A stretch of DNA of 64,000 bases, taken from NCBI RefSeq assembly GCF_947623445.1, contig NC_135246.1:18707856-18771855 (forward strand), in the 5' to 3' direction. The stretch is from Clavelina lepadiformis. Taxonomy: Eukaryota; Chordata; Ascidiacea; Aplousobranchia; Clavelinidae. A model generated the notes under the pieces. It did no database searches. It was given only the letters and a program-made list of their open reading frames with translations, and was not told the DNA's origin. Position numbers and translations under genes: made by a program. Within the stretch, counting starts at the first letter, position 1. Each line of letters begins with the position of its first letter. Shown here one piece after another: positions 1-64,000 of the stretch.

Positions 1-61
1 TCAAACTCTTTAAACGTAACTTTTAATGATCTCTAAATTCAACAGATTCCTCATCTCTTAC

Positions 62-219
62 CTAATTTCTGATAAGCGAAGTAACAAAAAACTTGCCAGA
101 CATGATTGGCAGAAATTGTGACCGCACATCAACATACGAATCGGTGTTTTCAACACATCAAAGCATATTGGACATGTTACTTCGTCAAAGATTTCACGTG
201 GCAACTTGCAGGTTTCCAT
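62..219 (-). CDS. RING-finger protein, first coding exon (gene runs off the left edge)
   Basis: The ATG at 219-217 opens a 52-codon exon ending at a GTAAGA donor (phase 2). The peptide starts METCKLPREIFDEVTCPIC and carries the first six RING zinc ligands: the CPIC pair, then C-G-H, then C-Q-S-C. The last C-x2-C pair must lie in the next exon, left of the window. RING domains recruit E2 enzymes for ubiquitin transfer, so an E3 ligase role is inferred from the family. The exon matches the one at 2636-2832 in residue pattern and in its phase-2 donor, so the two genes are tandem paralogues on the minus strand. Nothing downstream can be seen, so a TRIM-type or RING-SH2 architecture is open. Confidence 0.75.
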
Positions 220-954
220 CGTAAGCAAGGCTTAGGTTGTCGCTGGTTTCATGGGTTTAAGTGTTATCGAAGTGTTATTTAAGTGTTATTTAACTTCAAT
301 GCTATTAAACAATAGATTAGCTATAGGCTATAGTCACCCAGTGCTTATAAAAATGCTGCATTATAATGAAACATTTATGATGAATACTTAAGGCAAACCA
401 CACACTTGTTTAACTTAGACACAGTTTACTATGCGCTTCTGTGCACGCACTTTGCATAGTTGCAGCCCTGTCTTTGACTGATTTCTTGTCTAATTTTACA
501 ACACTGTTTAGCGCTCAGCAAGCTTGTTTGAAACTGAATGGTTACGTTGCGGTAACGGAGAGTTAGTTTCGCTTTGTTGCCTAAATACTTTCGCTTCTGC
601 TTTGTTATAACAGAGCACTTGCATAACACTATACACATAATCAGGGGTCTGCATTCATTTTATGCACAATGTCTTGTGATGAAAAGCGTTATTGTGATGT
701 CACGCGGAAGTAGGAACTATTGTACGTCATACTTTGCTCATCGGATAGAGAATGTATTGCAACACTTTGAAGCAACAGTTTTTTTGTGTTTTATTATGTC
801 ATTACTGTTTAACACTATACCGCACGCAAGATATTTTGTTCAAATACATTCAAGCAGCATTGAACGAGACAACACCTTTTGTTTCTCTGTCTCTGCCCTT
901 CACGAAACTGAAACATTCGCCTGGTCAAGGCTTATTGTAAGTTCTTTACATGAT
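220..954. other. spacer between two RING genes
   Basis: It lies between the stop of the SH2-encoding exon and the start of the left-edge RING gene. It should hold the 3' UTR of the first and the promoter of the second. Open frames here are short, overlapping and match no family I know. Confidence 0.5.
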
Positions 955-2832
955 TTAAGTAAAACTACGTGAAACCAAATCGGCAAGCTTGAAAGGCGGT
1001 TGCGTGAGAAAAACTTGGCCTTCACCACAGCGGTCAAGGTTGTTCGTCATAAAGTATCGGATCAGGCACTCCATCGAGTGGAAAGGTTTCCTCATTCCGC
1101 GAATCACCAGCACTTGGTCCTTTTCTTGGTGTGTAACCGGGAAATGCATGATCCGGTCGTGGCTCGTCTTCACCGATAACGTATAGCGGCCAATCTAAGA
1201 AAATTGAATTGTGGCAACACGGTACGTCTTTTGTTGTAGCTATTCTTTTATAAACCTACTGGTATGGAAAGTTTTGAATTTTACATTTTAAGTTTATGCT
1301 GACATATGGGACAAAGCTGTTTTTATATTTGCGACTTACCACACTAGCGCTGTTCCGAATGAGATATGATCCGTCACAGATGCAATTCCTCAACAGTTTT
1401 TCCGCTTCCGCCCTTGTCATATCTCCGAAGTACCAGTTTTTATTTTGCCATTCGTCCGCGGGCAATCGTAATTCGGGCGGAAGGAAGTTAGGCAGCGGAC
1501 AACGCGGAAATTCTGGCGGACATCTTAGGTGCTCTGGTTTGGGTGGAATTATCGGCGCCGTAGAAGGTTTGCTTTGAACCTCTACCTAGATATACAAGTG
1601 ATACGGATTGAGTAAGCTATGGTATGGTATGTGTTCGATACCCGGTGGCGCTATACCGTTGTAATGCACTCGGGCAAGGCGTTAACGGCACATGCTCCTG
1701 TTCAGTGGACCTGGTGGACAGTTCTAAATTCGGACAATAAGCTTACTATATATTAATTGTAATTACAGTTGAAATGTGAGTACGGGAAAGTAGCTAAAAC
1801 TAACGAAGTAGTAGGACAAAACATGTGACACGAAACATTTTTCAAATGGCATAGTTTTACAAACGTGCCTGTTCTTTGCTAAACGTTGGACTTTCAGGTT
1901 CAAAAGTTGTAATCACATTTTCCAATGCACGATTGCGGGGAATTCCCTCCACTCCGTTGCAGTCTAACACAGCTATCGCTCGGCAGGTCGGACAACTGAA
2001 CGAGAAATATCTAACAGTAGGCTACATACGGAAAATTTTAAGCAAAAATATAAAATTCAGTGACTGTCAATGATGTTTTTGTGATTGTCCCTTAGACTAT
2101 TTACAGGCTATTTCAAACGTTTTCAAATCTTTTTAAAATAATTTGAAGTAGGATTCCACCTAATAGGCTATGTTGTGATTTCAAAATGAAAGTTGGAATT
2201 TACTAGGGCTAAAATTTTAGACGAACGAAAATTGTTTAACGTCCTAACAAAAGATTTACTCTCTCTACCACATGAACAACGTATATAGATTTATCCTCTT
2301 TCAGAGTTTAACCAACTTTACTTGACTCCGTCAGTTAGAGTCAGCTGTAACTGGTAAATAATTAATACTTATAGTTATGGGTAATATATTATAGGCACAG
2401 AAACATAAAACTGATTCTTCTAAAACTTATAAATTTCTCAGTTTTTTTCCCCAAATTTGGCTGCTTTTGAGAATCACTGATACAACTCACACAAGTAGGT
2501 TTATATGCTTATAATGCTTTAGGTTATAAAGTTATACTCATCACAAATATATAGCCATAATCCCAATACGCTACATTTAAAAAGTTAATGGCCGAAATGC
2601 AAATAAATTTGCCTATTCCACCATGTCTTGCTTACTATATATTGTTGGAGTTTCCACAGAGTTTTTCAAGACAGACATGACAGAAGTTGTGACTACATGC
2701 CAGCATTCGAATAGGTGCTTTGAAACTTTCCCAGCATATTGGGCATTTCACTTTGTCTTGAGCTGAGGTCGACATCGTACCTTGCTGCTTGAATGCAACG
2801 GATGAACTAAAAAAGTCACTACCACAATTCAT
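955..2832 (-). CDS. RING finger plus proline-rich linker plus SH2 domain protein (four-exon model)
   Basis: Exons: 2832-2636, 1995-1861, 1571-1340 and 1194-955; the phases agree and give 267 residues. An in-frame stop lies just before the first ATG; a second ATG is at 2775. RING ligands: C30, C33, C46, H48, C51, C54, C67, C70, followed by GIPRNRALENV, typical of TRIM-like RINGs. Residues 112-150 are proline-rich (APIIPPKP). An SH2 domain starts near W157 (NWYFGDMTRAEAEKLL), keeps the phosphotyrosine-binding arginine (YLIRNS, R183) and ends with LTQPP near the C terminus; it resembles SH2 domains of SLP-76/BLNK adaptors. A phosphotyrosine-directed E3 ligase is the inference. The RING and the SH2 are each secure. 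Their union rests on phase, shared strand and lack of room for another start; the acceptor at 1572 lacks a pyrimidine tract, so extra exons or TAG at 1586 are possible. Confidence 0.65.
1620..1745 (+). mobile_element. tRNA-derived SINE, 5'-truncated copy
   Basis: It holds a B-box-like GTTCGATACCC followed by a body ending GTTCTAAATTCGGACAATAA. The same body is found inverted near 4260-4440 and 9720-9880, so this is a dispersed family. The copy lies in the intron just before the SH2 exons of the minus-strand gene. Confidence 0.65.
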
Positions 2833-3526
2833 TTGCTACTTAAGATTGCTTGAAACTGCTTTGTTTTTACAAGAAATTTTCAGATCTGACCCACTGCATC
2901 GCTCGTGATGAAGAAGTCTGTAGCCTTGGTTGCTAATCTAAATAAGGTAAGAAATCTACTTCACATGTGAATCATTAACATTACAGATAAAGACATATTT
3001 TGGGCTAGTACACCATCTTCTCTGCCCATGTTGCATGAGAATGATATAATTTGCTTACATCATGCATATGTCTCATATCGGGTATGACGTTTGCAGTCGT
3101 AGGCATATGAGTCACGTTTTACGCGTTTTAAATTTTTACGTTCGGTCAAACATACAACTAGCAAATTGAAAAAGAGCTTTAATTTTTGTTACAGCCTATG
3201 AAAATACTTTATCGTACATATCTTTTATCCACCGAGAGTTTCGTCAATTCTTTCTTTCAGAAAGTTCATCCAGTAGCCATCGGCACGGTTAATTTGAGTG
3301 TGTTTGTTTAAACCTACCTATCTGGACTGCTTTCCACTGCATTGTTGCGTGATCATATTTTCAGTGATTCATCGATTAACGCCTCGCCATTTTCGGGCAC
3401 CGTGAATGTAGCGACAAAGTTTTGCGTCATAAAGAATGAAACGATCGTCTTTGTAAGGCAATTGTAACCAGGCAGTTAAAGTGTGGGTCAATGGGAGGGC
3501 AAGGTTTCCAATTATACATCCTCCAG
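2833..3526. other. upstream flank of the RING-SH2 gene
   Basis: AT-rich spacer with no frame worth calling. It would hold the promoter and any 5' non-coding exon of the minus-strand RING-SH2 gene. No clear TATA box was recognised. Confidence 0.4.
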
Positions 3527-3585
3527 CTTAAGAAAGTTTTTTGCACGACTTCTAATCAGGCGATGATTTTTTTATTGCTCGGTAC
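3527..3585 (-). mobile_element. SINE 3'-tail fragment
   Basis: On the minus strand it reads AGTCGTGCAAAAAACTTTC after a GAGCAAT...TCGCC stretch, the same end as the full SINE copy at 9556-9893. The head is missing, so this is a 3' remnant. Confidence 0.5.
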
Positions 3586-4189
3586 ATTCTTACTGGAATT
3601 ACTGTTACCAATATATATCCACTTTTGCGGGAGAAACCGAACAAGTAAAAGTAATGTAAAATATAATGCAAAAATGTGTTGGGTTTCACGCAGAAACTTT
3701 ATTTTTTCTGAAGAGCGCGACTGTAGTCAAAAGGTATATGTACGTAGTCTATTTGCGGACGAAACCTTAATTGATTTTGCATGATAAAACATAGATAATA
3801 ATAAGCAAACAATTTTAGCGGACTTAGGCCTTTGCTCGGATTATGTCGGGAACTTGTGCCTTTGTGCTCCCGCATGATGGCGTGAACGAGAAAGATTTCC
3901 GAAAAATCGCAAATTAACGTATGAATAAAGTACGACGTTATAATTCCTTTGTTGGCCTACTCGATTCTGATACAATAGTGCAAAAGAGATTTGTTATTTG
4001 TTCGTAGCCACGAGAATTTAAGTAGAAAAACACAAAAATGAAAGAGGTCACGGTATGCAACCAATCAGGCTTGCCATATCGTATGCTAGCACTAGCAGCA
4101 TGTGAAACCATGCCAATAATTCCCATCTGGTGTAGTATGGTAGCCTATTACCATCTTTTTTCTCAAACTGAGAATGATTCTCCATCGCT

Positions 4190-4440
4190 CCTCCATCGGT
4201 TGCCGAACTACCTAGTTGTTGTGCAAGTTTCGATTGATACACGCATTTCTTATTTGATTTTTGTTTTGTTATATCATATTGTCCGAATTTAGAACTGTTC
4301 ATCAGGACCATTCAACAGTAGCAAGAGTAGTTAATGCCTTGCCAAAGGACATTACTGCGACAGCGCCAATGGGTATAGAACGCGGACCGCATTATTGCAT
4401 GCATCCACTGCTTTAACCACTCGGCTGTCCAGCCGACAAT
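4190..4440 (-). mobile_element. tRNA-derived SINE copy
   Basis: Read on the minus strand it starts with a tRNA-like A box (AGCCGAGTGGTTAAAGC), a B box (GTTCTATACCC), then the body ending GTTCTAAATTCGGACAATAT and a tail with TCGAAACTTGCACAA. The same order is seen at 9556-9893. A-box resemblance to tRNA-Ser/Leu suggests the head came from such a tRNA. The 3' limit is approximate. Confidence 0.7.
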
Positions 4441-4868
4441 AAATATCAGATATCTTGGCCTTCACCTAAATTGAAAAGTTTTTTAAATGACCGTTTCCAT
4501 TTTTCTTGTTATCCTAATTACAGTGGTTAGAGTTCTATAACGTGACTACAAACTTCTTCGACATTTCTACGCTTCATTGATTACGGATGGAATCAATCTG
4601 GGATCAAGTGCGAAGTAAAAACGTAATAATCATGGAAAAGTTAGTAAAGTGTTCATATAATCTACAAAGATTTTATCGAAGGTTAACTGCGTTATTCTAC
4701 AGTCATCTTAGAATGACGTAGGCCTAATAAATTACGAGATAGCACAACCATCAAGAAACCGAGTGTTTCATTTTTCAAACATTCATAGTAATCTAAGGAC
4801 TGGCCATAACTAATAGAATGCGCAACACCTCACCACTGAGGGGAAAGCCCATATCAGAGGATATATTA

Positions 4869-5254
4869 CAGGCTTGTCCATGGGAATGGGATTCCCACGG
4901 GAATCCCATGGGAAATGTCCCATGGGATGGGATGGGATGGAACAGCACGAATTGCAATTCCCATGTGACACAGTGACTCGGAATATGAGTACCAATGATA
5001 ATAAATTGTCATAGATAGACAACTTTTCTGACCTTTAAAGTTAACAAAGTCAATAAATTTTGTCGTTTTGTATCTCTCTTAGTACATGTAGTCAATTCTA
5101 ATAGACATTAGACTTAAATTTCCATAAATTTAATAACATTTATTGAATTGTATTTTGATGGGAATCCCATGGGATGGGATGGGATGGGACAGGCATGAAT
5201 TGCTATGGGATAGGATGGGATGGGACAGAAAAAAAATGTCCCATGGACAAGCCT
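4869..5254. mobile_element. hAT-like MITE with inverted ends and GGGAT repeats
   Basis: The ends are inverted copies: CAGGCTTGTCCATGGGA on the left and TCCCATGGACAAGCCTA on the right. The flanks (ATATATTA and GATATATA) are similar, as expected for a worn 8-bp target duplication. Inside are runs of GGGATGGGAT in both orientations and repeated CCCATGGGA palindromes. There is no transposase frame, so it is non-autonomous. The hAT assignment rests on the CAGG-type end and the 8-bp flank. Confidence 0.6.
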
Positions 5255-6479
5255 AGATATATATCTGACCGAAACATTGGGCCTACATCCGCAAGAAAAC
5301 TATTATGAGATCAAACAACTTTTTCCAGGTATAGCGCGTAACTCACCACCGGCAGGCGAAATTAGTTACAAGGAAGTCTTACAAACGGAGCAGAAAGCTT
5401 TTGAAACTAAGTTGTTTTTAACAGCAATAGAAGTTTAATAACTTTTCTTGCCACAAGTTATGAAGTTTTACAATAAAAATGGAATAATCGCTTGCCGCAA
5501 AACAAAATGCCACATATGTAATGCCTGGAAAAACAACAGAATTGCCAACAAACCTTCAATCTCTTTAATGAAAGTTTCATGCAAACCATTCTTGAAAGCG
5601 AAGTTTCGTAACCTTAGATCTTCTGGCAGTGCTGGAATGGCTCAAAAAAGAGTAAAAAAACTTACTTGTTAACAGCCCTGCCTCGGTGCTCAACTGCTTC
5701 ACTCAAACAGTTGGTCCTGGCTCGGTCGCCAACTAACTGGATATTATACTTGCCAAGTAAGCAGGAACAAAAACTGCTACTTTCGTTTAGTTATCATTTC
5801 ACCGCTCCCATTTCTTGTTGTATTTCGTGCACGATTGTTATGACGCAACACTTATACGCGTTTTGTGAGACAGCTACAATTATTCAACTGCTTTGTTTCA
5901 GCTTTTCCCATTACAATAAATATAATTACTGGAAGTCTTTAGTTTCATACTTTTAGAAGGTAATATTGTTGAAGGCAGATTTTGAAAACTTTTGGAATTT
6001 AATTTGAAGTCTGCATAAAAATGAACCGGAACGATATATTTTCAAATATAGGCGCTTAGGTTAACAGTAAGTCAAACTAAAGTAAATAACAGAAGTTTAC
6101 TTTAGTGCTTGAAATTTAGTTGAAACTAGCTTATAGTTAACTAGGAAACTCTAGTTTAACAAGAAACTGAACAAAAGGCAGCAAACGTTAACATCTTACC
6201 CATTACATAGTGGCAAATTTCTGCAATCGTTCAGTCGTGTTAAATACGTGAACGTGTTTAGTGCTACATGTCAAAATAGCCAAGACAGAATACAAAACAA
6301 TTTTTATCAAAAACGCTTGATTTTTACGGTTGACTGACATTCCTATAAGTGGTAATAGCTTACCGTTAGGTTGAGTGATTCAACAAAATGGTTCGCTCAT
6401 GTTAACCGCCACAAAACCTTGTGACGCGCGAACGGTTCAATTCACCGTGGAGACTTAGGCGTAGCTAGGTCACGAAATC
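5255..6479. other. gene-free spacer
   Basis: Frames of 69-96 codons occur on the plus strand, but they lack splice borders that fit, domain motifs and codon bias. I see nothing here beyond AT-rich spacer. Confidence 0.4.
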
Positions 6480-6652
6480 AGCTTGATTCTCATCTAGACT
6501 ACGCTTGCTAGATTTTCATCTAGACTACGCTGGCTTGATTTTCATCTAGACTATGTTAGCTTGATTTTCATCTAGACTACGCTAGCTTGATTTTCATCTA
6601 GACTACGCTAGCTAGATTCTCATCTAGACTACGCTAGCTAGATTTTCATCTT
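6480..6652. repeat. 26-bp tandem repeat, about 7 copies
   Basis: The motif CATCTAGACTACGCTAGCTT recurs at steps of exactly 26 bp (6491, 6517, 6543, 6569, 6595, 6621, 6647 mark the CAT). Copies differ by one or a few bases. Related CTAGAC..ACGCTAGCTAG units reappear singly near 9480 and 10970, beyond the satellite. Confidence 0.9.
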
Positions 6653-6761
6653 GTAAGATATGAAAGTCAGGAGAAGATTACGGAAACACCGACATGGTGG
6701 AATCTATCTAGTGATTCGAGAAAAGTGGCATTTTATCTATTTGCATTGCACATTCAGCACA

Positions 6762-6843
6762 GTTGTCGTGGCCGAGTGGTTAAGGCGACAGACTTGAAAT
6801 CTGTTGGGCTCTGCCTGCGTAGGTTCGAATCCTGCCGACAACG
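6762..6843 (+). tRNA. tRNA-Ser(UGA)
   Basis: The 82-nt gene has a perfect 7-bp acceptor stem (GTTGTCG with CGACAAC), the A box TGGCCGAGTGG, an anticodon arm ACAGA-CTTGAAA-TCTGT with anticodon TGA, a long variable arm typical of tRNA-Ser, and a T arm GTAGG-TTCGAAT-CCTGC. A T4 run near 6860 fits a Pol III terminator. It looks intact and is the first unit of a tandem series. Confidence 0.92.
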
Positions 6844-6919
6844 CGGAATTGAAATTATGTTTTCATAAGAGATTCGAGAAAAGTGCGATCTTATTTATTT
6901 GCATTGAACATTAGGCACA

Positions 6920-7001
6920 GTTGTCGTGGCCGAGTGGTTAAGGCGACAGACTAGAAATCTGTTGGGCTCTGCCCGCATAGATTCGAATCCTGCCGACAAC
7001 G
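6920..7001 (+). tRNA. tRNA-Ser(AGA), possibly decaying
   Basis: It repeats the 6762 gene almost base for base, including flanking DNA, but the anticodon loop is CTAGAAA (anticodon AGA). The acceptor stem is intact. The T-stem 5' strand reads ATAGA against CCTGC, giving two mismatches, so it may be transcribed poorly or be a young pseudogene. A T4 run follows near 7012. Confidence 0.75.
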
Positions 7002-7085
7002 GCGATATTAATTTTGCAAATTAACAAGTATATTGAGAAAAGTGCCACTTTAATGATTTCCTTTATACATAGATCATTAAGCATA

Positions 7086-7133
7086 GTTTTATTGGCCTAG
7101 CGGTTAAGGCGACAGACTCGAAATCTGTTGGGT
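7086..7133 (+). pseudogene. truncated tRNA-Ser(CGA) copy
   Basis: The 5' half of the tRNA-Ser unit is present (GGCCTAGCGGTTAAGGCG, anticodon loop CTCGAAA). After the anticodon arm it runs into GTAATGTTAATG repeats, so the variable and T arms are lost. Like its neighbours it carries a different serine anticodon. Confidence 0.75.
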
Positions 7134-7179
7134 AATGTTAATGTTAATGGGTAATGTTGAGTACTAGCTAACTAGCTAA

Positions 7180-7226
7180 CTGGACCTCTAATCCAGAGGT
7201 TCCGGGTTCGAGTCCCGGCAGGGATG
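7180..7226 (+). pseudogene. 3' half of tRNA-Arg(UCU)
   Basis: It begins inside the anticodon arm (CTGGACCTCTAATCCAG, with TCT) and keeps a perfect T arm CCGGG-TTCGAGT-CCCGG. The D arm and the 5' acceptor strand are replaced by CTAGCTAACTAGCTAAC, the unit of the large satellite 700 bp downstream. Confidence 0.75.
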
Positions 7227-7508
7227 ATTGGCTTGATATTTTTAAAATCTTATCACTTAACTGTACATAGTTTCATCCTAAATTGAGCATACCGTTAACA
7301 TCATCGTCTACATCTTCCATAAAGTGAAACCAGAATAAAACAACTTGGCCTGCTTCGTTGTATTTATCCTCGATTAAACATCGTTGCATGCATCTGTGAA
7401 TTTTATACAGCCACGAGCAAAAACAACCGTGATATTAGTGCTAAATTCAGCCTTTTCCTGGTTTTGTGTTAAGTATTATAAGAACGGAGATGAATACAAA
7501 ACATCGAG

Positions 7509-7626
7509 GTCAGGATGGCCGAGTGGTCTAAGGCGCCAGACTCAAGCAGAGGCTTAGTCGCTTTGTGCGGCTATAGGGTGTTCTGGTCTCCGAATGGAGG
7601 CGTGGTTTCGAATCCCACTTCTGACA
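7509..7626 (+). tRNA. tRNA-Leu(CAA) with intron
   Basis: Exons 7509-7546 and 7581-7626 surround a 34-nt intron placed one base after the anticodon CAA, as in other metazoan tRNA-Leu(CAA) genes. The acceptor stem GTCAGGA/TTCTGAC pairs well, and the A box TGGCCGAGTGG is present. The T stem reads GTGGT-TTCGAAT-CCCAC: the usual G53 is T, breaking a nearly universal pair and weakening the B box. It may still be functional, but this is a reason for doubt. Confidence 0.82.
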
Positions 7627-7815
7627 GTATCTTTGGAAAGTTTTACTTCAGATATATGCTAAGTTTGTGTCGGAATGCATTGAAGCGGATAGTAAAATCG
7701 AACATTGATAAACTTATGTCTTAGTTCAAAAACGGTTCGATCTAGTAATTTTTTCCGACTTTCTAGGTTGAATTGTTTATTAAAGGGTGAAAATGTTAAA
7801 GCTTGGTATGAGTTT

Positions 7816-7902
7816 TTCTCTGTGGCGCAATGGATTAGCGCGCTGGATTAGCGCGCTGGACTTCTAATCCAGAGGTTCCGGGTTCGAATCCCGGTAGGGA
7901 TG
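7816..7902 (+). pseudogene. tRNA-Arg(UCU) with a 13-bp internal duplication
   Basis: The sequence is a recognisable tRNA-Arg: GTGGCGCAATGGATTAGCGC, anticodon arm CTGGA-CTTCTAA-TCCAG, T arm CCGGG-TTCGAAT-CCCGG. The 13-mer ATTAGCGCGCTGG occurs twice in a row, which adds a second D-stem strand and makes the gene 87 nt. The acceptor stem has a mismatch at its tip. The 8-bp satellite begins three bases past its 3' end. Confidence 0.75.
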
Positions 7903-7904
7903 AT

Positions 7905-9365
7905 TAACTAGCTAACTAGCTAACTAGCTAACTAGCTAACTAGCTAACTAGCTAACTAGCTAACTAGCTAACTAGCTAACTAGCTAACTAGCTAACTAGC
8001 TAACTAGCTAACTAGCTAACTAGCTAACTAGCTAACTAGCTAACTAGCTAACTAGCTAACTAGCTAACTAGCTAACTAGCTAACTAGCTAACTAGCTAAC
8101 TAGCTAACTAGCTAACTAGCTAACTAGCTAACTAGCTAACTAGCTAACTAGCTAACTAGCTAACTAGCTAACTAGCTAACTAGCTAACTAGCTAACTAGC
8201 TAACTAGCTAACTAGCTAACTAGCTAACTAGCTAACTAGCTAACTAGCTAACTAGCTAACTAGCTAACTAGCTAACTAGCTAACTAGCTAACTAGCTAAC
8301 TAGCTAACTAGCTAACTAGCTAACTAGCTAACTAGCTAACTAGCTAACTAGCTAACTAGCTAACTAGCTAACTAGCTAACTAGCTAACTAGCTAACTAGC
8401 TAACTAGCTAACTAGCTAACTAGCTAACTAGCTAACTAGCTAACTAGCTAACTAGCTAACTAGCTAACTAGCTAACTAGCTAACTAGCTAACTAGCTAAC
8501 TAGCTAACTAGCTAACTAGCTAACTAGCTAACTAGCTAACTAGCTAACTAGCTAACTAGCTAACTAGCTAACTAGCTAACTAGCTAACTAGCTAACTAGC
8601 TAACTAGCTAACTAGCTAACTAGCTAACTAGCTAACTAGCTAACTAGCTAACTAGCTAACTAGCTAACTAGCTAACTAGCTAACTAGCTAACTAGCTAAC
8701 TAGCTAACTAGCTAACTAGCTAACTAGCTAACTAGCTAACTAGCTAACTAGCTAACTAGCTAACTAGCTAACTAGCTAACTAGCTAACTAGCTAACTAGC
8801 TAACTAGCTAACTAGCTAACTAGCTAACTAGCTAACTAGCTAACTAGCTAACTAGCTAACTAGCTAACTAGCTAACTAGCTAACTAGCTAACTAGCTAAC
8901 TAGCTAACTAGCTAACTAGCTAACTAGCTAACTAGCTAACTAGCTAACTAGCTAACTAGCTAACTAGCTAACTAGCTAACTAGCTAACTAGCTAACTAGC
9001 TAACTAGCTAACTAGCTAACTAGCTAACTAGCTAACTAGCTAACTAGCTAACTAGCTAACTAGCTAACTAGCTAACTAGCTAACTAGCTAACTAGCTAAC
9101 TAGCTAACTAGCTAACTAGCTAACTAGCTAACTAGCTAACTAGCTAACTAGCTAACTAGCTAACTAGCTAACTAGCTAACTAGCTAACTAGCTAACTAGC
9201 TAACTAGCTAACTAGCTAACTAGCTAACTAGCTAACTAGCTAACTAGCTAACTAGCTAACTAGCTAACTAGCTAACTAGCTAACTAGCTAACTAGCTAAC
9301 TAGCTAACTAGCTAACTAGCTAACTAGCTAACTAGCTAACTAGCTAACTAGCTAACTAGCTAACT
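7905..9365. repeat. (TAACTAGC)n satellite, about 183 copies
   Basis: The 8-mer TAACTAGC is repeated over 1461 bp with no deviation that I can see. The unit carries stop codons in every frame on both strands. Short stretches of the same unit lie at 7163-7180, so the array grew from a motif already linked to tRNA-Arg DNA. Such uniformity means recent expansion or an assembly that collapsed or padded the array, so the true length is uncertain. Confidence 0.97.
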
Positions 9366-9394
9366 CAAAATTTTGTATTTGGCCCTCCAGTGAA

Positions 9395-9530
9395 AAAGGT
9401 TGCACATGCCTGCCCTAACCCAACAACCGTTTGATGATCATTTGATGCTACACCATTTGATGCTAGACCATTTGAGCACTCTAGATCACGCTAGTTAGAC
9501 TCAATATTCAATATACAATGGTAGGGTAAG
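9395..9530. repeat. segment duplicated at 10855-11010
   Basis: It shares with 10855-11010 the string CCCTAACCCAACAACCGTTT, then repeated CATTTGATGCTAGACCATTTG motifs, then a CTCTAGA.CACGCTAG box. The two copies bracket a SINE and the second tRNA-Ser cluster. Confidence 0.75.
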
Positions 9531-9555
9531 ATAACTAATTAATATTTATCCTCGG

Positions 9556-9893
9556 ACTGAGGAAAGTTTTTTGCACGACTAAAATCCGGCGAGGATTCCT
9601 CATTGCTAGAGCTCCAGTTACCTTTGCCTTTGGGTTAGCTTTTGTGCAAGCTCCGATTGGAAATTGTCAAACACTTTTTATTTTGGTTAAAACCAAAATG
9701 CACAAATCAAAAAATATTGATTTTTTATCCTTATTGCCCGAACTATCTACCAGGTCCACTGAACAAGCAGGTGTCGTTGATCTCTTGACCGAAGGAATCA
9801 CAACGGCATAGCGCCAGCGGGTATCGAACACGGAACATAAGGAACATTTGATGCGAGGCCATCGCTTGAACCACTCGGCTACGGAGCCCATAA
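9556..9893 (-). mobile_element. tRNA-derived SINE, longest copy
   Basis: On the minus strand: A box GTAGCCGAGTGGTTCAAGCG, B box GTGTTCGATACCC, body with TTCAGTGGACCTGGTAGA and TTCGGGCAATAA, then a tail with CAATCGGAGCTTGCACAA and the end AGTCGTGCAAAAAACTTTC. This copy defines the family seen at 1620, 3527 and 4190. I cannot name it from memory. Confidence 0.75.
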
Positions 9894-10286
9894 TTACTTC
9901 ACTATAAAGTTTCCCGCAAATAGATATTTAATACATAAAAATATGAAGACTGTTGTTGGTTCATTGGTTGCATGTTTCCATTAGAAATCAAGATACTTGA
10001 CGCTTATTGATCATTCAAAAATTCCCTTTAGACCCTTATAAAAGTAAGGACCGCGATTACATAAGACCATCATAGTGTTTTTTTGTTTCAATGAACATTT
10101 CGTGACGAATTTCTACTGCCGCGAATCAACGTTAAGATCTGAAAAAATTCTTATGTATATGTAGCTTATTGTAAAGCTCATTCTTTTGCTTTTTGACTTT
10201 TTCTATAGGCTTGTTGGTAAAGAAAATTAAACTTTGTAAGCATTGTAAGTAGTAATACGTTAGGATAATTTTTCAAAACTTACAAA

Positions 10287-10341
10287 ATGGCTGTCAATTT
10301 GGAGGATTATTTCCGAAGTACATTTGAAGACAAACTATTGG
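10287..10341 (+). CDS. possible first coding exon of an unrecognised gene
   Basis: ATG starts MAVNLEDYFRSTFEDKLL and reaches a good GTAAGT donor (phase 2). The composition and the donor make it exon-like. I could not find a convincing next exon; one candidate after an acceptor at 11479 gives only about 30 residues before a stop. No family was recognised, and it is not phase-compatible with the L45 gene downstream. Confidence 0.3.
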
Positions 10342-10482
10342 TGTAAGTTCTCAGTTTTTATGTAAATTCTAATTAAACCCATAGGTTAGCTTTTATCGCT
10401 TTAAACTTTGTATTTGAGTTTCATGCAGGTCTGCACATAATTAGTGTTAGTGAGTTAACGGTTTAATTAGAGTTAACGGTTT

Positions 10483-10528
10483 AATCTGCTGGGCTCTGCC
10501 CGCGTATGTTCGAATCTTGCCGACAACG
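10483..10528 (+). pseudogene. 3' half of a tRNA-Ser copy
   Basis: The variable arm, T loop (TTCGAAT) and CCGACAACG end of the tRNA-Ser unit are present without the 5' half. The flanking GCGGAATTGAAATCAAG matches the spacer of the 6762-6920 units. Confidence 0.7.
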
Positions 10529-10604
10529 CGGAATTGAAATCAAGTTTTCATAAGTGATTCGAGAAAAGTGCGATTTTAACTATGTGCATTGAACATAAAG
10601 CACA

Positions 10605-10686
10605 GTTGTCGTGGCTTTGTGATTAAGGCGACAGAATTGAAATCTTTTGGGCTCTGCCCGTGTAGGTTCGAATCTTGCCGACAATG
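10605..10686 (+). pseudogene. degenerate tRNA-Ser(UGA) copy
   Basis: The length matches the intact gene (82 nt), but the A box reads TGGCTTTGTGATTAAGG and the anticodon stem is mismatched (ACAGAATTGAAATCTTT). The spacer on both sides is again the tRNA-Ser tandem unit, so this cluster is the far arm of the same duplication. Confidence 0.75.
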
Positions 10687-10854
10687 CGGAATTGAAATCA
10701 AGTTTTCATAAGTGATTCGAGAAAAGTGCGATTTTATCTATTTGCATTGCACATTAAGCACGCTAGCTAGACTCCCGTCTTTTTTTTAAAAAACTCATGG
10801 CGCAGTGGAAAAATCGGAGCACGACGATCGACAAGCTGCAGGTTCAAATCAGCA

Positions 10855-11010
10855 ACCCAGCCTTACCCTAACCCAACAACCGTTTAATGACCATTTGATC
10901 ATTTGATGTTAGACCATTTGATGCTAGACCATTTGAGCATTTGAGCACTCTAGACCACGCTAGCTAGGCTCCCGTCTAGACCACGCTAGCTATAGAGTAC
11001 TAGAGTACTA
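10855..11010. repeat. second copy of the CATTTGATG/CTAGAC segment
   Basis: It repeats the content of 9395-9530 with an extra CATTTGAGC unit and two CTAGACCACGCTAGCTA boxes. It marks the right edge of the repeat island. Confidence 0.75.
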
Positions 11011-12875
11011 GAGTCTCATTTTCATGTCTTTTTACATGTAAAGCTTTATTAGCTGTGGTCCATGTTCTTAAGGGGTCATGTCCCAATTCAAAGAGATAGG
11101 CTTTTCAATGCAAAGTACATTAAATCAAGAAGCTACCAACGCAAAACTACATCATAAACCTACCCTGAATTTTGGCTTGCAACGAGACCAAGGGTCCATC
11201 TCGTACAGTGTGGTGTTTGAAAAGAAAGTATTACTAGACTTGTGTAAGACATCATCCGCAAAGTTGTCTTTTATTGGTTGGATTGTTGGATACTTCCCAA
11301 CTTATTTTGAGACTTTTTTCTTTCCGGCTAAATATTCTCCAGGTCTACCCACTTCTCTCAACTTCCTTTTTCGTGGCCAGTTAGTTTGCCTGCATGTAAT
11401 CGTTAGCCGCAATACTTTATGCATAGTTCTCCAAAAAATTGGTTTTGTGTGCTAAATCATGAAGCTCTTTATTTGTAGAAACTGTACCAGCTATCAGAAT
11501 GCAAATTATGCATGCAATTCCATTCGACTTTACCACAACCGGCCATTTGCGGAAACATGTTCGCGACTCTAGTTTTCGTTACGCTTGTCAAATTGAAAGT
11601 TGCAGGAAGAGATAAAAATTCCAATTCCCTGGCACAACCTAAAAAATAAAAATTGTCCAAGGAAAGTAAGTCTGGGTGCAAATAACCTCAACCCAGAGAT
11701 TATGTTTATGTAATTGACCCTACCCCAAACTCAAAATGACATCAACCTTGCTTTGCCTCAACACCAAAACACAAACAAGGCAAACCTACCTTGAACATAT
11801 TTGTTGTGATTGTTAGCATAGATGTCGTATTTTTTTGTGAAAAGTGAATAAAGTATTCGTAGCACTTGTGTGCGTTGACATTTCCGGATTATTTAAAAAA
11901 CGCCTTTACCATTTGGGGAAAATAATTTGGGTAATGAAATTTGTAAAAAATCTTGGCCTGCTGTACTTACGTGGGAAAACTTTTAAGTTCCTTCGTCCTT
12001 TTACAACCTTGCATTTAGTAAAAAACTCATGAAATTATGGCATTGCAGGGATAAGAAAGGGTTACTTTAAAGTTTAAACAGTGACGAAATGTCACCATCT
12101 CAATATTAATGTGGTGTTTATCGCGGTAACAGCAACTATTAAGCCGGTAACTCTGACTGTGTCAAGTGGCTCAATATATTACGTGACGCGAATGAGATTA
12201 AGCCACTTGTTTTGCACTTGTAACGAAGTAAACGCCAATCACATCGTACACTGGGTTTTATTTAGCCATCATTGTTTCCAATGCATCGGTGGTGCGTAGT
12301 TAGCCATAAAAAGGCGTTGCGAACTGTATGTAGGCAGGTTTATGGTACTTGGACCAAAATAAGGCGTGGGGAGTGTTTTTTTGGACGAAAGTGGCATTTT
12401 ATTAGTCAATGATGAAAATTGTGGACAAATATCAGTCACTATTTTTTCCTGTGTATTTATCCAACACACTGAACGCAAGCTTTCCAATAGCCTAGGCTAG
12501 GCCTATATAGCAGTTGAAAACGATCATGTGCTGACGTCATGTGGCGTGTGTCAGCTGTACGTTTGTTAAGCTAACGTAGTATAGCCTACTTAGAGATACT
12601 CTGCTGCAGCATGCAGTGTTTCCTGCTTTTTTTTATATCAAGGCTATCGGTTTTAAACACTAATTTTGCAGTATAAATCGAAGCAAAAGTTATTCTCTCT
12701 TCTTTTTTGGAGACACTGGTTTACCTTGGTGTGCAATGCCATTTTAGGCAAAAAATATCCGTTGTGCACTTACCATACTCTGCAGTCTGGCATGACATGT
12801 TTTATTGCATTACTGTATTAGGCAGGTACCGGTATGTGTTTTATAAAAGAAAGTTTGTGGTTTTAACAATGCGAA
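11011..12875. other. spacer upstream of MRPL45
   Basis: A 125-codon plus-strand frame at 11078-11455 is the longest here, but it shows no domain, no fitting splice borders and no homology I recognise. The rest has only short frames. The L45 promoter should lie within the last few hundred bases; no core element was clear. Confidence 0.4.
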
Positions 12876-15800
12876 ATGTTGACCAACATTGTGAAGCAAG
12901 CGTGTCAATGTGGAATGACCAGAATCCCTGCTCAAGCTTCCCAAAGTAAGCCCACTTTTGATTTACAAAATAACTTTTTCTAATTATGTGATAAATTCCA
13001 TGAGCACTGTTGTAATGTAATGCATAATGGGCCAGCCATACATTTTGTGCATATTTAACAAGGATAGCTGTCCGGCATGTATACTAATAGTGGAAGTTGC
13101 TGGACCACATTAGATTCGTATTAGTTTTGTCCATGTCCAGTGGATATATCACCTTATTCCATGGATAAGAATATTAAAGAGGAGAAAGCAAATGATTACT
13201 TCAGTTGTATTTTAATGTTTCACTAATTTTCCATATGCAAAGAATTTCAGATTATCGTATTCCTATTTAGAGTAGATAATTTAGCTACAAACATCGATAT
13301 ATACATGACAAATTTGAAAGGATGTGAATTTTAAATTCAGTAACATCTGGAACAAAATTAGTTTCTATGATATAAGCCACACATAATAATATATAGTGGT
13401 ATATTTTATTTCAATTTTAGAATTTGTTTCTAAATTTTGTATATATTATTTTGCAGGCATCATCACCATTCATGTAAGATATAAAGGAAATGCCGGACAG
13501 ACTCCCCACACTAGGGAACAGTTGGAAAAATTAGGTGAGCTGCCGGTCCTTTGGAAATGTGTCTCAAACATGCATAACTTAAAACATTGAACATGTTGCA
13601 GGTTGCATATAATGCTTAACGTTGGTGTCTTTCTTGATTACTTCCCTACATTAAGCCCTGTAGGTGTATGTGTAAAGGGAATTACATTTTACAAGTCAAT
13701 TTGATTTGCAGTTGCAAGTCCCTTTGTAAATCTTTGGACAAAAATACATTGAATACAAAGCTGTTACGATGTTTTTTGTCCTGTTAAAGGTCTATCTGGA
13801 TATATGAAAAAGTATCGCCAATACGCCCAGTATAACTACCAAGAATGGAGATACCCTCAGAAGTCTAGAGCAATAGATATCTCTTGTACACGTATGATAT
13901 CTTTATTCAAGTTTTGCATGGTTTTATACATGTGATTTAAAATGTTTTATTTTTGAAGAAACACTGTTTGCAGTTGCGTTCATATGCCTGGTCCAGTTTG
14001 TAATCAAGGGCCTGTACTTTAGTTGGTATGTTATGCTGTACAACTGCGTTAATATAGAAAACATTAAAGTATGAATAAATGTCCATTCACCAGATTGGTA
14101 CAAACTACATCATTTTGCAGGCGCATTTTGTGTTTCATTGATCATTGTCATTACTTACTGTAGGTCAAATTATCGACCAGTACAATCCAGAAGAAGGTGG
14201 ATTCAAAAGCTTTTTAAATTCACCAAGAGAAAAACTAAAACCAGCCAACATGGATGCATTTCAGTAAGTACTAGCTCGCTGACTTCAGTGTAGGCCTGAA
14301 CAGATTATAGTGTCATGCTAATTTGTAAGCTGGGCTACGGTTAAGAAGGCATTGGTGAACTTAACACAGCACATATTGTAGCATTAGCAAACTTCTTGAA
14401 ATAAATAAAGTTTACCTGAATTGAGTCTACGAAATTTGACTTGTTCACTAAACCTTTGCTTCTCCCCATAAACCACGTTATATTACATACAGGCCATGGC
14501 TTAATACATTTTTTGTGTGCAAGGCTTGTGGGTAATAAAAGCTCTTGTTCCGTAGCAACCGCATAATAAAGAAGAGAGTGCAGGATTATCATCGGAAAAG
14601 GTTTCCTCCTATTGCCCAGGAAATATACGTTGATACTCACAACTTGTTAAACACAGAAAAGTAAAAAAAATTTCTTGTATTATTTAATTGTTATGACATT
14701 TTTGCAGAGTTGATGGTTACAGTTTTACCTTGTTGTATACTCCTACACTATTTTTGTATTGAAACAAGGCTAATAAGGCAATGATAATGCTAGAATAATG
14801 TAATTAGTTACCACGTAGTTACAACATGAATGTATATTTAACTGTTTGTTGAGTGATGTCATCGTGATATTTGATCGTTTGTTAGTTGGACAGTCACAAA
14901 AAAGCTTGAGACTGAAGAAAAATTGGACAAGATGGTGACCCCACAAGCATACCCGGTATTTATAGCTTATCTTTATTTTTATGAATAATAAAGTATTGAA
15001 ATATTGAATGGTCCTGTTTGACCAAAACCTCTTCCCTCAATCTGTGCCCGTGGTGTGACTTGTCCTGCTAGGTTTGGTTGAGAATGCTAAAAAATGACTG
15101 GCTGTACCCTTAGTTATACTTTTTAACACTTTTATTTAGGATATGATAAAAGGTCTTAATTCGAAGACAGTCATATGGAAATACGACGAGACCATTGAAC
15201 CTCCAAAGGTCGTTCGAGTTCGAAGTGGAGCTATGCTTGAGCAGTCTAATCTGTACGGACAAGTTACTGTGAGGTTTCATTCAAAACAAGTAGGTAACAA
15301 TAACTTATTATTTATTAAAATGTTAACAAAAATCGCATTTTGTTGTTTGTGATAGGAATTTATTTTTTGCACTTTTCTATGTACATGACTGTGTTTTAAT
15401 ACTTTCTCTGTATAAGTCCTAATAGATTACATTACTTGTCATTCAGTTGCAGTGTAAGATTGTTGATTGAAATATATTGTATTACTTTTTGTGCGGTTTT
15501 TCTATAAGAAAGTTTCAGTGTGGTAACAAAATTGCATTGCCATTGAATTTTTGTCAAAAAAATGAACCGAATGCATTTGACGATGAAATTTTGTGCAGAC
15601 ACTTGCCATTTATGATCGTTTTGGTCGTTTAATGTTCGGTGATCCTGAGTCGCCACGAAATGTTCTGGAATATGTTGTGTTTGAACGCCACATCTCTCAT
15701 CCTTATGGACTATGGAGGATTCATGGCAAGTTACCTGGTGATGCTTATGAAAGAGAACCTGCCAGAAGGGTAATTTAAATTTTCTTTCTGAGTTTTTACT

Positions 15801-16967
15801 TTATAGTATTTTCCATCGTTTTAAAATGGTTAATTGGACATACCGTGAACAGCATCCACAACTTGATATATAGATGTTGCAATCTTTATTCTTAAACAAT
15901 CTTTATTCTTAAACCGAGGGAAACATGCCTCACTTGTTAGTGCGCAAATGTTGAGGACCTGCCTTAATTTGTTTCAACATTACATTAATTTGTGTCGTTC
16001 TATTAACCATTAAATGCGAGGGCAAGATTGATTGCAACAACATCGCAATACACTTCAAATTAATATCTTTTGAACCTTACGTTTTGCATACCCTTTTCAA
16101 CTACTGCACTACAAAGTTGACTGGCATAAAATATAGAGTGTTTCTGGCGTAAAGCCTGTGTTTGAAAAGGTACATTTGTATTTTCAAAGACCGTTGCGAT
16201 AATTAAACCGAATCAACGCCGAGTGGAAGCAAAAGAATGGCAAGATGCAGAAGACGAAGCTTGTGTTTATAAATGGTATCCTGCTCGACATGTAAGTTGC
16301 TACCTGTTCTTTAAGCTTTAGTATGCGAGTTTATGTATTTAAAATGCAACGCTTATTGAGTTTTTGCACTTCTGCAAGATGTGTCTTGGTTGTTGTTTGT
16401 CATCATAATACATTGTTTTCAAAATGCATATGGTTGCAAATTTTCTGGGACACATTACCTAGTTGATTTTGCCAGGTTAAGCAACTTCGTTTTAAGTGAA
16501 TTAAAGTCACTCTGTACAACACTGAAGTATCAACTTTTTACACTTCAATTTCCTTGAGTGCGCATTGTTTATAACAGTTGCAAATTACATGTGCTTGAAC
16601 ATTTTGATAAAATCAGAATGCAAAATTTGCCAATACCAGCAGCTGTGAGAGCACAATCTTTGTAAGTGGATAGTATAGGAACCCTTCATTCATAGAACTT
16701 CTGTCATCTAAAAGTTTCATTTTTATTTCGGTTTTGTAGAAAGTGATGCAGAAAATTGAAGGACTGAAGCGAATGAGACGAGGACACGAATATTGGAAGA
16801 AGAGGAGGAAGTATGTCTTGTTCAACATCAAGAGGGCAAGCTCACCAAAGATGCGCAGTCGATCGAGAAGAGTTGTCAAGATGAAGCGAAATAAACTCTT
16901 TAGCTTAAGGGAGGAAGGAAAGTTACCTCCAGTACCGTCTCACAGAGATCCGGACAAGTACCCTTGA
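12876..16967 (+). CDS. MRPL45: mitochondrial large-subunit ribosomal protein L45
   Basis: Nine exons fit by phase: 12876-12945, 13457-13534, 13790-13891, 14164-14263, 14886-14955, 15140-15289, 15599-15769, 16190-16291 and 16740-16967, giving 356 residues. The start MLTNIVKQACQCGMTRIPAQ has a presequence look, with basic residues and no acids. The family core is clear: NLYGQVTVRFHSKQ, TLAIYDRFGRLMFGDPESP and VLEYVVFERHISHPYG, the Tim44-like fold of L45 in the large mitoribosomal subunit. Compared with human L45 (about 306 residues, from memory), about 30 residues are missing before residue 118, and a basic tail of about 75 residues is added (KKRRKYVLFNIKRAS). The fifth exon ends at a weak GTATTT donor, and a missed exon in the 622-bp intron 4 is possible. 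Confidence 0.93.
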
Positions 16968-17645
16968 CCCTTGACCTTTGATCTGGCGTCATAACAACTT
17001 GCTGCAAGTCGGTTTATGCAGCTAGTTGTGCTCATCGTCTACCTGGATATCTTTTCAATTTCTGATCTACAAAGTTTTGGATGCGACAGTGGGCTTAGTA
17101 ATGTTTTCAGAGGTTTTCTGCTGTCGACCGCTGATGAACTTTTTCAGCTCAACGTACAATCATGAAATAAAAATGTTTAGAAATGCAGTTGCATGTATTG
17201 GGACAAAATTTAATGCAATGCAAGAAAATTTACGAAAACTCATTAAGTTAAACAAGAACCTTTCAAAACAAGGAACCTTTCCTTACATTTCAAAAAGAAA
17301 AAAGCATCTTGTAGGAAATGTAACTCCAAAACCAACTGTCAGTGTTTTCTAAAGTCATTTATACAGAAGTAATGTTAAAGAAAATCGATACAGTGAAAGG
17401 TTGCAGTATGAGCATGTAGGAATGCGGTTGCATGTAAGTAAAAAAGCACGGAAACATACAGTACTTCAAAAAACAGGTTATAGCGAAACTAACAAAACTT
17501 GCCAAAATGCAACACAACAAAAGCTTTGCTTACACAGAGTACTGTATATGCTAAAAGTTCAATGCTTGAATTGGCTTCAAGTTAAACAGGTTAACATAAG
17601 ATAGAGTTTCAGAGATAGGCTACTGTAGACCACTTCAAGTGAGCG
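16968..17645. other. 3' flank of MRPL45
   Basis: An AATAAA at 17166 is a candidate polyadenylation signal for L45. Plus-strand frames of 67-108 codons in this stretch look like read-through of 3' UTR rather than genes. The facing minus-strand adhesion gene ends at 17646. Confidence 0.45.
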
Positions 17646-18350
17646 CTATAATAACCATTCCCTAGTAGGCGTCTCTTTGCAAACGCTTTCAATATTTTCC
17701 AAATTAATGTCCTCTTTTCCTTTCTCATTTAAGGGAAATTCCCGTAAAGTATAAGTTCCTTTGTGAGCAAATCGATATCGGAATGTGACGACGATGAACA
17801 TGAAAATGGTGAGCAAGGCAATTATGGAAACAGCTGAAAAACAAAAGCTTGCACGTTACGAAGTTAATGCAAGAAACCGATGACGCAGCTGTAACTAGGC
17901 ATGCTATCAGCAAATTTTTAGAAAATCGTCTGACTAAGGCATTTGCCATAAGCATAAAGTTGTGATGCTTTTAAAGAAAACCTACAAGGCACTTAAATTA
18001 AAATCATAGATTTAACGCACCTGGCTTATTTGATAAACAGTTCAAATAAAATTCTAGACTCAGCCTTAAATGTAGCCTTACTTATTAGTATAACTACGCT
18101 GGTGTTGTGAGTTGTGGCAGCCGTTGTCACATCATAATCGTCAATTCCTGTGGGATCTTGGAAGTCGGCAGACCCTTGAAAAAGAAGTATTTCCGTATTG
18201 TTATATTTTTGTGACAGGTGAGGTGTGGCGTGGGACTCTAGTTTGCTAAAAGTAACACCTTTTCTTATGTCTAGTTTTACCTTCTCTATTCGCCGCTGTG
18301 TTGACTTCAAAAGCCGTAGTTTGTGACATATTCCGCATACCATCAGCTAG
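17646..18350 (-). CDS. CADM/neurexin-like adhesion protein, C-terminal exons
   Basis: Last exon 17833-17646; the exon before it ends at 18082 and probably begins near 18350. The phase-1 join creates a 23-residue hydrophobic span (from VVILIT to IVVTF). After it comes RYRFAHKGTYTLREFPLNEK, which matches the protein 4.1-binding juxtamembrane motif of CADM, glycophorin C and Caspr (RHKGTY). The C terminus TPTREWLL has hydrophobic residues at 0 and -2, like the class II PDZ ligands of CADM (EYFI) and neurexin. Outside is a Thr-rich stalk (DYDVTTAATTHNTS). A type I cell-surface adhesion protein linked to the cortex is inferred. Ectodomain exons should lie to the right but were not recognised, so CADM versus neurexin kinship stays open. 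Confidence 0.7.
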
Positions 18351-20362
18351 TTCAGTTACATCTGCACAAACAATGCCACAGTTATTACGTTATAGGACAC
18401 AACAATGACACAAAATTTCATTTTAATTCAAATAAAAATAGATTCCATGACACCAGTTAGAAATTGCAGTAGTATTGCGGGGATTTAGGGTATTTTCAAT
18501 TTCAAAGAGTCTTTATGTAGCCTTAAACCACGAACCAGCCAAAGCGAGTTTAAATGCATTACACCTGAAACGGCATGATTTGAATGTAGGCCTACTTGTA
18601 GTACACAGTAGCTGGTTAACGGTTAATCACCAACGCTTCTTAACTATGGCAAGGTCATAGTTCATTGAAAAGAGGTTGTTGCACTGTTGTGAAATTTATT
18701 AGTCGAACAACATAGATTACAGTTACGCTGGGAGTGATTAAGAAAGTAGACAAAATTTAAGCCGTCCTTTTAACATTTGAGATGTTTAAAACGTGGTAAA
18801 TTTTTCACCTCCGCTCGTTTCTTTCAAGTCATCATCATCTGTGATCAAATCCTTCATTTGTAAAAAGTTTCCTGAATCTAGAGCAAAAACTCTGCCACAG
18901 AGGAAACTGCCGAAAAATGTATGGAAAACGAAATGGTTACGAAATTCAATCGGTAAACTAGAAATAATTAGATTCCTGTCTACCTCAAGTCTGCATAGCT
19001 TACAGTATTATGGCAGCAGCTCGCACCTTAACTGTCACAACTGTAAGTAAAAGGTTAGAATTATTGCGCACATGGTTAACATAGAGACTCTTAACATGAC
19101 GCCTTTCTACCACATGCAAAATGCATGCGTACTACAGCCTGCCGTTAACTATAAATCGCTTCCAAGCCTGATTCAACATCAGTCGTTTCCTGCTTGGTGT
19201 CACGTGACCAAATACGCGACAGTGCTTGTAAGAAGGCCTACATCAGTTTTTGTTATGAGATTTGCCTGTAGTTCATATTTTGTGCTGAGTTTAAATCTGA
19301 CTAGCTTAAGATTACCATCTAGCACTTTGAGTTATACTATAAGATCGGTTCGAGGACGTTAATCAGTGCTTGGCTGTGTTATAAAATAGGCCATCTAATT
19401 TTGTAAAGTCTAATCTGCGTTGTTGTTGTCGTTGGCGTTGTTTTAGCTGTATCTTTTCTCATGGCCTTGCCACTTGCTGTGTCCAGTAGGTGCTAACTTC
19501 GCCTGTGTCCGGTAGCTAAAGATTCATGAAACGCTACCCCATCGACCGAGCAAATTGCTATGGTGAAATCTCCGTAATCCAACCGGACAAACAACAGTTG
19601 CTGCAGTGTGGATTATATTGGCCAAAGATTTCACAAATTTCCTAATCCCATGGGCCGAATTAGGTGCAACCGGGAATCGTATACGCCAGATGTTGCCATT
19701 ACAATTTTGGTTGTGTGTCAGCAGGCAGCACAGCGACCAAATTGAATTAGCAATCTACCAGATTGTCGATAAACATTAAATGTTTGTGCAAAGTACGAAC
19801 GATATTTCAAACGTGAATGGGCCACGCTTAATACATAATTACTGATCATTTTGATCACAAAATTACACTTGGGTTTATATGCTGTACGGTATTTCTTGAA
19901 TGTAGCATAGTCCATACATATAGTATTGACTACTAGGCTGTGCAGCCCTAGATGAAAAATAAGCTATATCTTCTTTAAATATGGGCTAAAATCTTTACAA
20001 AATACGATTTAATACCAGAAGTCTTTATAATCGTTTCACAAATCTGTTTAGGTAATACATGACTTTCTAATTCGCTAAAAGTTGAAGTCCAATTCTTGTG
20101 CTATCGTATAACTGCGGAGCTTATAAATTATAATGTTTACTTCAGATTCTCAGAAAGGGTGGGTTGCCACCTGTCAAACCTTGCGGTAGTGTAACCTATG
20201 TAAAGTATGTTTGACTTATTTCTATGCAGCTATAGTGACAAAGAATACCCACAACTTTAAATTGAAAAAAGTATATTTCGATTTAGACGTAGGCTACATC
20301 GTTAGCCAGATGTTTAATTAATTTTAAAACCACGACAGCTTGCCACGTGATTAGGAACACAC
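18351..20362. other. unassigned stretch between the adhesion and lipase genes
   Basis: It probably holds introns or upstream exons of the adhesion gene. One exon-like minus frame at 18796-18884 follows a TTTTGCTCTAG acceptor and encodes an acidic end (MKDLITDDDDLKETSGGEK) before TAA. A foldback lies at 19563-19634. No Ig or LNS domain motif was seen. Confidence 0.4.
19563..19634. repeat. short foldback
   Basis: GTGAAATCTCCGTAATCCA on the left is echoed, inverted, by TGGATTATATTGGCCAAAGATTTCAC-type sequence on the right, separated by about 27 bp. The arms are imperfect. It could be a worn mini-element or part of a larger repeat. Confidence 0.4.
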
Positions 20363-23300
20363 TTAACAAGTGTAGTAGGAATATCTTTCCTTTTCGTTCA
20401 ATTTTTTGCCTTCGTCCCCGCAGAACGAGTAGCTAGAAAAAAATATTAATGATCTAACTCCTTTTTTGTGCTAATGACGTTTATTTAAATAAAATCAAGG
20501 CAAATAATTCGCAAATAAGCCTTCACCGCATAAATGTTGATTATATTTTACACGAAAGTTTACCCAAACTAAGTTGTCACTAAACTAAACAATTAGTGAG
20601 ACAGTTTTATTGTTAGGCTCGCTTTGCTGCTTAACACCCGCATTTTAAACTTATACTCACGAAGCCTGCTCGAAGTCAACCCAAACACTAATGAGAGAGA
20701 CTGTAAGCTTTTGATTGGTTACTGTGAATTCGTCCTGTTCCCACAGAAGCTTCACTCTGTTGAAATCTTCCGGAAATGACGAATACTGAGCGACGTAGGA
20801 AAATGTGGCGCCTGGACGCAGTTCCAACGACACGTCCTCACTGCGTTTATCAAGTTCATTATTAAAATCGAAATATTGGCTGAAGTTTTGTTACAACACG
20901 TATTAACTTATAACGTAAACTTAATGTGATTGTATGTTTCTAAAAACCAAATGCTTTAGGTTAGGTCATTCCAAAAATTTAAAAAAGAAACTTAGGCTAA
21001 TTTTTTCAGACTTACTCGCTGAGCTGCATTTGATATGTGTTTCCAGTCGGTCCATAAAGAGTTAGATAGAGTTTTCCGGTCACGCTGTCGCTATTGCTGC
21101 CAAGAGTGACTTGCACGTACACCATGTATTCTGCACAAAAGTTGAACCGTTTTGTTTACAGTATCATGAAGTAAGCTATAGTATAAAAATAGGTTATTGC
21201 TTGATTGTGCACAGTCCAGTGATTAGATTATAGGCTATCGTATTTCACAGACGTCGAGCATGTAACAAATTCCATCGTGTTTAAAAAAAATAAGAAAATG
21301 TTGTTGGCAAACTCACTCGCATACAGCAACAAAAAAACTGCAAGAACATTAGTGCTATCTAGGCTTACCAATATATGGTGAAAAAGCAGCTGTCTGGAGA
21401 AAGACGTGTCTCTGGTCGGTTTGGGCTATTAGATCTTTGTTGTTTACGCTCTTGTAGCCCATTGAACTGCATGTCTAAGTATATAAAAGTGTTGATCATA
21501 ATAAAAAACACTTTGTTGTACGTAATTTCAACTTTGTACCTAAAAACCATTTTTAAAGCAATATTGAGGGGAAAACTTTTCAATATGTTTTAGCTTATAC
21601 GCGGAAAAAGAATAGTTCAATCCAATCACTATCTAATAAGATAATTTTAGTTCATTCCGATATGGTCAGTGCACAACGTTTACCTGGGATGGACAGGACA
21701 GGCATTTTCCTGCACGGTAGTCAGCAAAGCTTGTACACTGATTCCCAGCGTAAAGACCAGCTGACGTAATCGTTTCTATGAACAACCATATCGATCGCAA
21801 GTGATTACAAGCGACGAAATTCCTGACCCCTTCTATTACACCGTCCACCCCGACAATAGTGGACAAAATGTTCTATAAAACATAGGTACTTAGGCCTATA
21901 GGTAGGCTATGCATTGCCATAAAGCAGTGCATGTAGAAAGTCTTTGAGTCACAAAATCTGTCTGCAAAGAGCAGTGTCAACGTTTTTGCACAAATAATGT
22001 AAAAAATACGTTAAGTTTACAGATTAGGCTAGGTCTGGAATAAATCGGCAACAACAACATTGCTAACCACTATTAACTACGCACCTGGTCACAGCCCGGT
22101 TGTTTTATGCCGTCGTTAGGCCAAAAATCAACGTCACCCGACACATCACTGGTCCCAAAACCAAAATTTACAAGCTTTTCTGCGTCTGTATGAATGACGT
22201 CAACAAAATCAGCATCTGATGAATCGAGTCGAACTTCGTTAGGAGTTCCTTCGAAGTATGGTCCTGCAGGATCCAGGCCTATCCGGTCATAAATGTAAAA
22301 AAACGTCATAAGCGCTTAAGTTAAGCTTCCTATATAATCGGGCCTACAAAATTTTAAGCCAATTTGGAACTAGTTCTAAAATTACAAAGCGTTTGTTCTA
22401 GCGACTGCATCAATTATTTCAAGTAAGGCAAGTTGATCAGATCTTCATAAGTCTAATCAAGATACAATAGTTTCGATGAATGCTGCAAAATCAGGACTAG
22501 TATTCAAGTGCACAACCACAGAATGCCTTTGTATACTTGACCCCAGCTACTCAAATTGTGACGTCATCTGGTTGTGCACTTGTATACTAGACCGCAATAT
22601 CTAAGTACTGTAGACAACTTTGGAATCAATTTAACTTACCAGTGATTCGGCCAACTTTGTCTGGCACTCCAGCACCAAGATAACTGCAGGCTTGAGCACC
22701 CAAGCTGTGTCCGATACAATGAAACGACTTTGTATCGCCTCCAATCTGAGCCTATAAGACCAGCCATATAAAAACATTGTTTTGTGATGGTTTATACATG
22801 CGCGTAGTGGGCTGGGAACGGTGTTCCCTTACTCTTTTCCTTAATTGGAAAATACTGTTGAAAATGGCTATTATGGGGGCTCCTACACTTGGATATTATT
22901 TTTAAAATGTGCGTTCCACACTTATTTTTTTGCCCTACAACCCAGGGTTTGTGCCGAGCTAGATAACATGTACTGTAAGCCTACTCTTATGATTTGGAGG
23001 ATTTTTTGGTGGCCATTGATAGTTGTTACACAATTTCTCACACTGGTGACAGTCTGAGAAATTTTAAAATCGATGCAGTCCATCCCATACTTTTCAGCAC
23101 AAACAAATACATGCAGAAAAATGTAAACTAAATGTCAAATGAGTTTGGCTTACCACAATGTTTCTGATGAAAAGACTAACTTCAGCTCCAACTATCTGAG
23201 TGTCCGTTGCACTAAGGGCGTAATTAAGTGTTAACGATCCGCCAATCCATCCCACCCGGATCACATTCATATCTTCCACCTAAGATGTTCGATGTCAATT

Positions 23301-24406
23301 TGAGTTTGAAATTGATTTGAAACCTTACACGACAACAACAGCAAGTCTTTCATAAGTTTTATCAATGCATAGAAGCTATATGACATGTATAAGCTAATCA
23401 TGGGTTATGTAATACAGCAGTTATTTCAAGAAAATTTGAGCTTAGCTCAAAGTCACCTAACTCGTAGGACTATACGTCTAATACAATCATTATTTTTTTG
23501 TTTTAAAACAAACCACAAGAAATGCATCACTCATTTGTCTCATCCACGAGACGTCGCCATTGTCAACATAGCCATGAATAATAAACTTGGTGTTCTTACT
23601 GAAGTCGAACGAGGTTTGTCTAAAATATAAAACATCGATCTTATTGTCCTTTGCTTGACTTACACGTGTTAATGACGAAGGCAGCTATCATAACCTAATA
23701 AGAATGTGATTATTTGATACACATAAACATCTCATAAACAAATATAGACTTGAACTGTACAAAGATTTTCCCGGCACTTGTCGTTTTGCGTCAAGCTTGT
23801 GACGCTTGTAAAAGTAGGCTTAAGTTGAACTTCCAAAACTTATCGATAACTATGACCAGCGTTCTTGAATAAGAATGACATAAATGCGATTTCTATTAAA
23901 AACAAAATACACCCAAGCATATCCTTTAAGGTCATAATATTAGTAAAAGCTTGGCCAAAAGAGTTACTTACAGCAAGGCAGTCATGTCGTCATTGGATAC
24001 TTTGACATCTTTCTGCGCTCTCGTGTCGAGCATAAATTTCACGTTGGTTTTGGATGGGTCTTGGGGCACATAGCCGACTGGTCTCTCTTCAGTATCGCCC
24101 CATGGTGGGGCATCGGTGAAACAGCCCAATTCCCCGTAGCAGACAGTGTCGTATGCTGGGATGACATGCGTAAAAGTCTTAAGAATTTTTCATCGGTTTA
24201 AAAATTGACATCGATTTGCTCCAGTACACCGAATGTTGATTTGATTGAACAGAATGTAGAAGAGCCTTATAACCTACGCTATGCAACGTAATTTACACTT
24301 GGTCTAGGCAGAACACTTCACTTCTCAGATGAAAAACAACTATCACCTCACCTACACACTGAAGTGTCCAGATTCCAAATATCAGACAAAATGCAGCAAT
24401 CTTCAT
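20363..24406 (-). CDS. secreted pancreatic-type triacylglycerol lipase, copy 1
   Basis: Eleven exons, all in phase: 24406-24352, 24155-23972, 23619-23514, 23279-23154, 22751-22640, 22278-22085, 21872-21684, 21474-21369, 21130-21016, 20840-20661, 20432-20363; 478 residues. A signal peptide ([17 protein letters not shown]) precedes [13 protein letters not shown], the usual lipase start. The triad is Ser173 (GHSLG), Asp197 (GLDPAGP) and His283 (CNHLRS), spaced 24 and 86 as in pancreatic lipase. The segment between the lid cysteines (GCDQ to VACNH) has full length, so a real lid is expected. Exons 9-11 encode a C-terminal PLAT domain. An extracellular glyceride hydrolase, probably digestive, is inferred. 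Some exon borders have near-by alternatives, chosen by comparison with copy 2. Confidence 0.93.
22497..22590. repeat. foldback element in lipase intron
   Basis: CTAGTATTCAAGTGCACAAC at the left and its near-complement GTTGTGCACTTGTATACTAG at the right enclose about 50 bp. It sits between lipase copy 1 exons 5 and 6 and is absent from the same intron of copy 2, so it came after the duplication. Confidence 0.65.
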
Positions 24407-26636
24407 GGTCAGAATTCACACACAACACCCTGCTATACATAAAAAAATTTCCTGCACAACATAGGCATTTACAGTAACTTAAAGGTTGATAAGAAAAGGG
24501 CTTGCGTGCAACTAGACCTAACGCTTTTAAATTTTAATTTACTGGTTTTTAATTTTTTGAATAAATCAGAAAGTATTCAAAAACAATCGAAATCAGATAA
24601 ACATGTAAAAAATTACACGACTGCTGCAAAATCCACAATGTAGCCCAAGCAAAGACGTTCATCCTTTCCACCTGAAGTCCTGCACCAGTCTGCTTTCAAC
24701 CTTGCGAACAACTGGCACCTATACCGCGTATTTGTCTACTCAAAAATGGAGCTCCACGATATAATTAGTCCACTAAATATTTCTCTATTGACAGTTCACC
24801 CACCATCTGCTTGTGTACGATTATTTTCCCATCACTGTTTAGTCTCGTTTAAGTTGAATATATTTAGAACAGACTCATATTGCGATTGTTTTCAGGCTTT
24901 AAACTGACTTTTTTACTAAAAATGCTTGAATACAATGATTTGCTTCACGAAATATTTTACCCACTGTAATGTTTGATCTTAGTGTTACGTGTAAATGATT
25001 GTCTGGAAATTGTTTTCGATCACAAATACTGCATTTCTCGCGGTTAATGTGAGTTTGTAATCTAAACGATATCAGCTATTTCGGCAAGTTATTGTTTGTT
25101 CTTTGTTTATTTGCACCGAGTGCAATAAATGATTTTAAAACTACGTTTGCTTTTATAGTTGCTTTAATGACTGTATTTTGCAATTTTGTTTGAAATAGAT
25201 CTCTTTTGCAGAAATACCAATCTGCTTGCAAAGTCTTATGGCATAATTTTCTGCAGTACATGTAAAACTTTTTCTCTTTTATTTCTCTTTATCATCAAAT
25301 TCCAACGGGGCACAAATTTCAACCCTGGATGTAAATTAGCAGATTAAGTTCACTTTTTGGATCCTAAATCCATATTGTAACGCAATTCTAATTCTGAAAA
25401 TAATGAGATGTCTGTCTACTTTAAATTTTTCTTTTCCGCCTTCAAATAAAAATCCCGAATCTGTTTGTTAAATTAAAGATTTTTAATCACGCGACTGCCC
25501 TAATACTAAAAGTTATAATATGTCCAAGTGTTGGATCGCCTTGATATATTTTACAGAAAACGAAGCACGGATAAATAGCACACCATAATTAATCAATTGG
25601 CGCCACTATTTCGACAATGGTTTGTTTTTGTGCAAAAGTTGTACATAGTTCATCGTGATGTCATTTCCGTTTTAGATTTTGGTATTTATTTTGAGTTTTC
25701 AATTTTAAAAAAGATCCTTTCCGTTGAGTCAGTTTTTTAAGCTTATATAGTATGTAGTCTTTATGAAATTATCAATATCAATGTTGTTTATTTATGTAAT
25801 GAAAATTCCTGTGTTAAACTCGCCTCGTTTTATCTTGATTACTTGTGTTTGTCTGCTTCGCGCATTCCTTAGTTGTAGACTAAGATTACTCCACGGTTCG
25901 TATTGTCACAAACGAACATCCTTTGAGCTGTGAGGTTGTGTTGCTTTTCTACTATTATTGTTTTACTATTATTCTAATTTCAGGTGAATGATTTACGTTA
26001 AATAAAGCTAAGAATAACGGCATCATTTAGTACAATTTGTACAATCAATTTTAAATGGTGGTTTTTCTGTCACTTTTTAAATTAATCAATAGTAATATAC
26101 CAATGTCAGATATCTCTACCAATTTTATTTTTAACTTTTAACTTTCCAGGTTAAAGGTTACTCCAGGTTACTTGTCCGTCTATTATTATCAATAAGCTTG
26201 TTTTTGTATGTTAAAACGACAAGAAAAATGTTATTGAAAAATTATATTATATACACCAGGTCTATTTTTATTACATTAACACATGATATGATTAATAATA
26301 ATCACACAGTAATATGACTCAAGAACTTTAAATCTGTGCATAATATTTTGTAATGTCATAACCTCATTTTATAAAGTATGTTGTTGAAGTGTTAAAAAGC
26401 TTGATCAACTAAATTAAAAGCGATTCAAAAAGCTCTTTTCTCTTCTGTAGCTCGTTAACTTGCTTGCTATCACTTATATTTACTAAACGTATATGCTGAT
26501 GTGACAACCGTTCTTATAAGAAAACACACACAATACTTGTTAATGATTGTTTGTTAATTGCAATTAAATAATTTCTTTTGCCTTAATATGTGATTAGTTA
26601 AGGTAGATTCCAACGTCGTAACAGCTCGCCATAAAA
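24407..26636. other. spacer between the two lipase genes
   Basis: It holds the promoter of copy 1 (see 24750-24840) and the 3' flank of copy 2. The rest is very AT-rich, and I see no other gene in it. Confidence 0.5.
24750..24840 (-). promoter_or_regulatory. candidate lipase copy 1 promoter block
   Basis: About 390 bp before the ATG, on the minus strand: GATGGGAAAATAATCG, then GATGGTGGGTGAAC, then GGACTAATTATATCG as a TATA-like box. Copy 2 has the same three parts in the same order at nearly the same distance. Conservation between paralogues amid diverged spacer is the evidence; it could also be a duplication remnant. Confidence 0.4.
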
Positions 26637-29600
26637 TTATGAGCACTGCGAACAAGTGTAGTAAGAGTACCTCGTCTTCTCATTAAGTTTCTGACTTGCG
26701 TCCCCACAGAAAGAGTAACTGGGAAAATAAAAATATTTGATCAAACGTTTTTTTTTTAGCTAACGTCGTTTCGGTTCAAAGAAGTAAAAAATTCATAAGA
26801 AGCTTCCACATGCAATGTAAATATTATAAACTTTCTAAGCTTGGTAAAAGACTGTGATTTTATAGTTTAAAAAAGTTTGCTAAAACTTAATATCCCACAC
26901 ACTTGTTCAAAATCTATAGTTTTTGATTTAATATAAATTGCTGCCTTTGACAAGTTTTGTTTTTTGTTCCGCGCTTGCGGATTCAGATACTCACAGTTTT
27001 TGCTCAAAGTCCACCCAAACAGTGATGCAGAACACAGTAAGCTGTTGGTTGGTCACTGTGAATTCATCCTGTTCCCATAGGAGCTTCACCTTGTTGAAGC
27101 CGTTAGGGAATAATGAATACTGGGCGACGTAAGAAAATGTGGTACTAGGACGCAGTTCTAACGACACGTCTTCACTGTGTTTATTAAGTTATTATTGAAT
27201 CATAAAGCCCCAATATCATTTATAAGTGGCTAATAACGTATAACTATAGTTGTGACCAAAACTTTAAAGCTATTTTAAGCTTACTTTTTTGATGGTTAGG
27301 ATTATAAAATTATTCTTAGTTATCGAAGAAAGATCTAATTTTGTTTCGAAGGCTTACTCGCTGAGCTGTACTTGCTCTGTGTTGCTGCTTGATCCATAGA
27401 GAGTTAAATAGAGTTTTCCTGACACACCATCACTGTTGCTACCAAGCGTGACTTGCACGTAAGTCATGTATTCTGAATGAGGTATAAAGACTCACGTTAT
27501 AAGATACTGCTCATACCGTAACATCTAACATACTACATTTAAATATAAAACGTTTTAAAACACATCTGATATTGTTTAAAGAAATTTCATTAAGGAACCG
27601 GCTGCAATTACAGAAGCGATTTTTATCGTAGCTCACCGCAGTAAGGAGAAAAGGGAGCTGTTTGGAGAAAATTGTGGCCTTGATCCGATTGGAGGATTAC
27701 GTTTTTGTTTTTTATGCTTCCGTAGCCCATGGAAGTGCATTTCTGAACACAAAATACTCTTTAACACCAAAGGGACCACCAAAGGGATACGAGCAAAACG
27801 GTGATGGTGAATTATTTTAAATTAAACGATCTAAGCCATCATTTTTTATGGTAACGACAGCATAAAAGCATCACATTTTAAGGTTGCATGCCCAACTCAA
27901 GTGCAGTTTAATCTTTACGAGGATGTCAACGCTTACCCCTGAAGGACAAGTTAGGCATTTTCCTGCGCGGTAGTCGCCGTAACTTGTACATTCATTCCCT
28001 GTGAATGGACAGTTTGTTCCGATTGATTCTATAAAGAAATGTATGGCTCTCATATGGTTGCAAGCGACAAAGTTTCGGGTTCCATCTGCTATTCCTTCAA
28101 TGCCGACAATTGTCGAGATGGCATTCTGCACGCAGTAAGTAAAGATTTGGACTAAGTTAAACTTCCAGGATCATATCTCAAGTTTCTTTGTTTAACAATA
28201 TTTGTATTTTTTTCTGCTATCGACTGTCCGTAATATGTAAGTTATTATGTTTATGCGTGTATGGTTTTGCGCATCAGAGAACAATATAAAGTAATACCAA
28301 ATATTAACAAGTAGTAACATGATAGAGAATGATAACAAGTAATAACAAACACCAACAACAATGGTAACAAATACTAAAAAAACAACATGACCAAATTAGG
28401 AACTATTCTCACCTGGTCACAACCAGGTTGCTGTATGCCGTCGTTAGGCCAAAAGTCAACGATACCCGACACTTGATTTATTCCGAACCCGAAATCTTTA
28501 AGCTTTTCTGCGTCTGTATGGATGACGTCAACAAAGTCAGCGTCTGATGAATCGAGTCGAACTTCGTTCGGAGTCCCTTCGAAGTAAGGTCCGGCCGGAT
28601 CCAGACCTAACCGGTCATAAATGTACAACGGTGTCGTGAGTGTTGTAAAACAGTCAGAAATGTGCCGAGATAATATTTAAGTCTATTTAAAAGCATGGTA
28701 TCTTTGAAAATGATTTAACAGCAACAGCAGAGTTAGGTTTTAACCAAGCTCGAAATGACGGTATGGTGTCAGAATTTTTATCCTCGCATTGAAAGCAGAG
28801 TTTGCACAACCTACTGTAAACTCATCGTTCAGTCAAGCTTATTTTTGTGCAAGTTTTTATGTAGACACATACACTTTTATGGTCATTTGGTTTTTGTATC
28901 GTAATGTTTGAATTTGAGCTTGCTGACCAACAGACGTTCTTTTCCTTTTTGAAGGCGTTTCAAAGGTAGCGCCTCAGGGTACATCGAATCTAAGTCGCAT
29001 TAATATGAGCAAGGCGCTCCAACAGTTCCTCCAATGAGCCGACAGCTGACGCTTTAGTTGATGTCACAAACTTGAAAGATGTTAACATAAGTTTAACTTA
29101 CCAGTGATTCGACCAACTTTCCCAGGCACTCCAGCACCAAGATAACCGCACGTTTGAGCACCCAAGCTGTGTCCGATACAATGAAACGACTTCGTATCGC
29201 CTCCAAATTCTTTCTACAACCACAGAAAAAATACCGTTGAGTTTAAGTAATTTATTTTAGCGAGAAAGGTACGATTACAGCCACATATATATATATATTA
29301 TATAGATTAATGATCTTCGGAACAACTTTTTCTCTAGCCATGGTTGACGAATACAAAAAAAAATACAAAAATACCTCAAGTTAGTAAAAAAATAAACAAG
29401 ATAGAAAAGGGTTCATTTAACTTCAGCTCACCACAATGTTGTTGATGAAAAGACCAACTTCAGCTCCGACTACCTGGGTGTCCGCTGAGCTCTGAGCGTA
29501 CTGGACAGTAAAGGAGCCTCCCGGCCAACTCACTCGAATCACATTCAAATCTTCCACCTAAAATATTTATGTCGTTAGGTAGCGGTATGGAGCTTTGTGT

Positions 29601-30681
29601 GTTAACAACATTAGAACTTTGATCGAAGAGTGTACATTGTGGGATCATTGAATATAGATAAGCGTTTAAGTATCATTTATATGCATTGTACTTGTATAAT
29701 CAGTAATTGAAATTCAAAATAAGTTGGTTGCTGTATTTATGTTTTTGATCTTTATGTTTTACTTCTTAACTAACCGCTAGAAATGCGTCACTCATATCTT
29801 CCAACCACTGGATGCCGCCGTTGTCGAGAAAGCCATGAATAATAAACTTGGTGTCTCTTCTATAGTCGAAGTCGGTTCGTCTGAAATATCAAACATCGTG
29901 TTTACGTCATGTTCTTGTTGTTGGTTTAAATTGTGGTGGAATATGTTAAAAAACCAACGGTGCTAATTTAAAGACAAAACATCCATAAACAAGTTATCTG
30001 TAATATACATTATGACGTAAACACACCACAAAAAAAGTTTGCAATAAGTCTGGTTTGTACATAACATCAATAATGAGCTTGAGCTAAAGTTCATAGATAT
30101 GGTTTTATATGGATAGGTTTAACCCAAAATACACACTTGCCATATTCTACAAAAGCAGCATGGTCCGTTATAAAAACAGTGTACACACCGCATATGCTAC
30201 GACTGGTATGCATGATATAAAAAATGGTAGAAAATTCAGCGAAGCCACGCACTTGACACCGGACTGGCCTCTATAGCTACTTAGCCTTAATAGCCTACCG
30301 CAAGGCTGTCATGTCATCGTTGGAAACTTGAACATCTTTTTCTGCTCTGGTATCCAGGAAAAACTTGACGTTGATTTCTTCCGGAGATTGCGGAACGTGA
30401 GCGATCGGTCTCTCATCAGTGCCACCCCACGGTGGGGCGTCGGTGAAACAACCCAAATCCCCGTAACAGACAGTGTCGGATGCTGAAGATTACATAGAAA
30501 TCTTAATAAGAATATTTCTGAGAGCTCAGTTGAACTTTTGACATTTGTTTTATTTATATCTTGACTTTATTTTAAGCAAGACCATATCATGAAAAAACTA
30601 CAAAAAGTAAGAATATTTTTTCTTACCTGAACACTGAAGAGCCCAAATTGCAAAAAGCAGACAAAAAGCAGCAATCTTCAT
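26637..30681 (-). CDS. secreted pancreatic-type triacylglycerol lipase, copy 2
   Basis: Eleven exons: 30681-30627, 30482-30299, 29880-29775, 29557-29432, 29213-29102, 28606-28413, 28125-27937, 27742-27637, 27472-27358, 27174-26995, 26718-26637; 482 residues. The first ten exons have exactly the lengths of copy 1; only the last is 12 bp longer. Signal peptide [17 protein letters not shown], then [13 protein letters not shown]. The triad is Ser173 (GHSLG), Asp197 (GLDPAGP) and His283 (CNHMRA), and the lid is of full length. The PLAT domain ends in YYTCSQCS, with two cysteines where copy 1 has one. Same inferred role as copy 1. Expression or substrate may have split between the copies, which the sequence cannot show. 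Confidence 0.93.
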
Positions 30682-32762
30682 GGTTAGTGTTCTGCTTAAA
30701 CACAACAACCTTGATAAAAAGAAAATACATCAGGTTTACTTTTTCAATGAACTTGACATTGACTTATATTGATATCAAGTAGACATCTAAGCATTCAATT
30801 GTCATTAATGATGACATGCAACCAGTTTCATTATGTGCGCTTTTAGATCAAAGCTTCCGTATATTAAATTATTTTAATATGAAAATCTTCTCAGAAAGCA
30901 ATAAATATGCTTTAATTTGCTCGTTCAAAATTACACTACAGTGACGCGTTTACTAAAACTGCATTTCCACTCATGTTACCAGAACTCAGATTGTCAGCTT
31001 CTAGCCAATACTAACAGGTGAGTGCTAAATATATATTTATAAGTAGGCTCCGGGAATTAGGCTAAGATAATTATAAAGTCCTTCTTTCTTTGCTGAACCC
31101 ACCCACCATCAGGTGTTTGTGAGGTAGTATTTCCCATCGTTTCTGATATAACTTATTTAAGGTTTGCAGGCGCTTTTTGGTAGGAAATTTCAAACGTGAA
31201 CTTTGCTGAAATGTTTGCATAAATGTTTTTCTTCTAGCCATAGCACACTTAGTTGAAGCTATAAAATTAATGCTTAATCACGAAAAACAATTTACTTACA
31301 ACTTCTGTCAGTTTATGTTCTATTTTGTTGAGATACTTCAAGTATATTACGTTTGTAATGCCATGTACAGTCATAAAGCTTAAAGGAAGTGTTATGTAAT
31401 AGAGTTGTGTGTGACGTTGTGTAAACGTTTTCTATCACAAGTGGTAGATTTCCCATGACCCGCAAGACCTTATTCAAACATTCTTGCCGTGTGGCATAAA
31501 ATTTATTTACAGACCTAACGGAATGCTTGAGACGCATTCATCTGTTTTTAGGTAAATAATGACAGGGCTGCAGAAATGTTTGGCAAATGGGGTTAATAAA
31601 AATTCCTCTTAGGCTTAAACTCATATTTTACTTCCGAAAAAATGTATTATGAATGCCCAGGTATCCGTTAAGCATTTGGACAATTTAAACTCGTGCCAGA
31701 TAAATAAAAAGCAAAGTTAACATGTCACTGAAGTCACAGTAAAAGCGGAAAGTTTACGATAAACTATTAGTAAATGTGAACTTTTAAATCATGTAGGCAA
31801 GCACATTTCACAAAACCACGCATGCGACAACCACTTTAAATTTGAAGACTTGTAGGAATTCGAAACGTTTATCTAACTTTCAAGCAACACAGTATCAAGG
31901 TTTTGTGACTTTTTAGGGTAATTGACGTATCTCTCTCCGGATCGCGTGCCATAACACAACATTTTCGCAAACAACATGGCCCGTATATTGCGTCTCACAA
32001 CGATTGGTATTTGAAGATAACAGGCTATCGGTTGCCAGTCCGACGCTACGTGATACGCTTCGCTACTCGGCCCGGTCATTATCGTCAAAGTTATTAAAAG
32101 AAGCTTTCACCCAACCCTTGATTTTCGTCATTCTGGACGCGAACGACATTAATAACAACTAGTCCCAGCCAGCTGGAGATTTATTACTGGAAACATTTGA
32201 CCATTGTGTCGACATAATCCAGATTTATGATACCTAAGCCTACCCGGTAGCAAGTTAGTTAATCACAGCTTAGGGTGGGATCTGATTCCGCTCAATCCAC
32301 CGACACAGATTCTTTATATTCGTCCCCAAACATCGATTTGTTTTGTACAAAGAATGAGTTCATTCTGTGATATATTCAGGCCTTTGTGAGAAATGTTAAA
32401 GCACAGTCGACCCTTTCTACTAGTAGCCTACGCCCTACGGTACTACCAAAACGGCATCAGTTTCTGTTGCACCAAGCGATTTCAAAACCACTTTCACGTC
32501 TATTCAATTCTTAAATGAATTTATTTCCATTTTCGTTTTTAGGAAAACCGCTTTAAAACATAATTTCGAAATCAGTACGTATTTGACAATACATAAAACA
32601 TTTGACATTGCGTTAATTGTCAACTCAAATTTAATGTTTATGGATTCCAACCGCTATGACTTCAACGTGACATCACTGACTCATAGCACACGTCAGGCGG
32701 TCAAAGCAGTTTCTCCAGGTATTAGCCGAGATAACCCAAAAAAGCAAACAATAGGGTCATTG
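30682..32762. other. spacer between lipase copy 2 and the first Dll gene
   Basis: It holds the lipase copy 2 promoter block and the 3' flank of the Dll gene. Frames of about 70 codons on the minus strand (31313-31537, 31873-32088) show no domain. Nothing else was recognised. Confidence 0.45.
31045..31140 (-). promoter_or_regulatory. candidate lipase copy 2 promoter block
   Basis: On the minus strand: GATGGGAAATACTACC, then CTGATGGTGGGTGGG, then GGACTTTATAATTATC as a TATA-like box, roughly 360-460 bp before the ATG. It is the counterpart of the block at 24750-24840. Confidence 0.4.
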
Positions 32763-35700
32763 TCATGCGCTTGCCCAATAATGCGCCCCGCCTCTCATGC
32801 TCCCCACTGCGGAAGATCCATGCCGGGCCGGGTTTGGTTCGGTTCCGGGAAGCGAGGAATGTCCCGAAACCGTAAAGTTTTGTTGGCTTGCCCCTCCGCT
32901 TATGTTAACTGGCTGACGGGGTATTTGTGACGTCATTGTAGAGTAGGGGTTGTAGTGAGCCGGGTCCATTGAATAGTTCCATCTCACACCACATTGCTCG
33001 CTTGCCATTTCCACGACATCGTTGGGAAATGACGTCATACATCCCGGATATGATGTCATCCGGGACAAATTAGAGTACGTTTCTGCCTCCATTACGGAAT
33101 TGTCTCTGGCGGTCGCAGTTGTGTTCCATTGTGATGTGTCGTTCAAGTAATGGGGTTCTAATGAGGCCGATGACGTCACTGTTTCGACACTGTTGTCTTC
33201 ACTAGACGTGTTAAAACCCGGATACGTCATAATTATGTCATTTCCATTTTGGTGTTTATGCAAGAGTTGCTGCTTCAGAAGTTTCTTGAATTTAGATCTT
33301 CTGTTTTGAAACCAGATTTTCACCTGCAAGTATACGTGTTATAATTTTGACAACAAACACCGAAAATCCTGCAATACACTGCGAAAATTATAAATTATGC
33401 AGCGATAAGTTCATCTCGAAAGCTTTTCTATCAAGCGAAGACAGTCATGCCAAATTGCCTCCACTTAGAAATCGTCATTTTTCATTCTGTGCCCTTATCG
33501 CACCTTCCATGCTGCTTTCAAGACCCATTTGTCGTGTCAATCACGTGATTAGAAAATTGCCTAATTTAGATGAGTCTCTTTATGGCAAGGCAAACTTAAA
33601 GTGTCGATCACGTCACGTTTTGAAAGATCTTCTGTTTCATAAATTGGTTCACCTTCATTGCTGAGGCCAATTTTAAAAACTGAATCGTGAAATGAATTAT
33701 TTACGGGGCTTCAGAGATCACAGCGATTATATTATGGGACATCTAGCGGCAACCTCCATTCATTGCATTAATTGAATTTTGTCTCATGTGAGAAAATGTT
33801 TAATTCAAAACATTCTGTAAAAAATTCTGTTTAATTAACACACTCAGGTATTTTTAAGTGGACAAACGGCGCTGTATGCAAAAAGTTCAAAAAATAACCT
33901 GCACAATTTTTATTATACAACAGCATTTTTATTAATATGGGTTATGATTCATAACGTAACGTCCACAACTTATTCACGGAAATTTATGTTATTGGAACCA
34001 AGCATTGTATGCGTACTTTTACACTTGCTTATTCCACTAATAAACCGTGAATAAGCAAATAAAAAATTTACTTTTTGAATTAAATAAATTCAAAACTTAA
34101 TGTAATTGTAATAATACTTATATCGTCAAAAGTAGTTGCCACAAATCTAAAATGTATTATAATTTCTTTATTCATTACACGTTTTAGTTATAGACATTTT
34201 TTATGCATCATGTCTTGACATTAAAACGGTTACGTTGATTAAGGTGTCTGTATCAGTCAAATTAAAATCGGTTTTGAGAATTAAAAAATATTCCTTGGAG
34301 TATCTGGGCAAAACGAAGCGTTTGTTGCAACCTATTATTAAAACGAAAACATTTTTGCTTTTTAATATAATAGAGATGCACTTAGCTCGTTGATTGTTTA
34401 AAATGGGCTCGTTTTATTAAAATCGCTTTAATAGGAAAAATTGACCCAATTGCCTTCCGTTTTCTCGGCTCGTTACAAGATAATTTCCACCCTTACAGTA
34501 TTACTTAAATTCACTAACTAATCTAATTCCCCGTTAGTATATATCTATGTTCTGGTAAGGGCGAGAGCAGAAGCAAAAAGACTTGTTGCAACTAATTCTT
34601 ATAAAAATGTTAAGCAATATACTTGACGGATTATTTTGTTGCACAGCTAATATATAGTGGATTGGAGAAATTCTGAAAGGAAATTTGTAATTTCAAAAGG
34701 TTTTGCAACACGTCATGACTGAACGTATGACCAAACTTAACTGATTTTAGATTAAAGGCTTTACTTTGCTTTTTTCAGAGATATACAGCTGCTTATTTAT
34801 TAACATATAGCGGGTTATATCCGGCAAATTTGACGAAGACGCGCAATATATTGAGATGGATTTATGAAATTGCAGGTTAGATGCGACATAGCCAAATCTC
34901 GGGGATAGAAATAACGTATTCTTACGCCACACCTGCGTTTGGGTTACACCAAGGGAAGCCGCAAGTTCCGCTCTTTCAGGAAGTGCCAGATATTGAGTTC
35001 GTTGAAATCTCCGCACCAGCTGCTGCAGCTGATAGCTGGTGTAGATCGTGCGCGGCTTTCGCGTCTTTTTCCCTTTCCCCGGCGTCTGCCCGCCACCGCC
35101 GCCGTCGCTGTCGCCATTTTGGTTTTCAGAATTCGAATCCGGCTCCGAGGGCGAGCTCTCCCTTCGCGATTCTTCTCTTCCGTTGTCATAGCAACCGCTT
35201 GATGCAACCCTGGCCTCGTTGCTTACCATTTCAGGCGCATCAAATTCGGTGGATGAGGGCAGCGAAGATTGCGGGTCAGCCTGAAGCGTTGCTTGAAGCG
35301 AATTGTTCAAATCGAAAGTGTGACGAGCGGACATTTGCGGAGTAATTCTTGGCGAATCTTACAAAAAAATACAAAAGATTGAGTTAGACAAGCCGTAAAA
35401 TGAAAATTTTAAATCAACTTTTTTCATTTTAATAATCACATATCCTCAGCGGTCAGCCTATAGCGCGAACCTCAAATAACTTTCGAGCTGTAAGACATCG
35501 ACAACTCATAAATCTGATAATGACATCTACTTTCAAGAATCTGAATAAATTCACTTACGATTGAAAAAGTCAAGCCTCGATTGCAAAGCTTCGCTTCGTT
35601 TGCAAAAGCCGTAGGTTTCAGGCTGGAATGTGTGAGAAGACCTGGAGCACGATCCTTGGTTGTTGATCTCATTGTTGTAATCGAAAAACGACGAGACGGG

Positions 35701-36063
35701 AGGTTTGACGTTTGCTCCTGAAAAATTGTAGTTGATGTTTGGAGGATACGAGGTTCCGGAGGAATAGAAGACTGGTCTTTGCAGACAAAACGAAGAGTTG
35801 GCGGTTGATCCTGCGCCGGTGTGCGGCGGCACCGTATAAGACTTTATCGTTGGATTCTGCGCGAGATCGTTGTTGCGAAGAAATCCAGAAGACTTCTGCT
35901 GGCGGATGCCACTCATGTAATCCGGTGGCTCTCGTTTGATCTCTTGATGCCACGGCCTGCAACTTCCAACAGGTGATTCTGAACAAGAAGAAGACGGTCT
36001 GGATAAAGACTCAGATCTTGACAGCAGGAGACTGGATGAAGGCGCCACTGCCATTTCCTGCAT
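32763..36063 (-). CDS. Dll: Distal-less (Dlx family) homeobox transcription factor, first of the pair
   Basis: Three coding exons in phase: 36063-35559, 35357-34933 and 33323-32763, giving 496 residues. The homeodomain is about residues 267-326 ([20 protein letters not shown] at its start, [18 protein letters not shown] at its end) and is clearly Dlx-type, with [15 protein letters not shown] and Gln50. The intron lies between homeodomain residues 44 and 45, the usual Dlx position. It is preceded by an acidic, Gly-rich segment and a basic KGKK. The N-terminal exon is Ser-rich with an [10 protein letters not shown] motif, where a sumoylation-like IKRE can be seen. The open frame continues upstream of the ATG at 36063 to acceptor-like sites, so an earlier exon may exist. 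Dll proteins bind TAATT sites and pattern epidermis and appendages. Confidence 0.92.
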
Positions 36064-39000
36064 TGCTTTCTCCTTTGCTAGTAAATCTCGGTAGAGCAAA
36101 GATTCTAGGTTTGTTACCAAATGAAAATTGTCAAATTTTTGTGAATACCTGGAAACCGAATACAAGACTGTGTTATGTTAGGTGTATCAGGCATATACTT
36201 AAAATAGATGATCTCTTAATGACTGACGTAAAGGTAGAACTATGTATTTGCTTTCCTAAATTGCTTTCATGTTTCGGGCAAAATTGTTGGTTTTTACAAT
36301 TGTCGTTTTTTCACAAGCTTTTCTTTATAAATTATTTTATAAACATGACGGTGCATCGGCATTACTAAGATGTTCCTGGCACCGACTCAGGTAAACCTCC
36401 CATATAAATTTTTACTGTTCTTTTCTTCGAGCTCATAGTTGTAGGCTATTGCGAAGTTCGTTCAATATCTATAACTGTTAAGTCAATAACTATATAACTT
36501 TCTTTATGTATCTTTTGTGTATAACTTAAAAACTAGTAAGATAACGACATATCCAAATATTAATGGCTGACCGTATTCCAATTATATAATCTAAATTCTA
36601 AAGCCTGTCACGTATATGGGACGAATAAATGAAAATGTATGATGACCGCCAAAATCGGTTTTACAAAATTTCCTTTCCGACGTTTCCTTTCACTCACATT
36701 TGTTCATAAACAGACTTTCTAAACCTTTCTTTGATCAACTTTACCGTGATTGAACTCTTTGAAAGATGGCATTAAATGTTGACCTCAATTGGGACTTTGC
36801 TGTCCTAGTCAGCAGGTGAATCTCGGCTCGTCTTACTTCAATTATATACTTCATTCATTTTCGGGTGATTTGTTTTTACGAAAGAAAAACGTCGATGTAA
36901 TTTTTTTCACTTCTTCGTCCGTTCTGCCCTTTAGCGACGGTAAACTCGGGTCGCGCGATTTGCTTGTCTTCAGTGAAACTTTATCAGTGCCGCCTTTTTC
37001 CGCGCTCAAGCGCGTCTTAAATCGCGACAAAATCACCGGTTTTCTGTTTCAACAATAAAACAACTATTTTCGGGGGTTACGCGACTCACAGCGCTTTTCA
37101 TGCAGCCTAGTTCCATTATTATGACCCAATATTTGCCTCAAAGCGCATGTAAAACTATATTTTCGGTCGCGATTATTTACTTTTTAGTCTTTAATCAGAT
37201 TAAATTTCAGTTCTAATTACGTGTATCTTTTTTGAAGTAGTATCGCTCGCGTAGCTTTCTGGTTTCGCCCTTGTAAGGCGAACGCTCGACCATAAAATTT
37301 GACAACTGACATTTACAGTTGATTTCTCCAAAGTGTACTACGAAATACTGCTTGAAATGCGCGTACGCGTATACTCAAACACAACGTTCAACAGGTACTT
37401 TCTTTAACATCTCTTTCGCCATTTTGAAGGCGGTAGCTTACATTATTATTTGTAAGTTGTGGTGATGACGCACCACCATCGTTGCGATGCCCACGACAAG
37501 GCTGAGTAATAAAATTGTAAAAGGTTGAATTATGCATAAATTTCACGAGACAAAATAAACCTACTTTTAAAAGTGATAAATCAAACACAGAAAACCAATG
37601 CAGTTCTTGCCGTATTAGCATTTCGAAATGTTTTAACAAGTTGTATAGATGAAAAGTGTAAGAAAAATCGAATCGACTTCAACAATCATACCGTTGCAAA
37701 TAAAGCTGCAAGCGCAGGAATTATATTTACTTAAAAATTAATCTGACATGTATCGGACGTAAATGTTTGTCCAAATTCAGAGAAAATATAAACAAATAAG
37801 TATGGTAATATACTCATTAATTTTAACTCATTTATTTTAAGTTTTCGTAATTAATGCATACACGGTACCAATTGAGTCAACTTAGTTTGTCGATTAGCTC
37901 GTTAATAAACCGCCACAGCTAACGACCGCCTAAGCATACAACAGGACCACCAGCGTGCTAAGTTGGAACATTTTTTCGCTTTTTTTTTAATTATGTTATC
38001 TAATCTCAGCTGGTATATGGTCACAAATGACAGTTTAGGGCGAAACTATATGTTTTGTACGTCGTACGAAAACAGTCAGTTACTGTTATGTTGCACATTC
38101 ACACAATATAGACCTATACTGTTGAAGAAATATACCTTGAATTTTAGATTTTAAATTTCCGAACCTATATCTTTGTGACAATTTTAAAATCCTTATCAAA
38201 TAATAATGCCGAAATTAACTAAACGGCTATACCTATAATAAAAAAGACAAATCAAGAGCTTTTATTGTGTCACAGTGGCGAGATCTTAACTAATTGTAAG
38301 TGTATGGTAACAAACCTAATAGTCTGGGAAGGTATCCAGTGACCACAGTCGCATATGCAATATTAATGCGCTATTGTTAGAGCTCTATGATTAATTAAAG
38401 AGACGACAAGAGATTAAAACGGCAACAGCATGCCAATGTTGTGCTAACATTTTTGTAAAAAACACTTGTTTGCCCGCAGAGTTTTATTTATTTATTTATA
38501 TGCCATTAAGGTGGAGTTAACTAAGAGAAGTGAAAGCTGTACTTTAATTCACCGACAACAAAAACAACAGTTTTCCGTTTGAGGCACTGAGCTCTTTTGA
38601 TGTTTGCAAGAAATACAAGCAACGCAACGGCAATCGACTTTGATGAACTAAAGAAAGGCATCCTTCATTTATAAATATAATTGCCTTTCTCCCACCTTTT
38701 GGGAGACACAATTACCAATCTGACGATCTTACGGCGTATCATTTTACGACAAATCTTACGTCTGCAGGCGAAATACTTTCCCCTTGCCCAGCACGCTGGT
38801 AGTAGGCCTATCTACAGATGTCCTCGCTGTAGTTTCCTCAGCTTAAACGGAGAATAATTGCTTTTCATGGACTCTACAGTGGGTTTCAAATTACCCGAGG
38901 AACGAGATTATTCCAACGATAAAGTGACGTAATAAAGTTAAATTCGGTCGAAATGTTTTTTTATCGGTGATCATAGCCACGATGTCACGTGCCGTGTTCT

Positions 39001-39890
39001 ACCGCCGCTTTGAAGTCGCAATATTTTCCTTAAAGACAATTATGCTCGCCGATGAATTGGATTCTGTAAGACAGAAATTGCTCCCAACTATCAGACATTA
39101 GCGACCTTCTTGGCATACTTTCGTTGATTTCTTGGGTTTATTCTCACCAATTTAATAATATCAAAGAAAATTATGTGACTGTCACCAGCAATAGTTTAAC
39201 AAAATGGACAATATCAATTTAATGTAACTCGATCGCAAAATTGCGCGCGGTTTCAGCAAAGCTTGGTGTTATGACGTCATGCAGAGGATCACAATGTTAT
39301 GTTGACTTCGACTGAGCATTTTGTGGAGCACACAATAGCGCAAATACAGCAGCATTCTACATACAAAATTAGCTGGCAGCGCCACGATACGAACAGCAAA
39401 CATTGGCAAAACATCCAGTGAGTGCCAGTGACAAAATAACTTGTGCAGAAAAAAGCAGTGATAAATAATCGGTGACAAAAACTTGTGCAGATTCGATTCC
39501 ATGTGCAGAAAAAGTTTCGCGACAATTTACGCGATTGTTCTCGCAATTTTGATTGGCTTGTGGTCCTTACGCAAATATGTTGCTGGTAAAAGGGTAAGCA
39601 GAAAAAAAGGAAGACAAAAAACTTGTGAAAAATGAAAAACGTGTGTGCTTCAGAAAGGTGTGTGTGACCTTAAAGGCAAGCGTCTACAGTGTCTACTAGG
39701 CATTTACAAAAATGCTTATAAAAAAGTTTATATCAAAATGTTTTAAAAAATAATTATAAATTATTATTATAAATCAGTTCCCTGTAATACTGTAAAGGAC
39801 ATGGCGTAAAAAAGTGCCATAAGTGCCATAATTGCCAGTGTTTCAGCTACAGCATTAGCATAAGCATCGTCGGGTGTCTAAGCCGCTTCT
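36064..39890. other. spacer between the two Dll genes
   Basis: 3.8 kb without a convincing gene. It holds the promoter of the first Dll gene and the 3' flank of the second. Enhancers shared by the pair would be expected here by analogy with Dlx clusters, but no site is demonstrable from one sequence. Confidence 0.5.
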
Positions 39891-42752
39891 TCACCAAACG
39901 CTGGGCTTATGGCTGTAAAAACCACACACTGGGTTTGAACTATTTTGCATGCCGTTGCCCCCGGCAACGTTTGGAATGTAGTTGTTGTTGGCAGGATGGA
40001 CAAGGTTGTCATAATTCATTCCGTCGCTTGGTGGGGCTGACAAATATCTCTGATTTGCAGAAAATGGCGTGCCGTTGTTGATAGCACGCGGGTTGAGGTG
40101 ATTCTGCTGTCTTGCTGCGTGCATTCTTGAAAACTGGTCGTAGCACGGAGCGTAAAACATGTTTGAATGATCTGTAAAAAGCAGAATCCAAAAACTTTTA
40201 GTAATTTGTCGAATATCGGTGACAAAGATCTTAAAAAACGAGACATGAAATTAAAAATGACATGAAAACAGGCTGAATTAATGACCATATAACTAAAATT
40301 TCTGGGCTTTGCACCTTGGTAAGCAGCTGGCATATGTGCTGGTTGAACTGTGTTCGATTGGAAATGGTTTTCTGGCTTAAACATATTGCCTTCTTGAACA
40401 CAAGGTGGTGCACCTGCGCTTTCTTGCATGGGGTATGTTGGGACGTTGGTGTTTTGACCGTAAGCCATCGCACTGCAAAATAAAATACAAGTTTACATGT
40501 CAAAATTGTTGCACCCTTTAAGCTAAAAGGAAATGTGAAAGAGATATTTCATATTCTGTAAATTACTAAGAAACGATCTTAACCTACTATAGCTAGAGCA
40601 ATGGTTTTCAACCTGGGGGTCGCGACCCCCGGGTGGGTCGTTACATATGCCAGAATCAAAATTTTTGTAAAGGGGTCGTTAGTTACATTGGGTTGTTAAA
40701 ATGGGTGGCGGTATGAAAAAGGTTGAAAACCACTGAGCTAGAGCAACGATCATAAATGCGTTAATTTACACCCTGAAGTTGGTGCTTTAGTTCTTAGCCT
40801 AAATACGAGATAAGAGTAACAAGTGAACACATTTAGTTGGCAAATTCACCCCTCAGTTGGCATGCATGGCATATTGGGAGCGTTCCAACTTTCTTGTACG
40901 CCATGGTGATTGTTGGTTTGCGCGAGATTCAATTGTCCAGTATTGCTCCGGAAATTACAGTCTTCGTACTCCGGAGCCTGGTTATCAACCACGCTCTTTA
41001 TCCCAGCATCATCGAGGTCATTAATGGCGCCCGTTTTCAGCAGCTTCTTGATTTTAGAACGCCGATTTTGAAACCACACTTTCACCTTCGTTTCGTACAA
41101 AAATATTTAGTATAAATAATAAACCTAAGAAAGGTGGTTTTGGATGTAAGGTTTTCGTTGTCACAGTAGACGTGAAGCATAGTTATCGACTATCGTTGCA
41201 GCAAATACCTGTGTTTGAGTGAGCCCTAGATTGGCGGCAAGTCTAGCTCTTTCAGGCAACGCAAGGTACTGTACTTTCTTAAAGTAGGAATGCAGCTCCT
41301 GCAGCTGGTAGGTGGAGTACACTGTTCGTGGGTTACGTTTTTTCTTCGGCTTAATGGAGTCGCCGGGAGAAATACTTTCTGGTGGAGAGTCGACGCCTGA
41401 CGTGCAGTCATCCGGTGGTTCCACGTTCCCACTTTGCGCCACCAAGTTAGAACTCAGTGCATTTGTTTCGTTGGAGCCTTGTGGCCAATGTGAAAGCGAT
41501 AATCCCTGCCCTTCGGGCGTTGTCCAGTTTTTTGGAACGTCTATATCGGATAAGAAACAGTATTACGCACATTGCCGACTGCACGAAAGCCATCAAGCAC
41601 ATAAAAACCTCTTACCAACTGTGCCTCCACCACACTCTTCTATTAATTCTTTCAATTCGGTATCAGTCGCGTTTGGCCCTGCTTCTACTGGCGCTAGATT
41701 GACGGCATCGTTAAGGTTGTTAAACAAAGACAAATCTGTAGAATTGGGATGGTTATGTTTGTGCTAAGGATAGCCTAGGACGATACAAACCCGAATACAT
41801 TTGGTGAATATCGCCAAGGTGGAATATTCGGACGAATGTGAATAGCCTATTAACAAGTGGCAAACCAGAATACAACATTACCTTTGATACATTTATCGAC
41901 TTTAGTGAGCAATTAACATCAAGTTTGGCAGCTTTAAGTAGAAACAAGATTTCTTGGAATGAAAATGATTTACCAAAAGAACTTAGGTGTCACTTGCCAT
42001 TTAACTTTTATGCTTTAACAGAAACGTTAGAAAAAATTCAGCAGCTTCTGAACAAAATTTTATTTTATGGTGCTGATATAAATATGTTCGGTATGCGACC
42101 TATATAGGCTATTCTCGTGTGCACGGGCCGTAATAATCTTCCTCGCGACCCATCCCTAATCTGTACTGTAGGAAATGTTGGATCCATTCGCCTCAGGCAG
42201 TGTCGATTTTTAAAAAGCAAACAAACCATTAAGCTTACCCGGGTCCGAATCATCGAAGACGACAGAATTACCGCTGAATTCCGGTATTTGGCCGATCCTG
42301 GATATATGATTGGGGCGCAATGATTTGACTTCGTCTTGGCTGGCGTCGGCAACAATTCTACTTGGGGCTTCTTCAAAGACATCAGAATCCGGCGTATCGG
42401 GCGGTGTGACTGTGGCCGCGTGTTGTTTTTTGTTGGGTTGACTGTATTCGGCGTTAAAGGATTCACCGTTTACAAACGCATTGTTGGGATTAAGTTGCTG
42501 CATAGAGTTATTGCAAAAAACGGCCTTACTATCACCATAGCAACGACTCTGAACTTGTTTTAAGCCATTCATATGTTGTCCAGTAATATTGTTACTTGCA
42601 AGATTGCCAAGTTCATACGGTGGCGAATAGTTCAATAAATTGCTTGTATCGCTTGTTATACCGCGCACATCTTGAAACAGCTCCGAAGAATCCAATTCAG
42701 CCATCGCCTGAAGATTGTCACATAAACCATCTGCTGACATGTCTTCAAACAT
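39891..42752 (-). CDS. Dll: Distal-less (Dlx family) homeobox transcription factor, second of the pair, diverged
   Basis: Six exons in phase: 42752-42239, 41735-41616, 41540-41209, 41085-40850, 40472-40315 and 40171-39891, giving 546 residues from the ATG at 42752 (a second ATG follows 12 bp later). The homeodomain (about 279-338) is Dlx-like ([20 protein letters not shown]) but changed elsewhere: [20 protein letters not shown] and [16 protein letters not shown]. The intron after homeodomain residue 44 is shared with the other Dll gene; the remaining introns are not. N-terminal acidic segments include [16 protein letters not shown]. The C-terminal half is Asn- and Gln-rich. The frame upstream of the ATG stays open to an acceptor at 42766, so a 5' exon is possible. 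Which gene is Dll-A and which Dll-B I cannot tell. Confidence 0.9.
40599..40735. mobile_element. hAT-type MITE with 8-bp target duplication
   Basis: The ends are CAATGGTTTTCAACC and, inverted, GGTTGAAAACCACTG. The identical 8-mer AGCTAGAG flanks both sides (40591-40598 and 40736-40743). At 137 bp it is non-autonomous. It also holds the palindrome GGGGGTCGCGACCCCC. It lies in the intron between exons 4 and 5 of the second Dll gene. Confidence 0.9.
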
Positions 42753-45700
42753 GTCGTAGTTAGACCTAACAGAACAACATACTGTAATAACGCTAAAATC
42801 ACAAGAAAGTTAAATAAAATTTTTGCCGGACAAGGTGACTTGGCCCGTGCCACTGAAGTGACCGCATTATGTCTCTGAAACACTGTTTGTGACGTAATAT
42901 GCACCTCGCACAAAATCTGGAATGTTAAGTGATTGAAACCAGCAATGATAAAATTCCCGCACTCATTTCAGAAAATCTCAGATAAGCAGTGCAGTGTAAA
43001 TAAAATGCCGATGGTTTTTGAAAAAAATTCACCGTACCTCTGACAAATACAGGACAACCATCTGACGCGGAAATAGCTTTTAAACTGAAATCTAACCGCG
43101 AATCATCAAAGCCGGTACCAAGCGTACTGTACTCTGCTGAAAACTGCTTATTCCGGCGAAAACTAAACGACACGATACCGGATACGGTAAGTAAGCCTGC
43201 CACTAAGTATACGTACCTGTGGATATCATTGATATTTCAATAACCTTACAGTAGTTCTTGCTAGCGGCAGCGAAAAGCGAGTTGTTTCCCGCAGCTTGTA
43301 CGGAGAACGAATGATAACGAATTACTAAGCTTGTCAATAAATGCAATGGTTGCAAGAATACAACTGCCTGTCATGTTTAAAATAAACCTGTGTAGAAAAT
43401 GGTTCTGGCGTTAGTACTTTTAAGATGGAAACCGCGCAAACATTCCCTTCGGCTTTTTTATTGCTGGTTGTATTCCTTGCGCCGCCGGCGTAATGCGGGA
43501 GCTTGTCCAGCAAAATGCTCATTGTTCGCGTGCATCAAAACCAAGATAAAGACGCGCTCTTCTATTGTCTTTACTACGAACACCCCATTGTTGTTTTTGC
43601 ATTGCGAAAACGCAAACACCGAGGTGTTTAATGTTTTATTTGTATTTATGCACACCGTGTTTGTTGTTTTCCTTGGGTGTTTGACATGTTTTCGTTTGAA
43701 TCTTGACCATAAGCTATACTTTACATGACAAAACCCCTGTTCGGCGTTAGTCTGTACTGTTTCCGTTTGCCTGCGTGTAGCACCAATAACATCTGCATAA
43801 CAGCATCCTGCCGTCTATACCCTGCTGGAATTTATGCACAAATAGCGATAGAAGCTGAGCTGGATGCAAGTTAAGATGGCGGACGAAGCATCGAATGTAG
43901 ATTTAGTTGTCAAACACCTTCATTTTATTTTTCGCCTTAAATGCTGGGGTCGAAACATTGCGCTAACTCAGGTGCTCGTAACATATTAGCAACGATGATA
44001 ATTACGACAACGAAGGCGAGCAAATGTGACAAGGCCTTACGTCAAAATATTGTAGCTTAGTTAGTGATATAATCATGACAACTCACTGATGTATTAATTA
44101 CATGACTGCGATGTAAAAGGAATGCATTAGAATGTTGCGTTTGTATCATCGTGATCACAGCAAATCAGAACACTTACAAATGAAACGATATCTTTGTTCA
44201 TCTGTTTGGAAAGAATATCACTTCTCTGTAAATCCCCTTCGATCGGATGTTACATGTTCTGCATTTTTTGAAACATCTATATTCCCATGTTTAAACGAAA
44301 CGAACCACAATATATCTATCAATGGCTATACCGGAATCCGAGATGCATTTGAAAAGATCTTTTGGAAAAGTAACCGGGTGGTTATTTTTTGTGTTAAGTA
44401 AACTTTAACTTAGTTGATGATCCATACTTTGCCGGAGTTTGCAATGGCCGATTTGTGAGCTAAGTTTTAAAAGGAATATACTTGTAGTAGTTATTATTTG
44501 TGTACTCTTATGAGTAGTCTTTGCCTTCTGGTGCCCAAAAAGTTTTGCAACTCTGACTGATTAGTGCACGAATATGGAGAAGAATTCGAGAGGATTCAAC
44601 ATGCAATACAGAGCATCGACTTGACGACTTCTAAAATATTTTTAGTCATTTTGCGATGAGAAAAGTAGTCCCGTACTCTGGAGCGATTTTCTGTGGTTCG
44701 CTAAGTCTCGACTTAAATCAAGAACAAAAATAGGCTTTCAATGGCTAACAATAAATCTTAAAACAATTAAAAGCCGCGATAATTGCCGGGTTGTTGCAAC
44801 GACCGCTTCTGGTCATTTTTCGTATTGTATTTATGACGACTTAGATCAGACGATAAAATTCGTTTGTCCTAAATTTCACCTGCATTGCAACGCGTTTCTG
44901 TCAATCGTAAAATCTTCGTTCACGTGACTTGCTTATATAGTTGACTAATCCGCGGTTTTTTCCCGCTCTTTTGATCATACACGTCAATCAATTTGAAATA
45001 TTTTTGGTTTTTGAGAGACAAATCCGCTTTTCATGTGAGATTGCCTGAACTAACTACTTTAACCAAAATGCTAAACAAATTTACTATACAGCTACACTAT
45101 ATAACAACGGTGACCATGAAAAGTTCGCAAGCGGCATAAAAGCTGGTTTGTTGGCCACTGATATTATTGCTTTAAACCTTTGCAAACAGTATACTGTATT
45201 ATTATTCGAAGTTTAGACAGTTTTCTCTTAAATCGTGTTTCCTTTAGAGACGTGTTTTAAGCAGCGTTTATTCATCTCTCTTTTCATTGCTTTAGATATC
45301 AAGGCGCCCGCAAATCATAATCAGCTAATTATATTGCTCGTTTTTACAGCTCAGGGTGATCAAGCCCTTGCACCACATTTGCTGTGGTACTCGGTGTGTG
45401 GTATTTGTCGGATACTCGGTTGCTGTTGCTGGTAGAAATATGTAAATTATTCCTTAAATACATTATTTTGCATCTTTGAGAAGGTGTGGAACCGGTGACA
45501 GTGTAGTGAAAGTTGCAACGATTGTACGATCAACGTAATTTATTGCAAATAACGAACTTTTTTGATGAAAAATACGACAACGACACATTTAACCCGTTTG
45601 GGTACCGACCGTTTGAATGCACAATGTAAATCACGGTAATTCACAGTTCCAGAAGTTTTAAGCACAGCTATGAAATACGTAAGCCTGATTGGAAGTGATT

Positions 45701-48700
45701 GATCTAAATATGGGTCCACATGCTCTAAGTTACATATTAATACAATCAAACGTGAAAATCATCACAAAACACCACCACAGCCCGAACTAGCCTACAGTTA
45801 CCAGTCATTGCACACGCCTTTGTGGCTAGTTAGGAATTGGAACGGATTCGAGTAGGGAGATGACGCAGTTTAGAAAGACGCTGGAGAACAATTAAACTGA
45901 AATTGCGATAAAATTTGGCACTACTACATTATGAGTGAACACAGTAATATAATTTTAGTATAAAACGTACCAACGGGTTTAAATCTTATTGCTGGTGTCG
46001 ACTAAATACTGTGTACGGCAAATCCAGTGAAACATGTGTACAGCAATAAATAAAGCATCATGCCGCTCACAGTTTGCGAACATCAACGCTAGTCTTCATG
46101 TCAATGGTACTGGGCAGAAATTATAGTTAACGAGAATTTACAATTGCAAATGGCTAAAAGCAAACAACAGCATTTAAAACGCAGTATCAATTTCAATTAA
46201 AAATATCTCTGAGATGTCTATGGAATGGCATGCATCTACGTAATAGCGAGTGCATAGCAATGGTAGTGAAATACCAAGTGATCAAATAGCGTTTGAAATT
46301 ACAAAATATGTACAATAAAGTTAGCCGAGCTTGCTAAGTTGAAGGAAGTTGATAGACTTCAACGTAAATGCCATTGCGCAATAAAAACAAACAAAGTCTT
46401 CGTTAAAGGAAAAAAATGTCACTTATTTCTAAATTGTGACGAAAATCTCACGTTCACTGCAAACAATGGTGACGCACTGTCGATGACGTCATTGTGGTTG
46501 CCCCGACTTCTGAGAAAAAAATTTGCTGATGTTGGCGAAGTTAACTTTGTCACCACAGAAATACTTTTCTTCAACGACCTACAAATATTAAATGAAAAAA
46601 ATTAGGAAATTTTAACCTCGTAACATTTTGTCTTCGTTTATAGAGCTACTTAATTTACCTCCTTTATTATCGTAAGATAAAAATAGCTAGATAGTAAAAA
46701 CACTGAAGAAAGATTAATTTCACCACCACCACCTGTTGAATTGTGTTCGGTTACAGTGATGATTCTGATAAGGTTACCTTCAACGTAGCTGGTCGCGCCA
46801 TCTGCCTTTAGGTGGTGCCCCTGAGCTAATTTAACTTAACATCTTGTGTGAGAGAACGCAGGCAACTGTTGATTCGGAAAGCAGAGCACGCGTTTTTCCG
46901 TCTACCCTACATTTCCGAATATGCAGTAATCCGCTGAATAACACCTGCTGAACTTCTGCTTACAACCGCGCTCGAATGTGACGTCATAATATTGACATTT
47001 GTGAGCAAACTTTGTTCATTTAACCGAAAGTCTTTGTAGGTGACTTTTGATATATTTTCTTAGCCCTCGAGGTTTTGCGCTTAACATGCATCGTCGTGGT
47101 TGCTGTAAACTTTTCAAGCCATGATGTTGCAGTATGATGGAGTCTATGTTGATTCTACTTGAAGCGTAAAGCGATGAAACCTTACCACCTACGATGATGC
47201 TTCTGTTCACCTAATGTAGGCTTCAGGGCTTGTTTTTGTTATTTGGTAAATGAAAGTAGTCAACTGTATCCTTGGGAATTGGCCGTTTCGCAAATGGCGG
47301 AATTTGATTAACGTGCACTGAACGCTGTTTTGTCGGCGGAGATTCATAGCCGGTGGTTTCGCTGACGGATATGTACAGTCGGTATAACTTGTTTTTTTAA
47401 AGGTTTGACTTTGGTGACCGTTAAGACATTTTAAAAGACCGCGAATTTTCCGCTGTGGTTGCAGAAGTATAAATTTTGAAAGACCGTTGGGAAAATTGAG
47501 CAGACCGTTTCGATCCCCAAAAACAGTGACAGTGGCTATGACTTAATGTCGATGCGGTGATGTGAGAATTTATCGTAACGCCAAAAAAGCGTACACTGTA
47601 CTTTCCGCAGACACAGACCAGGTTAGTATGCGTCATCAAAGTACGTTAGCAGGCAAAGTGACGCTAACTTAGTTGATGAAGCATTCCAATGTGGCTCACC
47701 CGGACCAATTAAATTGCGCATTAATACGTTTTTTCTTTGGGTTAAAACTCATTTTTTACTCCTCGTTACGTAAATAGTTTGGCTTTTGTAACCTTTCGAA
47801 AAGTATTCCGGAAAATCGTAAAGTTTAACCCACAACCCGCAATAAATTACATGCTTCATTACAAAGAAGTGCACCACTACGTCAACCCAAAACCATTGAA
47901 GCTCATAACGCTTGTTCAGATGATGGCATATTTGTGTTCATTCTTCCGTCACAAAGTCGGAATCACGTGGTTTTCATCACTACCAGCGCATTATATCACC
48001 AATCACAAGCACCGCTTTACTTACACAACTGTAGTCTTGTTTGCACAAGGGTCGCTTGACATACAACAGAAGACAAAATTTGGTGAAATCGTATCGTACC
48101 CCACGCAATATTAACGACAGTTCAACGTTAAAACTCTGTTCGTGGCAAGCTAAACAAGCGCTAAAGCTTGAATAAACTTAATTGCATGGTATTACGTCTT
48201 AAAAGGCTTGCTTGCCACTTTATAGCAGGTTCAGTGCAATTTACACGTGATCATTATTCGTCACAAAGAGGGTTCCGTGACATCACAACTCGAGTTCTAG
48301 GAAATCAAACCGGGTCGCTTTAATGATGCCCCCTTCCACATACCTGCCTTGTATTGTTTCCGTTCATCAGAACAAACCCCGTTCGAGTTACGTTCGATAT
48401 CTAGAATTGAGCCAAGTCAACACAATGTTATCTGTTTTCATTTCTTTCCCGACTGAATGTTTTATCACGCTCATATTATGCACCGTTTTGCGCGTTCAGG
48501 TAAATCTTTATGCGATCATGCTGTCGTCAGAAAGCCATACATTGCGTCATCATTACGTCAGTCATATAAAATAAAAGCTATGTGTAATTGCAAACCCCGA
48601 CACATCACCCCAGCTACGGTACTTACACGCTCAGTGAGTAGCATTGTGGATCTGCCAAAAACAATAGAGTGGTTTAGTCGTGTAATTGGCGTTGAGTAAA

Positions 48701-49626
48701 CGTCTTTTTTAAGGGGCGGTTAACACCGAAGCCCGAGCCCGCCACCGGCATGCAAAGTAAATTGTTTGTTCAGTTTTGCGATGGTTGTGATCACATATAT
48801 GACGTCACATACGGGTAACGGAATTATCATCATGACAAATCAAATTCTTCATGCAGTTTATCGCTCACAAGTTGAGCGACTACGACTACTTGACTACGAT
48901 TAACTAAGCCTAGTACATGCAGTCGATCAAGCTTCTCTCAGACCTATCATTGAGTCAAGATCATGTCACTTTGTAAATAGCGATCCCTCTATAAACTGTC
49001 ATCACTGATTTTCGGCTTCCTTTTCGTCACCGCTAACTTTTCAACTAACACCAACAGCATTAGAGATCACGCTATCTTACGTTTAGCTTCACGGTCCAGT
49101 GCCTATCTCAAAGGATTCATTCTCTTCGTCGGGTAACTTAATACTGTGAGATAGAAACATGTAAGATGGGCGCACTCAGCTTCTGTGAGTGAGATAAACG
49201 TGTTTCTTGGCGAAAATGCGTCCTTTCTGTCGTCAGCGAGGCACTGCTCAATGGAAATAACAGGCTGGCGCTATAACTACTCCAGAGAAGAAATTTTCTG
49301 AAAGCGAATATGTCGAATTTGCCAAAATGACTGCAAATATTTTAACATACTTTTGCTATTAATCTCTAAGTTTGAAATCGAGTTGAAATGAGTTTAACAT
49401 GTTTTAAATTTGTTCCCTGGAAAAAAGCAATCTTAATCTTTTCCTTTGAAAACGTTGGGACGTTTCTAAAGCAGAGCCTTGCTGACGTCACACTCAGACC
49501 AAGCTGTTGGTTTGCCCTCACCGCAGTCGGCACCGCTCATGCGTGAAGCCGTGTTTCGTCATCAAAGTTAGGTGAACATTAACGCCCGTGCGTTGCCGGG
49601 TACGTTACATAGATTAACACTTACTG
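42753..49626. other. gene-poor stretch upstream of the second Dll gene
   Basis: Nearly 7 kb. An exon-like minus frame at 42925-43203 ends at GTACGG, but its phase does not fit the Dll start. Frames at 44132-44401, 46339-46605 and 47779-48114 (+) lack domains and fitting splice borders. Dll regulatory DNA is the simplest reading. Confidence 0.4.
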
Positions 49627-50617
49627 TTAAATCGCTTGAACGACATCATATATCTCCGCCCGTTCAATGGTCTCCACTTCTGCAACCTGTGTGAAGAAAT
49701 CGTTAGTTGTTTTTTCAATACACGTTTCCTAACGCAAATTTCGTAGATCTTACCGGTATTTTTAGTAGATTCAAACTTCCAGCTTTCGATTAAATAGGTT
49801 GAAAATATTGCTATGCACCGAGAATTGTAACTGTCGTCTCCAAAAATAACATACACAAAATTAGCACTGAAATGTTTTGCCTGTATTTTCAAAAACTTGT
49901 TGCCTTGTGTCACCAGTGTTGTAAGAAACTTTATCTACAAATAACAAACTTTTATTTACACCATTTTTACACTAATTCTTAAAAAACTGAGCTAGCAGAG
50001 CTTTCAAAATTCAAAGAATAAGTAGAAGAGCCAGGAAACTAACAGTCATTTTTATTTGCAGACGTTTTATATACATTTATGACCAATATAGTGCATTAAT
50101 AAAATGGTAAACTCGAAACTTCTGCAAATAAAATGATTGCTAGTTCTCTTGACTCTTACATTTATACTTTGAATAACCGACAGTTCCCAATTCTTTGCGC
50201 CTGATTTCACAATTCGAATTGACAAATCCTGTCGTGGGCGCAACACGCGATAGAATGTCAGCTTAGCATGGGTACAGTGAATTGGACCTGAAAGAAGCGT
50301 CGGGTTCAATTACACATGTCTAGTGCTAACTCTTTTCACCCGTGTTCTGTTACAGCTATTGTGTTGAGTCAATCTATGACCATCATCGCACGCAAAAGCT
50401 CCCTTTCAGAAATTTTTTGAACAGTGTTCTGCCGACACTTTTTTGCCTTTGGAAATAAACTGGCATGCACGACTTCAACCCAAAGCCTGCTGGTTTGGCT
50501 CTTGTTGTTCTCAATAGGATGACCGGTATCCACGCCCGTCGTCACTAATAAACGTTGTTCCCAAATACAGTAATAAGCTTTGGTGGAAAGTAGTCTATAC
50601 ATTTTTGTCATAGACAT
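49627..50617 (-). CDS. unrecognised four-exon gene, about 195 residues
   Basis: Exons 50617-50392, 50287-50160, 49934-49754 and 49679-49627 have AG/GT borders with fully consistent phase and end at TAA. The first ATG of the 5' exon is taken as start, but that exon opens upstream at an acceptor (50629), so more coding sequence may precede it. Recognisable strings include SRLWVEVVHASLFPKAKKC, CTHAKLTFYRVLRPRQDLSI, FVYVIFGDDSYNSRC and the acidic end VETIERAEIYDVVQAI. No domain was recognised. There are few cysteines, no clear membrane span and no signal peptide at this start. The donor at 50391 is GTGCGA and is the weakest border. The splice agreement is the main argument that it is real. Confidence 0.55.
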
Positions 50618-50628
50618 CCATTTAACTT

Positions 50629-53600
50629 CTGAAAATTACCATTAAACTTACCGATTTGCGCTTGTAAACTTAACTGTGCGCGCTTTGTGTAAATTGCGTA
50701 AAAATTTACAATCACATTTCGTATCCGTCACCACTTTGATATCACGTTTACAGGAATGGTGAAATCGCCACCGTCACCCACAGGCATTGGGCTTGTTATG
50801 TTTGCTTATCCATTACACGCACAGTATAGCAACCGAGTCATGCATTTTATTGCTGTAAAATGAAAGCAAATTGACGGATAGAAAACTGCAGTCTGTCCAC
50901 ACGGTCGTAGATCAGAAAAACCAGGTATACCTACAGACTTCCTGACGTGTATAACGCGACATTAAATTGAATTTGGTTTTTGTTTTCATCGAGTGTTATT
51001 CCTATTGTTCATGCCTAATACGACCACATCTTATAATTTTCCTGCTGACAAAACGTGTAACTCTTAAAGCTAGACCCACATAGCAATTCAAGGGAGCGCA
51101 TGTTACGTTTGTTTTACTTAACCGTCTGAGCGAGCAAGCGAGCTGATCAATTCAAGCAAACGTAAAAATCGTTCACAAAAAATCTCAGAATAGACCCAAC
51201 CCAATCGCTGATATAAGTGGGGCACGGGGACATTGTACACTATCCGTCTCATCCCTTCACTGGCCATGCGGAAACGATATCTATTGGCAAAGCACCGAAG
51301 AAGTTCTTCCCACACGACACGTCATGTTTTCATTTCGTCGTGCGAGTTTGTTTTCTGTATCTGGTTACCTTTTGTCTTCCTGCAAGGGTGGGTCACAGCA
51401 GGCGGCGTTTGGGCTTCCTGTTCGGGCGTTTTAGTCAAAAACTGTTACGCTCGAGACGTTTTTGCCCAAAATTTATAAAATTTCATTGCTGAGCAGTAAC
51501 ACAATTTTCATGGCTTTCACCTGCCGAAGAGCCAGTGGCTAACTAGTGTAACTACACGCAAGAAGCAATCATAACATCGAAATTTGACAATTTTCAGATT
51601 TTGTTTGCCTTCGTCAGCGCGCAAGCATCTGGTATCGGGAATTGATATTTGAAATCGGTTGCCAATGTCTGAAGCAAAATTACGCTACAGTTTTAGGCCC
51701 AAAAATGACAACTTGTGCACTTTTTCGGTCTCCCTATACTTCGGTGACTTGCGTCGTTGAAATAAAATTACGAGCACAAAGCTAATGGGATCGTCCTAGT
51801 AACAATAATGACGTGGGTTAGACGAGGTTCACTTGCTTTAATTTCTGTATAATCCATTAAGTATCACTTTACACAAAACATGAAACAATTTGCGACGTCA
51901 TGACAATAGCCCTGTAAACTTTTTGGGCACTCATTTCTCACTGTTCTTCCTTACAGGTAGAACATACAAAGCTATATGGGTTTTGGGTTTGGTGGCCGTA
52001 CTAACCTTTCATCGTTATAGCACCACAGTATAGTTAACTCCTTGAACGTTTCAAAGCTTCCGGGCTTTACCGCAGTTTTCCCGTTCGTTGATTGTTATTT
52101 GTTCGTTTGTGCCGATGTCTTGTTACGTTTTGGTACAACATGGCTAGCACCATACTTTTCGCTCCCCATAATCAATGGCAAAAATAAATGATACGACGAA
52201 ATCAAACTGCACATCGATTGACTTTTATGGACAACCCTCGCTTTCTTGTTCTATACTTTTCGTGCCCACAACACGTTTCGCGTAGACTGAGGCCCCCTTC
52301 GGTTGTTCCACGAATTTATGTCACCGGAATGCAGCCTCTTGTAGTGACGTCATGCATTGATGAGTGGTGTGCACGTGTCGGAGTTATGAAGATTGGTAAT
52401 TATTCACATTTTGTTTCATTTCCACTCACAAGTGGTCCAGGGGCTCGTTTGGTACATTTTTAAAAATTGACGCATGCAGTATCCAAAGTTGAATGTGATA
52501 ACTGCTCACTCGTAATATCGATAACTCTGCTGTCATTTTTCCATTCATTTCAGATTGTTTAAATGCGTTACAAGATGATTGTCACCCACATTTGTGCATC
52601 AGCTAAACTAGCAAAACAGTAGGCTTTCTTCAGCAATTTCCAGTCACAGATAAAGCTTATTCCCCATGGAGCTACCAGACAGGCTTTTATGTGGTACAAA
52701 TTTTTCCAGGACCGACTTTCAAATTCCGATAAGAAACCGTATGGCGGTATGGGTAAAGGAACAGATGCAAAAGTAGCAATGTGATATCTATAGCCACAGA
52801 AGCTCCGTTTGAATGAGAATGCAAGAAAGCGTTGTTTTTATGTATCATTTGTATATTTCCTTATATTGTTTAAACACTACACTCCCGTTCTGTCTCATAC
52901 AAGTATCGTTTTTAAAATATGTTGGAAATTTGCAGAAAGAACAGAAATGTGCTGTCCCTTATTAATTAAATTGGTCATTAATCAGCATTTTAGAACAACA
53001 TCCCAGTTTTCGGAAAGGGCAATTAGGTTATTTTGTGGGAATCGCTTCAAACGATTGTAATAAAATGACGAAACAGAAGGATCATTTCTCATGAAAAACG
53101 AGCGTTTTAGTGTCACATCCTTAGTACCGGGATAATATAGTAGCCTACTTATCTTCGTTTTCCTTTTTGATGAATTAGCATCTGCGGGTTTCCTTGCAAC
53201 AAGTATGCCAAGTCTGCTTAACGCAACCAAAGTTATCCACTTGTGCAGTGTACATATGCAGCTTATTTTTAAATGATACACTGTCGAGTTTACGTTTCCG
53301 TTTATTTTTTTGCATGTTTCGGCGGCGCTTGTTGCCTTCATTGCAGTAGGATTCTATTTGATTTGAGTTTCAAACTTTACCGGATTTGTGATTCTCAGTA
53401 ACTTGTGTCAATGCACAGTCTATGCTCTCAGATTACCATTGTAAAAACAGTCGTTGTCGCAATGAAAACATTTTTCTTCGATGTTCGGTGCACTGAGAAA
53501 TCGCAGGTGCAGATGAATATTGTTTGTGTTTTCAACAGCCATCGAATGCAGAGTTTTGGACACTCAACAAGCTTCTAGTGCCTTTTATGGAGCGCTTGAC

Positions 53601-54995
53601 GACGGGCTGCATTTTACATGCAGGTGTGTTGCAGTTTTGTGTGTCTAATATTCCATGTTTCGCATCAGAAGTACAACCTTTGCCTACAGTGCTTCATTTT
53701 GTAATGAAAACTACATGTTCGTGTCGCCACTTATCTTCTCATCTGAGTCTCGTAATTAGGGTAGAACAGTGACGGTGTTGTTTTATCTTCCTTGTTCTTT
53801 GCTTCATCTTTGTTTTTCCAAGTTGGACCGGACACCTGTGGGTAGTGCCGAGCGTACAGGGTTTCGGTTGTAAATTAGTTTGTTTTTTTTAGCAACTGGT
53901 AATCTTTTGTAACACATGCGCTTTCATTTTACGCTTGTATTGTGGAAATGTATGTGAATTTTAAAAGTTGCACAACTCTCCAAATCTGTATACGGATGTG
54001 ACGTCTGTGCTTAATTAAACCTTATAAGACTCTTGTTGATCTAATGACTAAGTGATTTTCAAATATTTCTGTTTAATCCACAATTGATTGACCTAATGTA
54101 TGACAGGAATCTAATTTATGCCGACGTTTGCGACCGTCATTGGCGACAGACGCTGTCTTGTGGTTGTTTCCAAGAAACAGAACGTCATTTGCTCAATTAA
54201 TTAAAGACTCTGTTGCGCGACAGTATCTTTTGACAAAGTGCTATATGAATTACTTGAGATATGTTGGCTGGATCATTCTTTTTAAGTACCACGAGTTACA
54301 CATCTCTTTGTTTATGTTGCATATGTTTTACTGCGATGTAGAATGTTGCGCTGTTAGTTCAAAGCTTGCACCCTTAAAAGAAGACAATAACCTAATTAGT
54401 TGTGCAATAGCGCCCGCAAACGAGATTTTTGTAAAACAACGATATCCGCTGGACGACGCCATGAAATGATTTTGACCGCAATGATTGAATCTGGTCATTT
54501 TTGAGTCGATTCTTTCTACATGTCACGTGCTACATTGGCTAATGGAAAGGAATGCTAATTCCTAGCGTCTCAAGTGGCTCACTGTTCGCGAAAATCGCGC
54601 TCTGTGTCTTCAAAATGACGCATTTCTACGTTTGAGTGACGTACTTTTTAGTGTATAGCATAGCCAAATAAACATACGTACAGTTAATAATATTTTGCCC
54701 CTTAGGCCTACGTCATCGTGTTTGTTAACAGTTGTCTATTTTTCGAAAGCTAAGTCTTTGTTGTTTCGATACGTCATACGCTTTTGTTCGATTAGTGACG
54801 TAAGATCTTGGTCTACTAACTCCATGATCACTCATTTTTTATTTTTGGTTGAAATGATTTCATTGTGGGAATTATTTGTACACGACCTGGTGAATAATTA
54901 TGTAGTGATCATTTCCATTTTTGTTTGTTAATTTTGCAATTTAGATGCTTTAATCATTTCTTCATTTTCTAACCATCCACTTGTCGGGAACGTAC
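50629..54995. other. unassigned stretch with scattered exon-like frames
   Basis: The longest is an ATG-started 119-codon minus frame at 52982-53341, ending NLIALSENWDVVLKC, without a known domain. A GC-richer patch at 51200-51480 has minus-strand exon-like sequence (TPEQEAQTPPAVTHPCRK before a GTAACC donor). None could be joined into a gene. Confidence 0.35.
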
Positions 54996-55125
54996 CTTTG
55001 ATGCCCCATAAGTCCCTTTTGACTTCCAAATTACCCCTTAACCTTGTTGCTACCGTCGTACGATCATTGAACCAATGTTGTGGGTCAATCCTGTCTTGAG
55101 AAAATACTTCAACCCAACGCAAGAC
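54996..55125 (-). CDS. isolated exon-like frame with a WVEV motif
   Basis: It runs from an ACAATAG acceptor to a GTACGT donor (phase 0 to 1) and encodes VLRWVEVFSQDRIDPQHWFN and LRGNLEVKRDLWGIK. The RLWVEV/LRWVEV similarity to the first exon of the gene at 49.6-50.6 kb hints at a related gene, but the match is short. Partner exons were not found. Confidence 0.3.
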
Positions 55126-58100
55126 CTATTGTCCTGACCCACATTGGAAGCTGCATATGCAAATTATGTTTACGATTGTCGCCATTGCCAACAGAATTGC
55201 GTGCCGCGTTTTAAATATGTTGGCCTGGTTCCAGTGATCTTGTTTTCACAAAACATCTGCACCATTGCAATTGTTGACAGTTGTGTTTGTTTTATCTGCT
55301 TTGGTAGTTTGGTTTTAGTTCTGTTGAAAAATTTGTGTTTTTAAAGCTCTCGGAAGCTTTTTGCATTGCCCACGTATTACAGTTTTCCAACAACTTAAGT
55401 CCGGATAAACGTAGGAATATTGCTTAAAATCACAAGATATCTATTTATGCAAATTCACATGCTCCTAGATACCCTACTTTACGTTTTGCAACAGGTAATG
55501 ACGTTAATTGTCAAGCAACCTGCGTTCGTGGGTTGTCTGGGGCGTCGTTTCAACGAGAGCAGCCCCAGATATAGCACACATTTTATCAACTTACTTTGAA
55601 CTTTACTTGTAATGTTTTAAGATCATCACAGCAACCTTCGACAACTGTCGAGGTTAGAGTAATGAGACGAATGAAGTTTTGTACAGGATTTGGCTGTGGG
55701 CGAGGTGGGAAATCTCGCAGATGTTTTCGATGATTTGACAGCACGCTGACTACTTGTTTTTTACCTCTGAATAATGATCGGACCGATTTTTGGTTGGATT
55801 CATGCGTTTACCGGTAAACAACCCTAACCACAGCGTCGGTTTTCAGGTCGTTCTTTTTTCTTTAACCTCATCGGTGACGTGCTTACCGTTGCTACGGTAT
55901 TTTCGCCAATACACACTTCAATTCTTAATAAATTTGAAAACGGAACCTTGCATTTGTGTTCTCATTCTCATTGCATTTTGCTGACGTGATTTTCGAGTGT
56001 CCCTTTGTCTTATAGCGCAGTAAAGGTTCCAACCAGCCAGGACGTTTTTAATCTAAACGCATGACTTGATGCAGAATATGCGTGCAGGCGATCGGTTCTT
56101 CAATTGTTGACTCATGACCATACTGTTTGTGTGATCCTGCATTGGTTTCTTTCAACACAGTGGTCCTGATGAAAGGCGCCAAAATCGAGCTAAAGTAAAA
56201 AAAAAACAAATGAAAACACATTTATTGGAAATTGCTCGAGGACTACTTTGGTTACCGGGGCTCGAGCCACCAGCAATCACTGAATTTAATTAACAAATTC
56301 AAGTCGTGGCAATGACTTTCCCCAGTTCAAGCACAAAATTTTCTATTCTATACCAATGCTTAAAGAACGGTTTTGTCGGCGTTGTTTTATCTTGCGTGAG
56401 TTCTTGATCAAATTCGCTTCAACACATCGCGGTGTACAACACATCATAAACTAATATTTATTTATTGGGCTGTAATTTACTACTGTGTGGGCATGATTAA
56501 ATACATCTGTTGTAGACGAAACTTGAATGAATAACATGAACATAAATATAAGCCGCGCAAGTGCCTAGTCCGAGAGAAATCAGCAACCTTTGGCGTAGGG
56601 CCATATTCAAATTCGCCACTACAATAAATGTTATAGTAGGAGCTGCGTACAAAACCATACGATCTTTTAAAGGTTTTTACTACTCTCTGAAAGACATTGT
56701 TTCATAGTTAAAGCAATTGATGATCGTAGACGAATTAGTTCAGTGTGGTTTCTTCTTCGCGTTCCTTTCATGTTTCTGCAATTTGAAAACACTTGAATGC
56801 AGCTGACGTCAGCCGATAAATGTCACTTTAATTTCTAGTTAAACAAAAATCCACCATGCAAGCCGTGTCTTAGGTTAACGTAGTTTGAACCAGTTTGATC
56901 TGTTCAACTTTCAAGTTCAACTTTCTACAAAACGTCGGTATACCACGACAGATGTTCTTGTGACATTCCTCGCACATAGGGATATATACTGCAACAAACA
57001 TAAGCGAATAATTTGAAAAATGCGACATAAAATGTTCGCCATTCATCGTAAAAACCAGGGATGAAACATAGTCAATTATGGAATTATTGCTTGCACGTAT
57101 TGCTAGAATAGGATTAATTCTGTATTGTTCGGTTCAAATATTTGCGGGTTTAGAGATAATTTTATAGAATTGGTTCTTGTTCTTATGTACGTCAGCATTA
57201 TTATAACGTTAGCATTTTGACGTTTGCTTTATACACTTCTAACATATAGTTTAATATTTTACTCTCTTTGTGAAATCCATAACGTTTATATTTGAAATAT
57301 CCAATGGCAATTAACTACTCCATTTTCATACAGTAAATAACTTCGTTGGTAAAAGAATATTTTTGCCAGTTTTTGATTTCAAACCGAACAGATGGTTACA
57401 CTGTAAATGCGATTTTTACTTTGTTTGTTTTCAGTCTTTTCCTCTATTTGCGATTTCTTTGATTCCAGAAAGGTACCGCATTCTTATGTAAGGTATCGCA
57501 CGTGTAGACGTCACACATGTACGGCAGTAGACTTTCAGTTTAATCCCCGCTGTTTTTGGTTGTTTGTTTGGTTCACGGTACATGACTTTTCTGCATTCTG
57601 AAACCACAGTAAGACATAATCGGTTTGTATTTATGTAATTTGTAAGTCAGTTCTGCCCAGGTTCGTTGTATTTTGATATTAACGCGTTCCCTAACGTAAA
57701 CAGTAAACCATTTTAACCTAGGTTATAAATACACTATAAAACAACAATGAACGAGGTGTACCCTTTTAGACGAGCTGGTAAATCAGTAATTTAACTTGAC
57801 GAAAAAGTTTTCTAAAGCTACGAAAGCTCGTGTACCAATAATATTTAACAACTATTGATAAAAAAGTGCACCACGTTACTATATTGTAGGCTACGTTCAT
57901 AACTGACTAGCGTGGTGATCTTAATTTTAAAAAGTTATATGTAGTATAGTTTCTATACTTGAAGCCCTATGTACTGTAATGCTTTTAAAATGCCATGCAC
58001 TTGCACCAATGCCGTATCGTGAAATCCGTTGTTATCGTTGTCTGACTTTTGGTTATCTGAGGAATGAACATCACGTGGTCTCCTGTTGTCCTTGATTCTG

Positions 58101-58308
58101 CGTAAAAATAATCACGTGACTGGAACCACTTGTGCAAAAATTACTCCTGAACTATAAACGTGGTTTGCGATTTGCTTAAACACCATTTATGTAAATGCTA
58201 CGTTTGATAGTGGCAATTGCTATTACCCACGCCACGCTTCACGTTCTGTTTAAAAACATTCGAATCGTTAATATTGAATTTACCAAAAGCTGTTTTCTTT
58301 TTGAAATA
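55126..58308. other. gene-free spacer
   Basis: Only short frames without domains. I see no RNA gene and no clear repeat in this stretch. Confidence 0.4.
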
Positions 58309-59140
58309 CAGTCGAATCCGGTTAATTGCATAGTCAATTTGCCAAGCCTTTTTATGCGATTAAACGAATTATGCGTTTATGCGAAAGTGCAAATTCCACT
58401 TATTGTCTTACTTGACGTGCGAAGCTGGTCACGTGTAAAGACGTCAACACGCAAAACACTAACGTTTGTTGTGTATTGCGATCATCCATTCATTCAAGCA
58501 CGCAAAACATGAAAACATGCTTTCTTGCATTTGTGTGTTTAAACGAACAAATGTGGCCATGTCCGCCCCTTCAAACTGTGTAGTCGTCGGCGAATTGTAT
58601 GAAGTGCATGCAGTACTTCTTTATTTTTCGGTGTTGTCACAGCGTCACCAGAGCTTTCGTTTGCGTCACCAGAGCTTTCTTTATTGTTGTCGTCTTTTAC
58701 AACTTGTTTGTTTCGTAAAACGTCTTCATATATTACGGCATCATCTTAACGCAACGCTTTCTTTACGCAACGCTTAAATGAAACTAAAACAGTGCGAATG
58801 TTAATGTCTGCGTATTGACAGCCACGTGTTAATGCTTAAATTGGGCATTGTTGGTTTGATGGTTTTGTAACAAAGCGCAGTACAAGTCGTAAGGCTTACG
58901 CATTGCGTGTGCGCTCTCAATGCGCGTTGTTTTCAATTTTATCTTTTAAAAACTTTTGAATAATCGAATAAATCACCTTCATTTTTATTCAATTAAGCGG
59001 ATTATGCAATAAACCGCTATGCGATAAACCGAAGTATTATCTTTACAAATGATAGACTATATATGGTTTGGGACTTGCGCTCTTTATGCGATAAAACGAA
59101 TTATGCGATTATCCAGAATGCAATTAACCGGATTTGACTG
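58309..59140. mobile_element. pogo/Tigger-like MITE
   Basis: Left end CAGTCGAATCCGGTTAATTG, right end inverted CAGTCAAATCCGGTTAATTG: 19 of 20 bases agree, and the match goes on for three more. Both sides are flanked by TA, the target of Tc1/mariner and pogo elements. The CAGTC end with AATCCGG is typical of Tigger. Inside, TTTATGCGAT.AAACGAATTATGCG occurs near both ends in the same orientation, and CGTCACCAGAGCTTTC is doubled near 58640. No transposase frame remains in 832 bp. Confidence 0.85.
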
Positions 59141-61513
59141 TATATCTTATACCGGTTTTTCATAACTATGGCATGTAATGCGCCATTTTGTAATGCGGTT
59201 GCCTGCGCGTATAACCGGTCATCAAAGCATTCATTTTCAAACATTTATCAAAGCGGATTAACTTTGGGTAAAAAATTCCCGGTGTGGCACAGTGCCAGCA
59301 ATGATCTCATCTTTTTCAAGACGGAAGGCGCTTATTATGGCACAAATCACTAAGAGAAGTCCAACTTCAACCGGTAACGACATTTTTTATTTGAATTGTT
59401 AACTGTTTGTACGAACAATAAAATTTAAATTACAAAGTGCTGTCAACGTTAAAACCGACATTAAATCGTGTAAATAAAGATCAAAGGTTTTTTGTGTGCT
59501 CAGAATATTTCCAATATAGTTTTAATATCACAAAATATCTTTGTGGTTGATAGACAATGTTTAAATGACGTGTTTTACGTTTGAAGAAAACTTACATTCA
59601 CCGGAATCTTGAACCTCCCCAACACACATTTTGTTTGTAAGTTTCTTCTTTGATCTTAAGTAACCTGCATAGCTGTTATTTCTATGTCGTTTAGTGCTTA
59701 AACTTCACCTAATGCAGGTCAAGCTTTGCTTTGGACGTTGCTGCATTCCCTATAAGAATGTGTTGCGTAGAGCATGACATAGTTCTTTTAAATATGTTGC
59801 ACCTCGTGGCTTTGTCTTGGGAAGTAAACACTTTGCATTAAGGGACTTCTTTTTTTAAGAGAAACTTGCATTGCCCTACACAGAGGCACGTGACCATGCA
59901 ATGTTATAGTTTTAAATATGAGTTATATATAGGTCGCTTTACTCCAACATCATTATGTAGCTGTGCCAAAGTCGGTTGCCTTATTTTCAATTTCATTACT
60001 TGCTTTTGTTCAGCATTTATCCGGTAAAATCAGTAATCAGCTTCAGATATTTTAAATGCTGAAGAATGTTGATTTTTCGCTGCACGCAGCTTATCGTCTA
60101 CTTTAGTTGCTTTCTTGCAGGTTGGTCTAAAATCACGTGCACTATCAGCAACTAAAAAAAGGGTTTACCTTTGCAAAATTTTACTAAGTGTTTTAATATT
60201 TGCACTTGCTACTTGCCGCGCACACCGTGCAAAGTAGTCGGCAATATTATCTTGCAATATGAACGCGGTTGCTAACGAATTTATTCAATGGTGTTGCAAT
60301 CACGTTAAATTTTGCCTTGCTCCTACTAAAATTAAATAGATTAAGTTAAGTACGAACCCCCCTTCGAAGCACGGACAAATGTCATGATGCCTTTATGGCC
60401 GCGAAGCGTGATCAGCGTTCGTGTCGTCATTCGTCTGCCGACAACAGTGGTCGTTGTCATCGAGATGTTCGGTTGAAAAGCATTCCGGCACGCAAAGCGT
60501 GAAAGCACGTTGCCATGTCATATTTGACAATGCAGTCATGATTTTCGTGATCTATGTCCCTCCGTTTTCACCAGTTTTCTACACGACATCTTATATAAAC
60601 TCTTGCTTCGAATGGGTTGTCTCTTAGTTTTCGGTGTAACTCGCGCAAGCCGCTTCTGTTCATTTGCTTCAACTTTACACGCAAAGGCAGCAAATCTTTC
60701 TTGTCGTAGCATAACATACTGAGCCTTATATCATTTGGTTTTCTCTGCAGGATCAGGGCAAGATCATTTTGCTGCGAACACCGTTTGACTTGTTCGTAAA
60801 TGCGATTTGAAAAAGTACAGCTAGCGATTTGTTCCCTAAAGTGCGCTATTTTCTTGTTATAACGGTTTCGAAACTTTGCATGGGACCAAGGAGAATTACT
60901 ATCGAGAAGAAATTGTTTAATTAGGAAACAGTACTGTTACAGCAGACAGTTACTATTGCAGTGCTGTTTAATTTGCATTATTACTCCGTGTTTTGAGTTG
61001 TCCCGGTTGCGGGGCTAAGATACTGTAATTAGTTAATTACCTCACAGGATTTTGCATTAGAAAAGGTCTTCAAGCACATTTTACTCTGGCCGTGTTTTAT
61101 TATGCAAATGATCGAAGAAGAGAAAAGGCACAAATAAGGACAGATCAATTAAGCGTACAACTTGAACAAGGCATGTACATCCGTTAATTGACCAAAAACA
61201 CAATAATGAAGAGAACGATTATTATTATACGACAGAGAAAGGCGTTAAATTTGAAATTATAAAAAAAATATCATGATAAATAACTAAATAGTCCATAACA
61301 TTTTTCATGTTCATCCAGGATCTTCATGTCGTAAGTAGGCGAGTCGTTCTTGTTCATTTCAAAATCACTGTTCCACACACTCGGTTATGGCAATATTGAC
61401 AGGTTCGTCGGTCTAGTTTATTGAAGGAAAATTGTTTATTTTCCTGCATTTATGGTCAACTTCTAAGCTGGTTAGGTTAGGTGTATAGCTGTCGCTGTTC
61501 TTAGTAGTTGTCT
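59141..61513. other. gene-free spacer
   Basis: No convincing coding or RNA feature was seen; frames are 60-70 codons at most. The 3' end of the minus-strand secreted-protein gene borders it on the right. Confidence 0.4.
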
Positions 61514-62256
61514 TTATTTGGTCAATGTAAATAATATTGAAGTAAATTGAATTTTATTATAAGATGTGAACAAGATTAAATTTTCCAAGCATCTAAAATA
61601 TAGTTTAACAATTAAATCTTTATTACATCGTCGGGGGAGGTGGAAGCACGCGAAGACTTGACAGTAATACTTCACACACATCTCCTTTAAACGTCTGCCT
61701 CTGCTCGTTCCCCGCTTGCTTCTATGGCGTTCCTGCATCGGTATTTTTCCACGATCCAGTAGTTCAGCAGCATGACACAAAATCGTTTTTATGACACCTT
61801 GTTGCTCATCTTGTTTACAGATGGAGGCCTGCGGTAGGAAGTTAAATTTATTTGTATAACGATTCAGGGTACAGTTTGCCACAGATGTAAAGTTCTCGTT
61901 GTGTCCACGTGTAATGAGAAATGCTTTGCAGCATACAAGTCATTGTTCGCTACAAGTCGTAATGACTTACCGTATCGTTTTGTTTACCAAATTCTCGTTC
62001 CGTTTCTTCTTGCCTGATTTTCCCGGCAACTTCTAGAATTTGTTGGTCTGTTTTTAGTATAAACACACGCATTGTGAAATTCGAAATTGCATGACCTCGT
62101 TACCTTACTTACAGTATAGGCTACGTTTAAGCTCCACTTTGCTTTAACAATACCTTGACTGCTTTCAACCAGCCTCGGAGTGCCTTCAATTGTCAGGGTG
62201 GAAATTTGACAAAATAACAACAGGAAGGCAAGACACTTGATGACGTGAATTTGCAT
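61514..62256 (-). CDS. small secreted protein with dibasic sites (possible peptide precursor)
   Basis: Exons 62256-62109, 62047-61971 and 61828-61514 join in phase and give 179 residues. The N terminus MQIHVIKCLAFLLLFCQIS is a clear signal peptide. The middle is likely helical (QQILEVAGKIRQEETEREF), then CKQDEQQGVIKTILCHAAEL. Basic processing sites follow (HRSKRG, SRGRR), and the next stretch has four close cysteines (CVKYYCQVFACFHLPRRC). This pattern suits a secreted peptide or growth-factor precursor; no known family was recognised. The last 30 residues are AT-rich and may be 3' UTR reached by a missed splice or stop. AATAAA overlaps the stop at 61514. Exon 1 has two adjacent donors; the phase-1 one was chosen. 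Confidence 0.55.
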
Positions 62257-62525
62257 TTTGTTGAAAATGTGAAGTATTTCAATTGAGACACAAACAGTCC
62301 AAAAACAAAGTAGTTTAACTAGATTTTAATCTACAATTTTGCCTGAAAAAGTAAAATAAACTTTTAGGTAAAATTTTTGAAAACATTATTACTATAAGTG
62401 TCGTGTGGCAAACTAATTGAAGCCACTAGACATTTATTTAATTTATATATTAAACATTTATTATGACAAACTTTTTTTAATAGTTTATGTTATTTTTATT
62501 TCTCAAATGTGTTGTTGTTAAATAT

Positions 62526-62813
62526 TTAAAGTAGTTTATTTAAAATTATTTTGATTTTCCCGCGGCCTTTTGGCGATTCTATACATCGGCTCAATAGCTT
62601 TTTGGTTATTTTATCCAACTGAGACGAATCTAACAAAAGGTTTTGTGTCCAACACTCAGTCTGTTTGGATTGCAAGCAAATGAGTACGTGAGGAAAATGT
62701 TGTTTTGCACCTCGCCCCAAATGCTTTATAATTCGTACGACCACTTTTCCTAGTTGCAGATTGTAAAAATCTTTACCATAGAAAACCTTTGTTTCATTTG
62801 TTTGTATATAGGG
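62526..62813 (-). CDS. last exon of an unrecognised gene
   Basis: After a TTTTAAACAG acceptor, 95 codons stay open to TAA: KVVVRIIKHLGRGAKQHF, then HVLICLQSKQTECWTQNLLL and a basic end (SPKGRGKIKII). The residue mix looks like protein. The 5' part should lie to the right. A CPSCGHIFVDQEPREELL exon-like frame near 63150-63215 is the nearest candidate, but its phase does not fit. Confidence 0.4.
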   Translation of the reverse strand, partial: PYIQTNETKVFYGKDFYNLQLGKVVVRIIKHLGRGAKQHFPHVLICLQSKQTECWTQNLLLDSSQLDKITKKLLSRCIESPKGRGKIKIILNKLL

Positions 62814-64000
62814 CTGTTTAAAACTTTAGAAAAATCTTTTAATCAACGCTTTATCTTATTTACTGTAATGCACATCACACAGTAAACCAACCATCTTCCC
62901 CGTTTGTTGAGTTTCATACCGTTCCTTTCCGATCTTAATACTTTATAATTTGTTTTTTGAAGATACATGTCAGATGCTCAAAACATGGAAGCAATCGAAA
63001 GAATCCATTTTGGCACTTGAAAGCTACGTTATACCTTCAACTTCTGAAACAAGCTTCACCGAAAGAGCATAATAATCGCCGTTGCATTAGATTGTAAACA
63101 TTGATATCTTATATTTTACAGATTTATCGTGAATTTATCGCCTTTCCTGCATACCTAAGAGCTCTTCCCTTGGCTCCTGGTCGACGAAAATGTGCCCACA
63201 GCTTGGACACCCTGTCTTTTTAAATCAGTTTTTTGCACTTTGTCAATGTCGGTTATTTAAATGGGGATTTCCCTAATCTGCGAGCTTAAAACTCCACAAC
63301 AGTGCTTGTTTTTTGTTTGTCTTGTAAACATCGGTTTTTTATCGTTTTCTGTCACGGAACAATATTGGATTTTTATTTTATTCTTTATTGGTAGGAAAAA
63401 TTATATTCTCTCACTATTTTACAAAGATTTGCTTTAAATTTAAAACATAATATGTATCTAACTTGTATTGTTTTTCACAGCTTTGCCTGAAGTTTCCGCA
63501 GTGTTTAGAACCAGATTCGCAACCAAGTCATCTGACTCGAGTCTCAAGTCAAGTCGAGTCTTTTCGAAAAATTGACTACGAGTCTGTTTAGTGAGCATAA
63601 AGGACTAGGGCACTAGGCTACTTGACAGTTATTTTCAGGTGGTAATTATTTGAAGACATTTTAGTTATGCCGATTACCGTTCCTAATTACACAGATCAGT
63701 CTAAAACCGAGGTTGTATTTCATTGAGTACAACAAAGTTTTTTAACCATGTCTTTAAAATACCTATGAGCTGTCTCGGGAGCCTTCAAACTGTAAAAGTT
63801 ATAGTTTATGTTGCTTTTTTCGTGGGGCAAAAATCTACGATTCCCAGACCTTCCAAAACAATTATCTTACCGCGTGAAAGGAATAGGCTACTTTGGAGAA
63901 AATCATTGATTCGCTGACATTACAAAATGTACAGTACTCATGCGACCGATATCGTTAATTTACGGTACAATTCGCAAACTCATTCTGTGGTTCGTTACGC
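62814..64000. other. right edge, unassigned
   Basis: One exon-like minus frame near 63150-63215 (CPSCGHIF, zinc-ribbon-like) lies between an AAGACAG acceptor and a GTATGC donor. AGTC-rich sequence (CAAGTCAAGTCGAGTC) at 63530-63600 looks like a worn repeat. Nothing else was seen. Confidence 0.35.

Follow-up and report, generated by a model that had tools for sequence, protein, structure and literature searches.

A tandem family of predicted RING-SH2 fusion genes in the ascidian Clavelina lepadiformis

Introduction

Cbl is the textbook case of a single protein that reads phosphotyrosine and adds ubiquitin, and its SH2 lies within the TKB unit, ahead of the RING. The family (CBL, CBLB, CBLC) joins an SH2-type phosphotyrosine reader to a RING and proline-rich sequence (PMC3507883), and a review that tabulates human SH2 proteins gives Cbl as an E3 (PMC9783222). 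Hakai (CBLL1) is also a RING E3 aimed at phosphotyrosine proteins (PMC3507883), with a zinc HYB domain as its phosphotyrosine reader. The two tasks can also be divided between proteins, as in C. elegans, where phosphorylated CED-1 is bound by NCK-1, promoting ubiquitination of CED-1 by TRIM-21 in parallel to CED-6 (PMC9388098). Fusions have been built in the laboratory as well. RING-SH2(Drk) reduces EGFR signalling in Drosophila, and a RING construct lacking the SH2 did not significantly change ligand distribution (PMC3038869). An SH2-U-box fusion degrades BCR-ABL, and its authors mention, with data not shown, that an SH2-RING fusion with the Cbl RING was weaker (PMC4916441). Our searches of open-licence PMC papers listed none that was visibly about a natural RING-SH2 protein other than Cbl.

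Here, we describe a locus of the ascidian Clavelina lepadiformis in which, unlike in Cbl, a TRIM-like RING opens the predicted protein and an NCK-like SH2, not embedded in a TKB, closes it. The expected phosphotyrosine reader is an SH2 rather than the HYB domain of Hakai. The worm pair provides a parallel in that a TRIM E3 and an NCK adaptor jointly target a tyrosine-phosphorylated receptor (PMC9388098), but TRIM-21 and NCK-1 are two proteins, with CED-6 as a parallel route, whereas the Clavelina gene puts both a TRIM-like RING and an NCK-like SH2 into one chain. The fusion resembles NCK (SH3-SH3-SH3-SH2) in SH2 exon structure and sequence affinity, yet it starts with a RING and has no SH3, and its RING resembles those of TRIM proteins (RING-B-box-coiled coil). 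As in RING-SH2(Drk) and SH2-U-box, an E3 domain is fused to an adaptor SH2 (PMC3038869; PMC4916441), and the name of the former implies the same domain order; those constructs are laboratory-made, whereas the Clavelina genes are a natural, duplicated family. We consider it probable (about 0.7) that the gene described here is a single gene, a member of a tandem RING-linker-SH2 family, and encodes a Cbl-like, phosphotyrosine-directed E3 that was assembled independently of Cbl.

Results

The window, a stretch of 64,000 nucleotides, lies on chromosome 7 (G000:C7:18707856-18771855) of a genome of 209.06 Mb in 95 contigs, which was also the genome that we searched. A first-pass annotation had placed a RING and an SH2, joined by a proline-rich linker, in one gene on one strand with compatible phases, and the gene model bears this out. 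Four minus-strand exons at 2832-955 (2832-2636, 1995-1865, 1581-1340, and 1194-955), hereafter unit u1, encode 269 residues in the order C3HC4 RING, proline-rich linker (PIIPPKP), and SH2. Positions 955 and 2832 are the stop and start of an independent NCBI model, P0001 (uncharacterized protein LOC143465812 isoform X1), and splicing from an exon 2 end at 1865 to an exon 3 start at 1581 rebuilt P0001 letter for letter. Both domains scored well above the curated Pfam cut-offs in the provisional spliced protein, with 58.3 bits for SH2 PF00017 (cut-off 21), 34.6 bits for RING PF13445 (cut-off 25.2), and 32.1 bits for RING PF00097 (cut-off 21).

Exon 1 (2636..2832, minus strand) carries the start codon and the first half of the RING, and it ends with donor GTAAGC in phase 2; the start is ATG 2832-2830 in the NCBI model, with an in-frame alternative at ATG 2775-2773. 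Exon 2 (1865..1995, minus strand) completes the RING (CPTCR) and continues into an RNRALENVI stretch. Exon 3 (1340..1581 or 1340..1585, minus strand; donor GTAAGT, phase 0) holds the proline-rich linker and the first half of the SH2. Within it, the PxxP element PIIPPKP (1535..1555, minus strand) has a PxxPxK motif, presumably the class II form of an SH3 ligand; a comparable PPVPPK is present in the linkers of u6 and u3, and that form is absent from u2 and u4. The codon at 1355..1357 (minus strand) encodes the Arg of the FLVR position (YLIR in u1), the invariant R185 of P0001, which we take to be beta-B5. Exon 4 (955..1194, minus strand) supplies the second half of the SH2, with the beta-D4 His of HFP, a Pro at beta-D6, and the stop codon.

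The weak spot of this model is the exon 2 donor, which is poor in u1 and has two readings. Exon 2 ends at 1865 with donor GTTTGT and phase 1 in the NCBI model; the alternative is an end at 1869 with a GC donor (CAG/GCACGT) and phase 0 as in the paralogues, paired with an exon 3 start at 1585. Under both readings exon 2 is separated from the SH2 exon by 283 bp, in agreement with the roughly 290 bp first noted. The same gap had been described as partly filled by a SINE. An interspersed repeat is indeed there (about 1631..1739, no strand assigned): a search with 1610-1760 gave 40 scored matches of 760 candidates, itself included, and hence at least 39 other genome copies with 81-89% identity, mostly covering query bases 22-130, i.e. 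about 1739-1631. The repeat itself was upheld, and its class can be given only as SINE-like, a presumptive SINE.

A genome search for the RING returned at least 29 matches (57 candidates scored), and six of the RING genes are consecutive at C7:18.69-18.71 Mb, all on the minus strand (u1 to u6). Five of these six (u1, u2, u3, u4, and u6) have both SH2 halves behind the RING, on the same strand, in the same exon order, and with short introns, and this replication across tandem units is the strongest evidence for one gene. The next copy begins within the window, where exon 1 of u2, the first half of its RING, occupies 62..219 (minus strand); the other u2 exons are found on chromosome 7 beyond the edge of the window. 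Spliced u2 and u4 equal NCBI P0003 and P0002, respectively, letter for letter. P0004 matches u3 at 317/322 residues and P0028 matches u6 with 96% identity over 100%; both are also predicted RING-SH2 fusions and evidently come from another C. lepadiformis assembly. For the assembly of the window, database fusions were found for u1, u2, and u4, and u3 and u6 were represented only through P0004 and P0028, in a protein database clustered at 90%, which may conceal remaining members. These RING-SH2 proteins are already in public databases as predictions, uncharacterized or unnamed.

Gene architecture is shared across the array, in which the other SH2 proteins have just about 35-40% identity with that of u1. 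Neighbours are separated by 735-4259 bp from stop to ATG, and the intron that follows RING exon 2 measures 133-307 bp in the five SH2 units. All six units close exon 1 in phase 2; exon 2 closes in phase 0 in u2-u6 (with a GC donor in our hand model of u5) and also in u1 if its GC donor is used, and the intron inside the SH2 is in phase 0 in 5/5. None of the five has an in-frame Met ahead of the SH2 inside the SH2 exon, so a separate SH2 gene would generally need its own 5′ exons in a short space, in line with the first remark that there is little room for a separate start. When the frame was read upstream to the first stop, u4 had Mets, located in a modelled intron, and the linker exon of u6 had one.

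The sixth unit, u5 (G000:C7:18694070-18695398), was searched for an SH2 and none was found; instead, it has a long Ser-rich open tail with several Tyr motifs, e.g. YDEF. P0029, evidently its counterpart from the other assembly, is a near copy of u5 and agrees on a tail without SH2. Comparing the genome lists for RING (at least 29 matches) and SH2 (at least 58 matches) by eye, we found no further place with both within a few kb.

The RINGs have the ligand order C/C/C/H/C/C/C/C and exceed the cut-offs of Pfam RING models. All eight C3HC4 zinc ligands (C30, C33, C46, H48, C51, C54, C67, and C70 in P0001 numbering) are invariant in the five proteins despite their sequence divergence, as is R71, the Arg following the last RING Cys. 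The best matches among solved structures were TRIM2, a RING2/BMI1 chimera, TRIM32, and TRIM21. Close relatives are found in two other arrays on chromosome 7, at 15.06 Mb (15.057-15.063) and 16.66-16.72 Mb, where the RINGs precede different, helical-looking tails (P0030, P0031). The tails of the 16.66 Mb array match TPR models below their cut-offs, and TPR families are given for P0031. In the 15.06 Mb array the frame has a similar look, and TPR models gave no match there. The 16.66-16.72 Mb array also contains partial copies with an in-frame stop inside the RING.

No further domain of the known ligases or adaptors was recovered in the RING-SH2 proteins. Among the Pfam matches listed for u1 at E up to 1, there was no Cbl_N family (Cbl_N, Cbl_N2, Cbl_N3) that would mark a TKB ahead of the RING. 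The Pfam matches listed for the RING-SH2 proteins likewise included no SH3 family, three copies of which characterize NCK, no B-box (PF00643) or coiled coil of the TRIM/RBCC type, and no SOCS box after the SH2, behind which there is just a short tail.

The SH2 matched PF00017 with 49.5-69.5 bits (cut-off 21) in u1, P0002, P0003, P0004, and u6. R166 (alpha-A2 Arg), R185 (beta-B5 Arg), and H207 (beta-D4 His), in P0001 numbering, are invariant in 5/5. The beta-D6 Lys, placed by count, is kept in three of the five (u3, u4, and u6) and is replaced by Pro in u1 and Val in u2. Positions alpha-A2, beta-D4, and beta-D6 were placed after a review that names the beta-D6 Lys among the residues key for phosphopeptide binding (PMC9783222). 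Putative phosphotyrosine binding is least sure for the window copy u1 because this Lys is missing.

Our first impression was of a BLNK/SLP-76-type SH2, and it was dropped: a genome search with the u1 SH2 gave NCK as the sole match outside the array, and NCK groups with the five units in the tree described below. The NCK gene of this genome (C3:14.970 Mb) has two SH3 domains upstream, as judged by eye, and among solved structures its SH2 matches NCK1 and NCK2 best. The gene has a phase 0 intron before the SH2 and another, also phase 0, placed five codons beyond the one for the beta-B5 Arg. The site and phase of this SH2-internal intron are identical in 5/5 units and in NCK, which is alone in having that site among the 20 SH2 stretches inspected (NCK and 19 others); the remaining matches of the SH2 search, outside the array and these 20, all reach profile position 41 or beyond, past the intron site. 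In a search with the u6 SH2, the two NCK exons scored 49.1 and 43 bits, and the next best gene scored 49.8 over most of the domain.

A tree of 21 SH2 rows (five array units, three NCKs, and 13 other Clavelina SH2s) set the five units and the NCKs apart from the 13 others with support 94/88, on a branch that was not starred. Inside that group, NCK and the five units were not split from each other (48/47), and 13/18 inner branches were open. In pairwise scoring against the 16 other tree rows, NCK was best for each of the five units, the Clavelina NCK for u1, u3, u4, and u6 and the PDB NCK2 for u2. PDB searches alone rank other proteins higher. For the u6 SH2, SHP2 scored 81.5 bits against 64.2 for NCK2; for the u1 SH2, SHP2 came first and no NCK was present among the best 60 of 272 matches; and for a four-sequence SH2 profile, RASA1, SHP2, and PLCG1 ranked above NCK2. 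The tree and the intron site and phase point to an NCK-type SH2, and NCK is the likely donor of the SH2 exons.

An AlphaFold2 model of P0001 built on five sequences was weak overall (mean pLDDT 56.9, pTM 0.37). Confidence was concentrated in two blocks (pLDDT 72-85 at residues 31-90 and 64-79 at residues 161-240), and it fell below 50 in the linker (98-150) and the C-terminal tail. A Foldseek search with this model gave 452 PDB matches at E up to 0.001, and the best 50 of the 452 were all SH2-containing by title, with the Nck1 SH2 at rank 8 and no RING entry among them.

Protein database searches found no RING+SH2 protein outside Clavelina, and the same searches missed some known Clavelina members. 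The first (8 matches) gave four Clavelina RING+SH2 proteins and four RING proteins without SH2 and missed P0028. Twenty-two matches came from the second: three Clavelina RING+SH2 proteins, one ctenophore kinase with an SH2 and no RING, and 18 RING proteins without SH2; P0004 and P0028 were missed. The third returned six, namely two Clavelina RING+SH2 proteins, three Clavelina RING proteins without SH2, and one fish TRIM63-like protein, and it missed P0001-P0003.

Discussion

The Clavelina fusion is not Cbl, a full TRIM, NCK, or a SOCS protein, and by analogy it would work in outline like Cbl. We propose that a TRIM-like RING gene acquired two NCK SH2 exons through compatible phase 0 introns and was later duplicated, a scenario that draws on the intron sites and the tree. 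The SH2 would bind a receptor or scaffold that is phosphorylated on tyrosine, the linker, flexible and rich in proline, would give reach and may dock SH3 proteins through its PxxP, and the RING would recruit a ubiquitin-charged E2. An active tyrosine-kinase complex marked by phosphotyrosine would then be ubiquitinated and removed, the net effect being a Cbl-like off-switch of tyrosine-kinase signalling. This mechanism is reasoned by analogy with the systems described above; under it, the genes would be transcribed and their products would have E3 activity, bind phosphotyrosine, and select targets.

Could the fusion be real and yet not a phosphotyrosine-directed ligase? The RING might merely dimerise, or the SH2 might serve as a decoy or scaffold that competes with NCK or binds in some other way. 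The loss of the beta-D6 Lys in u1 and u2 fits such a role, and competition alone is plausible given that RING-SH2(Drk) also left less endogenous Drk bound to the receptor (PMC3038869). However, a pure decoy has no need of a RING, and the zinc ligands, R71, the alpha-A2 Arg, the beta-B5 Arg, and the beta-D4 His are invariant in five of five diverged copies; we regard this alternative as unlikely, though it deserves some weight. It is much less probable that u1 itself is decaying while its paralogues work. The weak or GC donor of exon 2, the long u1 branch in the tree (1.72), the repeat inserted in intron 2, and the Pro at beta-D6 speak for a failing copy, but u1 has an open frame throughout and retains the zinc ligands plus three residues of the pocket, and the NCBI prediction P0001 is an intact protein.

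Two adjacent genes, one with only the RING and one with only the SH2, are a very improbable reading. The weak exon 2 donor of u1 would suit it, and u5 is an array RING gene without SH2, so such genes can exist. Against this, the linkage recurs in 5/6 units with compatible phases and a gap of 133-307 bp after RING exon 2, which led us to reject separate genes; the absence of an in-frame Met before the SH2 within the SH2 exon and the database models that fuse RING and SH2 are further points on the same side. The contrast with the domain order of Cbl, drawn in the first-pass annotation, proved sound, and we give next to no credence to a divergent or rearranged Cbl. Such a protein would share the two domain types and a proline-rich stretch, but the domain order is reversed, neither Cbl_N nor Cbl_N3 is one of the 17 Pfam families with E up to 1, and the SH2 carries the NCK intron. 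Cbl identity was therefore rejected, as no TKB was found, the SH2 follows the RING, and a gene with Cbl's own SH2-type domain (PF02762) is located elsewhere in the genome, at C2:22.805 Mb. A single RING-linker-SH2 gene with Cbl-like function is the reading that we prefer.

If this reading is true, a phosphotyrosine-reading ubiquitin ligase was built a second, independent time in an animal close to vertebrates, and the wiring of tyrosine-kinase off-switches would be convergent. Evolution would have made the same kind of RING-SH2 fusion as the laboratory one that lowers EGFR signalling. As a Rosetta-stone hint, the fusion may indicate that TRIM-type ligases and NCK cooperate more widely than in the worm. 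The small number and compact size of the RING-SH2 genes bring direct tests of binding and activity within reach.

More tentatively, and with somewhat less than even confidence, the TRIM-like RING lineage may be a platform for exon capture with at least three tails, and the SH2 genes a self-targeting, lineage-restricted family of phosphotyrosine degraders. Tails behind related RINGs comprise the NCK-like SH2 (five genes), the Ser-rich sequence (u5), and helical, partly TPR-like sequence (the two other arrays). With the SH2 genes diverged to about 35-40% identity with u1, each of them may remove its own group of phosphorylated receptors. The linker exon of u6 (G000:C7:18691079-18691188) holds a YEEP, which fits the NCK SH2 consensus pY-D/E-x-V/P (PMC8187788). 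The u6 protein, if phosphorylated at YEEP, could dock its own SH2 or that of a sister protein.

The window contains other features beyond the array. Two adjoining sets of open frames with homeobox sequence, which we take to be Distal-less-like, are present on the minus strand at 32763-36177 and 40016-42809. A tandem repeat with a 26-bp unit (6.6 copies) lies at 6480-6651. Genes for tRNAs (two Ser, one Ala, and further tRNA matches) form a cluster at 6713-7903 and 10605-10686, some of it arranged as 158-bp tandem copies. Between the two parts of this cluster, positions 7905-9365 consist of a perfect 8-bp tandem repeat, TAACTAGC, in about 183 copies.
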